DNA of 64,000 bases from Rhizophagus irregularis (lineage: Eukaryota; Glomeromycota; Glomeromycetes; Glomerales; Glomeraceae): contig NC_089457.1 of assembly GCF_026210795.1 (NCBI RefSeq), forward strand, positions 3,038,001 through 3,102,000. The letters run 5' to 3'. A model generated the notes under the pieces. The model was not told the DNA's origin, ran no database searches, and was given only the letters and a program-made list of their open reading frames with translations. Below, piece by piece: positions 1-64,000 of this stretch; within the stretch, counting starts at the first letter, position 1; each line of letters begins with the position of its first letter. A program made the translations under genes and the position numbers.

Positions 1-198
1 TGAAATCAAATATGGAATCACATCCCAACCTTAGGTTGGAAAATTTTATGGAATATAAATTTATTTGTACAAACCTGTAAACTACCATACTCAGTAATGA
101 ACAAATGAGGTAAAGGCAAGCCCAGTATAGGTCAAATAAAATATAAAAGAAGGATAAAAAGTAAAAGACGTGAAAATTTTCAGAGAATTTTATTAAAA
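1..198 (+). other. 5' untranslated internal leader of the gypsy element
   Basis: About 200 bases before the gag ATG with no conserved coding potential. It contains a short inverted motif, CCCAACCTTAGGTTGG, at about 26-41 that could form a hairpin. It belongs to the internal region between the unseen 5' LTR and gag. Confidence 0.6.
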
Positions 199-3100
199 AT
201 GGAATGGTACCATATTTGGAACGCTGGATATATAAACCATAAACAAGAACATGACCTAGGAGTGATAGAACCAGAGGAATGCTTAGCATGTGAAATATGT
301 AACCCAATAGAAAGAGAAGTATCAGCAGCATTCAAGAAATTTTGGGATGCTTTATTTAAATTCGAGGATACAATACTAATGTACAATAATGTGACACATA
401 AAGAATTATTGAATTTATTAAGTATGGACAATAGGGAAAGGGAAGACACAATACATAAAGGAAAATGTAGGAATATAGTAGATAGAATAATTGAATCAAT
501 AAGGTACAGACAACAACCAAAAATGAAAGAAAAAGGTTTAAGAATAATAATTGTAGTAATTGTAAGGGATTGTATTGAAGGAGACTTAGAAAATGAAGTA
601 TTTGATCGGTTAATTGGATGTCCAGAAATAATGGAACATGGATACATTTTAGAAGATTGGGATGTTGAAAATAGATTTCAAAAGTTTTGGGATTGGTACA
701 ACACGATATTGGAAAATGAAATGAAAGCAATACATGTTAAGAAGTTAGCAATAAAGTTATTCAGGGATTTATTATATGAAGAAACAGAAGATCTGGTGAG
801 GGGAGAAAAGGTAATTGAATTGTTACTCCAGATAAAACACCAGAATAGATGTGAGGCAGACACTCAAGAAGGAAAGGATGCATGGAAGAGATTGATACAG
901 AAAGTAAGTCAAAGATTTATTGACACCAAACAATTTACAAGGGAACCTGAGGACCCAGAAAGTGATAGTCCTGAAAGTTATGAATTAGAGGACAGTGATG
1001 GTAGTATACATTATGAAATAAAAATAGAGGATGATGTCGAATGGACAGTGGAATCATTAAAAAGAAAAATTGAAGAAATGGGTGGAAGGTTCACCGACAA
1101 AGATATACAAAGAATGTGGGACCTAAGGATAAGGATAGAATTGATATTAACAGAGGACTTTTTAGGTACATTTTTCGAATTAATGAGACTAAGTGATGAA
1201 AAATTAAAAGATGAAATAAATGAATGGTTAACAAAAGAAACATTAATATGTGGAAATTGTAGGAATAGAAAGTTACCTGATATGATAACAGACATTGGAC
1301 AATGTAAAAATTGTGAACAAAAAGAATTATTAAAATTAAAGGATGACTTAGAAAAACTAGGATACGAATTAAATGTATCAGAAATAGAGAGAATAAGAAA
1401 ATTCAGGATAAGCAATAGTATGATATTAACAACGGAATTTATGGAAAAATATTTCCAGGAAATGGATACGAATGATAAAGAATTAAGGATAAAATTATAT
1501 GAATGGATAAATGAAAATACCACATTTTGTAATGAATGTGGAATAAGATGGATGAACAATAAATTTGACGAAGGAAAAACCAAGTGTAGGGATTGTGAGA
1601 ATGACGAAAATGAAATTGATATCAGGGTCAAAAGATTAAAACAAATATGTGATGATAATAAAATAGAAATAACTAATGGAGAGTTATTGAGGTTAATCAG
1701 TATGGGATATACTGATGGAGAAATATTGGATCAAGAATTTATTGAAATATTCCAAGGAAATAAAAATGAATTGGAGAAAAATTTAAGGCGGATATTAAAT
1801 AAATTTCTAAAACAGCAAGCTGGAATTAAGGATAGTGAAAGCAGTGGAAATGAATCTGATAATGAAAAATCTGATGGATCTGAAAAAGAATCAGATGGAT
1901 CTGGAAAAGACGGAGAAATTTTAAATCCAAATGATACCGATAACAATGAAAATTTTGAAGAACCTTATGAAGAAAACATTATAAATAGACCTGGTTTTGA
2001 CTCAAGTGAAAGTTCAGAATCAAATTCTGAGGATAAAAGTGAAATATCTGATTATAATATAGAAAATTTATTTGAAACACCTTTAACACCACCGATACCA
2101 CCAATCCTACCAATAGTACCAATAATTATGGGAGCAACAAGAGCTGAAGTAAGGGAAGATTTTAGAGCGGCTTTACTAGCAGCAACAGGACATGATATAG
2201 GAGGTAATTGGGCTGGATTAGTCGCAGCCAACCCATTAGCAAACGCAATTGAGGATGCAGGAAATGTAGCTGGAGGAATAATTAGTATGCCACAATTTTA
2301 TGGAAAGGAAGAAGAAGACGTAAATGATTGGGTAAGACAATTTGAAACAGCATTTACTGCTATAGGAAAAGCAGCAGGAGTAAATGGAGCTAGACAAGCA
2401 GCAATGGCAGCTACCTGTTTAAAAGGTGCAGCAGCACAATGGTATAATGAAAAGAAGGAAGCAAACAATGGTCATTTGGTAAATTGGCAAGATAACGATG
2501 ATGATAATGATTTAAAACATAGGATTAAACAAAGATTTACCAGGGAAGATGTTAGAAAAAGGAAAATGTTAGAATTAAGGAAAATAACACAAGGAGTAAA
2601 TGAAAATGTTGAGGCATATACGATAAGGTTTAGACAAATATTAAGGATAGCTACCAGAGGCCATGCATTAGATGATGAATTACAAGTGGATAATTATATC
2701 GAAGGATTAACACCAGAATTGGGATATCAAGTCAGAAGACAAAACCCAGCAAATTTGAATGATGCAGTGAATACAGCAAGAAGAGAGGAGGAAGCTACTA
2801 ATGAATTAATAAGAAGGACACGTGGTATATCAGTTAGTACCCAAAGAAAAGGAATCGATATACAGGATGACAAGCCAAAGAATATATTTGAAAAACCATT
2901 GGAGAAAAATTATGAGGATGACCTTACCGAGATGTTTAAAAAATTAGAGGTAAAATTGACAAATCAACTTAGTGGACAAAGGAGACCACCAAATAACAAT
3001 AGACAAGGACAACCATTGCGAGCATGTTATAAATGTCAACAACCAGGACATTATGCAAGGGAATGTAGAGTAAATAATGGTCAAGCAAACTATAGAAGAC

Positions 3101-3783
3101 CAAACAACCAAAATTATAATAAAGGACCAAATAACTATAATGGAAGATCAAATAATTATAACAGACAACCAAATTACCAAAATAATAATCGAGGATTTAA
3201 TACGATGGAATTTGATAACTATAATGATTACAATGACCAATACGAGTACGATGGCCAAGATTATCAAGATGATTATGACCAAGAATATAATTATGGTGAC
3301 CCATATTATCAAAACAATGATGTAGTATTTAACCATGTTGATCAAGATTTTTATAATAATCCAAGACAAACAAGGAGTAATATAAAAAATAGGTCAAGTG
3401 ATCGAGATATAGATATGGAAATTGATCTAGAACAAGCACGCAGAAGAAATGATAAATATGCCAGTCAACAGAATAAGGCAGCAGCATTACCAAAAAGGGG
3501 ATTTACTAGTGAGAGTTTGAGAAAAGCTCAGGAAACAAAAAGAAATAATAATACATGTGGAAATTGTGGACAAAAAGGTCACTATGCATCAGAATGTAAA
3601 AATGAACGTGTTGAAGGTATTCATAGGACAAGCGCATTTCAAAGAAATATACCAAAATATAACGTATTAGAGGATATGAAAAGTACCAGAGCAAATGCAA
3701 CTTTTTCACAAATTATAGATATAAGCCCAGAACAAAGAAAAATATATTATGATGGTATGAGAAGATATCCACAAGTAGATTGA
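199..3783 (+). CDS. gag: Gag polyprotein with long N-terminal extension and two CCHC knuckles
   Basis: The protein is 1194 aa, far longer than typical Ty3/gypsy Gag. Residues 1-250 are helical and charged, with a Cys cluster at 29-34. Residues 280-540 carry three tandem helical modules; the first two end in CxxC...CxxC pairs (C351/C354/C369/C372 and C444/C447/C463/C466). An acidic Ser/Asp/Glu linker (545-625) and a proline-rich stretch (629-640) follow. The Retrotrans_gag core is at about 695-870. CCHC zinc knuckles lie at 943-956 and 1120-1133, separated by an Asn/Tyr/Asp-rich segment. Gag coats the RNA and forms the particle. The ATG at 199 is the first of the frame. The stop is TGA at 3781, and the protease follows in the same frame, so a readthrough Gag-PR product is possible. 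Confidence 0.93.
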   Translation: MEWYHIWNAGYINHKQEHDLGVIEPEECLACEICNPIEREVSAAFKKFWDALFKFEDTILMYNNVTHKELLNLLSMDNREREDTIHKGKCRNIVDRIIESIRYRQQPKMKEKGLRIIIVVIVRDCIEGDLENEVFDRLIGCPEIMEHGYILEDWDVENRFQKFWDWYNTILENEMKAIHVKKLAIKLFRDLLYEETEDLVRGEKVIELLLQIKHQNRCEADTQEGKDAWKRLIQKVSQRFIDTKQFTREPEDPESDSPESYELEDSDGSIHYEIKIEDDVEWTVESLKRKIEEMGGRFTDKDIQRMWDLRIRIELILTEDFLGTFFELMRLSDEKLKDEINEWLTKETLICGNCRNRKLPDMITDIGQCKNCEQKELLKLKDDLEKLGYELNVSEIERIRKFRISNSMILTTEFMEKYFQEMDTNDKELRIKLYEWINENTTFCNECGIRWMNNKFDEGKTKCRDCENDENEIDIRVKRLKQICDDNKIEITNGELLRLISMGYTDGEILDQEFIEIFQGNKNELEKNLRRILNKFLKQQAGIKDSESSGNESDNEKSDGSEKESDGSGKDGEILNPNDTDNNENFEEPYEENIINRPGFDSSESSESNSEDKSEISDYNIENLFETPLTPPIPPILPIVPIIMGATRAEVREDFRAALLAATGHDIGGNWAGLVAANPLANAIEDAGNVAGGIISMPQFYGKEEEDVNDWVRQFETAFTAIGKAAGVNGARQAAMAATCLKGAAAQWYNEKKEANNGHLVNWQDNDDDNDLKHRIKQRFTREDVRKRKMLELRKITQGVNENVEAYTIRFRQILRIATRGHALDDELQVDNYIEGLTPELGYQVRRQNPANLNDAVNTARREEEATNELIRRTRGISVSTQRKGIDIQDDKPKNIFEKPLEKNYEDDLTEMFKKLEVKLTNQLSGQRRPPNNNRQGQPLRACYKCQQPGHYARECRVNNGQANYRRPNNQNYNKGPNNYNGRSNNYNRQPNYQNNNRGFNTMEFDNYNDYNDQYEYDGQDYQDDYDQEYNYGDPYYQNNDVVFNHVDQDFYNNPRQTRSNIKNRSSDRDIDMEIDLEQARRRNDKYASQQNKAAALPKRGFTSESLRKAQETKRNNNTCGNCGQKGHYASECKNERVEGIHRTSAFQRNIPKYNVLEDMKSTRANATFSQIIDISPEQRKIYYDGMRRYPQVD

Positions 3784-4323
3784 CTACAAGAACCAATAAA
3801 TAACATTGAAGCTGAACATTTGACAGCATTAAGGGGTAAACTAATAATAAATCAAGAATTGAAGGATGTAATGTTTGATACAGGGGCAGCAGTAAATGTA
3901 ATAACTAGTCAAATAATGGATGAAATGGACCTAAGAATTGAAGAGCCAAGTACAGTAAGATGTGTGATGATAAATGAGGATAAAGTAGCATCAAGAGGTA
4001 CCACAACGATATACATACAGTTTGGGGATAAGGAGGTACCCATTAAGGTCGAAGTAATTGATTCTGGAAAGAATGAAATTGTGTTAGGGAATGGAGTATT
4101 AGATATGTTTAAGGCGAATATAGATTACACAGATAAAACAATAATACTTAAAATGGATGATGAAACCATGGATGTACCAGTAAAATATATACAAAAGACC
4201 ATCAAAGGATTCGAAGAGACATTGATTGAAGATGAATTATTAGATGAATTATACCAAGATGAATTATACAATATATATGAAGATGATTATGAGAATTATG
4301 AAAATGAAAATTTTAAAGTATAA
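3784..4323 (+). CDS. Retropepsin-like aspartic protease of the gypsy element
   Basis: This frame continues the gag frame directly after the TGA at 3781-3783. It has no ATG before the catalytic motif, so it is unlikely to start by itself. The active-site motif is MFDTGAAVNVI, encoded at about 3871-3903 (D-T-G-A), and a retropepsin-like flap and hydrophobic core (IVLGNGVLDMF) follow. The C-terminal part is acidic and Tyr-rich. The role is cleavage of the Gag and Pol polyproteins. It ends at TAA 4321-4323, where the RT frame, shifted by -1, has already opened. Function is sure from the motif; the expression route is inferred. Confidence 0.88.
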   Translation, partial: LQEPINNIEAEHLTALRGKLIINQELKDVMFDTGAAVNVITSQIMDEMDLRIEEPSTVRCVMINEDKVASRGTTTIYIQFGDKEVPIKVEVIDSGKNEIVLGNGVLDMFKANIDYTDKTIILKMDDETMDVPVKYIQKTIKGFEETLIEDELLDELYQDELYNIYEDDYENYENENFKV

Positions 4324-5798
4324 GTCTTGGTCAGAATGATACTGAAGAGACGATAAAGAAGCATAAAAATGACCATGAAAAATTTATTGAAAAATTTAAA
4401 GTAGGGGATATAACCAATGAACAAAAGGGTAAATTAAAAGTATTAGTAGAAAAATATAAGGATATATTTGAGTACGATGGTGAAAAATATAACAGGACAA
4501 ATCTAGTGAAACATGAGATAAGACTAAAAGAAGGTACTGAACCGATAGCTCAAAAGAGATACAAAGAAAATGACGAAAAAGGTAAATTTATTAGAAAAGA
4601 GGTAGATGAAATGGTAAAATTAGGAAAAATTAGAGAATCCAGAAGCCCTTGGTCTTCACCAGTGACTTTAGCAGGAAAAAAGTCTGGAAATTATAGATTT
4701 TGCATCGATTATAGAAAATTAAATAAAGTTACAATAGCAGATGCATATCCATTACCAAGGATTGATGAACAATTAGAAAGGATAAGCTCAGGAAAATGGT
4801 TTACTAGTCTGGATTTAGCATCAGGGTTCAATCAGATAGAGATGGCTGAGGAAGATATTGAGAAAACAGCATTTATATGCTCAGCAGGATTATATGAATA
4901 TAATGTCATGCCATTTGGGTTAACAAATGCGCCTGCAAGTTTTCAAAGGTTGATGGACAAAGTATTAAAGGAATACCTGAATGAATTTGTGATAGTGTAC
5001 ATTGATGATATAATGATATATTCGGAAAATTTTGAAGACCACCTAAAACACATAAAGTTAGTGTTAGAAAAATTAAAGGAAGCCAGTTTAATACTAAAGT
5101 TAAAGAAATGTATATTTGGAAAAACAGAAATAGAATTTTTAGGACATGTAGTTGGTAAAAATGGATTAAAACCAAGTCCAGGAAAAGTCGAAAAGATACA
5201 AAAATTAACAGCACCTACAAATATAAAAGGTGTAAGGTCAATATTAGGATTATGTACGTATTATAGAAAATTTATTAAAGACTTTTCAAAAATAGTAAAA
5301 CCAATAACGTCTTTATTGAGAAAAGATGAAAAGTTTGAATGGGGTATCAAACAACATGAGGCATTAGAAATATTAAAAAGGAAATTAACCGAAGAACCAG
5401 TGTTAAGACAACCAGATTGGTTAAGGAAATTTATATTAATTACAGATGCTTCAGGAATAGGATTAGGGGCAGTATTAGCTCAAAAAGATGATAAAGGTCA
5501 AGAATACGTAATAGAATATGCCAGTAAAAGTTTAAACAGGACAGAACAAAGATGGCCAATAACCGAACAAGAATGTTATGCAATTGTATGGGGAATACAA
5601 CATTTCCATAAATACTTGATCAATAGAAAATTTGAGGTAGTGACAGACCATGCAGCTTTGAAAGGATTAATGACTGCAAAAGTACCAAAAGGAAAGAGAT
5701 CAAGATGGGTCATGGAATTAGAACAGTATGATTTTGAAATAACCCATAGACCAGGAAAAGAAAATAAAAATGCGGATGCATTATCAAGAATAATATAA
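4317..5798 (+). CDS. pol: Reverse transcriptase and RNase H of the gypsy element
   Basis: The frame opens at 4317, overlapping the protease frame by 7 nt in the -1 register, and the first 180 nt contain no ATG. RT motifs: FCIDYRKLNKVT, FTSLDLASGF with the first catalytic Asp at 4812, MPFGLTNAPASFQ, and YIDD at 4998-5009 with the paired Asp residues. RNase H of the RT_RNaseH_2 type follows: ITDASGIGLGAVL (Asp at 5445), the TEQECYA Glu, the VVTDHAAL Asp, and NADALSR near the end. The protein copies element RNA into cDNA and removes the RNA strand. The TAA at 5796 comes right after RNase H. In most gypsy elements the frame would run on to integrase; here there is a gap of about 90 nt with stops before a new ORF. 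Confidence 0.95.
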   Translation, partial: SISLGQNDTEETIKKHKNDHEKFIEKFKVGDITNEQKGKLKVLVEKYKDIFEYDGEKYNRTNLVKHEIRLKEGTEPIAQKRYKENDEKGKFIRKEVDEMVKLGKIRESRSPWSSPVTLAGKKSGNYRFCIDYRKLNKVTIADAYPLPRIDEQLERISSGKWFTSLDLASGFNQIEMAEEDIEKTAFICSAGLYEYNVMPFGLTNAPASFQRLMDKVLKEYLNEFVIVYIDDIMIYSENFEDHLKHIKLVLEKLKEASLILKLKKCIFGKTEIEFLGHVVGKNGLKPSPGKVEKIQKLTAPTNIKGVRSILGLCTYYRKFIKDFSKIVKPITSLLRKDEKFEWGIKQHEALEILKRKLTEEPVLRQPDWLRKFILITDASGIGLGAVLAQKDDKGQEYVIEYASKSLNRTEQRWPITEQECYAIVWGIQHFHKYLINRKFEVVTDHAALKGLMTAKVPKGKRSRWVMELEQYDFEITHRPGKENKNADALSRII

Positions 5799-5887
5799 AT
5801 AGATAGGTAAAAGACTTGAGACGCAAAAATATATAACAAAAGAGTTAAGCAGGATAAATAAATTGAAATTACCCGAGCAATGTAAAA

Positions 5888-7264
5888 ATGGGACCTAAAA
5901 TAATAATCATATGTGGAGTTGATGGTACTGGAAAAACATTCATCGTAAATAAACTTATAAAAGAATTTGAAAAAGTAGGACAAAGTGTGAGGTTTAACAC
6001 CTTTAAAAGGAGAAGAGAGGACAATGATAAGTATAAAATACCAAAGAAAGGTATAGAATGGGAATTCAGGAAGGAAGTTGTCGAACAAATCAACAGGAGA
6101 ATGGAAGAACATGATAATGAGGATTGGTTAATATTGGATAAAAGTCCTTATAGTGAGTACTTTTATCAACAGACACCATCATTTGATAGAGGATACATAT
6201 CAAGATATGAGAACCACTTACTGGAAAAGGAAATATTTAGAAATAAAAGGATAATTGATGAATCAATAGTGATATTTTTAGAAAATGAAAAATGTTGGGA
6301 AAATTACAAAGGTAGAGAATATTCGAAAAAAGATCAAGGACATAAAACATCATACCCATTATTAAATGAAGAAAGATATATGGAGATGGTGAAATCATTT
6401 AAAGAATGTCAAGATATTTACGAAGGAGAAAAATATGCTAATATTAAAATATCAAATAATGACACAGATTGGGAAAGAGTATATAATAAAATAATAGAAT
6501 TAGATGGAGATAAACCACCAATAGAGGTTAAAAATGTTGAGATTAAGGATAACATCAGAGTAACTGATGGTAAAAAGTATATTGAGAAAAATGGTAAAAA
6601 CATCAGAATAATAGAAAACTTTGAAAAGATGGGAGCATTATATTTGGCCCACAGTCATGAATTATCGGCACATATGGGAATCAAAAGTACTTATGATAAT
6701 TTAAAAGATAAATATTATTGGGAAAATATGCTGAATGATGTTGAAAGATATGTAAGGACATGTGATGAATGTCAGAGAAGAGGAAAACCACAAGGGAAAA
6801 ACGAATTACACCCAATTAAAGTAATAGAACCATGGTATCAAATTGGGATCGACTTTGTTGGACCATTGAACACAACAACAAATGGTAATAAATACATCAT
6901 AGTAGCAATGGATTATTTTACAAAATGGCCAGAAGCCAAAGCAGTAAAAGAAGCAACTGCTAAAGAGGTATCAAAATTTATTTATGAAGACATCATTTGT
7001 AGACATGGATGCCCAATGAAAATATTGAGTGATAGAGGAAGTCATTTCAATAATGAAATGATTAAAGAATTAATGGAAAAATTCAAAATTAAATGGAATT
7101 TTTCTACAAGTTATCATCCAGAGACAAATGGATTGGTTGAAAGATTCAATCGAACATTAGGTCAAGCATTAGCAAAATTATCAACTAAGGATGATTGGGA
7201 TCAAAAGATAGCACCTATATTATTCGCCTACAGAAATAAAAAGCACAGTTCAACAAAAATTTGA
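5888..7264 (+). CDS. pol: P-loop nucleoside/thymidylate-kinase-like domain fused to integrase
   Basis: The ORF has 458 aa and its own ATG in the context AAAATGG. Residues 1 to about 205 are a P-loop kinase: Walker A GVDGTGKT at 10-17 after a hydrophobic beta strand, then LILDKSPYSEYFYQ at 81-94, matching the D/E-R-S/Y catalytic region of thymidylate and deoxynucleoside kinases, and a FLENEKCWENYKGREY segment at 130-145 in the place of the Arg-rich lid. Integrase follows: zinc-binding H255, H262, C292, C295, and the DDE core D322, D382, E418 (35-residue D-E spacing). It lies between RNase H and integrase, where lentiviruses carry dUTPase. It ends at a TGA (7262) inside the integrase fold; the frame continues to 7669. 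Kinase substrate is unknown and the kinase class is inferred from motifs. Confidence 0.85.
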   Translation: MGPKIIIICGVDGTGKTFIVNKLIKEFEKVGQSVRFNTFKRRREDNDKYKIPKKGIEWEFRKEVVEQINRRMEEHDNEDWLILDKSPYSEYFYQQTPSFDRGYISRYENHLLEKEIFRNKRIIDESIVIFLENEKCWENYKGREYSKKDQGHKTSYPLLNEERYMEMVKSFKECQDIYEGEKYANIKISNNDTDWERVYNKIIELDGDKPPIEVKNVEIKDNIRVTDGKKYIEKNGKNIRIIENFEKMGALYLAHSHELSAHMGIKSTYDNLKDKYYWENMLNDVERYVRTCDECQRRGKPQGKNELHPIKVIEPWYQIGIDFVGPLNTTTNGNKYIIVAMDYFTKWPEAKAVKEATAKEVSKFIYEDIICRHGCPMKILSDRGSHFNNEMIKELMEKFKIKWNFSTSYHPETNGLVERFNRTLGQALAKLSTKDDWDQKIAPILFAYRNKKHSSTKI

Positions 7265-7669
7265 CCATTTTATCTAACATATGGAAGAAATGTACGGACA
7301 ATAATGGATGAAGATATCAAAGGAATCAACCTAAGTGATAGACTAGTTGGATTATTAGAAGAATTACCAAAAATCCGATATGAAGCCAAAGAACAAATAT
7401 TAAAATCTCAAATAAAACAAAAAGAGTATCATGACAGAAAAATAATTAAAGAACATACCTTTGGAATTGGAGATAAAATATTACTTTATGATAAAGCCAA
7501 AGCACAACAATTATCTGGAAAATTGGAATCAAAATGGTTGGGACCATTTTACATTCATGAAATACTACCAAACGGAGCCTACAAAATTAAAGATATTAAG
7601 GGTGTAATCAAGAAAACACCTGTAAATGGAGAATTATTAAAGACTTACCATACACCGATGAGTAAATGA
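7265..7669 (+). CDS. pol: Integrase C-terminal part with GPY/F module, after in-frame TGA
   Basis: This is the same frame as the kinase-integrase ORF, resuming directly after the TGA at 7262-7264. Residues after the stop (PFYLTYGRN) are the usual continuation of gypsy integrase after the DDE core. The tail carries KWLGPFYIHEILPNGAYKI, a GPY/F module that helps integrase bind DNA or multimerise. No chromodomain is seen; the protein ends at TGA 7667. Either the TGA is a nonsense mutation in this copy or it is read through. Confidence 0.85.
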   Translation, partial: PFYLTYGRNVRTIMDEDIKGINLSDRLVGLLEELPKIRYEAKEQILKSQIKQKEYHDRKIIKEHTFGIGDKILLYDKAKAQQLSGKLESKWLGPFYIHEILPNGAYKIKDIKGVIKKTPVNGELLKTYHTPMSK

Positions 7670-7992
7670 TAACCATCATCAATGGACTTAGAAAAATAAA
7701 GATAATTTATAATCATGTGAAATAAAATCACATGACATAAAAATAATTTTGGAAAAATAGGAAAAATTAATGAAAATTTCCAAAGAAAGACCTAAGTGAA
7801 ATCCGGTACAAGAAAACCGTGAAATTCAAAAGAACACATGACAAACCACGGGAACAGCCGCAGGACGCAGCTAAGTCAAGTAACAACGCATGCTTGATTT
7901 AGTAATATAATTCGCACCTACCACTTCGAGACACGAGTTCGATTCTTAGAATAAATTTAATGAGGGCATTAAATTTTCATGCGGGGGATAGT
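7670..7992 (+). other. 3' untranslated internal region and polypurine tract
   Basis: Non-coding stretch between integrase and the 3' LTR. A purine-rich run, GCGGGGGATAG (7981-7991), lies immediately before the LTR and is the likely plus-strand primer. At about 7925-7950 there is a short sequence, GAGTTCGATTCTTAG, that resembles a tRNA T-loop/B-box, but no convincing A-box or cloverleaf was found. Confidence 0.7.
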
Positions 7993-8600
7993 TGTAATGC
8001 CGTAGTATACATAGTAAATTTATTAATTGTAAGGCGCAGTATTATATTTAATCTTAGTGTATAAAATTGTAATTTATTTTTAGTTGTATTAATAGTTAGA
8101 CCGAAAAGTCGTTAAACTATTGATCAGGTGATTCAAGGATAATTGGTCCGAGATGACATTAAACTATTAGTCACGAGATTTAAGGATAAATGAAGATCCG
8201 AAAGATATTAGATTGAATGAAATCAAGTGATCTGAGGTGTCAAGTGATTAATTTGTTGATCACTACGTTAATATTATAAATCATAATTTAGGAGTTTATG
8301 ATGATCAAATGGATACAGAATTAAGATAATGGAAATACTTTAAACTAATGGAAATACTTTGATAATTTAAACCCATGAATTGAAATTATGAATTTGGTTA
8401 CACGAAAAACAAATATAAAAGGCGTGAAGATCACCTTTTGAGAAGGATATTCTTGAACTAATTTTGATGATGAATTATTTATTTGTTATTTAACTTTATT
8501 AAACCAAGCATATTATTGTATTTATTTACATTATTAATAAAGAGATATTTTGTTAATACCTAAGGTGGCAACGTGATTTATCACGGGCTTAGGTGTTACA
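7993..8600 (+). repeat. 3' LTR of the gypsy element
   Basis: A 608-bp block begins TGTAATGC and ends GGTGTTACA, with the terminal inverted pair TGTAA/TTACA and the canonical TG...CA ends. It contains a TATA-like TATAAAAGG at about 8414-8422 and AATAAA at about 8536, giving plausible U3/R/U5 organisation. U3 carries two imperfect direct repeats (TTAAACTATT... near 8113 and 8160, each ending AAGGATAA) and a doubled TGGAAATACTTT (about 8329 and 8348). These could be control sites; that is inference. The second LTR needed to prove the ends is outside the window. Confidence 0.85.
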
Positions 8601-10080
8601 CCGGATAAAAAAAGAGATCGATAGTCGATAGGTATCAAATGATTATTTTGATTATTTTATTTAAATTGATACCAAAAAAAAATTTCTTTGAATATAAATA
8701 AATGAAATAATGTTCAAAGTACAAATAAAAAAAACAAAACGTATTTTTTTATTTTTTCTTTAGAAAAATTAAATACTAATTCTTTCTATTATAGAAACGG
8801 TAAAGAAGATATCTATTTTATTTATCACAGTCCTAATTGTCACATGGTTACTTCTTAATGCTGTAATTCTGACATATTTGCCCCGCTTTAGACGATCCCC
8901 TTATATGACTAGGATTGTATATTACAGAGAGTTTATAAAACTTCCTTACAATATATCATTGGACTTATCTTGATGAGAGAAATCCAATGGTAATAAATTA
9001 CAATTTTAGTATTGATATTAACTGAGTTATTACAAAAAATGTGATTTTCTCTTTCAGATATTGTAAATTGTATAAGAGATATTTGGGTCTAACTAAATAC
9101 TATAACTTATCATCTGTAATGTAATTAGATTATTAAATAGTTATTTAAACAAAAAATTTAGTTATTTGATATTTTATAAGGAACTTGATTTATTACTTAC
9201 TAACTATAGTGTTATTAATAATTAAAAAAATTATTTAATTATATAGAATATAACGAAATAAGTAATTTCATTATTATTTAATTATAAGATAACCTATTAG
9301 TAACTTACGAGCTAAATTAATAATATAAATTTTAAATAAGAATATAGTTAGTTTGAATATTACATGAATATAAATTTTTTAAATAAATATTTCAGCTTGT
9401 TAAGCATATTAAGGGTGGCTGTATATTCAGTTGTTTAGTTCAACAAAAAATTTCAACCAAACTGTATTTATCTTAATTTTTGTTAGTTTTTAATTTTAAT
9501 TTTATTTTATCTATTTTAACAGTTTAGCTTACTGTTCAACGTTCAACAACGTTGGAAATTTTTGCGTAATTGCACAGAATAACACGTAAAGAGAGAAATA
9601 TAAAAAAAAATATTGGTACGAGGACAAATATCATGTGATCACTGATCTGTTTCACATCTACCCCAGTATTTTCACCCCACGTGACTTTGGCCGGCATTAT
9701 GAGATTTGGCTGGAATTAAGAAATTAACCATGTGTCGAATAACTTGTGACGAATAGGATTTTAGACACCGAAAAAAATCTGTCCTCAGAATACTTATAAA
9801 AAATGAGAAAGTGGATGGATGTGACACGGGTGACAAATTATTTAGGGTCACGTGGGGGTGAAAAAATTTTCTGGCGATACTGGGGAAGATTCTGTTTCAC
9901 GTTGCTGATCGACATCGATTTCAACCATATTGAAAACAATATTTAAAATATTACATTGTTATTTTGTGTAGAGGTTACTCTGGTGTAACATTATAAATAT
10001 ATAAAAAATATGACACGAAGTTTAGCGCTTTAAATTTTTTTTTTTAAAAAAAATTAAATAAATTAATTAAAGAATAAATA
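8601..10080. other. AT-rich intergenic DNA with an imperfect inverted repeat
   Basis: No gene is seen. An imperfect inverted repeat is present: left arm 9655-9685 (CCCCAGTATTTTCACCCCAC followed by GTGAC) and right arm 9847-9890, its reverse complement with a small insertion. It spans about 235 bp and looks like a foldback or MITE-type element without a clear target duplication. The last about 100 bases before 10081 are A/T runs and would be the promoter of the kinase gene. Confidence 0.5.
9655..9890. mobile_element. Foldback/MITE-like inverted repeat
   Basis: Arms of about 31-44 bp in opposite orientation share ATACTGGGG and GTCACGTGGGG(G)TGAAAA, separated by about 160 bp. The right arm has an extra TTTTCTGGCG segment. 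Ends and target duplication are not clear, so the superfamily is open. Confidence 0.5.
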
Positions 10081-13000
10081 ATGTTATATCATTACGAAGT
10101 GTGTAACAAATGTAGTGAAAAATATATAAGAAAATATATAAGTTGGTGTGGATCATGTCAAACAAATTATTTAAAGAATAATTTTACAAATTGGACAAGT
10201 GGCAATAAAGAAATTGATGATTTCATTCAAAAAAAGCAATTACAGATTGATTGTTATGATATAATAATTGAATGGATACCATATAATCAATTTATTGATA
10301 TTAAAAAAATAGAAAAAAATGTTGATGATGCAGTCACTATATATTCAGCATTATGGAATAATGGTTCATTACATTATGATATTAATCAAGAAGAATTAAC
10401 AAGAAAGCCTAATATAAAAGTTGCATTAAAATGTTTAAACAACTCCCAAAATATGATTGATAAATTTCTGATTGAGGTATGAGTATAATTCTTATGTTTA
10501 ATTCAAATAACTCAATATTCAAAATAACTTTTTTATATTAAATAGGCTAAAATATGTCATGAAAACATACATGGGATATCTCAGAACCCAGATACAAAAG
10601 ATTACATCATTGTTTTACAAGATATATATTGTGAAAAATGTGGTGAAAAATATACAAATGAACGTATTAAATGGTGTGAGTCATGTCACATAAATTATTT
10701 TAAAAATGAGTTTAAAAATTGGACCAGTGGAAATGAAACAATTGATGATATCATTCAAGAAATGCAATTAAAAATTAATAGTTTCGAAGATAAAATAGTT
10801 GAATGGATCCCATACAATCAATTTATGAATATTGAAGAAATAGAAAAAATTGATGATAATACTGCTGCTATATATTCAGCATTGTGGAATAATGGTTCAT
10901 TACGTTATAATGAATATAAAAAGGAATGTATAAGAAACCCTAATTTAAAAGTTACATTAAAATGTTTTAGAGATTTACAAGATATTTTTGATAAATTACT
11001 TAATGAGGTATGGGAATTATTTTTTAAGTTTAACTTAAATACTTTAAAATATAATAACTTTATTTATATCTAATAGGATAAAAATTACAATATTGGGATA
11101 TCACAAAATCCAGATACAAAAGAATACATCATTGTTCAAGATGAATATTGTGAAAAATGTGGTGAAAAATATACAAATAAACGTATTAAATGGTGTGGGT
11201 CATGTCACATAAATTATTTTAAAAATGAGTTTAAAAACTGGACCAGTGAAAATGAAACAATTGATGATATCATTCTAGAAATGCAATTAAAAATTAATAG
11301 TTTCGATGATAAAATAGTTGAATGGATACCATACAATCAATTTATTAATATTGAAGAAATAGGAAAAGTTGTTGATAAAACTGCTACTATATATTCAGCA
11401 TTGTGGAGTAATGGTTCATTATGTTATAATGATTATAAACGGGAATGGACGAGAGACCCTAATATACAAGTTACATTAAAATGTTTTAATGATTCACAAA
11501 ATATTATTGATGAATTACTTAACGAGGTATGGAAATTATTTATAAACTTGAATACTTTAAGAAATAATAACTTTATTTATATTTAATAGGCTAAAAGTTA
11601 CAATACATGCTATGGGATATCTCAAAACCCAAATACAAAAGAATATATCATTATTTTACGAAATGGAATATCTGAGGATGAATTGTTTCGGACATATCAT
11701 ATAAATTATTTAAAAAATAGTTTTACAAAATGGACGAGCGGAAATGAAAAAATTGATTTTTTTATTCAAAAATTACAATTAACAGATGATGGAAATATAT
11801 GCGAGTGGATTCCATATAATCAGTTTGTTAATATTAAAGAAATAGAAAAAAATGATTTACTTACAATACATTCAGCTATATGGAATGATAGTCCATCATA
11901 TTATAATTCTATTAAAGAGGAAATAGTAAGAAAGCCTAAAAAAGTTACATTGATTACATTAAATTATTTAAATAAATCACAAAATATGATTGATGATTTT
12001 CTTAATAAGGTATAAAATTATTTTAAGTTTGATTCAAATTCTTTTTTTTTTTTTAATATAATAATTTATTTACATTAAACAGGTTAAAGATATACTCATG
12101 GTTGACAACTGTAATGTATATGATTCCTTTCATAAGAAGTATTATTCTTTAATGTGTGGAATGTCTCAAAATCCAGATACAGGAAATTATATCATAGTTT
12201 CACAGGATGAATATTGTGAAAAATGCAGTAAGCAATATACAAATATATATAGTCAGTGGTGTAATGCATGTCAAATGAATTATTTTAAAAATAATTTAGC
12301 AAATTGGAGTGGAAATAAAAAAATTGATGATTTAATTCAAGAAATGCAATTGAAAAATTGTTGTCTTTATAATGAAATGGTTGAATGGATCCATACAACC
12401 AAATTATTAGTATTAAAGAAACTGCAAAAGATAATAACAATACTGCTATTATATATTCAGCAATATGGAAGAATGGTCCATTATATATTAATAAGGAATG
12501 GATAAGAAACTTTTATACAAATGTTGTATTAAAATCTTTGGATATCAATGAATTTCCTAGTAAGGTATGATAATTATTTTATAAGTTTAATTTAAATACT
12601 TCAAATAAATAGACATTTATACTTATTAATATATATAGACTAACAATAATAATGACATATCTGGAATATATGGAATATCTCAAAATCCAGATACCAAAGA
12701 ATATATCATAGTTTTATCAATTGATAAATATTGTGAAAAATGTGGTGAATTATATACAAATGAATATATTAGTAGATTGTGTGAATCATTTCATATAAAT
12801 AAAAACTGGATTAGTGGAAATGAAATAATTGATAATTTTATTCTAGAAATGCGATTAATAATTTACAAATATTATAATAAAATAGTTGAATGGATACCAT
12901 ACAATCAATTTATTAACATTAAAGAAATGGCAAAAAATAATAATAATACTGTTATTATGTACACAGAAATATGGAAAAATGGTCCATTATATTATGAAAA

Positions 13001-14576
13001 TAAATGGATAAGTAAATCTAATGAAAAGGTTGTACTAAATTACTTAGCAATAGATATTAAGGAATTTTTCAATAAGGTCAATAAGGTATGAAACTTTTTT
13101 ACATGCCAACTTAAATATTTTACTTCAAATAATCATTTATTTATATTTATAGGATAATAATTACAAAGATATATATGGAATATCTCAAAATCCAGATACA
13201 AAAAATTATTTTATAATTTTAAATGATAAGAAATGTATACCATGGTTAATTTTACAAAATAATTTTACAAATTTAAGTGGGAATGAAATAATTGATGATT
13301 TTATTCAAAAAATGCAATTAAAAATTAATAATTGGATTCATAGAATAGTTGAATGGATACCATATGATCAATTTACTGATATTAAAGAAATTGAAAAAGT
13401 TGATGATAATGCTGCTATTACATATTCAGCAATATGGAAAAATGGTCCATTATTTTATAGATATGATAAAAAGGAATGGATAAGGAATTCTAATAAAAAA
13501 GTTATATTAAATTGCTTAGCATTAGATATTGAGGAATTTCTTTATGAGGTATAAAAATTATTTATAAATTCAATAACTTAAATATTTTAAAGAAATTAAC
13601 TATCTTATTTATATTTTTTAGGCTTACAAATATAATAATAGCATATATGGAATATCTCAAAATCCAAATACAAATGATTATATTCTAATTCTTCAAAATA
13701 GGAATTGTAAAAGATGTGGTAAACCATATAGTGATTTAAAAAATAAATGGTGTAAGTTATGTATACAAAATAATTTTGCAAATTGGAGTGGAAATGAAAA
13801 AATTGATAATTTCATTCAAGAAAAGCAAATAAAGATGAATAGTTTCAATAATATAGTAGTTGAATGGATACCATACAATCAGTTTATTGATATTAAAGAG
13901 ATTGGAAAAGTTGAAAATAATGTTGCTATTATCCATTCAGCAATATGGAAGAATGGTCCATTATATCATAAAGAAGATAGAAAAGAATGGATAAGGAATT
14001 CTTATAAAAAAGTTGTATTAAAATGCTTAACATTAGATATCAATAAATTTTTGATTGAGGTATGAAATTTATTTACATTTAACTTAAATATTTTACTTCA
14101 AATAATAATTTATTCATATTTAATAGGCTAACAATTATAATGATATGTATGGAATATCTCAAAACCCAAATACAAATGATTATATTTTAGTTTTTCAAAT
14201 TGATCAGTATTGTAATAGATGTTGCAAGCCATATAGTAATTTAAAAAAGAAATGGTGTAAATCATGCCAAATAAATTATATACAAAATAATTTAACAAAT
14301 TGGAGCGGAAATCAAAAAATTAATGATTTTATTCGAGAAATGCAATTGAAAATTGATGATTATCATAATATAATATTTGAATGGATACCATATGATCAGT
14401 TTGATTATATTGAAGAAGTAGGTAAAGGTGGTTTTGCTACGATATATTCAGCAATATGGAAAGTCGGCCCATTAAATTATTATAAAGGGTTATATGAAAG
14501 AGATAATTATAATAAAGAAGTTGCATTAAAATGTATAAATAATTCACACAATATTACTGACGAATTTTTAAATGAG
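10081..14576 (+). repeat. Tandem array of nine kinase N-lobe exon units
   Basis: Nine units of about 0.5 kb, each one exon plus one short intron, start at 10081, 10546, 11077, 11590, 12083, 12639, 13153, 13622 and 14127. Units 2 and 3 are the most alike and look like a recent duplication. The zinc ribbon is lost in units 4 and 7 and damaged in unit 6. The beta3 Lys of the VALK motif is replaced in units 4, 6 and 7. Units 1-8 lack the Gly-rich loop. The period is exon plus intron, so the array grew by unequal crossing-over or slippage at the exon-intron level. Confidence 0.9.
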
Positions 14577-15452
14577 GTATGAAATTTCTTAATAAATTTA
14601 AAATAACTATTTAATATATTGATTTTTTTTATGCTTATATAGGTAAAAGCATATTCAATTACTGGTTATGAATATAATAATGTTCTTAAAGTATATGGAA
14701 TATCTCAAAACCCCATTACAGAAAATCATATTATAGTTCTTCAATATGCAAAATGTGGAAGTATTAATAATTGGATGCATTATTTCTATAAAGATTTTGA
14801 TCATAGTACTAAATATAGTTTATTTATTGAAATATTTTATGGTCTTAAAGAAATTCATCAGAAGCAGATGTTTCACCAAGATTTTCATATAGGGAATATA
14901 TTAGTTAATAATAATGTCAATTTTGAAGGCATTCCTTTGGGTATACATATTTCAGATATGGGATTATGTGGAGAAGTTGGTGATAAAAATAAAACAAAAA
15001 TTTATGGAGTAATGCCTTATGTAGCTCCTGAAGTATTAAGAGGAAATCTTTATACTCAAGCAGCAGATATATATAGCTTTGGCATGGTTATGTATTATAT
15101 AATAACTGGAAGACAACCTTTTGAAAATTGTGCACATGATGGTTTATTAGCATTAGATATATGTAGAGGAATTAGACCCGAAATACCTGAAATACCTGAA
15201 TTGAAATCAAATTGGTATATTGATCTAATGAAAAAATGTTGGGATTCAAATCCGGATATTAGACCAAATGTTGACACTATGTTAAATGTGACGGATTATG
15301 ATTTAATAAATGCGATTGAACAAGCAGAAAAATATCTCTTTAAAGATTATAAAGAAAACAATCAATTAACTACTACTCATCCACAAGCTATTTATACATC
15401 TCGGTTACTTAATCCTTATACAGAAGGACTTGCAACTGATTTTACAGAGTAA
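10081..15452 (+). CDS. TKL-like protein kinase with nine tandem zinc-ribbon/N-lobe exons
   Basis: Model: exons 10081-10476, 10546-11007, 11077-11526, 11590-12009, 12083-12564, 12639-13085, 13153-13548, 13622-14059, 14127-14576 and 14643-15452. All nine introns are 63-74 bp, GT-AG and phase 0. Exons 1-9 each encode a zinc ribbon (CxxC...WCxxC), FxNWTSGN..IDxFIQ, EWIPYNQF, then kinase strands beta1-3 ending FLNE; exons 2-9 begin with YGISQNP, the beta4 region. Only exon 9 has a true glycine loop (GKGGFATIYSAIW) with VALK. Exon 10 has the catalytic loop HQDFHIGNIL, DMG in place of DFG, YVAPEVL and the rest of the C-lobe. Exon 5 carries a 1-nt deletion near 12390 that breaks its frame (stop at 12503). 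So the full reading frame is broken unless exon 5 is skipped, which phase-0 introns would allow. Confidence 0.75.
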
Positions 15453-17350
15453 GGAGGGTAAGTTATATTTATTTAAATTTCTTAATTTATCAATTAATTT
15501 TAAAAAGGAATTTATTAAAATTTAAAAATATCTAATAGATCAAATGATAAAAAATGATCGGAATTAATTTTACTAGAAAGTCTATCAATTGTTCTTATTT
15601 TCTTTATTAAATAACTTATTATAGAAATTCATTTTATTCATTTTTATATTTATGACATAAATATTTTTTTTATAAATTAGGATATTATCAGAGTTCCGTT
15701 ATGTTTGTTTAACACTGATTAAATGATTATAGAGTATGTGTAAAACTATTTTTACATAAATAATATCAGTTTGTAATTGAGCAATAAAATTAAACAAGTC
15801 TTTTCATTATGTTCATTACCTTAGTATTTTATACCTATAAATAAAATTTTATTTTCATATTTATTTCTGCTCTTGAGAAACTAATATATTTCAAGTGATT
15901 TATAGTATCCCACCCATTTCATTTAATAATTCTTGCAAAAAATTAATTGAAAAAAAGGAAAAAAATTAATTTTGTAAAAGAACATTTTTATTATTTGTTA
16001 CTTATATGATATAGAATCACAATTTGATAACTTTCTAAAATATTTTACTCGCAGTATTTTAAATAATGTTATTTACTTGGTACTTTATAATTTAATTACT
16101 TAATCTTTAAAAAGTAAGAATTATTATTTTTGTAATCTTGCGAAATTTATAAATTTCAATAAAATCTCATCACGTCCTCATTATTTTCCAAGAAAAAGAA
16201 AAAAAACTTCATTTTAATAAAATGATTTTTTTCGACAATATTCCACGGGAAGTAGGATCTTGATTCATTTCCTAGTTTTAGTTACCTATTAAATAGTAAA
16301 TACAGGTAAAATTAATAATACTTTTACTATATTTTTTTAATAAAGATATTATTAACTGAACAAGACGAACCTTTATGTATGTTAAAGGAATCATGAGAAA
16401 AAAAGCCAGTCCGTCCATGAATACTGGAATTTTCAACTGCAGAATATAATAAGGCAGTTTTATTTTCCATCCTGAATGTTGTTAGCTTTCATTTATATAG
16501 CTTTTTAAGGTGGATATTGAAGGTAATAGCATAATACTTTTATTGTTTCATAGGCAGTTCTAATTCCTCAACTATAAATTGAAATAGCCCATCGCAAATT
16601 ATTTACATGGGATAATATCTTATTCCTTTTGCTTGATTACGATTCCTGAAATTTGGGTTGGTCACTTAAAACGTGTTTCCACAGTAAAAAAAACTTGTAT
16701 GTTTTTATTTAATAAATTACTTTATTAATTAGTCTACTTTTAAGCGTATATATATATATACAGTATGTATAAATATAGCCTATTAAAATTTTTTTCTCGT
16801 AGAGACGCCCAAACTCGTTTCAAAGAACCAAGAAATAAAAAAAAAAGATCTCATATTTGTCATATTTTAATAGTGTAACAATTTTGTATGATAAAATTTT
16901 TTAACGGATGTGATCGTTTCAAATTTTTGACGTTTATTAGGTCTTTTTTTTTAAGTGATAAAACGAAATACTTTATTAATTATATTATAAAGGACATATA
17001 AAAAAATAAAAGCAATCTGGAGTTTGATTACAAATTAAATAATTTTCCCTCGATATCACTCTTTCATCATATCCAATGAAGTTATAAATTTCCTATATAA
17101 TGAAAGTTCCAATTATTTTCCCTAGACTCTATTTCATTGATTTCGTTTCCCAGTATATCATTTATGACTTTATCTATCTTAATTTTTTTTTATAATATTA
17201 TTAATATTAATATTATTTCAATTTTCTATTACTAACCTACCTACTCCTTCCCCTTTACTTGTTGACTCATTTCTAACACTATGCGTTCTCCTTTTATCTT
17301 TCCTTCCTAAACTTTGACTCTTTTCAAATACAATTACTTCATCACAACAT
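15453..17350. other. 3' flank of the kinase gene and AT-rich intergenic DNA
   Basis: The first about 350 bases resemble the 3' flank of the kinase pseudogene at 44319-45196 (shared TATGTGTA... and ATCAGTTTGTAATTGA segments near 15734-15780 and 45428-45485), so the two loci are paralogous beyond the coding part. A (TA)n run sits near 16749. No other gene is seen. Confidence 0.6.
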
Positions 17351-17354
17351 ACTA

Positions 17355-17700
17355 ACCAAATTCGGAAAGTAATTCATCTAAATATTCGTTACATAATTTA
17401 AATATTTTATCTTTTTCTTTTTTAGCTTCTGTATCCGATATAATTTTATAATTAATTAGACCTCTTGTTAGTGAATAGCTATGCATAATATGAGATTGTC
17501 TTCTTGTAACGATGGATTATCTTTGAAATTTCTTTCTGCTACTTCATCATCAACATGACAATCATGACATCTACCACATATCTTTGAGTTTATCCCAAAT
17601 ACTTTCGATACTACTGTATATGTTGGTAGAGTTTGCATGAAATTTATTAATCTAAACGCTCTTATTCTCCATATGTCATATATCTGTTCATTACTATTTC
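17355..17700 (-). pseudogene. Unrecognised degenerate coding remnant
   Basis: On the minus strand, two open segments join across a frameshift. The first contains INFMQTLPTYTVVSKVFGI, then ICGRCHDCH; the second contains SYSLTRGLINYKIISDTE and ends DELLSEFG before a stop. The CxxCHxCH cluster suggests metal binding. I do not recognise the family. A stop and a frameshift make it a remnant. Confidence 0.4.
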
Positions 17701-19816
17701 ATTCATAATTAATTTAAATAAAATTTTCCAATTGATGTTACAGCAAATAAATTTTTAATTGATTTAACATTATAATTTCCGCCTTATTCGCAATATATGA
17801 TAAATTCTTCCATCACATTAATCATAGTTATAAAAATATACCTTAGAACTTTTTCAATATCAGATATGAAAATTCCTATTTGTCACCTTATTTTTATGTA
17901 CGTAACAAATTCTATTATTTTATAAATAACTGTTTAATTATTGAGTATAAACTTTTTATCATTTTTTTTTTTTGAGTACAGTTTTCAACGGAAAAGATAC
18001 GTATGATCGACTTAAACTGTATGTTACTTTATTCATTGATGTCATTCGTGTTACAAATATTACATTATGTTGATTTAAATTTTTCAAATCATTTAAATCA
18101 TTTTAAATTGACCTGATAAATCAAGTTTTTTAAAATAATATAAATAGTATTGTTAGTCATTATGTACTTTGGTTATATACGTCAGTCACATCAAGTATTA
18201 CCGTAAAAGAATTCTTGTTAAATAATATTATGAGACATTATATGTAAATTAAGAAATTTTTTAAAAAATCAGTTTGTTAAAACGTTTAGATTAGCCTGTA
18301 TAAATTAATTTTGAATTACTGATCCGTATTCTTTATAGTTAAGACCCTCTTGATTGGCAAGTCATGTTGTACATCTAATAAAATTCCAGTTAATGTTAAA
18401 AAATATTTTTTTTCCAACCGATCTAAATTTTTTCGGTTCCCCTTTAATGGTTCTTTCTTTTTTTTCATATTTCCTCTTTTCTCTTTCGAAACACCTTTGT
18501 CTTTCCTTTTTTTTTTCTTTTAAAAATTTTCGTTTGTTTTCCTCTTTCTTTTTTTTTTGTTTTTTTTTTCATTCTTTCACCGTTTAGATTTTTTTTCCAA
18601 AACCGAAAAATTATTATTATTTTTCTTTTTATTAAATAATCTTTTAAGACTTATATTATTTTTTTTGGTCTTTTTTTTTAGACCATATTATTAATTTTTT
18701 TTTGATTCGGTACTTATTTTTTTTTTAAAACCGATTTTTTTCTTTATCCTTTTTCTTTTCCCCAAATTTTTTTTCTTTTTCTTTTTTTTCAACCCGATTT
18801 CCTCTTTGTCCCTCCCCACAAAATTTTTTTTTCGTTTTTATTTTTTCGATTTTTTTTTGTTATCATCCGGTTGGCTTTCTTTTCCAATCTGAAATTTTTT
18901 TTACCCTTTTCCTTTTTCAGTTTGACTTTAAACCGAATTTTTTTTTCCCGAATACATTCTTTCACCATTTAGGTTTGGATCAGTGATCAATGTTGCGGCG
19001 CCACGGCAATTGCCCTTTTTCCCGATAATAATATTTTTTTGTATCAAACTCAATAACAGACTAACATAATTACTTATTTATTTATTGTAACGATAGATCG
19101 TTATAACTAATTTTTCTGGGGAATTTTTTTTTTTCATGACAAATTGATCATTATAAGGCCATACAAACTTGATTTTATGGTTTTCATAATATAAAAATTT
19201 CATCAATAACCCGGCAACCCGGCTTTTAATTTTTTTTTCAAAAATTTTATATGTGAAATTTTTTTTCAATTTTTAAAAAATTCTCACCCGGCATAGTAAC
19301 AATATAAAAAATTTTTTTTTAAGACCTAACAAAAACTGACCCGGCCGGACTATGAAAACCATTTTTACCACTTTGTGTCGCCTAATAATATAAAAAATTT
19401 TTTTTTAAGACTTAACAAAACTGACCCGGCCGGACTATGAAAACCATTTTTACCACTTTGTGTCGCCTTATGTGATCGGCGCAGAAATTTACCTTTTTTT
19501 GAAACCGTGACCCTGTTGTACTAATTAATAATTATTATATTTAAATAAACAATATTAAAAAAATTCTTCTTTGTTGATGTTACATGATTAGGTCTCGTTA
19601 AAATTCGGGTCACAAATCAACGATTATCATTAGAGTCAGCAGACTATTGCGTAACAAATAGGATGTACTATAGTGCATACCAACTTAGTTTAAAATTATG
19701 TTGATCATTTTTTCATTATGGTTAAAAATTTTCCCTTTTTTAGTATTTCCGTGTTAAAAAAAAACTTTATTTGAAAAAAAAAATAAAAACTTTTTTACAA
19801 TTTCAAAAATAATCAA
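17701..19816. other. Intergenic, with a T-rich tract and a tandem duplication
   Basis: From about 18400 to 18960 the plus strand is a strongly T-biased tract with repeated CCGATTTTT-like words. A tandem duplication of about 85 bp lies at 19301-19469. The last about 120 bases before 19817 are the promoter-proximal segment shared with the paralogue at 31726 (AAAAAACTTTATTTGAAA). The short ORFs here have low complexity and are not called as genes. Confidence 0.6.
19301..19469. repeat. Tandem duplication of about 85 bp
   Basis: Copy 1 (19301-19385) and copy 2 (19386-19469) both run from AATATAAAAAATTTT through GACCCGGCCGGACTATGAA to TTTGTGTCGCC. They differ by a few single-base changes, which indicates a recent event. 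Confidence 0.9.
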
Positions 19817-22800
19817 ATGGAAACTAAAATAAATATCTCAGATAAAGATACTGATACAGTAAATACTAAGAATTGTATATATTGCAATAAACCTTTTACT
19901 GATGAAGAATTATGGTGTAAAGAATGTATTAATGCTTTAGAAAATTTAGCAAAAAGTGAAAATGCCAGTTTTATGTTTCACTTAGCAATATGTTATAGTA
20001 GAGATGGTAAAAGAACAGAAAATAATTTAGAAAAAGCCTTTTATTGGTGCCAAAAATCAGCAGGAAAAGAACATATTAATGCAATGTATGAACTAGCTGT
20101 ATTTTATGAAAATGGAGAAGGAACAGAAAAGAATTTAGAAAAAGCATTTCAGTGGTATCAAAAAGCAGCAGAAAAAGATAATATTGAAGCAATAATTAAT
20201 TTAGCTGCATGTTATGAAGATGGAAAAGGAACAGAAAAGAATTTAGAAAAAGCCTTTCATTTGTATCAAAAAGCAGCAGAAAAAGGTGATATTATAGCAA
20301 TGTTTAATTTAGCTATATGTTTTAAAGAAGGAAAAGGAACAGAAAAGATTTTAGAAAAAGCCTGTCATTGGCATCAAAAAGCAGCAGAAAAAGGTGATAT
20401 TATAGCAATGTTTAATTTAGCTAAACATTATGAAATTGGAGAAGGAACAGAAAAGAATTTAGAAAAAGCATTTCATTGGTATCAAAAAGCAGCAGAAAGA
20501 GATCATATTAAAGCAATGATTCACTTGGCTGCATATTATGCAGATGGAAAAGGAACAGAAAAGAATTTAGAAAAAGCCTTTTTTTGGTTTCAAAAAGCAG
20601 CAGAGAGTGGTGTTGAAGAAGCAATGTATTATTTAGCTTTATTTTATGAAAATGGAGAAGGAACAGAGAAGAATTTAGAAAGAGCCTTTTATTGGTATCA
20701 AAAAGCAGCAGAAAATGGTTATGAAGAAGCAATGTATTATTTAGCTTTATTTTATGAAAATGGACAAGGAACAGAAAAGAATTTAGAAAAGGCCTTTTAT
20801 TGGTATCAAAAAGCAACAGAAAGAGATCATATTAAAGCAATGATTTATTTGGCTGCATATTATAAAGATGGAAAGGGAACAGAAAAGAATTTAGAAAAAT
20901 CCTTTCATTGGTATCAAAAAGAGGCAGAAAAAGATAATATTATAGCAATGTTTTATTTAGCTGTATGTTATGAAAATGGAAAAGGAACAGAAAAGAATTT
21001 AGAAAAAGCCTTTTATTGGTATCAAAAAGCAGCAGAAAATGGTATTAAAGAAGCTATGAATAACTTAGCTATATTTTATAGTAATGGAGAAGGAACAGAA
21101 AAGAATTTAGAAAAAGCCTTTTATTGGTATCAAAAAGCAGCAGAAAATGGTGATAAAGAAGCAATGTATAATTTAGCAGTTTTTTATAATAATGGAGAAG
21201 GAACAGAAAAGAATTTGGAAAAAGCCTTTTATTGGTTTTTAAAAGCGGCAGAAAAAGGTAATATTAAAGCAATGTTCAATTTAGCTAAACATTATGAAAT
21301 CGGAGAAGGAACAGAAAAGAATTTAGAAAAAGCCTTTTATTGGTTTCTAAAAGCAGCAGAAAATGGTATTAAAGAAGCCATGTTTAATTTAGCAGTTTAT
21401 TATAATAATGGAGAAGGAACAGAAAAGAATTTAGAAAAAGCCTTTTATTGGTATCAGAAAGCAGCAAAAAATGGGAATGAAAAGGCAATGTATAGTTTAG
21501 CTACATTTTATGAAAATGGAGAAGGAACAGAAAAGAATCTAGAAAGAGCCTTATATTGGTATCAAAAAGCAGCAGAAAATGGTGAAGAAGCAGCAATGTG
21601 TAGTTTGGCCATATGTTATAAAAATGGAGATGTGACAGAAAAGAATTTAGAAAAAGCCTTTTATTGGTATCAAAAAGTAGCAGAAAAAGGGAATATTGAA
21701 GCAATATTTAATTTAGCAAATAAATATCAACATGGAGAAGGAACAGAAAAAAATTTAGAAAAAGCCTTTTATTTGTATCAAAAAATAGCAGAAAATGGTC
21801 ATGAAAAGGCAATGTTTAGTTTAGCTGCATGTTATAAAAATGGAGAAGGAACAAAAAAGAATTTAGAAAAAGCCTTTTATTGGTATAAAAAAGCAGCAGA
21901 AAATGGTCATAAAAAAGCAATGTTTAATTTAGCTACATGTTATGGTAATGGAGAAGGAACAGAAGAGAATTTAGAAAATGCTTTTTATTGGTATCAAAAG
22001 GCAGCAGAAAATGGTGATGAATATGCAATGTTTGGTTTAGTCATATGTTATAGTAATGGAGATGGAACAGAAAAGAATTTAGAAAAAGCCTTTCATTGGT
22101 GCCAGAAAGCAGCAGAAAAAGATCATGTTAATGCAATGTATGATTTAGCTGTTTTTTATGAAAATGGAAAAGGAACAGAAAAGAATTTAGAAAATGCCTT
22201 TCATTGGTATCAAAAAGCAGCAGAAATTGGTAATAAAGATGCAATGCTTAGTTTAGCAAGTAAATATGAGAATGGAAGTGAAACAGAAAAGAATTTAGAA
22301 AAAGCTTTTTATTGGCATCAAAAAATAGCAGAAAGTAATAAAGTTAGTTTTGAAAATGAAGTTGAATTATGTAATGAATGCAAACAACCATATATTGAAT
22401 ACCAGTGGTGTCAACAATGTAATACCAAACGATTTCAACAAGATTTTTCTAAGTGGACTAGTGAAAATGAATTTATTGATAAATTTATACAAGAAGCACA
22501 ACTCAGTACTAAAAATAGTTATGAAATTTTAGAATGGATACCTTATAATAAATTGACAAGTGTTAATTATTATGATAAAGGGGGATTTAGCGAAATTCAT
22601 AAGGCTATCTGGTTAGATGGACCTATTTTTGGTTGGAATTCTGACAAACAACAATGGAATAGACAAACAGATTATGATGTTGTTCTTAAAATACTTAATA
22701 ATTCATCAAGTTTAGATAGTAAATTTCTAGATGAGGTATAGTATTTATATTTAATAATAGGTTTTATTTTCTTTTGCAAAAATTTAATAATTTTTTTATT

Positions 22801-23757
22801 ACTTTGTAGTGGAAATATCATTATAATTGTCAAAAAAAATCATTTTCAAAATTTATTCAATTTTTTGGATTTACACAAGATCCAATTAGTTTAAATTATA
22901 TAATAGTGATGAGTTGTGCAAAAAAAGGAAGTTTGAGAAAATGTTTATCTGATATAAATAAATCCAAGTGGCAAGACAAATTACAATTATTGAAAAAAAT
23001 TATCTTGGGACTTAAAGTAATTCATGAATCAAATTTAACTCATGGTGATTTTCATGATGGTAATATTTTAGTATCAGAAAATCACAATGAATTATTTATT
23101 ATTGATTTAGGATTATGCAAACCTATAAGTGATTTTCAAGATTCTGATAATAATGAAGTATATGGAGTCTTACCTTATATGGATCCTGAAATATTAAGAA
23201 ATAGACCCTATACTCAAGCAAGTGATATTTATAGTTTTTCAATGATAATGTGGGAATTTACATCAGGCATTCCTCCATTTAATCATGAAGCACATGATTA
23301 TGATCTTATCTTGAGTATTTGTGAAGGAAAACGTCCTAAAATTATAAAAAATACTCCAAAATGTTATATAGATTTAATGAAAAAATGTTGGGATTCAAAT
23401 CCTTCCAATAGACCAACTATAATAATGCTTGAACATATTATATCTGAATGGATTAGATGTATTGATATATATTATGTAATAAACAGTGATGGAAATTATC
23501 AATTTAAATCTAATGAAATTGATGATCAATTAGAAAATGATATGTTGGAATTTGTAGAAGCAAACAAAGCTTTAGTACAAGAACAAGCAAATACTTCTAA
23601 TATACAGAATGATATGTTGGAAGCTTTAGCACAAGATCAAGCGAATACTTCCATTATACAATCTCATTCACAGGCATATTATACAAGTCGAAAACTTACT
23701 GAATTTTTTTTTCAAGATAAGAAGTCTGAGGGTTTGGAATTTGAAATTAAAGATTAA
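19817..23757 (+). CDS. Sel1-repeat TKL-like protein kinase, copy 1
   Basis: Two exons, 19817-22735 and 22810-23757, with a 74-bp GT-AG phase-0 intron, give about 1288 aa. An N-terminal Cys motif (CIYCNKPF...WCKECIN) at residues 20-38 is followed by about 22 Sel1-type repeats of 36 aa (AMYNLAVFYENGEGTEKNLE pattern). A second zinc ribbon (CNECKQPY...WCQQC) then leads into EWIPYNKL and the kinase: KGGFSEIHKAIW loop, VVLK lysine, HGDFHDGNIL catalytic loop, DLG for DFG, MDPEIL for APE, SDIYSFSMIMWE. The tail ends QAYYTSRKLTE. Sel1 repeats are protein-protein scaffolds; kinase substrates are unknown. The ATG at 19817 opens the frame and is shared with the paralogue. Confidence 0.92.
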
Positions 23758-23960
23758 TAATTCTGGTATTTTTCTTTATTTGTTGAATTATTTACCAGTT
23801 ATTATATTTATCAGTTATATAGGAATATTTATATTATGTATCTTTACAGTTTTTACAATAAAGTAAAAGAATTATAATTTATTAAATACATGTATGATAA
23901 TTATTGAAATTACAAAATCCATCAGTTTATACGTTATACATAATAACTGTTATTTCATGG
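23758..23960. other. 3' flank of Sel1-kinase copy 1
   Basis: The 3' UTR-like sequence includes two units of the CAGTTATTATATTTA motif and AATAAAG near 23860, a likely polyadenylation signal. It is collinear with 35968-36190 at the paralogue. Confidence 0.6.
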
Positions 23961-24340
23961 TAGAGTTTGGAATCGATTAAGGTTAATCGATTAATTAATC
24001 GACTAAGACGGTTAATCGATTAAGGTATCTCAAAAATCGGTTAAGATTAAAATTATCAACCCATAATTCTGGCCAAATTATCTAATGCGGCCCAGAGCTG
24101 TGAATTTTTGGTCACGTGTTCTCCGAACTTGGAAGAATTTGTATTAATTTTTTAATGATAATAATAATAAATAAGACTTTCCTATAACTAAATGTATGAT
24201 CAAAAACAATTTGGTGCAATCTGCGGTCAGAAAAAAAAATTTTTTTAATATTTTAATATTAATCGATTATTAATCGATTAGGGCCCTTGGTTAATCGATT
24301 ATTAATCGATTAAGGTTTTTTTGGTCGGTTCCAACCTCTA
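23961..24340. mobile_element. Non-autonomous hAT-like MITE with 8-bp target duplication
   Basis: A 380-bp element starts TAGAGTTTGGAATCGA and ends TCGGTTCCAACCTCTA, terminal inverted repeats with two mismatches. It is flanked by TTTCATGG at 23953-23960 and 24341-24348. An 8-bp duplication and TAGAG ends fit the hAT pattern. The interior is rich in TTAATCGATTA words near both ends. The paralogous flank near 36186-36200 reads straight through without the element, which confirms the insertion. Confidence 0.85.
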
Positions 24341-25419
24341 TTTCATGGATATCTAATAAAAACTACATATATATCCATGAAATAACAAGTATTTTATTAA
24401 TTATAATAGCAACTGAACATCTAAACATTGTAAAATTCATTTATTGAAGTTAATATCATTAATGTTAGTTTTTTGAAACAATTTATGTCATTACTTCTAT
24501 CACTACTTAATTGAAGGTTGATAAATTATTTTATACTAGCTTTGTTCATTTCGGTCAACTGCATTTTTCAAGTCATATGCAAATAAACCGTTCCATTCTG
24601 ATATACTGATGAGTCTACTATCAGTTAGTTATTAAAGCAAAGTTTACATAAACCCTATAAAAAATTTTTATTCAGCACACTCCGATTTTTTTCCGAATGT
24701 TTTGAAAATGTTCCGAATATTACTGAAAATATTCCGATTATATTGCAAATGTTGTTTTAGTCAAATTTTAGGAATTTAACATAAATGAAAATTTCTGGAA
24801 ATATTCTGAAAATAATCCAGTTTTATATTTAAATTGAAAATACTCCGGAAAACAATTTCATGTAGATCACTTAATAAATTAGTTAAATTAAAAAGTTTAT
24901 CAATATAAGTGGACGCGTTTAAAACATGTATATAAGTTTAAAAAACGCGTTTAGTTTTAATCTATAAAAAAAATAAGCTCGCAATAAATGATCATTGAAG
25001 TATAAAAGTATAAATAAAAGCGTATCTTTGCTTTTTAGAACTTAATTCTTATTATTTTTTTTTAATATTACTACTACAATAATATTTATAAATTATTCAA
25101 AAAAATAAAAAAATTAACATATTAACGGTAAATATAAAATTATAACAGTAAGCAATATTATTTGAGTAGTAGTTCGAGGATAAAGATTTATTGAAATTTT
25201 TAAATATTCTGAATTTACCATAACATTACTTTTATTTAGATATTATAACAAATTTAGAATAAGCTGCTATGATATGATGATCGCCAACTCCAACGCCTAT
25301 TTCTACTGTTATACCATCAAATACTCCTACAGCAGACATTATAATTAAATACAAAAAATGTTTCAAATATAAGATTAGTGATAAAATTATATTAGTGATA
25401 TTAATAATACAGTAATTGT
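24341..25419. other. Intergenic; first part duplicated at 36190-36810
   Basis: 24349-24600 matches the 3' flank of the second Sel1-kinase (TAGCAACTGA, TCATTTATT..., AAACAATTTATGTCATTA). From 24680 there are repeated TCCGAAT/TCCGATT words in degenerate sequence. A short minus-strand open stretch at 25232-25429 is not convincing as a gene. Confidence 0.5.
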
Positions 25420-26370
25420 TAGTTTCCATGTGGTTTAATACAAAATCCTATTACCAAAGAAGAATGAAAAAATGGAAAAAATTATGTGACCAAAAGAGGA
25501 CTGGAAAGATTTTCTCTATTTATCATATGATACATATTGGACTTATCGGGCAAGTATTAATTTTACATTTTGAGAAGTCTTTGTGATAACTGAAGCTAAG
25601 TGCTATTTGTGAAAAAGGAAAATATGCATCAGAACAAACTTTGGGTAAAATTCAAAATGTCATTAATAATGTAAGTTATATATTTATATCATCCATATTC
25701 TTAAACCTAACTAACTTTCTAAACTGTTATTTAGTTTAAAACCGATTTTCCAACATTTCCTATTGACTTTGTTTTGCAAAAAATGACTGAAGATATCATT
25801 GGAACTTAGGGTAATTATTTAGTACGTTATTATTATGTACAATTTTATCTGATATTAATATAAATTTTATAGCTGAAACTGAACACAAGAGAAAAGTTAA
25901 AGAAGCTCATTTACAAGGTATTGATCCACCTTCCAAACGAAAAAATATCACTCCCCTAATCTAAAACTCAAGAAAACAAGGCCAAATTCACAAGCACCAA
26001 TTCCTGATAAATCATCATCAAGTATTGATATTAATGTCCAATTGTCCTCACCCGAAGTTATTAAAGAGAAATCTGCATCAATTCCTTCTAAACAATTATT
26101 GAAGCATCTTCAAATGTAATTCTTACTGAAAGAAGAGCTGATGTTCAATTAGTAACTTCACAAATACAAGAGGATTCAAGAAATTCTGGTAAATTTATTT
26201 TTTGTTAGTGTTTATAATATTTATAATATTACAATTTATAATTTAATAAATATAGGAGGCAATAAAAGTTCAACTATAATGACGAGATCAAGTTCAACAA
26301 AAGAAAAAAACAACTAATAACCAAATTGCTCCTCGCAAAAATCAAAGAAAGCAAAAAGATAGAATATTAT
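25420..26370 (+). pseudogene. Degenerate multi-exon gene remnant, family unknown
   Basis: Coding-like pieces on the plus strand: KKWKKLCDQKRTGKIFSIYH near 25464, KIQNVINN followed by GTAAGT at about 25670, FKTDFPTFPIDFVLQKMTED after an AG near 25736, and a Lys/Ser/Pro-rich part (EHKRKVKEAHLQGIDPPSKR) from about 25880. Several stops and frame changes break it. The splice-like borders suggest it was once a spliced gene. I do not recognise it. Confidence 0.45.
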
Positions 26371-28460
26371 TATTCATATACTCATAAATAAGTACTTTCA
26401 GATAATATCTAGAAAATATAAATATAAATAAAAAGTACTTGTAATCTGTAATATTCAATAAATTTTTTTTCTGAGTACTTTCAGATAATATATATTGTAA
26501 AACATCTGACAATATTCCGGTTACATTCATAAAATTTACCGAGCAATTTCGGGTAAAATCTGTAATTATCATTCCGAAAAATGATCACTTTCCGTAGTAA
26601 AATCGGATAATAAAAATTGGAAAATTTTCGGAATACATAAACCAGATAAAAATCGGAATACATCCAAAAAAAATTTTTTATAGGGAAAGTATTGTTTATT
26701 AATAAAGATTATTATTATCATTAATTTATATGATATTAAATTCGGGAATTTCTTTGTCTTTATTAAAATCTTGAATTGCATTTAATTAGGATTCAAAAAA
26801 TATTAACATCTAAAGAATACAGAGATAACATAACACCTCGCTTTTTCGAAAAAATACTAAAGAAAAAAAATTTTCTTATGGAAATGTGTGATTATGGATA
26901 TACAACAGGTCTATTTGGTATTATACGCGAATTAAATAATTCCATTTATTGTGAGAGGAATTTTTTTAAAATATTCCATTAAAAAAATTTATAAATTTAT
27001 ACAATCTAATTTTCTACCTCATAATTCACAATGCTTTATGATTGAAAAGTTAATTTATAAAATATTTTGATAATAAAAAAAAACTTTTTTTTTATTATCG
27101 CCCGTTTTCGAGTTAGTGTGTCAGGTGATTTGTCGATCAAATAAAAAAAAAAGTGCCGTACTAGTAAAACGATTCCAACGTAAGTTTCATTATATAATTT
27201 TATTTTAAAGACTTTGCCATTGTAAAATATATCAATTGGAATGAAAGGATTTACTTCTTTTAGTTATTCTTATTATTATTTTTTTTTGTATGAACTTTTT
27301 TGTGAATTTACATTTTTTAATACCAAATTTTAACTTTAAAAAAAGATTTTTAACTTCTTTAGTAATTAAATAATCTTGTTATTAGTTTGTACTTTGTAAG
27401 ATTCAAAAATATTTTAGTGCTTAAATATTGGGAAGATCATTTTTTTAAAGGAATATTTTTTACATGCTAATGATAAAAATGTTATACAATTTTATTATTC
27501 TTATTAATTTACTTTGTAAGAATTATACGAAACAAATTTATATTATTAACTATCGGGTTTAGTATTTCAATAAATTTTTATCTTTTCTTATGTTCAGTTG
27601 TTTTAAGTTCTTTCCTCGTATTTTTAGTATTTTTCTTTGAATAATTGATCAAAAAATCGTTTGATCAGTGATCACGCTAATTCAAAAATGGTAATAATAC
27701 TTACGTTTATGTTTATCCCTTTGAAAATTAATTTTAAATAAAACTATTTGAGATATATTAATATTGCCATCTGCTGATACCTTTACTTGCAATCCCTTTA
27801 ATAATATATTGTAAATTAATAAAAAGCATGCTACTGTAGTCGAATATTTCTATATTTTAAATAAGTATGTAATGTTTATAAGACTTCCTAATTTTTCATC
27901 AATTGTAGAGTAAAATACCATAATAACTCTTTAAACTATTAATTATAAGAATAACCCATCTAAAAATTTCTGTGTAATTTCCGTATAGTATAATTAAATA
28001 AATATATATATATTAATATTAATATTTTAAGGTTCAGCTTAGTTTTTATTGTTAATTCATTTAAATTAGTCAAAATGTATCATTTAAATTCTAAAAAGTC
28101 AAATTTTATCTACCTACAATCAATGGATGGCAAGTAATTAAATTTTCTTTCCAATTTTGAGTTCCTTTAATTGGTTAAAATCAATAAATCAAATATTTTA
28201 GCATTTGGTGTACATATAAAATATAGTACAAATTATAAATTAAACTCTAAAGCTTTAGTTTCTCTTTTGATTTTTTTTTCCACAAAAATAGTTAGAATTA
28301 TTGGAACAGCATTATTTTCAAATTTAGCTTAAATTAAAAATGTATCAATTTTTTCTGCTAAAAATTTTGCTAGAAAGACTAGAATTATGGAATTTGGCCA
28401 AAGTTTGTTGTAAAATTAATCATAATAATGTAGACGCGAAAAGAAAGCTTGAATAATAGC
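26371..28460. other. AT-rich intergenic DNA
   Basis: No gene is supported. A direct repeat of TACTTTCAGATAATAT occurs near 26393 and 26478. Scattered short reading frames have low complexity. Confidence 0.5.
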
Positions 28461-28461
28461 T

Positions 28462-29870
28462 TTATTTTATTTTATTTTATTTTATTTTATTTCATTTCAT
28501 TTCAAGAAAGGCAAGTAAACTGCTTAGAAGATACATAATTACAGAGATAATAAATATATGATACTACCTACGTAAACACATTCAACTAGCAATATACATT
28601 CCATACAGGACTCACCTTTCGAAAAGGCCTGGTATCAGTGACATAGTCGCAGTACCAATCTATCGCTGGGAAAAGAAAAAGAAAAACATTGTTAAACGAA
28701 ATTCCCCGGTGATTGTGGAGTCGGAGGAACTTAGCAGTAATATTGGGCGAAGACGAGCTTGATACATCACTGGCGGATGGTGTTGTTGAAGAAAGCTGTA
28801 ACTTTTTCTGACGTTGTAGATATACATCCCGGTTGATTTAGGACCGTTCCTGTCTTGTCGGACTGGGAAAATTTGTAATACTGAAGGTAAGGTCTTCTAT
28901 CATCATCGGTTCATCAAAGGGTCATTCTTGGGTGAAGGCGGAGTGGGTATGTATGCATTCTACTAACAGGCCGAAAATAGAAGCAGCTACCCTTTAGCTT
29001 CTAATTTTTCTTGCTAGAGTGAGAACCGGAACCTTATCCGAATTGAGTACCTCTTTTTCAGTTCTTTTTCCCGGATACGTTGAAGACGTTCTTGGCGTTT
29101 CTTTAAACGCTTCTTTTTATTCTTTTTAAAGTTACGACGCTTCTTGCGCATGAGTTTCTTATGATCAGATAGTGGACTAACGTAATGAAAATGAAATTTC
29201 AGTGGTAAATGTTGAATCCGTTTCAAACACGTCTTTTGAATCGGAATATTACTATGTCGAGTTGAATTGTTGGATAAGGAAATGTTATCTATATCGGTTG
29301 GGTAACTTGTTTCCGAGTACGAACCACGTCAAATTTGAGACTTTTATATTCCTTATAATAACGTAAGAAATTGTCTGTGTGCCTTTGCGCACGTGCTTTA
29401 TTGGATTTTTTCTTGGGATCATCATTATGGTTTTTTCCAATTTTGAAACGATGAATCACCATAGTGTAATTCACGCCAAGTCTCATACTATGAATTTCTT
29501 TCCGAATTTTCTGATTTTCTATTTGTTGTTGATAAAATTTTTTGTCGCGTGGCATGACGTTTTTGCGATGGGTTTTGTTGATTTCTGATAGATGTTGGCC
29601 ACATCTCCATCTGTTTTTAGACATAGTGAAAGTTGCGGAATTATTACAACCTCGGCAACGGAAAAAAGATTCGAAGTAAATCGTATATCACGTGTTTCTT
29701 ATATGAGAAGCGCATTTTCTTTGTGAGGGTGTCTAATTTATCCTTAAGTAGTTGGTGTAATCTTTTAAAGTATTGGTCTCTTATACTTTTCGGGAAAGCA
29801 TGGTCGTGATAAAAGATGGCTGATAAAAATGTGCTGATCGTAAAGTTAAATTTTTTTTTTTTTAGGTAAA
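28462..29870 (-). mobile_element. Decayed retroposon related to the 47885-50519 element
   Basis: On the minus strand it ends in an (AAAAT)n tail (plus-strand TTTTA repeat at about 28462-28500). Translated pieces match the 705-aa protein in order: SIRDQYFKRLHQLLKDKLD (near 29790) aligns with its RIQNKFFNMIRLKLLDRLN segment; a Cys/His group CRGC...RWRCGQH (about 29590-29660) sits where that protein has C238, C242, H251, C253, H256; and KRIQHLPLKF (near 29210) matches KRIPHLNFN. Frames are broken, with remaining open parts at 29289-29624 and 29014-29226. The 5' end is not defined and no target duplication was found. Confidence 0.6.
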
Positions 29871-30222
29871 AGGAATATCTTTATTTATTCATATGATAGA
29901 GAGCATAAAATAGTCAATAAACAAACCACTGCGTTTGGCGCATACCATGTGCCGCCCACTTTACCTATCCTTCGTCCCATACGACGAAGTTGTAACACCA
30001 TTACCTGCTACATAACAAACATACAAACAATAAAGAAAAGAATACCTTCTACCTATAACGCATTTCTATACTAAAAACTAACCTACCGAAGACTCAACTA
30101 AAATAATTGCTCCATCTAACTACCTTGAGAGCTAACAAAAATTACAAACACCTTACAAATAAAAAACAAAAAATTTCTAATGTCGTGAATATACATTTCA
30201 GTAACACAGCCTAACCTCGCAC
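29871..30222. other. Intergenic, possible 3' part of another retroposon
   Basis: Sequence from 29871 differs in composition from its neighbours and opens with TTTATTTATT, which on the minus strand would be an AT-type tail. No coding similarity is seen, so this is only a suggestion. Confidence 0.3.
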
Positions 30223-30426
30223 TAGTGCTTCGATCCGGATGGGTTTTCAACGGATCAATCCGCGGTTTACTACGGTTTGGCATCAGTTGGAGCTATAAGT
30301 TTGGCCAAAATTAATAAAATTATAGAAGAATAATTTTTTTAAATCTGACAAAATTTATAGTTTGACAAAAATAATAGAAAAATGTTGTGATGCTAATCAA
30401 CGGATCAATCCGGATCTAAGCACTTA
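30223..30426. mobile_element. Short hAT-like MITE with 8-bp target duplication
   Basis: A 204-bp element with ends TAGTGCTTCGATCCGGAT and, at the other end, the reverse complement of TAAGTGCTTAGATCCGGAT. It is flanked by CCTCGCAC at 30215-30222 and 30427-30434. The 8-bp duplication and TAGTG start fit hAT. CAACGGATCAATCCG occurs near both ends in direct orientation. It encodes nothing. Confidence 0.85.
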
Positions 30427-31725
30427 CCTCGCACGCCATATTCTCTGCCCATCGCCGAAATTTCAGCGATGAAGCCCAGCCATGCCCCTACTTTAATCAT
30501 CCGCCCCGGTCTATACGTGATTTATTTGCTGCGGTTAGCGCCGATCCCGAAATTTGTGCCGAAAATTGTATCACGTGATCGCGGTTACGGCCCGAATTTG
30601 GCTTTTGCTAATCTATATATATATGGAATATTTTTTCTGTTACATAAAAATAAAAATAAAATATATATATGGAAAAATGTGAAATTCGTTTTCCATTGGT
30701 TATAGTGAATCTGCGTTAAGACGTAAAAAGGCAATAATTTGCTTTTTTGAAGTACAGGACACCAGCGCCCCTAGTATCGACTCTTCGTTAGGCGAAAAAA
30801 ATTTACAGTACGTAAAAAAAGACGAATATGTTTGTAAAGCCGCAAAACGGCTTGGTCGGCATATGGTTCTGGCTCCGTTATCACAATACATTAAGATACT
30901 TTTGCGTAAGAAATAGGTTGTATATAGTAGGTTTAAGGAGACCGATCGAGCGTTGGTTGAAGAAAAAGTGCCTTAACCAGTCGGAAGTTATAAAATTGAT
31001 ACCTAAAATTTTTCAAAATTAAACGAAATAAAATATGGCAAAAAAGCTATAAAAATTTTTGTTCGATAAAATATAATAAAAGTTGTGTCTGTAAAACTCT
31101 TTCAAGTGTTTTTGGTATAAAAGGGTGAAGTTTGTCTATACTCAAGACGGGTTAAAAATTTTCAAAAAAAAAAATTGTACCAAAAATTACGGGAGTTTTT
31201 TAATGAATAATATCGAAATATAATTAGTAGATCTGTAGTTGCCATAACTGCGCCGTTCACATGCCCAAAAATCACATTTTTTGATGGTGATACTGCCAAC
31301 GGATAAGATTTTATTGAATACGAAAGTAATTCTATAAAAGAAATTTTCTTTTATCAAAAGTAAGTATATTTCCTTTTTAGGAAAATTATTTTTAAAATCC
31401 GAAATATTTGCATTTAATGATAAACACTTTGCATTTAATGCCAAATAGTTTATATTTAACGCCAAATGCTTTGTACTTCAAATTCAAACAATATGGTGTT
31501 TAATGTTAAACAATATGTACTTCACCTTTAAACTTCTGTCCAACCTGGCAATCCATACTAAACTCAATAAAGCTATGATGATCATTTGGCTGAAATATTT
31601 TTTGGTTAAAACATTCCATTTTTAGTATCTCATTCATATCGATATTATCGATATAAAAAAAAACTTTATTTGAAATAAAATTAAAACTTTTTTACAACAT
31701 AATAATAAATTTCAAAAATAACCAA
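30427..31725. other. Intergenic and promoter side of Sel1-kinase copy 2
   Basis: No gene is supported; short ORFs at 30469-31022 lack any recognisable feature. From about 31580 the sequence aligns with the upstream region of the first copy (TGATCATTT, TTTTTAGTAT, AAAAAACTTTATTTGAA), so the duplicated segment includes at least 120-140 bp of promoter. Confidence 0.5.
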
Positions 31726-34700
31726 ATGGAAACCACCTCAGATAAAGATACTGATACAGTAAATACCAAGAATTGTAAATATTGCGATAAACCCTTTACT
31801 GATGAAGAATTATTGTGTAAAGAATGTATTAATACTTTTGAAAATTTAGCAAAAAGTGGAAATGCCAATGAAATGTTTCACTTAGCAATATGTTATAAAA
31901 ATAGTAAAAGAACAGAAAATAATTTAGAAAAATCCTTTTATTGGTTTCATAAAGCAGCAGAAAATGATATTAAAGAAGCAATGAATAATTTAGCCATATG
32001 TTATAATAATGGGGAAGGAACAGAAAAGGATTTAGAAAAAGCCTTTTATTGGTATCAAAAAGCAGCAGAAAGTGGTGATAAAGAAGCAATGAATAACTTA
32101 GCTGCATTTTATAATGATGGAAAAGGAACAGAAAAGAATTTCGAAAAAGCCTTTTATTGGTATCAAAAATCAGCAGAAAATGGTCATGAAAAAGCAATGT
32201 ATTATTTAGCTTTGTTTTATGAAAATGGAAAAGGAACAGAAATGAATTTAGAAAAAGCCTTTTATTGGTGTCAGAAAGCAGCAGAAAATTGTGTAGAAGC
32301 AATGCTTAATTTAGCCAGTAGGTATTATAATGGAAAAGGAACAGAAATGAATTTAGAAAAAGCCTTTTATTGGTGTCAAAAAGCAGCGGAAAAAGATGAC
32401 ATTATGGCAATGTATACCTTAGCTATATTTTATGAAAATGGAAAAGGAACAGAAAAGAATTTAGAAAAAGCCTTTTATTGGTATCAAAAAGCAGTAGAAA
32501 ATGGGTTTAAAGAAGCAATGTTTAATTTAGCTGAATGTTATAAAAATGGAAAAGGAACAGAAAAAAATTTAGAAAAAGCCTTTTATTGGTATCAAAAAGC
32601 AGCAGAAAATGATCATATTATAGCAATATATTATTTAGCCGTATGTTATAGTAATGGAAAAGGAACAGAAAAGAATTTAGAAAAAGCCTTTTATTGGTAT
32701 CAAAAAGCAGCAGAAAATGGTATTAAAGAAGCAATATTTGAATTAGCCATATGTTATACAAATGGAGAAGGAACAGAAAAGAATTTAGAAAAAGCTTTCT
32801 ATTGGTATCAAAAGGCAGCAGAAAAAGGTGATAAAAGAGCAATGTTTGATTTAGCCATATGTTATAAAGGTGGAAAAGGAACAGAAAAGAATTTAGAAAA
32901 AGCCTTTTACTGGTGCCAAAAAGCAGCAGAAAGTAATCATATTATAGCAATATTTAATTTGGCTGCATCATATCAAAATGGAATAGGAATAGAAAAGAAT
33001 TTAGAAAAAGCCTTTTATTGGTATCAAAAAGCAGCAGAGAGTGGTGTTAAAGAAGCAATGTTTAATTTAGCTAAATTTTATAAAAATGGAGAAGGAACAG
33101 AAAAGAATTTAGAAAAAGCCTTTCATTGGTATCAAAAAGCAGCAGAAAATGATCATATTATAGCAATTTATAATTTAGCTGCATGTTATGAAAATGGAAA
33201 AGGAATAGAAAAGAATTTAGAAAAGGCCTTTTATTTGTATCAAAAAGCGGCAGAGAGTGGTTATGAAGAAGCAATGTTTCAATTAGCCAGATATTATAAT
33301 ACAGGAGAAGGAACAGAAAAGGATTTAGAAAAAGCCTCCTATTGGTGCCAAAAGGCGGCAGAAAATGGTAATAAAGAAGCAATGCATAATTTAGCAGTTT
33401 ATTATAATAATGGAGAAGGAACAGAAAAGAATTTAGAAAAAGCCTTTTATTGGTATCAAAAAGCAGCAGAAAATGGTAATATAGAAGCAATGTGTAATCT
33501 GGCCATATTTTATAATAGTGGAAAAGGAACAGAAAAGAATTTAGAAAAAGCCTTTTATTGGTATCAAAAAGCAGCAGAAAATGGTAATGAAGAAGCAATA
33601 TATAATTTAGCTGCAATTTATGAATATGGAGAAGGTACAGAAAAGAATTTAGAAAAAGCTTTTTATTGGTATCAAAAAGCAGCAAAAAATGGTTATATAA
33701 AAGCAATGTGTAATCTAGCCATATATTATGAAGATGGAAAAGGAACAGCAAAGAATTTAGAAAGAGCCTTTCATTGGTATCAAAAAGCGGCAGAAAATGG
33801 TGATGAAGAAGCAATGTATAATTTAGCCATATGTTACAATAAAGGAGTAGAAACAGAAATAAATTTAGAAAAAGCCTTTTATTGGTATCAAAAGGCAGCA
33901 GAAAAGGGGTATATTAAAGCAATATTTAATTTGGCAAATAAATATAGATATGGAGAAGGAACAGAACAAAATTTAGAAAAAGCCTATTACTGGTATCAAA
34001 AAGCAGCAGAAAAAGATTATATTAATGCAATGTTAAATTTAGCTGAAAGTTATTATAATGAAGAGGAAACAGAAAAAAATTCAGAAAACATCTTTTATTG
34101 GTATCAGAAAGCAGCAGAAAAAGATCATATTAAGGCAATGACTTACTTAGCTGGATGTTATGCAGATGGAAGAGGAACAGAAAAGAATTTAGAAAAAGCC
34201 TTTTATTGGCATCAAAAAGCAGCAGAAAATGGTGATAAAGATGCAATGTATAGTTTATTCATCAAATATTATAAAAATGGAACAGAAAAGAATTTAGAAA
34301 AAGCCTTTCATTGGTGCCAAAAAGCAGTAGAAAAAGATCATATTAAAGCAATGTTTTATTTAGCTGTATGTTATGAAAATGGAGAAGGTACAGAAAAGAA
34401 TTTAGAAAAAGCCTTTTATTGGTATCAAAAAGCAGCAGAAAATGGTGATAAAGAAGCAATGCTTAGTTTAGCAAGTAAATATGAAAATGGAAATGGAACA
34501 GAAAAGAATTTAGAAAAAGCTTTTTATTGGCATCAAAAAATAGCAGAAAGTAATGAAGTTAGTTTTGAAAATGAAGTTGAATTATGCAATGAATGCAAAC
34601 AACCATATATTGAATACCAGTGGTGTCAACAATGTAATACCAAACGATTTCAACAAGATTTTTCAAAGTGGACTAGTAAAAATGAATTTATTAATAAATT

Positions 34701-35967
34701 TATTCAAGAAGCACAACTTAATGCTAAAAATAGTTATGAAATTTTAGAATGGATACCTTATAATAAATTGTCAAGTATTGATTATTATGATAAAGGAGGA
34801 TTTAGTGAAATTCATAAAGCTATCTGGTCAGATGGACCTATTTTTAGTTGGAATTCTGATGAACAACAATGGAATAGACAAACAGATTATGATGTTGTTC
34901 TTAAAATACTTAATAATTCATCAAGTTTAGATAGTAAATTTTTGAATGAGGTATAGTGTTTATATTTTTTAATAGAAGGCTTTTGCAAAAATTTAATAAT
35001 TATTTTATTGTTTTTGTAGTGGAAATATCATTATAATTGTCAAAAAAAATCATTTTCAAAATTTATTCAATTTTTTGGATTTACCCAAGATCCAAATAAT
35101 TTAAATTATATAATAGTGATGAGTTGTGCAAAAAAAGGAAGTTTGAGAAAATGTTTATCTGATATAATTAAACTTAAGTGGCAAGATAAGTTACAATTAT
35201 TGGAAAAAATTATATTGGGACTTAAAGTAATTCATGAATCAAATTTGACTCATGGTGATTTTCATGATGGTAACATTTTAATTTCAGATAATCACAATGA
35301 AATATTTATTATTGATTTAGGATTATGTAAACCTATAAGTGATTTTCAAGATTCCGATAATAATGAAGTATATGGAGTTATACCTTATATGGATCCTCAA
35401 ATATTAAGAAATAAACCCTATACTCCAGCAAGTGATATTTATAGTTTTTCAATGATAATGTGGGAATTTACATCAGGCATTCCTCCATTTAATCATGAAG
35501 CACATAATCAAGATCTGATCTTGAATATTTGTGAAGGAAAACGTCCTGTAATTGTAAAAAATACTCCAAAATGTTTTATAGACTTAATGGAAAAATGCTG
35601 GGATTCAAATCCTTCCAATAGACCAACTATAACAATGCTTGAACATATTATATCTGAATGGAATAGATGTATTAATAAATATTATGAAATAAACAGTGAT
35701 GGAAATTATCAATATAGATTTAGTAATACTAATTATAATCAATTAGAAAGTGATATATTAGGATTTGTAGAAGCAAATGAAGCTTTAGCACAAGAACAAG
35801 CAAATACTTCTAATAATCAATTAGAAGTAAACAAAGCTTTAGCACAAGAACAAGCAAATACTTCTACTATGCAATCTCATCCACAAGCATATTATACAAG
35901 TCGAAAACTTACTGAAATTTTCTATCAAGATGAGACTGAGGGTTTGGAACTTGCAATTAAAGATTAA
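31726..35967 (+). CDS. Sel1-repeat TKL-like protein kinase, copy 2
   Basis: Exons 31726-34950 and 35020-35967, with a 69-bp phase-0 intron at the same codon as in copy 1, give about 1390 aa. Architecture is the same: Cys motif (CKYCDKPF...LCKECIN), about 25 Sel1 repeats of mostly 36 aa, zinc ribbon CNECKQPY...WCQQC, EWIPYNKL, then the kinase with KGGFSEIHKAIW, VVLK, HGDFHDGNIL, DLG and MDPQIL (copy 1 has MDPEIL at the APE position). Repeats 4 and 22 are a residue shorter. The C-terminal tail differs by a duplicated ALAQEQANTS stretch. It has about three more Sel1 repeats than copy 1. Both copies appear intact. Confidence 0.92.
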
Positions 35968-36004
35968 TAATCCTGTTGTTTTTCTTTATTTGTTGAATTA
36001 TTTA

Positions 36005-36098
36005 TCAATTATTAAATTTAACAGTTATTATATTTAACAGTTATTATATTTACCAGTTATTATATTTATTAGTTATTATATTTTATCAGTTATTATAT
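36005..36098. repeat. AT-rich minisatellite in the 3' flank of Sel1-kinase copy 2
   Basis: About five to six units of a 14-17 bp motif of the form CAGTTATTATATTTA. The first paralogue has only about two units at the matching place (23795-23822), so the array expanded after the duplication. Confidence 0.85.
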
Positions 36099-37242
36099 AG
36101 GAATATTTATATTATGTACCTTTACAGTTTTTACAATAAAGTAAAAGAATTAAACATTATTAAATATATGTATAATAACTATTATTTTATGAATATCCAA
36201 TAAAAATTACATATACACCAATGCTCATAAATATTTTAATATTCATTCGTCCTCGCTTCGGACATCTTCAGTTAGATACATTGTAATGCAAGGTATGTAT
36301 GTCCGCATGCGTGATTAACCAATAAGATGTATTGATTATTATCACGTGATCAGATTTCGGTGACGCATATGACACGTGATTAATATTCTTAAAATTTTAG
36401 TAATAAATTAAGCTTTTTTCCTCAAGATTGTTAAATTATTTGCGAAAAAAAGTTATCTATAAAATTACAGTGTTATATGACATTTTTATTTGATAAGTTA
36501 AACGAGTTCTTCGGACATTACAACGGCTCCCGTTACCTAGTTGATATGTAAATATTTATTAATTTTAATAGCAACTGACATAAAATTCATTTATTTAGGT
36601 TGTATCATCAATGCTAGATTTTCTGAAACAACTTATATCATTAATTCTATCCCTTTTTAATTGAAGTTGATAAATAATATTTTATATTAGCTCTGTACTT
36701 GTGCAATCAAGCAAGTTTGTGCTGTCATCTATCAAGCAACTACACATTAATATTATTAATATTAACTAGCGCCTCAACATTTTTAGGTCATATGTAAAAT
36801 AAACCATATAAGTGAAACACGCTCGACCTAAAAAACCCAAAATTTTATATATAGGTCAAAAAGTTGGATATTTCTTGTGTTACACAAAAAGAAAACGGGA
36901 CTGAGATAGGGGTTCCTTAATGTACAGTGAGGGTGTATGATATTAAAGTACGAGCTGGCGTTAACAATATCACGTGCAAGTGCATAACTCCTAAACTCGG
37001 GCCAGTTCGTACGTTGGATGACCATTTTTTGAAATAAATGAAGTCTCAGTATTTAAATGCATATTTAGCAGTTAGTATATTTATTGATTCAATATAATAA
37101 ATGTAATACATAAAACGGAAATTGTACAAAAATTTCAAATGTTTCTAATATAAAATAAGAATTAAATTAAAGGAGAAAATTATTTATTTAATATTGAATG
37201 TTTCTATTATTACTATTCTTTTAATATCTTCGTATAAATTCT
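36099..37242. other. Duplicated 3' flank with an insertion, then intergenic DNA
   Basis: 36099-36236 and 36549-36810 match the flank of copy 1. Between them lies a 312-bp insertion. From 36811 to the BTB-TLDc gene no gene is seen. Confidence 0.6.
36237..36548. mobile_element. 312-bp insertion flanked by TAAATATTT
   Basis: The block interrupts the sequence that is continuous at about 24380-24410 in the paralogous flank. TAAATATTT occurs at 36228-36236 and again at 36549-36557, a possible 9-bp target duplication, though AT-rich. No clear terminal inverted repeats. It includes CACGTGAT words. Class unknown. Confidence 0.55.
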
Positions 37243-38604
37243 TTAATAAAAGTTTTTATAAACACGAAAAACTTCATATTCTTCTATCTCGAAATCGGTT
37301 TCATCGTTATTCCTTATTCTTTTTTCATAATTATTTCTACAACATCTTCCTTTGTTATTATTCTCATTATTAGAAAGTAATAATATTAAATCTGAACCAA
37401 ATTCTGGACCACAAGAACCAATATAATTAGATTTTTTTGAATCATTATGAATTTCTTTACTAATAATAGAATTTATTAAATTATTTTGATTTAAAGAAAA
37501 AATAAAACTTTTTTTTGTCCAATTATTAGAAGAACCCCAATTATTTGGATTATAACCTCCAATAAATTCATCAGAACCCTTAATTTTTGCAATAGTAATT
37601 GTTGGACCTTTATTATCACAAGATTCATGAAAAGTTTTATAATTAAAACCATTTTGAGATCCACGAATAAGTAATTTAAAATTATATAAATTTATATTAT
37701 TTGTTGAACAATTATTTGTTTCTGCTATTTCAATTATTTTTGAAAGTAATAATAATGAATCAAAATTAATAATTTTAGAAATTCCATTCATATTATTAAA
37801 AGAATAATATTCTAATATTTTAGAATAAATTTTATCATCAAAAATATTTCTTAATGGTTTAATTTTTTTCAAAAAATCAGTAGGTTCAATCTCTTTAAAA
37901 TTAATATATGGAATAAATTGTTGAATAAATAATTTTATATTATCAGATGATAATTCATTAGATTGAGTAATAATCCATTCCATAATTTTATCATAAATTT
38001 CAATAGATTTTAAATTATGATTGTTTTTAATAAGAATATCTAAAAGAATTTCTCGTTTGATTTTAGTGAAATCTTTTGAATTAAAAATTAATGAAGGATC
38101 TTTTTGAAAAGCATCCTTACAAAATTGAGATAATTTTGTATATTTAGCGTACTTGAAAGAAAAATTCCGAATGAAAATATAATTTTTTTTTAATAATTCT
38201 TTGTTACTAAGAAGATATTCTTCAATATGAGAACATAAATTTTTGATACGTAATTCATCAGCCGCAATCAAAATGTCAACGTTTGTCTTTACATCGTTCG
38301 TAGCGATAAGTTTACCGCAATATAAATATCTTAAAAAAGTTATATGTGAGTATATAATTTATAAAATATAATGAAAACATCATAAAAATACTTACTTGAT
38401 AATAATATCGAAAATTTCAATGGAAATATTTGGTTTTTTAAGTTTAATAATATTATTATTATTATCTTTTTTTATTGATAATGCGGTACGAAAATAAGGG
38501 GAGAAAGCTTTTAATATATAAGAATGTAAGCGAAAGATTTTAGAATTTGGTCCTTTTCCAACCAGAATTTCTGTATCAAAGAGTTCACTAGTTTCGATTG
38601 CCAT
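37243..38604 (-). CDS. BTB-BACK-TLDc protein
   Basis: Two exons on the minus strand, 38604-38396 and 38329-37243, with a 66-bp GTAAGT...AAG intron (phase 2), give about 431 aa. The N-terminus is a BTB domain (DTEILVG...FRLHSYILKAFSPYFRTAL), continuing after the intron with YLYCGKL and DILIAADEL. A BACK-like helical part follows. The TLDc domain has FKLLIRGSQNGF, FHESC, GPTITIAKI, FIGGYNPNNWG and the C-terminal FEIEEYEVFRVYK. BTB domains dimerise and can serve as cullin-3 adaptors; TLDc is linked to oxidative-stress response and V-ATPase binding in other eukaryotes. The specific role here is unknown. The ATG at 38604 is the first of the frame. Confidence 0.9.
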
Positions 38605-41600
38605 CCTTTCAATATAGATTTTTTTTTAAAAAAAATTATTTTTTTTTTTGATGATAATATTTTTATTATTTGGTTTTTTACTTGTATGCAGTATTAAAAG
38701 AGATGAAAAATTTTTTTTTTCAATGATAATATTTTATTATTTGATTTTTTACTTTGTACGCAGTATAATGATTTTTTTTTTATGGTAATCATCAATTTTT
38801 TTTAAGGCTCTTTTATAAAAAATTTTCACGTTATTCCCAAAAATGGTAACAAAAAAAAAAACCCCTAGTTTTTTATTTGTCGTCTTTGTTTGTTTTTATT
38901 GTAGGTAAATGAACTATTATGAAAAATGTTATAACCGAAAAGCCGAAAATCCTTGTATTATTATTGTCTCCCATTTTAGGTTTCAATGCAAAAAAAAATA
39001 TGAACTCTAAATATTATATCCATTGTACCCGACTACGATATATGATCGACAAGCAAAGCTATTATTTAATTTAATAACCTGTTATCTGTTATTGTTAAAT
39101 AATCATTTTAACTAATTATATCTTAATTTAATGATACACCGTCCCTTTAATGTTATTATTAATTTTTTATGAAATCATGAATATTCTATAAATACAGTTT
39201 GAAACATTAATTAAATTATTTAAAACAAATTTTTTTTTTATACATGAAGGTTAAAAAATGTTACAAAAATTTTAGGTAATGTTTCGTCGATAGACTGAAA
39301 CACTAAAAAATGAACTTTCAATTAATTTCCGTTTTATTCAATGTAAACAAAATTAGCCAAATGAATGAAAAAAAAAAATTTTTTTTATTACGTTAAACTG
39401 TTTAAATATTGAAATTATGTATCTTAAACAATACTTTATAATATTAATTTTTTTTATAGTCTCTCACATATTGTTCTTGACTAGTTTCAATTTACTACAA
39501 TGACAAATAAATTTCAACTTACGTAAAGATATTTTGATGATAGCCCCAGGCCCTAGCAACCCTAGCAACTCTTTTTAATGTATGATTGGTCAATTTCCTC
39601 GGGTGACACTACGGACCAGAATTAAGCAAACAGGGTCCGAATTTGACTGATAAATTAAGTAGGAATATTATTATCTTTTTTTTACTTATAAAGAAATAAA
39701 ATTTCTCGGATAATAAAAAAAATTTTGTATATGGACTAAAAAAGAAACTTAATAAAATATTAATTTGGTTAATTTTGAATGGCGTAAAATAAGTAAGACA
39801 TACGGTAGCACAGTACTGTAATATCCAGTAAGGATTTTATTCTTATTTTCGTATATGGTTAGTTTGTAACGGAAACCCTCATAGTGGTTTGTAACGTTGA
39901 TTGTTAGTTTGGATTGGGCTTGTCGTGGATTAATAATTAAGTTCGGGTTTATAACTCCAAGTACAATAACATTTGTTATTGTATGAAATTGTGATCTTCA
40001 AAGTTGTGACGCAAGTTTTAAATTCTGCAAATTCTGCGGAATTAATTGGACGATCTTTCTGGCGTAAAAAAAATTTAAACAATAACATTCAATGTGATAC
40101 AGTAAATTAACGTTAAATAGGTAATAATTTACATCATGATATAATTGTACGATTAAAAGTTACAATATATTTTATTTGCATTTTTACAATAAAAGAAATT
40201 TCCAGTTTTTACAAATAAAGTCTTTGATATACTTGTAATTATTATCAAGTTTTCAATATGAATACCGATAATTTATTAAATTACTATGTTAAATAAAAGA
40301 AATCGTTTAATACTATTTTACTGCGTATAGGAAAATTTATATTTTATATTTCAAATTCAGCTTCGCTTTGTTTTTACAATAATAATTTTAAGACATTCTT
40401 AAATCTGGTCCAAATTCTGACCTACTTAAAACTGAATAAATAATTTCGCTAAATATAAGGTAAAGAAAAAGTAAACTGGTGAAAGTATCGAAATTAGGTC
40501 GTTCAAAATTGACTAACCCCGATAAAACAATTATTCCACAATTGTCTACACTTTCATTCGTTAATATACGTTTAATATTTAATTATTTTTGTATTAATAA
40601 TATTATCATTTATAATGTCTTATGAACCGCTTTACTTTTTAACATTTACCATTTTGAATATCTTACTTATATTGTAATTACCGAAAATATTCAATGTTCA
40701 TAATCTATATACTGTATATCGATAATTTAATAATAAAATATATGGAATATCTCAAAATCTACAAAAAGAATCATATTCATGAAATATATTCTTCTTTAAT
40801 TATTTTTATTTTATTTTTTATAAATTTCTTATCAACTCAGAAAACCTATACCTTCTATTGAAAATCCATTCTAGCTTCTAGTAAATCCATAATTTAAGAA
40901 AATGTCAAAACACAGATTATAATGAAAAATCGGATGACAAATAAGGATGCATCGGCGTCTTCAAATATATTTGCTTCAACATCCTCAAATATATACATTA
41001 AATTCAAACATCGTCAAATCCGAATCTAATAAAGAAAAGAACATGAGGAACTAGCCATCACAAACCTTATTATGAAACATGATCCTACTCGCATCCACCA
41101 ATTTACTTAATTAGAGGCTTCACAAATTTGAAGAAATGAAATGCACATATAATTCTTCATATGACTTAAGATGAATAAAAGCATTAAAGTTGTTTATTGG
41201 TTATAATTACCCATATACAAATAGAAATGAAGTAATATTTTGTATACATCAAAGGATTTTGACTTTATTGAGTAAAAGGATATCTATGATAAACTGAAAT
41301 TTAGATTAAAAAATCCCCAAAGAGAGTGAAGGTACAAAGAAAATGAAAGGAGAATGGCTCTGATGAAGAATGCAAAGGGACAATAACTTCTATTATTAAA
41401 GTATAACTTGAAACTCTATTTTTATCCATTAATGTTATGATTTTTATTACCATTACAGTGTGATAAATTACCGTGCATAAAATTTTTTTATTGCATCATC
41501 ATGATAAACTATTACTAACGTGACTTAACGTGACTTCATATGGAAGTTTATCAAGTTTATCATATTATCAATGACATACTGTAAATACGAGGACATAAGC

Positions 41601-41663
41601 CACCAAGATTTTTTTTTCTTGAAAATATAAAAAATATAATAAAATATCGTTAAACGTTACAAA
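38605..41663. other. AT-rich intergenic DNA with a small kinase scrap
   Basis: No gene is supported. At about 40738-40765 ATATATGGAATATCTCAAAA encodes the YGISQN motif found at the start of each exon in the 10081-15452 kinase gene, so this is a tiny kinase remnant. GTTTGTAACG is repeated near 39865 and 39890. Confidence 0.5.
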
Positions 41664-42251
41664 ATGGGAACACGTGGTGTTATACTTATTCGTACACGTA
41701 AACCTAAAAGAAAAGAAATGAGTGTGATGGGTGAGCCAGCTGGAAGTCAATACTTTTATGAATATTATGTTTGTATTTATCAACACTTTGATGGATATGT
41801 CAAAGGTGGTTTGGGTGAATGGTTGGCTAACTTTCTCTATGAATTTACACACAATCTTTCAACTTATCCTGATACCGGCCTCCTTGCAACTAGATTAATT
41901 GAGGGCCTCTATTCGAGTAATTTTTTCGTAAATCCACGTCTTGTTCCTATTGCACCCTTGGAAGAAATGTTCCATAGTGATTACGATTATGTGTACATTA
42001 TTACTGTCTCGTGCGATTCAAATCTTGGTTTAAATGATAAATCCATCATGTTAAGTGTATGCTACTATAGAGAATTTATTTTAACTGCACGACCAGAGAA
42101 GTTTTTAGAAAAGTACAAATATTATATTACACAAATAAAAGAAAATAATAAATCATTTGCAGAGATCAGTTATGATGATGATGAGGTAGAAAAAAATGGA
42201 TACCTTTCAGAAGATCAACTTCTTATCAAATTTCTAAAAGAAATACCATGA
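41664..42251 (+). CDS. Small MGTRG-start protein, function unknown
   Basis: A 195-aa intact ORF without introns. It begins MGTRGVILIR and continues YYVCIYQHFDGYVKGGLGEW then LANFL. The combination of an MGTRG start, a Y-x-H/Q-F-D-G-Y motif and a following G-L-G helix recurs in a set of small uncharacterised proteins of fungi, bacteria and phages, as far as I recall. The rest has an acidic C-terminal part (YDDDEVEKN) and no signal peptide or membrane segment. GC content is slightly higher than in the flanks. I do not assign a function. Confidence 0.75.
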   Translation: MGTRGVILIRTRKPKRKEMSVMGEPAGSQYFYEYYVCIYQHFDGYVKGGLGEWLANFLYEFTHNLSTYPDTGLLATRLIEGLYSSNFFVNPRLVPIAPLEEMFHSDYDYVYIITVSCDSNLGLNDKSIMLSVCYYREFILTARPEKFLEKYKYYITQIKENNKSFAEISYDDDEVEKNGYLSEDQLLIKFLKEIP

Positions 42252-42730
42252 GTTCTAGGCTTATAGAATGATTATAATAATATGTAATTAAAGGTCAAAT
42301 TATATGTCAAACCTATTATAATCATATACGGTATTATAGCAATTTATTTATTTTTTTTGTTTAGCTTATGAAAGCAGGTAGAATATTGTCATTTTTTATC
42401 TTAATAATTGTAATTCTTACTAACATACAGTATTTTAGATGATATTGATATTATAAAATATTTACTTTACCGCATTAATCTAATTAACCGTTACGCGGAA
42501 TTTTATGAGATTTGTACAGTATTACTAATGTAAAATTTGCACAGATCCCGATAAATTCCTGCAAATTCCATGGGAATCCCATCGCTAATTATAATGGTAA
42601 CAATTAAAAATAACGATTTGGGCTCAATGCCATTTTTCTCTAAAATCATAACGCTTTGGCTATGTAATAATGATAAATAAAAAAGATTGATCTAACACGT
42701 ATATCATGTTGGGTCTTAGTATTCATATTA
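42252..42730. other. Intergenic DNA
   Basis: Between the MGTRG gene and the mariner-like element; no feature is recognised. It contains the 3' flank of the MGTRG gene. Confidence 0.4.
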
Positions 42731-42914
42731 CAGTCTATCCTCGATATACCGATATTCGATATACCGATATACTATTAAAAACTTGATATACCGATAAAAT
42801 TTTATTTTCCCACTATATGTGAGGACATATAAATATCAGTATAACTTAGATATAACGATATTTTCTAAAAATTTTATATATGTCCCGACATATCGTTATA
42901 TAAAGGGTTGACTG
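42731..42914. mobile_element. Mariner/pogo-like MITE with TA target duplication
   Basis: A 184-bp element starts CAGTCTATCCTCGATATACC and ends GTTATATAAAGGGTTGACTG. The ends are imperfect inverted repeats beginning CAGTC. It is flanked by TA at 42729-42730 and 42915-42916. The interior is built of TATACCGATA and TATAACGATA words. The pattern is that of Tc1/mariner-type non-autonomous elements. Confidence 0.85.
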
Positions 42915-43715
42915 TAATTGAAAATTAATTTTAGTCACATCAGGTCAAAGCAATAGATAAACCAAATCAGAAGACATCTTTGGAATTTGCTGAATACCAC
43001 TCATTTCACATGTTTAACTCCAATTATACTATTGAAAAAAGAAATTGTTATTATTGCCATAGCTTTGAAGATTAGAATTAAATATTTAATATAATGAAAC
43101 AGTCGTTACGTTTATTAATCTCGTGAAAGTAAAATACAGATTAAAATTTTTTTATTTATTATAAAATTCTTCCAGTAATAAAATCACTATATAAATATTT
43201 ATATAATAACGAAATAAGTATTTTTCTATAGTAAACTTGAGAGGTCAGGAGAGTTTGCATGGGTACTAGTATATAATGTGATGATAAAATTTATTTAATG
43301 AGGGTAGAAATAGAAATTAAAAGGGATGATCAAAGAATAAATTCTAGGTTATCATCAACTTCAATTTAATTGACATTATTATCTCAATAGCCTTGAATAA
43401 TAATTTAAAATCATTAGTTATTAACATGATTAAATGTATTAATGTAAAATCAAAAATGCATAATTATGTAAAATCAGATATAATTAAACTTGATGACTTG
43501 TCTCATTTGTCTCATTTGAATTTAATCAATAATATTTGAACCATGTTATTATTACATTTGCGAATTTATAAGTTAAAAAATTCAAAATAATAATTATTAA
43601 TTTTTAATTTATAGTGATATATTTAATAAAAGTGAACAAATCGTTAATATTTGTTGATGACTTAGCAGCCAAGTCTTTTAAAAAACTTGTCACCTTATCA
43701 CCACATGAGGTGATC
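42915..43715. other. AT-rich intergenic DNA
   Basis: No gene or repeat is recognised. Confidence 0.4.
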
Positions 43716-43985
43716 AGGGGGAAGGGAAAGAGCGGGGAAAGTAGAAAGAGCGAGGGAATAAGGGAAATGAAAAGGAAAGGAAAAGCGAGAGGGAAGAGGA
43801 AGGGAAAAGGAAAGGGAAAGTAGAAAGAGAGAGGGGAGGGGAAGAGGAAAGGGAGAGAGAAAAGGGGAAAGAGCGAAGGAATAAAGGAAAGGAAGGGGAA
43901 GGGGAAGAGGGAAGCGAGAGATGAATAGAGCGAGGGGATAAAGGGAAAGGGAAAAGGAAAAGGAGAGAAGAGCGAAATACACAAA
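43716..43985. repeat. Polypurine tract of about 270 bp
   Basis: Nearly every base on the plus strand is A or G, made of GGGAAAGAGCG, GGAAAGGGAAAG and GAGAGGGG units with irregular spacing. A short CA-rich run (ACACAAACATACACACACC) follows at 43979-44000. The long ORFs read from the minus strand (Phe/Pro/Ser/Leu only) are composition artefacts. Confidence 0.9.
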
Positions 43986-44059
43986 CATACACACACCACC
44001 CACCTACACACAACTCACACTCCCAACCTACGTACCTAAAATAAGATGTTAAAAAGGTA

Positions 44060-44200
44060 TCTTAATAAAGAGAAGACCCAAAGAAAAGAGAAGAGAAGGG
44101 AAGATAGAAATGAAATGATTATCAAAGAATTATTCAAGATTATTTAATCGAAAAATAAAAGAAGTCCTAAAGAAAAGAGAAGAGAAGGGAAGACAGAGAG
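44060..44200. repeat. Direct repeat of a purine-rich segment
   Basis: AAAGAAAAGAGAAGAGAAGG followed by GAAGA occurs near 44080 and again near 44170, with about 90 bp between starts. It extends the purine-rich domain toward the kinase pseudogene. Confidence 0.75.
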
Positions 44201-44318
44201 AAGGCAGACTTCCACGTCCAGAGAAACTCATTAATATAAAAAAAAAAACTTGTAATCAATTTCTTTTTTACTTGCATGTATTCCACGTCGAAAAAATGAA
44301 AAAATTTTTTTTACTTGC

Positions 44319-45196
44319 CGCTTTGATTATGTGAAAGAAATTGGTAGAGGTGGTTTTGCTACAGTATATTCAGCAATATGGAAAGATGGTCCGTTAAGTT
44401 ATAATAGGTATAAAAGGCAATATGAAAGATTTCATTTCAAAGAAGTTGCATTAAAATGTTTGGATAACTCTGAAAATATTACTAACGAATTTCTAAATGA
44501 GGTATGAAATTTCTCTATAAATTGAATAAATTACCTAATTACGTTAATTTATTTCGCTATATTTAAATAGGCCAAAACATATTCAATCAACGATCAAAGT
44601 TGGATTTCACATCATAATCGCAATTATCGTTTATCTACTGATCTTAAAATTCCTACATCTGTATATATTTCAGACATGGGATTATGTGGAGAAGCTAGTA
44701 ATGCAGATAAAACAAAAATTTATGGGGTTATGCCCTATATGGCTCCTGAAGTATTAAGAAGACGACCTTTTACTCAAGCAGCAGATATACTGTATATAGT
44801 TTTGGTATGGTTATGTATTTAATAATAGCTGGAAGACAACCTTTTGGAAATCGTGCACATAATATAGAATTATCATTAGATATATGTAAAGGAATTAGAC
44901 CTGAAATACCTGAAATACCTGAGTTGAAATCAAATCGCTATATTAACTTAATGAAAAAGTGTTGGGATTCAAACCCAGATAATAGACCAAATGTTAAATT
45001 AATTAGCGCCATTTTAGATGATGAAAAGAATGATCCTGTTGATAGAATTAATGATGAAGAATTTAAAGAAGCGGAAAGATATCTTTTTAAAGAATATAAG
45101 GAAGACGATAAATTAATTACTCATCCACAAGCTATATATACATCTCGATTACTCGATCCTTATACAGAAGGTCTTGCAATTGATTTTACAGAGTAA
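44319..45196 (+). pseudogene. Truncated TKL-like kinase lacking the catalytic loop
   Basis: Related to the last two exons of the 10081-15452 gene. The first piece starts mid-domain (FDYVKEIGRGGFATVYSAIW), keeps the VALK lysine and ends FLNE at 44501; a 69-bp intron (44502-44570) follows at the conserved place. The second piece has AKTYSINDQ, then jumps to VYISDMGLCGEA, so the stretch with beta4-beta5, hinge, helix E and the HxD loop is missing. A 5-nt insertion near 44787 shifts the frame; the open C-terminal part continues at 44807-45196 to QAIYTSRLLDPYTEG. The zinc ribbon and start codon are lost. It cannot make an active kinase. Confidence 0.85.
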
Positions 45197-45722
45197 GTTA
45201 TAGTATTCATTTAAATTTTATTATTTTCATCATTTTTATCATTTATTTTTGATAAGAAATTAATTAAAATTTCAAAATATCAATAGATCAAATAATGAAA
45301 AATAATTAGAAGAAATTTTACTAGACGAATTATAACATTTTTCTAGCTTATTATCAAATAAGTGGTATTTTATTTATTATAAATTAGGATATTAAATATT
45401 GGTATTTGTTCAACACTGATTATTAAGTATGTGTACATGTGTATACTTCTTTTCTTTTATATAAATAAAATCAGTTTGTAATTGAACAGATAAATTTTCG
45501 CAAAATTTTCATTTTGTTTTTAATTTGTTAATTTTAAAACACTTTATAATACTTCTCATGAAACTTGAATAATGACTAAATAAGAATTTACATGTGCACT
45601 TGTAAGAAGTTATTTAGGAATTATATTCGTAAAGCTGCAAACTAATAATTTAATTAAATATGATGTATTTTAGAACCGATAATCATAGTCCGGGGCGGTG
45701 ATCACCAGCTCGGGGATTTTTT
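45197..45722. other. 3' flank of the kinase pseudogene
   Basis: It resembles 15453-15790 and otherwise has no recognised feature. Confidence 0.5.
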
Positions 45723-47884
45723 GCTGAGCCACACGCATTTATTTATTTATTTATTTTATATCAAGCAGGAAATTGCCTACTGAGGCTATTACAATTCAAA
45801 AGAAAAGAAAGAAGTACTATAACAGAGAATTGCCACCCAAAGACGATCTAAGATCGAAATCAGGCCCTCACTTGCATTTAAGACGAACCTAGTTGAACCC
45901 TAACCCGTCCGATAAGGATCAAATAAAAAAAATATATACCACAAAAGGGACCCTGCAAATTATATTAACAAATAAAATATACAAAAGTGTCGATAGAAAA
46001 GACGGACTAGGAGTAAAGTTTTAAACGTGGTTAACCAAAAAATAAAATTAATGATCCGTATTTTTCTTTCGACCCCATCGGGTCGCAACCTGTAAATACT
46101 GCAAGAGGTCGAGTGATACGCACTATTCTAAATTGTTTGTTGATCGAAAATAAAATTGTCTATAAGATGTAGCTAAGCTACTAGGTGAGGGTAATTTGTG
46201 GTGACTCCATATAATGGTAAGAGGTTAAAAACCAAATGAAAATTTGACGTTTGTTGATCTTCCGGAGAGTCGAGGAAATTGTCTGGAAGGGGACGTAATG
46301 TTAGTACTGTGAGAAAAGTTGAGATTATAATTAGTATCGACGTTTCGTTTTTTTTTTGGCCTTAATTCAACTTCTTTCGTATCGTCCGAGGTATCGGAAT
46401 GATGTTGTTCGAACGTATAATGGACTTTTGTTCTTGGCAGGCGTTAGGAAATTGAATAAAAACATTCATTTCTTTGTTTATCTGACGTTGATTATTTGCT
46501 TTATTTTTGTTGTTCTTCAAATATTTCGAATATTTCTTCATATTGTGATGATAATCGTCATTAATAGTGTTAAATATCGTTTTTGTTGTTCACGTCGACG
46601 GATCCGCTTTACACTCGCTCCATGAGTAGTTGCTTCGGTTTGTTGCTCTTTGTTCATAATTAGGTAGGGTAATAGGTCTGGATAATGGATATTAAAGATT
46701 CTTCTAAAATAGGATCTAACTGTACTACTGTATCGATTGATCTTGTTGTAGGAGTCTTAGTATTAAAAGAAAAAGATGAAGATGAAGCTGAATTTTCAGC
46801 TGAAATCTGAAGAGACAATAATATCAGTTTCTTTTTCGGAACTACCAAACATTCCGAGAAGTGGTCGAGGTGCGAAGAACGGTACCAAGTACTTATAATC
46901 GTTCGCGTCAGGTGTGGTATGCGCTTTGCAATATTTGAGGTGTCTAATGGGCTTGTTGATAAAATTGTGATTTGAGAAAAAGAAATTTATATTTCTTGGC
47001 TGCAGCTAGCTGGTCTTCAAACTTGAGTGGAGCCTTCGTCGATTTTGATGAATTAAAGACGCGTCTAAAACGTTCTTTCTGTTTTTTCCGCGTTTTGGGA
47101 TTTCGGCTGGGCAGGAAACGAAAGTTAGAAAGTCACTTTCGATACATATGTGTGTATCCTAAATTTAAAATCGAGGCGGAGTCACGAGCGTGAATTGATT
47201 CGCAAAAGATTAGCGTGTGAGATTTTGTCATTAGTAAATCTTTAGTAGTGTCTTTAATGACGTCCGTCTTTGTAGTAGTAGGTTTAATATTGTGGAATAA
47301 TTGGTCTTTGAAGAAAAGTTTTTGATGATTGATGCAAGCACGTCGGTGATGTGACATAATAAAAGGAGAAGGTATGTTGCAACACTGTTGCAACTATGAG
47401 GTTTATGAATAAATTCGGATTGACTATTTGTATATGGACAAGGCATATAAATGTCAAAATAAAAACGGTATTTTTTGTAGGAAAAATTAAAAAAAGTCTT
47501 TGTATGACGATTTCGTTTGTTGGTTGGTATTCAAACCACGTGATAATATCTGATCGATTCTATCCAATAATTTTCGTCGGATCATGTTAAACTATTTTTG
47601 TTGAATACGTCGTGGGATGACTCTTTGTAGACAAAAGAAATGTGTAAGAATGCAGCTTATTTGGTATTTGTTCGTCGTGGAATTGTATCGGGGAGGATTT
47701 CATGTGATAATCATTTGGTGTGAATTTTTAGATGAATTTCATTGGTGCATGATTTTCGATCAGCAAGCTCAAAAAAGTAACTTCTTGATCGGCGAATTTC
47801 GTATAACCGGTTCGGTTTGATTTGATCACGTGAAAATTTTTCCAAAGGAGACCTGAAAGGAGTTTTTCGAAAAATTTTGAGTAG

Positions 47885-50519
47885 GAAATTATTAAATAAA
47901 AAAACTCTTTTCCCCTTTTTTTTATTTTGTTAGTTTTCCGCAGTAATTTCGCAAAGTCTTTTTTTAGTTTCTATTTGAAACGCTTAAGGGGACGAGGCCC
48001 AAGCGGGCACCTTGGTCTTATACAAGGTTTTTAGTTCTCATCTTATCCCACACTAAGGGACTATGTCAGCTTCAAACTACAACCAACCCAACTCTTCCGT
48101 GGCTCCATATGAACCTTCGAAACCTTATCCGCAGTTGGACGCACATTCTGATAGCAGACGAAATATTCCTGAAGGCAGACTTGCTAAAGATAATGTTTCA
48201 GAGACGACTATTAAACCACAGGATAACACACTTCCGACTATCATAGTCAAAGCTCCTTTACTTCCACCGAAACTTTCGACCTTTTCTTTTTTGGTCTCTT
48301 TCGAAAAATTTCACGTGACCGCTACATCTAAAGCAGGTTATAACAAGATCTACGAATGTAGGCGTTCAAAAAGTTTCTTTTTCGAGGTTGTCGATCAAAT
48401 ACCAGACACCAATGAAATTCACCTAAAGATATACACAAATGATCATCATATGTTATCTACCCCAATTCGGTATTATTCCACAAGCAAATTACCTAATCAT
48501 CGATTTCAAATATCGAAGTGCCTCACGCACTTTTTTTTACATCAACGAGTTATTTCTCGGCGTATTCAAAATAAATTTTTTAACATGATACGACTCAAGT
48601 TGTTAGATAGACTCAATCTGATAGCATCACGTGAAAGAAAAATCACATGTAGTAATAATATCACCAAAACCTTTTTCAACTTCTCTTACAAACGATACAG
48701 ATTTCATTTTGGTATCTATGTAGCTTGTAACCATCTACCTACAAAGAAGTCTCCCCATCAAAAAACAACACCATGCCGTACACCGTGCCCTTTTGTAAAA
48801 AATTTTAATCGACACGCTTGTAACCAACATCATCCGGCCATTGCTCAAATAATAAAAACTCCCTTAGAGGATAAGGCAGTAACAGCAACTAAGAATAACA
48901 TCGTTCATCACAAAAGTTTTCACGCCAACATAATTTATTGGAAATATAACGAAAACTCAAAGCAAAAGATCTTTTCGAATCGATTGGGTATTTCTTATAC
49001 AACGCGTTATGAAGCGCACAACCTTGACTCAATTTTACCACCTTATAAGGCTGTTGGTCCTATGTACACCAAGATTTACGAAAATTTCTCTCGTACGTTA
49101 AGTTCCAATCCACGTACAGCTGCACGGCAGAATGCTCATTTTGACCGATCTTGTAGACGTGTTTTCAACAATAATAAACCTAAATCTGGGATGGCTCTTA
49201 AACTCCGACATAAGATTAAACTGGCGAATCAACGGAAATTCCTTTTCTATGCAAATCATAAGATCTATAAACGGATTCCTCATTTAAATTTCAACATGGG
49301 ATTATTCAAATGCTTCCCAACCGTTCCTTTATTCCGTTTCCCATATGATCAGAATTGTACTCTTCTACATCTACCTGATGATAGGATATTTCCTCCTCAC
49401 ATTTCTTCTGCATTACGCAGTGTCAACCAGGATCAGGACTCCGATGATGAGAATAACTCTTCCGTCAAGGATGGCCGGGATGATACACCTGAAAATTCTT
49501 ATAAGGACTGGTATATCATGAATCTTATTGACGAACACTATGGTAAAGGTGCATCGGAATACATAGATGCCGTGCTTTTATTACAAGACTCTACAATTCA
49601 GCTTTCCTTGAGAGACGCATATATGCTAGGTTTAGATGATGATCGTATCAGTGAGATCAAAGCTCGAGATCACCTTAACGAACGGTCAAATGTCATTAAG
49701 GACATAAAAGATCATAACACCTCTGCCAAACATTATCTTAGGCGTACTAATGCTATGGAGTTTTTCACTCAAATGAACGATAATTTCGATGAACGTATGG
49801 CCAGTATTCGCAAATTCGCTTATGGAACGTCTAAAAAGACAAGCAGCGACAAACGAACTGTTGCATCAAAACGTCTTAGTACTTTGATAACAAATTTTGG
49901 ACAAAAATACAAGGATGAACATTACCCCTTTAAACCATACCGCGCTATTATTCGCGCAAATGATATCCAATATATAAAAGATGATCTTGGTGAAACCTCC
50001 GATGACACGAAAATCATAGAACGTCGCCAAAAAAAGCGTCGCGCCAGACATAATCATTATAATAATTACGGTGACCTCATACCTCTAACAAAAAAAATTT
50101 GTCTTTTCGATTGTAGGGATACCAAAGAAGAAGACTTCTTACCCTCTAATATAGATTTAATTTTTAAATTTCGTATTTGAAATAATTTAGTTTCTATATT
50201 ATGTAATTCATTTTTTGAATTTGTCGGTTCGTATTAAGTTAGATATTAACAATTACAAATAGTGTGAATCATTCCACCTATGACAGTATTTACAGGTGGC
50301 GACCTTGATGGTTGAAAGAAAAATACGGGTTAATTAGTTCACTTTTTAATTGGTTCATTGGTTCCTTTCTGATAGGGGAGGGGATCATTCTGGCTCGTTG
50401 GATTTAAAGAAGTTCGGGTCCGTCTTCGGGGGGATGATAGCTAGAAGTAGGATAGCACGGTTACGTTTATGTCCTGTTAATAGTCTGTCCGTCTTCACAT
50501 AAAATAAAATAAAATAAAT
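47885..50519 (+). mobile_element. Inner, intact single-ORF retroposon with (AAAAT)n tail
   Basis: A 2635-bp insertion flanked by a perfect 15-bp duplication, AAAAATTTTGAGTAG, at 47870-47884 and 50520-50534. It has an about 180-bp leader, one 705-aa ORF, an about 320-bp 3' UTR and a 3' tail of AAAAT units. A long target duplication of non-fixed length and a 3' A/T-rich tail point to LINE-type target-primed insertion. There is no reverse transcriptase or endonuclease in the unit, so it must borrow them. Base composition is richer in C and G than the surroundings. Confidence 0.85.
48063..50180 (+). CDS. 705-aa protein of the retroposon, ORF1/Gag-like candidate
   Basis: An intact ORF from an ATG at 48063 to TGA 50178. 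Residues 1-70 are low in complexity and Pro-rich. Residues 95-220 are basic with aromatic residues. A Cys/His group C238-x3-C242-x8-H251-x-C253-x2-H256-H257 follows and is partly conserved in the two decayed relatives, so it is probably a metal-binding nucleic-acid module. A basic stretch holds RRVFNNNKPKSG and RKFLFYANHKIYKRIPHL (365-408). Residues 450-480 are acidic. The C-terminus has RRQKKRRARH (654-663), a nuclear-localisation-like or RNA-binding patch. There is no RT (no F/YxDD), no endonuclease and no known domain that I recognise. Function as an RNA-binding ORF1 is inference. Confidence 0.75.
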   Translation: MSASNYNQPNSSVAPYEPSKPYPQLDAHSDSRRNIPEGRLAKDNVSETTIKPQDNTLPTIIVKAPLLPPKLSTFSFLVSFEKFHVTATSKAGYNKIYECRRSKSFFFEVVDQIPDTNEIHLKIYTNDHHMLSTPIRYYSTSKLPNHRFQISKCLTHFFLHQRVISRRIQNKFFNMIRLKLLDRLNLIASRERKITCSNNITKTFFNFSYKRYRFHFGIYVACNHLPTKKSPHQKTTPCRTPCPFVKNFNRHACNQHHPAIAQIIKTPLEDKAVTATKNNIVHHKSFHANIIYWKYNENSKQKIFSNRLGISYTTRYEAHNLDSILPPYKAVGPMYTKIYENFSRTLSSNPRTAARQNAHFDRSCRRVFNNNKPKSGMALKLRHKIKLANQRKFLFYANHKIYKRIPHLNFNMGLFKCFPTVPLFRFPYDQNCTLLHLPDDRIFPPHISSALRSVNQDQDSDDENNSSVKDGRDDTPENSYKDWYIMNLIDEHYGKGASEYIDAVLLLQDSTIQLSLRDAYMLGLDDDRISEIKARDHLNERSNVIKDIKDHNTSAKHYLRRTNAMEFFTQMNDNFDERMASIRKFAYGTSKKTSSDKRTVASKRLSTLITNFGQKYKDEHYPFKPYRAIIRANDIQYIKDDLGETSDDTKIIERRQKKRRARHNHYNNYGDLIPLTKKICLFDCRDTKEEDFLPSNIDLIFKFRI

Positions 50520-50644
50520 AAAAATTTTGAGTAGATTGAAAAATTCGATAGTGACATATTTAAGCGTTTTGATATAAAGGATAGTATAAAATTGTTATAT
50601 TTATAAAAAATAAATGGTATGAGGATCAGCTGAGCCACACGCAT

Positions 50645-50929
50645 GTATAGTCATGCTAACTATTTTTTTTTCGAGAAAGAGTCACGTGTAATGATGCAAT
50701 ATTTGTGCGACATAAAACCTAATATATATTAACACTCCGCCTTTCCCAGAAATAAATTTTTATCTCACTCCAGCTGGAAATGAGATTTTTATCTTCTCAA
50801 AAAACCCAGGACGACTCCAGTAATTGATTATGGTCAAAGTCCGGGACCCTTTAGGCTAACTCACAACTTCGTAGATGAGACGGCCTCTCTGGAAATGAAA
50901 AAAGGAAATAATTCGCAAGCAAAGGGTTA
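50645..50929. other. Intergenic DNA right of the nested retroposons
   Basis: No gene is seen. It leads into a gene remnant beginning near 50930. Confidence 0.4.
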
Positions 50930-51530
50930 ATGGTCGTGACTTTCCAAGACTACCAAAGAGGAGTTTCTTAGTTATGGAATGCCAGGTGGCCCTGCGAAAA
51001 GGCTTGCAGACTTCGCTAAAGAATGTAAGGAGAAAAGGTTTAGGGCCTTCTCCTCGTACAAAGAGTTTGTAGGAAGTGTTGAAAAAGTATGGGATTGGTG
51101 GTAATGGTTCTAGGCACAGTCCGTCAATTTCCGCCGAGTGAGTTTTTAATACTGTTTTTCATGATATTTATCATACTGTTAAGCTAACTTTTTTCACTCG
51201 AATTCTAAGCAACCTATCCACTCAAAGATGAAGACGTGGAGTTGTAACAATGTATAAAGGAAATAAAGCGCAGGTTGGGAAATATGGGGACTATGCTTGC
51301 CGATAGCAACGAAGCCATGCGCTGTGAATATATTTCGGCCGTTCTCCATGCTTCGCTCTACATTGTCAAAGAATAACTGATAAAGAACTTACCTTGTCTC
51401 CTCAACTCGAAATTGTTGGTGAAGAAAATACTGGATGAGTTGATTACGCAATCAAGGCCCTCAAGGAACTTAACATATGATTTGCGCAGAATCTGGTCGG
51501 TGTGAAGGTGTGAAAGTGCGTTACAGACAG
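50930..51530 (+). pseudogene. Remnant of a SAM-like / PD-(D/E)xK-like multi-copy gene
   Basis: A first piece reads MPGGPAKRLADFAKECKEKR then AFSSYKEFV, like the helical SAM-type segment found in many Rhizophagus repeats. A second, after a GT...AG-like gap, reads LGNMGTMLADSNEAMRCEYI then VLHASLYIVK, and LEIVGEENTG, VDYAIKALKEL near 51400-51470, a pattern (E...VDYAIK) I associate with PD-(D/E)xK-like nuclease folds. Stops and frame changes interrupt it. The family assignment is from memory and uncertain; the pseudogene status is clear. Confidence 0.45.
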
Positions 51531-53520
51531 CGTATAAAATCTATTCTAAATTTTGCCGGATTTTCCGAAAGATTTCTTGTAAAACCGAAATTCCAAAATT
51601 TTTTTTGGATATGGCATATTAGATTTCTGGGAAATTTTATTAGTACCGGAATCGGAATTTTCAATTTATTCTGGATTTTTTCCAAGCAACGTAACGCTTG
51701 GACAACAAGGTTGCGTACACGTTGCGTGCACGTGCACCAGAATATAAGCAGCAAAACATTAAAAATTCAAAGGTAAAAGGAAATTCCTAACCAAGTTACC
51801 GTTAGAAAACTGTTTCCATTTGTAATAACGTTGAAATCAAGGCTCAGCAGAAACGTACACGTACTCTACGTTGAGGAAATAATATGTCGACTTCATCTGT
51901 CCAACCACCATCTTATGAGGTCGTTTTTAACAATAAACAATCATGAGTAAATCCTTTCACTAACCTTACCCGTCCGAATTTGGTTTAAACTGAAGCTACG
52001 TTCTTTCTATTCCATCTAAAGCTTCTTTACTTCTTCCTATTTTCTTTCCTTTTAATCCCCCCTACTCTATTGCCTAATCATCCAGTCCTTTATCCATACG
52101 GAGAGGATAAAAATGGTATTGGATAATAGTATGAGAAAATGTCTCTAGATTATGCACAGCGCCTTCAGTTAAATATATTTGAAAATTAATAAAGTATTCT
52201 TTCCCACATCGGGCTTATATATCTTTTGCTTGTGTAAATGCTGTGTGAACTACTCATCAAATAAAGAAAACTGGTTTAATACATTTCATTTGTATCAGTT
52301 TCGAAATTTTAGTTACGTGATTTTTTAATGCAATTACTGTTGCGCATAATTTTATTTGGATTTCATTATATATTACAAGATAATAATATTTTTGCTTATA
52401 TATGTTAAATCCCTCCCCCCGAATTTTTTTACCTTACTCCGCATGTGAAAACATTATTTTGCTTCGCAGTAAATAAAAAAATTGATATCGAAATTAAGCC
52501 TTTTTTTGCTTCCTTCAGTACCTGATTATCCATTTTACTTTAAATAATACCCTGCAAGTTTAAGACGAATCCATTAAGTAATGGTACGAGAATTTCTTCG
52601 CGATATCACCGTTTCTATCAACTCGATAAATTTTTAGAGTTCGATTGGTGGGGTCAATTTAAAATATCCTCCTAGATAAAAATAACCATAATAATTAATA
52701 GAAATAACAAAATAAATATAATCAACAAATAAACAATCATTAGTCACTTACTTCAACATCTGCATCCATATAGTCTAACATTCTTTGGTGACAATAATCC
52801 TCAGAATCACTATTTGAATGTACCTCCACAACAAAATTCGGGGAACTGCAGGAAACGCCTCATTTAATCATTGGGCGATAATGCATTCCATCTGCAATAA
52901 AAAAAGGTTAAAAAGAATGTACAAACATGTAAACCATTTATATAATGAGAAAGAGAGGACGACGGAAGCATCCGGTCCACAAACCGTTCGATCAGGCGGA
53001 GGTAAGTAATAAGCTATCTATGGTCAAAAAATACCTGGCTACTTCCGTATTGTCCAACAAGTCTAGGGTTACTTCAGCATTGCTATCAATTTTATCATAA
53101 TTCAGCACGGAAAAGAAACGTTTATTGACATTCCAACAAAAAATAGCAATACCAGTTAGATTGCGAGTAATATGTAGGTACACCGTCATTTCAAGTTTAT
53201 CCTATTTAGTTCGTGACTTAACCAGTGCACGTGATCTTTCATGGAATACTGCGCCAAAAGTCATATGACGCAGTGACAGACTGTTCGTGATATAGTTTTT
53301 TGTAGTTTCGCCATAGTTTAGGTAATGCATGTACGGGCGAGGGTTTTATGCATGCTGTAATATTGTTTTTTTGACTACTGCACATAATTCATCTCTGGCT
53401 CAAAAATAAATTTTATAAACCATAATCTGCATAAGTTTTTTTATTGTGCTCATCATACTAATACTTTACTTGCAAAAAACTGATCGGATGTTATACTTCG
53501 CTCAAACACTTGAGATAAAG
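51531..53520. other. Intergenic DNA with no supported gene
   Basis: Short ORFs at 51477-51776 and 52818-53009 lack recognisable features. 51700-51750 is rich in AACGT/GTTGCGT words. Confidence 0.4.
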
Positions 53521-53529
53521 TAAATTCGT

Positions 53530-54110
53530 TCTAAATGGCAGACATCAAAGAGATCATTGTCTAATCAAAAGAGCTTTTGTGCAATTATTTAATATAAAGC
53601 ACAATCCTGTTTTACCAGTAGAAATTACAGAAAAAAGTGATCGGATTGAGCAATATTTGCGCCATAAATTAATTGTTTATGAACAGGCAAAAAGTAGAAG
53701 GGCTTTTATTTATAATATGGATACCAGAATGAAGACATAGAATAGTAGTTTCTCAAATAAAGCAACCTAAACAGAATGTATCGATTTCTTAGAGCAAATT
53801 AAAAAGGCTAATACTGTATATTGTTAACTGACGCAATAAGCATTTATCTAATATCTAATTTCTTCATCATTCTCGATTCTAGCATAATAAGTATATTTTT
53901 TTTTTCTGGCTTCGAACTTGTGAGAAACTGGGCGCGCAAAATATTTGAGCAATCTGATTACGAAAAGCATATGCATCACTCCCGCAAACCTATTCCTCCA
54001 GAACAGATTTCTGGGAAATGTGATCGGATAGAGGAATATTTGCGATTTATCAGAATTTATCAGACTGGAGACGCAAACAATAGATCAGAAAAACTCTGAA
54101 GATGATTCAT
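53530..54110 (+). pseudogene. Remnant with two copies of a DRIE-YLR module
   Basis: Two related pieces about 360 bp apart: ITEKSDRIEQYLRHKLIVYE near 53630 and ISGKCDRIEEYLRFIRIYQT near 54005. Each follows a short basic/Pro segment (NPVLPVE and RKPIPPEQ). Stops intervene. The family is not recognised. Confidence 0.35.
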
Positions 54111-54425
54111 CCAAAATTGTATGAGCATAAAATGGCGTTTGAGATTGATTTGTTAGCTCTGCTGTATTCTGACTAATGAATGGATTAGGTGGTATAATAA
54201 CTATATGATAAATAACCATAAGTACCCTGTGAAGCGGGGCGCGCCTCTGTAATATTGTCTTGTGTATCATTAAATTTGACCATCATGCGAATATTGTGTT
54301 GATTCAAAGGATTTAGTCCACGAATAAATTGTCCTCGGGCGTCATTCCTGCAATTTTACTAATTTTCTTAATTTGAGCTGAGAACTCTTCTACTAGCGTA
54401 TTTCCTTGAATAAGTTGAACAAAAA
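54085..54425 (-). pseudogene. Retrotransposon gag-like fragment
   Basis: On the minus strand: QGNTLVEEFSAQIKKISKIA then a frameshift to GQFIRGLNPLNQHNIRMMV and KFNDTQDNITEA. EEF...QI.KI.....PE....FI.GL.P is the signature of the central Retrotrans_gag region. The downstream tail (NPFISQNTAELTNQSQTPF) stays open at 54085-54270. It is a fragment only and not from the family of the 1-8600 element. Confidence 0.6.
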
Positions 54426-54439
54426 CAACTTTTTGAAGA

Positions 54440-54720
54440 TCGTGCACATGATCTAGAATTAGCATTAGATATATGTAATGGGATTAGACCTGAAATACTG
54501 AAATATCTGAATTGAAATCAAATTAGTATATTTATCTAATGAAAAAGTGCTGGGATTCAAATCCAGATAATAGACCAAATGTTAAACCAATTAGAGATGG
54601 GCAAATGAATTTAAATAAGCAGAAAAATGCTTCTTTAAAGAATACAAAGAAAACAATCAATTAACAACACATTCACAAGCTATTTATACTTGCAGTTGAT
54701 CTACAAAGTAAGTTATATTT
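54440..54720 (+). pseudogene. C-terminal fragment of a TKL-like kinase
   Basis: It matches the last about 90 codons of the 10081-15452 gene: RAHDLELALDICNGIRPEI, then MKKCWDSNPDNRPNV, then HSQAIYT. Single-base deletions and a stop break the frame. No N-lobe or catalytic loop is nearby, so it is an isolated relic and the third locus of this family in the window. Confidence 0.85.
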
Positions 54721-56488
54721 CATCCGCTTTCGATTTTTGATAAAGAAATTTACTAAAATTTTAAATATCAATAGATTAAAATATCGAAATATAATAGAAA
54801 AAATTTTACAACTACATTGACTTTATTATTAAATGATTTATTCATTTTTTTTTATTTTATATATGTATATAATCAGGTTGTAATTGAGCAGATAAACTTA
54901 CGCAAATTTTTCATTTTGTTCTAGTAATTTATTAATTAATACTTTATTGTACTTCTCACTAAACTTTAATGAAAATATAGCATTTAAAAAAATTTAATGC
55001 AAATATAATTATTATTCTCCGGAATATGATATCTTAACAATCCCCGAAAAGTAAGAAATTTAATTCATACAATTAAACATGGGTTTAAAAAATAACGCAA
55101 TTCTTTCAAAAATTGTATGCGTAGCAAATATATTTAGGGTCGTTTACAAATTTAGAAATGATTTATGAAAGTTTTCAAATATAAACGTATGAACAATATA
55201 GCAATATTAAAATTATAATAGGTTTATAAATTGTTATCGTTGCTATTTATTAAAAACATATTTTTTAAATATATTTGATTTGCATGTCTTCTATTAAAAC
55301 TTGGTCTTTGATTAGTTTAGTAATTATAATAAGGATTTTATCAAGGAAATAGTAATGTTGATAGTACTGTATATGAAAATATGCTTATAAATGATTTTTA
55401 TTGAACTTATAAAAATTATTTGGTCTAACATCCATTATTGAATACAAGTAGCGAATTTGCGCTCATCTAAACAGTACGTTAATTACATATTATCGTTTAG
55501 CTTTTTTTTAGTTCATATTGAGAGTTAAAAAAGTTTATGTATTAGTTTTAAAAAAAAATTATATGTAAAAGTTTAAAAAAAGTTTATTATATAAAAGTTT
55601 AAAAAGTTTATATAAATGTATAAATAAGTTTTTTTTATTCTACTTATTTAAATTATCGTATGATCGATCATCTGCATAAAATAAATGGATATATATGTGG
55701 CTAAATGATAATCGATTTTATTGGACAAGTTATCACGCGATCGCAGATCATTCGGGCTATTCTAAAAGAAAATATGTAAGCTCCGATTGATATATAAATC
55801 CTTGATTATTTTATTATACGCAACATAGTCAAATATACTATAATTTAATTAATTTATTTTTAGTATACATCATAGTCAAATAATAATTAAGTTTTATTAA
55901 TTAGTATTGGTCTCCATAGTCGTATTTTTTTGTGGTTTTCACACTAAATTTTCTCAATAAAATATGCTTGAATTTTTTAGTATTAGAAAATATTACGTTA
56001 TTATAATTATTTATAACTGTGAAAGGGTTTTTTTATGCTCAATCCTATTATAGTGTTCTAAATTTAGTAAACTATTGACGTAATTATTCTATGTATTATT
56101 TTACTTAAATACAGTTTATAATATTTATGCTTTAAAAAAAAATATTTCCTGGTAATGTTTGAAAATCTATTATTTAAAAAACAATCTACGAAAAAAACAA
56201 GTTTACTTTTTATTTAAAATAGGATTTTCCATATCAGAAATCTGAATTTTATTATGTCACAATTGTCACATGCATTTCACAGCCGATCAAAATTTCTCTT
56301 TTAGTCGAATTAAAGATTCCCGCCCCATAAAATCATGTCATGTTGTTTCACTTGTGATCAAACTTAAAATTGGTATGGAATCTGGTATAATGGTATATAA
56401 AGTGGTGTTATCCCTTTTTTTCTGACTATATTATCAAATTTTTTTACCTAAAATCGGCACTTTTTTTTTTAACCTTTCTTTTCAAAGA
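54721..56488. other. AT-rich intergenic DNA
   Basis: 55520-55640 holds a degenerate AAAAGTTTA repeat, about six units. The last about 60 bases before 56489 are T runs and form the promoter side of the BTB-TLDc gene. No gene is seen. Confidence 0.5.
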
Positions 56489-58069
56489 ATGGAAAGTAAA
56501 TTTTTTGAAGGGTTATCGCAAGATTATCTTAAATTATTGGAGACGGGAGAATACGCTGATGTTATAATACAAACTGGTCAAGAACCTGATAGTAAAGAAT
56601 TTCGTGCTCATTCACTTGTATTACGATCGAGATCAGCTTATTTTAGGGACACTTTATCAAGCGATTGGGCGAAAGCTCAAGGAGATTTGATTATTCTCAA
56701 ACAACTCGATATTTCTCCCGAAGTTTTCGATATCATTCTAAAGTAAAAATTTTGAAATTTTTTTTTTTACTTTTTTAATAACAATTTTTTTAACTTTATC
56801 TTCCATATCCTTAGATTTATTTATGGAGGAACGATATGTCTTGCGGAACATGATGCAAGAATTATTCTTGAATTATTGATTTCAACTGATGAATTAGAAC
56901 TTGATGATTTAACAGATTATATTCAAGATTATTTATTAAATAATTCATGGAGATTAATGTCCCATTTCGCATTATTTCATAGGTTTGCTATGCAAAATGA
57001 TGAAAGATTTCCAATAATAAGAAAATGTGTTATAGAATTAGTAAAAGAGAATCCTACTACTATATTTGATTCAAATGATTTTACTACAATGGATCAAGAT
57101 ATTTTAATTTCTTTTTTTAAATGTCATAATTTTTCTTCAATTAAACCTGGTATATTATGGAGAAATTTAGTTGAATGGGGTGTAGCTCATACTCCTACTG
57201 TACCTTTAAAATATGCTGAATGGACTGATGATGATTTTAAAGCTTTGGGTGAAACTTTAGAACCTTTAATTCCTTTAATTAATTTTACTGATATGGATAC
57301 TGAAGAATTTCTTTCAGAAGTTAGACCTTGGAAAAAATCTTTAGATTATGTTGATCCGGATTTTTATACTCAAACACTTGAAATTCGTCAATTACCTTTT
57401 ATTGATGTTACTTCTAAATTTTTATCTTTATTATTAGAAGATAATAAAATTATTAAAGAAATTGATTCTAATTTAATTACCCCTTCTGATGCTACTTTAA
57501 TATCAAATTGGATTCATGAAGTTTCAATTAATGGTATAAATAATTTTCCTCATCAAAATTTTCCTCAATATGAATTTAAATTATTAATACGTGGTACTAG
57601 GGATGGTTTCGCTTCTGAAGAATTTCATACTAAATGTGATGAAAAAAGTCCAACTATAACAATTTTAAGAGTTGAAAATACTGGTGAAATATTAGGTGGT
57701 TATAATCCAATTAATTGGCATTCAAATGTTTTAGGAAATTATAGTCCAACAAATTCTTCTTTTATTTTTTCTCTTGGTGATAAAGTATTTAATTATGATC
57801 CTATTTTATCAAAAATTTCAAATTCTTCTAAAGCTATTTATCAAAGTGAATCTTATGGTCCTTGTTTCGGTGGTGGTTATTCTGATTTAAGATTATTTGG
57901 TTCTAATTTTAAAGATAATTGTGAATGTAGATGTGTTAAAACTAGTTATGAACATAAAATTAGGGATAGTGAAGATGAATTTTCTATTGATGAATATGAA
58001 GTTTTTCAAATTGTTCCTATTACTACTAATCCAAAAAGGAAAAAATGGTCAATTTTAAGTTCTTCGTAA
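56489..58069 (+). CDS. BTB-BACK-TLDc protein
   Basis: Exons 56489-56742 and 56815-58069, with a 72-bp intron in phase 2 at the same position as in the 37243-38604 gene (after FDIILK), give about 502 aa. The BTB domain has YADVIIQTG, FRAHSLVLRSRSAYFRDTL, then FIYGGTICL. A BACK-like helical region follows (ILISFFKCHNFSSI, LWRNLVEWG). TLDc motifs: FKLLIRGTRDGF, FHTKCDEKSPTITILRV, ILGGYNPINW, SFIFSLGD, YGPCFGGGYSDL, FSIDEYEVFQI. It is about 70 aa longer than the other gene, mostly by loops. A likely role is as a substrate adaptor or V-ATPase/stress factor; that is by family only. Confidence 0.92.
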
Positions 58070-61059
58070 TAATATCCATCAATAATTTTTTTTTTTTTTA
58101 ATAATATTTTTATATATTTTTTAATGATAATATAATATATAGTATATGTATTTATTGCAGTAATAATGTATTTTTATTTTTGTATATTAAATAAAATGAT
58201 TTATCGAGATCAACAGTGCCATGAAAAATTCTTGAACCTTACAAAGGCTTATTATATAATTATTTATCGAATAATATCGACAACGCTCAGCGAAGAAACG
58301 ATAACTAAACTTATTGTTCTACGCACAATCTGTGTTACAACTTTTTCGTGAAATTTATTTAAAATCATACTAACAACATGTAGTGGAACCCACAGGTGAT
58401 GTAACAGGTGATTATTCCACGTATTAATTCAAGGAATCGAGGTATTGAATTAGAATAGTTTGATATGATAACTTATCTAATTTATCAGTAGAATATTTGT
58501 CTACATATATTAATTAATACTAAATTCTAACATTAATACCTGATCTTTTTCAGATATTTTCCCCTATTAATCTCCCAAAATGCTAATACTATTAATATAA
58601 CTCCAATAATTACGCAAAGCGATCGTCATTAAAAACTACATGATGAAGCTTGCATAATGCTTCTAATACAGCTCATCTTTCATTTGGTTCTGTCAGATTA
58701 GTATTAAAAGAGATGACATATCATTTAGAAATTGTGTAATTAAATATTAAAATCATAAATGCTGATTGAATATCGCACATTTAATTTGGATTCTTTTCCA
58801 TTTTTTCTAGGGGGGAAATGTCTTTTAAGGATACACCACTTCTCAGTTTGCGTTTTTGTGAGATTAAGTTAAAGGTTTATGAGTTTGAGAGTTTGAAAGG
58901 TTTGATAAGTTTATTTGTTATTATGATTTGTTATGATTGTTATGATTGTAAGATATTTTGCCAAGGAGGATTAGCATAATAATATGCGTAAGGAAAGGAG
59001 ATGAGGGTAAAAACCATCATCTGGACTGGCCATCTTTAAACTGTAACTGATTGTCTTCGTGGACAGCCACCCGCAAGTTCATACCAATACTCTTTTCGAA
59101 TTACAGTATGATAAAATGTAACGTAAGTGGAAATCACACGAACCACAAATACAGTTACATCATAAGATCTACGTGCTCGACACACATTCTCATTTTGGCC
59201 CAAGCTTAATATCACTTATATGTTTGTCCTATTAAAAAGATTGACTGGATTAATAAAAATTTGCTCTTGCCAAGCAATTAAAGCATAAAACATACGGACC
59301 TCAATGAATATCAGATTTTGCTAATATTGTTACATCGCTAACGGCCCTGAATGCAGACTAGTTTGGACGTAATACAATCTTAGAAACTATTGATTACATG
59401 TATATCACAAACAATCCCAATCTCCAAGGCCATCAAATTAAAAATACGATATAATATATGAGATACCAATGTATCAAAGATTCACAAGTGCCTACGACAA
59501 GATCCGCCTTCTTGGCAGCTTTGCGTAACTTGTTGAGGAATGATCTCACATAATCATTTTGACTCAACTGCTTTACTACCAGTAGCCATTGTCATTTGTC
59601 AGTCTAAAAAAAAGGAACTATTTTTTCCGTCAATTTACATGATATCGATCGTGTTTACAGATTTTTCTAGAAATTTCTCTGTTATAATTTTATTTATGAT
59701 AATCATTATCATTAGTGTAACTCCATAAATGGGGCATGATCTACCTTTATTTACGTAAAAATTCTTACGCGCTAAAAGATATTCAAGAAGTGGGTTATAC
59801 AGTAAAAAAAGCTCGAAAGATTCTCGATAACTGGAAGGTAAAGTAGGTTCGATAAGCTTAACCGACAGGACTAGCACACATCAGCAGCCGATACAACAAG
59901 GAATTGTTTCACGAAATCAATTTTGTAGTATTTAAAAATAGTTTCATATGTTGAACATTTACACCACCACCACCCGCGTATGATAATATTATTAACGATC
60001 ACGATAATTATAATGATAATGAATAATTAATTAGGGGTTAAGGGGTTGAACCTCGTGTTAGATAGCGAATGCCCAAGTTGTAATTAAGCTCTTCAAGATT
60101 CATGGAAAGAAGAAAATTGCCGAATCCAAATTGGATGTAAGTATATTGTTAAAAGAAATTATGAATTTTATTTTGATTATGATGATGATGATGATGAATT
60201 ATTGGAATTAGGTCGGTGTCCATTATTTTGGAATATGACATTTTGTTTTCGTTGTTTGCCATAGAAGTAGATCATAAATATTCTGATGTTAGTTAAATTT
60301 TTTTTTTTACATTTTTTTCTTGACCAATTTTACTCAATTTTACTCTAATAACAAATGATCACTTATTCTTATCTTACAAAAAAAAAAAAATAGATGCTAA
60401 AAGAGAAGCTCGAAAACAAACCAGGCAGAATATTATAGGAATAAAATATTTTCATGGTATTCTAAAAAACTACTTTATAGCTAATGTAGAATAAAACTTA
60501 AAGCTCTAGATATCATGTGATCTGAAAATAAACAATGGATTCTAGTAATATTAGTAGTAGCTACTAGTAGTAGTGAAGAATCAGACCATCTCCAAGATCC
60601 AGATTATCTTAGCAATTCTTTGTCTTCTCACTCCTCAAAATGCTCTTTTATTAAAAGTGGATTTTTGTCTGGTTACAGGCATGACCTTAACACAACCAAA
60701 TGGTATCCATCTCTAGCAAACTAATTCTTATAGTCAACATTCTGCAGGAATATGTTCTTGGAAATGTCACTCGTAGTTGAGTTAAAATAATAATCAAAAA
60801 AGTCGTGACCGCAATCGCGGACATTCTATATAATAACATTCCTCAACAAATTGAATCAAGTCATCAGGAACGTAGTGAATTTGATGAAACCATGGGCATA
60901 TGGAAATTGCATTGAAATCATTCCATTTGCACATCTAACCTCAGACTTTGTACGATCTTGATGAAAGTTCAAAAAGAGAATTACCCTGCAAAAATTGCCT
61001 CGTGATTATGTTCTCCCAGGATGTTCCCTTATTGCTTCATCTATTGAAAAACCATTTAT
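58070..61059. other. Intergenic DNA with no supported gene
   Basis: Short ORFs (58166-58351, 59540-59728) are not convincing. (GAT)n is present near 60178. Sequence from about 60540 to 61060 is coding-like but broken and probably belongs to the transposase remnant that follows. Confidence 0.4.
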
Positions 61060-61480
61060 CCATTTGATTGTCTTTTATGGGTTACTGATGCCTACTCCAT
61101 GCTTGCAAGTGATGATTCAGTCTTTTTATTAAAAGATTCTGTCAGGTCTGTCTATATACAGGATATGGTATTCAAAGTAAGTCATGTAAGTTCGCTGGAT
61201 AGTAGTATTATTGAAGATGTTCTCGGGAAGCCATATATTGGGCCTTTTTCTCATAAGAACATTATGATCTCTTTTGGAAAACTCTTAGGAATCAATAAAC
61301 AAGAGAAGACATATGCAGTATGTCCAGAATGTAATACCCTATAGAAAGTCTCAGAAATTTTGCCACAAAATCTACAAAATGTGACCGACCAGTCAAATAG
61401 CGGATTCAAATGTACTCATATGGAATTTCCTAATCATCCCTGTGCCCTGTGGAGCAGATACAAGATATTTTTAAACGGTT
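61060..61480 (+). pseudogene. Transposase-like fragment with CxxC zinc motif
   Basis: Open frame 61099-61341 includes VRSVYIQDMVF and ends YAVCPECNTL; a TAG at 61342 interrupts it. The same frame resumes with KVSEILPQNLQNVTDQSNSG, FKCTHMEFPNHPC. CPECNxL...C-x-H-x-EFPNHP is a pattern I know from N-terminal parts of Tnp2/CACTA or KDZ-type fungal transposases. The catalytic part is absent, so it is a relic. Confidence 0.45.
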
Positions 61481-62636
61481 GTAAGTATAAATATTCACTT
61501 CAAAATTACACGATTAATTGTTATTTCTGTTTGTTATTTAAAGTTTGTACTATTCATTTTTTTAGTTTATTTCTTCTCAACGCGCACAACGTATTATTTG
61601 ATCCTGATCAGAGTGAAATTTCTTATCGGGAAAACTTTGTTAAAATTTTGTTGATATCATAGATTTAATCAGTCAAAGTAAAAACGTAGGTTCATCTTTT
61701 ATACAGAAGCAGGCTCTCCTTCTATGGCTTCAGCTACTGGAGGGACTATACAAAGAACTCTGAACCGAATGCAAACCTTGATGACCAATAATTCTCAAGC
61801 ATTGTATGTCTTTTTCTGAATATAACATCAACGTTAGCAAATAAACAAACTTTTTTTGTCCAGTATACAATGATTGAATTTTTTTACCTATAAATTATAT
61901 ATTAATATTAATAAATAATACTGAATCACTTTTACTTTCACTTTATTTAATTTCATATTCCTTCTGTTGATAAGGTATAATCATGATATAAAATATCAAT
62001 GCCTTGAGTTTTACTAAAATGTTTGCTGCTGTACGATCGGCTAAGCTGTACTGTAAAAATTTCAATAGATTATATATATATATATATATACAGTACAATA
62101 TAGTACTTAATAAGCGATAAACGAATTTCAACCAGTAATATTCGACTTATACTAATAAATTATTATAATTTATAAGCAAGATAATCGGCATCATATAAAA
62201 TGTACTAATTGTCGTAGAAAAATTCATGTGAATTTTTATTCCTTTTTTGTTAAAAACATGATACTTCTTGATAGGTTTATAGACCCAAAATACCTTTTCG
62301 TTTCGCAAATAACATAATTTCTCTTTCAAATTTTTTTTGCTTTTAAATGTTTAGCAGAATCTTGCTCTAATTCTTTCAATTTTTTTTTCGTTCTTCAAGA
62401 CGTGGATTTTCATCCAAATCAATAATTTTGATTACATTTACTTTGTTCTTTGGATCACTTTTTTGTTTTTTTGTCATGAAAATTTTTTACCCTTATAACA
62501 TCTTTTTTCTAAAATAATAATAAAATATAGAATTTATAATTTATTTAAAATAATTAAGATATTACCTGCTGATTTATTTCAATAGGAATCTGGAACATTA
62601 TACTTTTTATGAATATATACACTCTCCCACCATCTA
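61481..62636. other. Intergenic DNA with an (AT)n microsatellite
   Basis: An (AT)n run lies at about 62070-62092. No gene is recognised. Confidence 0.5.
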
Positions 62637-62746
62637 CAGTCAAACCTCCATATAATCACCCTCTATATGACCATCTCCTTATAAGCACCTATTTTTGCTT
62701 AACCTACATATTATTTCTATATAATCACTGTATAGAGATTTGATGG
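62637..62746. mobile_element. Possible short mariner-like MITE
   Basis: It starts CAGTCAAACCTCCATATAAT after TA, and ends with the reverse complement of CCATCAAATCTCTATACAG before TA. The ends are imperfect inverted repeats, interior TATATAATCAC words. It is weaker than the 42731 element, whose right end begins CAGTCAACCC. Confidence 0.5.
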
Positions 62747-62799
62747 TATTATCAAAATCACATCCTCTTTAAAAAAAATTGAATTTTTTTAATTATATA

Positions 62800-63995
62800 G
62801 GCACTAAAGGTTACGACCATCGTGGTTTATATTCGCATGGGCACTTTCTCCAACATTAGTATTATTTGGTGCTTGGGTCAAATAGTGCGATCCATTTTTG
62901 TGAATATATATAAATCCCTGACAAAACCCATGGAACACGCTTATCTTTCACCCAATATATATAAGATTAAACGCTTATTTAGTAATGGTAATTGATTTAG
63001 ATTCTGAATTAGCTATATGAAAAGCCAAATATAGTTTGTTAACTACCTGCAGTTCCTGATTCTTTACAAAACTCAATTTTGTTTAATATTTCTAAGACTT
63101 TTTCTTGTAGTATTACATAAATAGAATTTCAGGATAATTGTCTGTTCTTATCAATGTTTCTATAATAAGATAATTAATAATTTAATATTTACCAGCTAAT
63201 AATTAATAATTTATAAAAAATTGTTATTTATAACTTACCGTTTTTATTGAATATGTTGTAAGTGTTTAATTGGCTTAGATGTGAATACTTTGAATTTAAA
63301 AACCTTTTAAAATCAATTTTTTAATATTAGAAATTAATTATCATTAAAATATCATATTATATATTTATTAATTTACCTACGCTTGTCCTTTATGTTGGTC
63401 AGCAATTATACATCCTAATCCTTCACCACGAATGTGACGAAATTAAATGTTTCCTCTATATCTCTTTCAAATCTTCAAATCCAAAAAAGTTTTGAAATAT
63501 TTACGATATAATATGAATAAATTTTGAAGTCTCGGATTATTTTTTGCTAAGTTTTGATTAGTTGTTCCAATATTTGTAAATATTCGTGTAAATATTAAAA
63601 GCTATATATTAGGATAATACAAAAATTAGTAATAATAAAAAAAAAATTAATAAATATTATCATTAAACTCATTTCAACTTACTTTTTTGTGATACTGCTA
63701 CTTCCCATTAATTTGTAATACCATGAATTTGTTTGGTAGCACATAAAACAATATACTGCCCATTATCAGGAAAACCTAAAATAAAATAAACTCATATTAA
63801 ATTTTATTTACATAATAAATTATCAAATTAAAATTATGTACTTACGAATTGATCGTGCATATGGATTTCGTGCTTCATAAATTCGTATGCAACTCCCAAA
63901 ATGGTTTGACCAAAATGGGTATTGTGAGTCCTACTATTGTGAGCGCCTACTTTTCTCAATATTACTGTATAATTGATTTTAGATTGATTACAATG
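62800..63995 (-). pseudogene. Degenerate multi-exon transposase-like remnant
   Basis: Minus-strand pieces in order: RNPYARSIR before GTAAGT at about 63845; FPDNGQYIVLCATKQIHGI after TTTTAG, then a stop; LAKNNPRLQNLFILYRKYFK; HIRGEGLGCIIADQHKGQA; and near 62900 NTNVGESAHANINHDGRNL. The last two pieces resemble parts of MULE-like or related transposases that I recall from this fungus. Splice-like borders are visible, but stops and frame changes show decay. It may continue past the right edge. Confidence 0.4.
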
Positions 63996-64000
63996 ATGGA

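What the first reader, a model, noticed from the sequence alone, without database searches (positions are those of the whole stretch)
5888..6502. A nucleoside/thymidylate-kinase-like domain in a Ty3/gypsy element, between RNase H and integrase
Seen: a 458-aa ORF starts with Walker A GVDGTGKT, has LILDKSPYSEYF at the place of the catalytic D/E-R-S motif of deoxynucleoside or thymidylate kinases, and continues without a stop into an HHCC-DDE integrase. Known: gypsy Pol normally has nothing enzymatic there, while non-primate lentiviruses carry dUTPase in exactly this slot. Inference: the element captured a host or viral kinase gene to raise local dNTP supply for cDNA synthesis, a parallel solution to the same nucleotide problem. 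I know of no standard gypsy lineage with this layout.
Basis: partly seen in the sequence, partly recalled or inferred. Interest (0 to 1): 0.88.

Follow-up and report, generated by a model that had tools for sequence, protein, structure and literature searches.

The report
Retrotransposon clade carrying nucleotide-kinase domain
A family of jumping genes in arbuscular mycorrhizal fungi carries, between its DNA-copying and DNA-inserting enzymes, a kinase domain of the type that makes DNA building blocks, kept under selection in many copies, which suggests that it helps supply its own raw material.

The parts
5888..6502 (+). dNK/TMPK-superfamily kinase domain (P-loop at residues 10-17, DKS at 84-86, lid-like R143)
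5888..7264 (+). kinase-integrase ORF of this copy, 458 aa, ending at TGA 7262-7264
   Evidence: lengths in 31 copies
6638..7120 (+). integrase zinc finger (Integrase_H2C2) and core (rve) matches in the same frame
7265..7669 (+). integrase C-terminal part in the same frame, behind the TGA
4317..5798 (+). RT-RNase H open frame, ends TAA; the kinase is in a different frame
5799..5887 (+). 89-nt gap between RNase H stop and kinase ATG (265 nt in 18 of 30 copies), with an ATG-TAA start-stop at 5880-5885
3784..4323 (+). aspartic protease frame, same frame as gag behind a single TGA
199..3783 (+). gag ORF, 1194 aa, with Retrotrans_gag and zinc knuckles; ends TGA followed by CTA
7993..8600 (+). 3' LTR, 608 nt, 608/609 identical to the 5' LTR that lies upstream of the window (L009:370-978); CCGG flanks both ends

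Best explanation
A Ty3 LTR retrotransposon lineage of Glomeraceae fungi acquired, probably once, a kinase of the deoxynucleoside kinase / thymidylate kinase superfamily and placed it between RNase H and integrase. It is made as part of a Pol product (RT-RNase H-kinase, or kinase-integrase), would therefore travel with the reverse transcription machinery, and most likely phosphorylates a deoxynucleoside or dNMP so that dNTPs, perhaps dTTP above all, are available during cDNA synthesis. Shown: domain, predicted fold, slot, copy number, one-clade distribution in the sample, selection, conserved catalytic motifs. Inferred: activity, substrate, packaging, benefit to reverse transcription.
For: Fold: two models from different subfamilies agree, though their alignments share members. 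Motifs: G10, D12, G15, K16 of the P-loop, D84-K85-S86 and R143 are invariant in the 18 sequences of A2; 29 of 31 close copies keep GVDGTGKT/DKS/RE. Recurrence: 107 of 110 listed RT-RNase H matches have the kinase on the same strand within 6 kb; 135 of 150 listed kinase rows have no internal stop. One origin suffices: 20 kinase-bearing RT rows against 11 kinase-less, one branch, 100/100. Selection: pooled pN/pS 0.134 over 31 copies; dN/dS of the window against L020, L025, L014 0.06, 0.03, 0.05 and against L050 0.17; 0.07-0.23 in the pairs of the subfamily table that gave a finite value. Fusion to RT-RNase H or to integrase would put it where cDNA is made. The plus strand of kinase-bearing stretches is A-rich (0.42-0.45), so minus-strand cDNA needs mostly dTTP. 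dUTPase, another dNTP enzyme, is found in LTR elements and in lentiviral Pol (PMC2864245, PMC5408684, PMC4531489; passages).
Against: No enzyme assay, expression or packaging data. K stands where I recall R in the TMPK DRY and dNK ERS motifs. Sequence assignment is weak: Thymidylate_kin is below cut-off for the window protein, AAA_28 matches one member more than Thymidylate_kin does (19 and 18 of 24), and a profile search of PDB sequences ranks FtsY first and TMPK at E 0.11. Motifs are not universal: two of 31 close copies have an altered motif residue, the R. irregularis protein P0001 has N and E for D12 and K16, P0020 lacks part of the P-loop, P0072 has DKL. 15 of 150 kinase rows carry stops. 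The 31 copies are the 30 best-scoring matches plus L050, so they lean to intact ones; C14:4096606 of the same subfamily, with one stop, is not among them. The kinase is less constrained than RNase H or integrase parts in the window-L050 pair (0.17 against 0.02 and 0.05). The A-rich argument has only two kinase-less controls (A 0.38), and none of these stretches is an exact element.
Confidence: 0.6

Rival explanations
1. The kinase fold has been turned to another phosphotransfer, for example on RNA, tRNA primer or cDNA 5' ends, or on a non-nucleotide substrate; it aids processing or integration rather than dNTP supply.
For: The P-loop kinase class also contains such enzymes: KTI12 matches 16 of 24 family members at E <= 0.01, and O-phosphoseryl-tRNA kinase and NadR appear in the Foldseek list. 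Fusion to integrase in the window's subfamily would fit an end-processing role.
Against: The best structural matches over the whole domain are dNK and TMPK in both models; the P-loop carboxylate D12 is TMPK-like (recalled) and invariant in A2; in L052-L055 the kinase is fused to RT-RNase H, not integrase.
Confidence: 0.2
2. It is a catalytically dead or incidental domain kept as a folded spacer between RNase H and integrase, or as a nucleotide-sensing or assembly module.
For: Two kinase-less relatives have other sequence behind RNase H (L057, L058), so the slot tolerates inserts; K for R in the DRY/ERS motif (recalled); a few copies have changed motif residues.
Against: 47 invariant positions in the 18 sequences of A2, including G10, D12, G15, K16 and D84-K85-S86; dN/dS down to 0.03; a spacer would not need a P-loop lysine.
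Confidence: 0.12
3. The kinase acts on the host, for example altering host nucleotide pools or signalling to favour transposition.
For: In the window's subfamily the kinase-integrase ORF stands in all three frame relations to RT-RNase H among copies, so it could be made separately and in different amounts.
Against: It stays in one frame with RNase H or with integrase in the 11 stretches read, apart from L051 where the frame breaks inside the kinase.
Confidence: 0.06
4. Chance P-loop similarity or annotation artefact.
For: Pfam scores alone are marginal.
Against: Fold, selection and multi-species evidence.
Confidence: 0.02

Closest known systems
Fungal, rotifer and planarian LTR retrotransposons with a dUTPase domain (e.g. 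Postia, Phanerochaete, Tuber; Juno/Vesta/TelKA)
   Same: LTR element carrying a dNTP-metabolism enzyme in Pol, seemingly acquired independently; role unclear (PMC2864245, PMC5408684, PMC6431247; passages)
   Different: dUTPase hydrolyses dUTP; in the passages seen it is at the N- or C-terminus of Pol or between PR and RT; no kinase is mentioned there (word 'kinase' 0 times in the three main texts)
Non-primate lentiviral Pol with dUTPase
   Same: extra nucleotide enzyme between RT and IN (PMC4531489; passages)
   Different: unrelated enzyme; retroviruses of mammals; not a phosphotransferase
Orchid Ty3 elements with an AlkB m6A demethylase domain
   Same: Ty3 element with a captured enzymatic domain (PMC9289625; passages)
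   Different: RNA demethylase encoded by ORF2; word 'kinase' 0 times in the main text
Deoxynucleoside kinase / thymidylate kinase superfamily (dCK, dGK, M. mycoides dAK, TMPK)
   Same: predicted fold, Walker A, acidic D-K-S motif in the place of D/E-R-S/Y (recalled), lid-like arginine
   Different: mostly free-standing enzymes; 10-19% identity in the structural matches; K instead of R in the motif

Membership tests
Ty3/gypsy LTR retrotransposon | LTRs, TSD, gag with CCHC, order PR-RT-RH-IN | tested here: met
   LTRs 608/609, CCGG on both sides; Pfam gag, zf-CCHC, protease, RVT_1, RNase H, H2C2, rve in that order
dNK/TMPK fold superfamily | P-loop kinase fold over the whole domain | tested here: met
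dNK/TMPK fold superfamily | Walker A, D/E-R-S/Y motif and lid arginine | tested here: inconclusive
   G10, D12, G15, K16, D84-K85-S86 and R143 invariant in A2, but K replaces R in the middle motif; the mapping of residues to function is recalled
Deoxynucleoside kinase family (PF01712) | match to the curated profile | tested here: not met
   not among the families shown for the window protein up to E 10 (25 of 27 shown); the genome search finds the C28 gene plus one match at E 0.27 with seven stops, and no element copy. Profile comparison with that one dNK gives E 2.5e-10, so kinship is remote, not absent
Thymidylate kinase family (PF02223) | match above the curated cut-off | tested here: inconclusive
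   window protein 21.0 bits against 27; 18 of 24 relatives match at E <= 0.01, best 1.1e-6; in the genome search 1 of 4 matches (C6:4454486, 27.7 bits, beside a degraded element copy) just passes, the other 3 lie in C24 and C13 loci outside the element list; hhalign with E. coli Tmk E 8.4e-5
Nucleoside/nucleotide kinase (enzyme) | phosphorylates a deoxynucleoside or dNMP | not testable with these tools
   needs an assay
LTR element with dUTPase | dUTPase domain | tested here: not met
   no dUTPase family among the Pfam matches shown for the six translations given (25 of 27 shown for one of them)

The most novel reading that the evidence does not exclude
A reverse-transcribing element lineage that carries its own dNTP-making kinase inside Pol: captured once, perhaps before the Rhizophagus and Glomus cerebriforme lineages parted, exchanged between subfamilies by recombination, and moved between being the C-terminus of RT-RNase H and the N-terminus of integrase, so that the copying machinery travels with its own nucleotide phosphorylation step.
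Probability: 0.5. Interest if true: 0.87.

Novelty: new variant of a known kind. Interest (0 to 1): 0.78.

Why it matters
Whether retroelements are limited by dNTPs in slowly dividing or quiescent cells is an open question that dUTPase carriers raise only indirectly. A clade with a conserved kinase next to RT makes it directly testable with one purified domain, in a fungus with long-lived, multinucleate spores and hyphae (recalled). It also points to the junction of RNase H and integrase as a place where nucleotide enzymes enter Pol more than once (dUTPase in lentiviruses, kinase here).

Tried and rejected
Donor search: a profile search of the protein database with 18 kinases (381 matches at E <= 10, best 120 listed) gave element-type proteins down to E 7e-5 and then SRP-type GTPases (PF00448, FtsY) from E 0.03; the IMG/VR scan found 38 pattern matches and confirmed none; tblastn in phage genomes gave 6 records, all E >= 0.2. 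Host TMPK exons (L049) give blastp E 0.25 at best and the host dNK (L059) E 0.005 in a one-sequence comparison: neither looks like a recent donor.

TMPK versus dNK: structure ties them, Pfam leans to TMPK, hhalign against single sequences leans to dNK (2.5e-10 against 8.4e-5; the dNK comes from the same A+T-rich genome, which may inflate it). Left open.

Idea that the small ORF in the 265-nt gap of the window's subfamily is a decayed form of the long RNase H-kinase linker: not supported (200, 460, 306 and 113 of 500 shuffles reach the score for the four linkers tried).

Idea of a one-off chimera: rejected.

Papers, full-text searches: retrotransposon + thymidylate kinase + integrase + gypsy (0), LTR retrotransposon + thymidylate kinase (57: 0), Rhizophagus + thymidylate kinase (69: 0), retrotransposon + deoxynucleoside kinase (65: 3, unrelated by title, listing only), retroelement/nucleotide kinase/RT/dNTP/captured (70: 10 of 79 seen as listing), Rhizophagus + gypsy (11: 17, listing), dUTPase + Ty3 (56: 8 of 9 listed), additional ORFs (58: 7, listing), dUTPase + fungi + Tuber (95: 3), Glomus/Ty3/polyprotein (97: 9 of 11, listing). 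Two Rhizophagus TE papers (PMC11075540, PMC8647823) were searched for 'kinase' and domain terms, 12 of 15 and 12 of 22 places shown; those shown speak of host kinase genes, not of this domain. PMC7264820 on extra ORFs in plants has 'kinase' 0 times. Only open-licence papers are held, so 'not in print' is limited to these searches.

Rows dropped or partial: 2 of 30 copies gave no RNase H end (which replaced, where about half the loci were in the wrong orientation); one search failed and was rerun; pooled integrase and RNase H figures include out-of-frame copies (L014, L018, L038), so only pairwise values are used; 2 pairs there had no finite dS; one search was given 64 of the 150 PF17917 rows; 1 of 10 further outgroups (L068, split frame) was left out of the tree; P0031, P0039, P0040, P0043 and P0047 had too short an RT-RNase H for the trees, and L056 and L051 no usable one.

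Full report
What is there. The window lies in a 146.7-Mb, 32-contig genome; a protein with 98% identity to the kinase is named Rhizophagus irregularis (P0091), so I take it for that fungus (inference). Window 1-8600 is the body and 3' LTR of a Ty3 element whose 5' LTR lies upstream of the window (L009:370-978). The LTRs match at 608 of 609 positions, the difference being one inserted base, and CCGG flanks both ends: a young insertion. Frames run gag (199-3783, TGA followed by CTA), protease in the same frame (3784-4323), RT-RNase H in another frame (to 5798), then kinase-integrase from ATG 5888 in the third frame.

How common. A protein search of the genome lists 150 matches (a lower bound), of which 135 have no stop inside. 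Thirty-five rows at 91-100% identity, plus one 48-residue fragment, form the window's subfamily; the others lie mostly at 55-63%, many with open frames of 706, 777 or 779 aa. Of the 110 listed RT-RNase H matches (340 candidates), 107 have a kinase match on the same strand within 6 kb, one of them 5.2 kb away; of the three others, C13:673416 and C25:3505836 have one about 16 and 10 kb away on the same strand, and C12:5075188 has none in the list. Of the first 64 of 150 PF17917 rows, 59 have no listed kinase match within 6 kb on the same strand; the 12 of these fetched are Ty3 RTs 47-56% identical to the window's. Outside this genome, kinase-bearing proteins are named for R. clarus, R. diaphanus and Glomus cerebriforme and are found in metagenomes; the G. 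cerebriforme protein P0105 has RNase H and kinase in one chain.

Architecture. Eleven stretches were read. In the window's subfamily (L044, L045, L046, L047, L050) the kinase is joined to integrase. In L052, L053, L054 and L055 it is the C-terminus of the RT-RNase H frame (in L052 RT is cut by one stop), after a linker of about 6 or about 80 residues, and integrase follows as a separate ORF that has an ATG near its start. L056 has gag-like sequence, a piece of RNase H and the kinase in one frame, RT missing; L051 has the frame broken inside the kinase. The kinase lies between RNase H and integrase in all eleven, but its fusion partner differs. Among 30 copies of the window's subfamily the gap between RNase H stop and kinase ATG is 265 nt in 18 and 264, 262, 266, 177, 89, 36 or 35 nt in ten (2 not determined), giving all three frame relations, while the kinase frame is open in all 30. 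One fixed readthrough or frameshift from RT-RNase H therefore cannot make the kinase in all of them; separate initiation, reinitiation or splicing is inferred.

One capture. A maximum-likelihood tree of RT-RNase H with 20 kinase-bearing rows (17 from R. irregularis, R. clarus P0058, metagenome P0037 and P0048) and 11 kinase-less rows of this genome parts them by one branch, 100/100 (the tree with two outgroups agrees). The kinase-less rows come from the PF17917 list, so sampling is not even, and for nine of them absence of the kinase rests on the match list, not on reading the DNA behind RNase H. The kinase tree disagrees with the RT tree for L054: its RT groups with L052 and P0032 (100/100) and its kinase with L055 and P0048 (100/99), so kinase modules have probably been exchanged by recombination.

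Selection. Over 31 close copies the kinase has pooled pN/pS 0.134 and no stop; these are the 30 best-scoring matches plus L050, so intact copies are favoured (C14:4096606, not included, has one stop). The window against L020, L025, L014 and L050 gives dN/dS 0.06, 0.03, 0.05 and 0.17; in the subfamily table the finite values are 0.07-0.23, with dS often near saturation. RNase H and integrase parts give 0.02 and 0.05 for window-L050, so the kinase is constrained, somewhat less tightly. Motif residues are kept in 29 of 31 copies and 47 positions are invariant over the 18 sequences of A2; outside A2 a few proteins depart (P0001 in the P-loop, P0072 in DKS).

What it most likely does. A nucleoside/nucleotide kinase joined to RT-RNase H or integrase would be carried with the copying machinery and could phosphorylate deoxynucleosides or dNMPs on site. 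The plus strand of nine kinase-bearing stretches is A-rich and C-poor (A 0.42-0.45, C 0.09-0.12, against A 0.38, C 0.16-0.17 in two kinase-less stretches), so the first cDNA strand draws mostly on dTTP; a TMPK-like activity would serve that, but this is inference from few controls. I put 0.6 on local dNTP supply, 0.2 on another phosphotransfer, 0.12 on a structural role.

Relation to known systems. dUTPase is the known precedent for nucleotide enzymes in LTR elements: in fungi at either end of Pol or between PR and RT (PMC2864245, passages), in rotifers between PR and RT (PMC5408684, passages), in planarians (PMC6431247, passages), and between RT and IN in non-primate lentiviruses (PMC4531489, passages). 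The searches named under Tried and rejected found no paper describing a nucleoside or nucleotide kinase in a retroelement. I rate it a new variant of a known kind.

Limits. No expression, activity or packaging evidence; K stands where I recall R in the DRY/ERS motif; the donor is unknown; copy counts are lower bounds because the searches score only the best candidates.

Noticed in passing
L059:2485-3492 (minus), contig C28 about 1224000: The genome holds one clear deoxynucleoside kinase gene, an uninterrupted 335-aa ORF (dNK E 1.2e-31; only match over cut-off). From memory, dNKs are rare in fungi, so its origin deserves a look.
   Followed up: partly
3778-3790: gag ends in TGA-CTA directly in frame with protease in the four copies shown (L044-L047), and the same letters occur in L050; other subfamilies were not checked. 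TGA-CTA is, as I recall, a readthrough context.
   Followed up: partly
4317-4323: Protease and RT frames overlap by only a few bases, in a -1 relation, in the window's subfamily and in L054 and L055, with GTCTTGG just after or near the protease stop; L053 differs. Mechanism not worked out.
   Followed up: no
5880-5890: An ATG-TAA start-stop lies two bases before the kinase ATG; by eye it is present in 25 of the 30 copies aligned.
   Followed up: no
199-2100: The gag ORF has a long N-terminal region with repeated CxxC pairs (by eye) and no Pfam match above cut-off there.
   Followed up: no
7262-7264: A TGA truncates integrase after its core in this copy; one other of 31 copies (L025) has the same 458-aa length and L050 has 459, so the shortened form may have been copied.
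   Followed up: partly
L048 (contig C24 about 3288000): TMPK-like sequence whose P-loop looks altered by eye, behind a frame with an HMG-box-like stretch by eye; may be a pseudo-kinase.
   Followed up: no
L057, L058: Two kinase-less Ty3 relatives carry other sequence behind RNase H, in L058 long and partly Cys-rich, in the slot the kinase occupies here.
   Followed up: no
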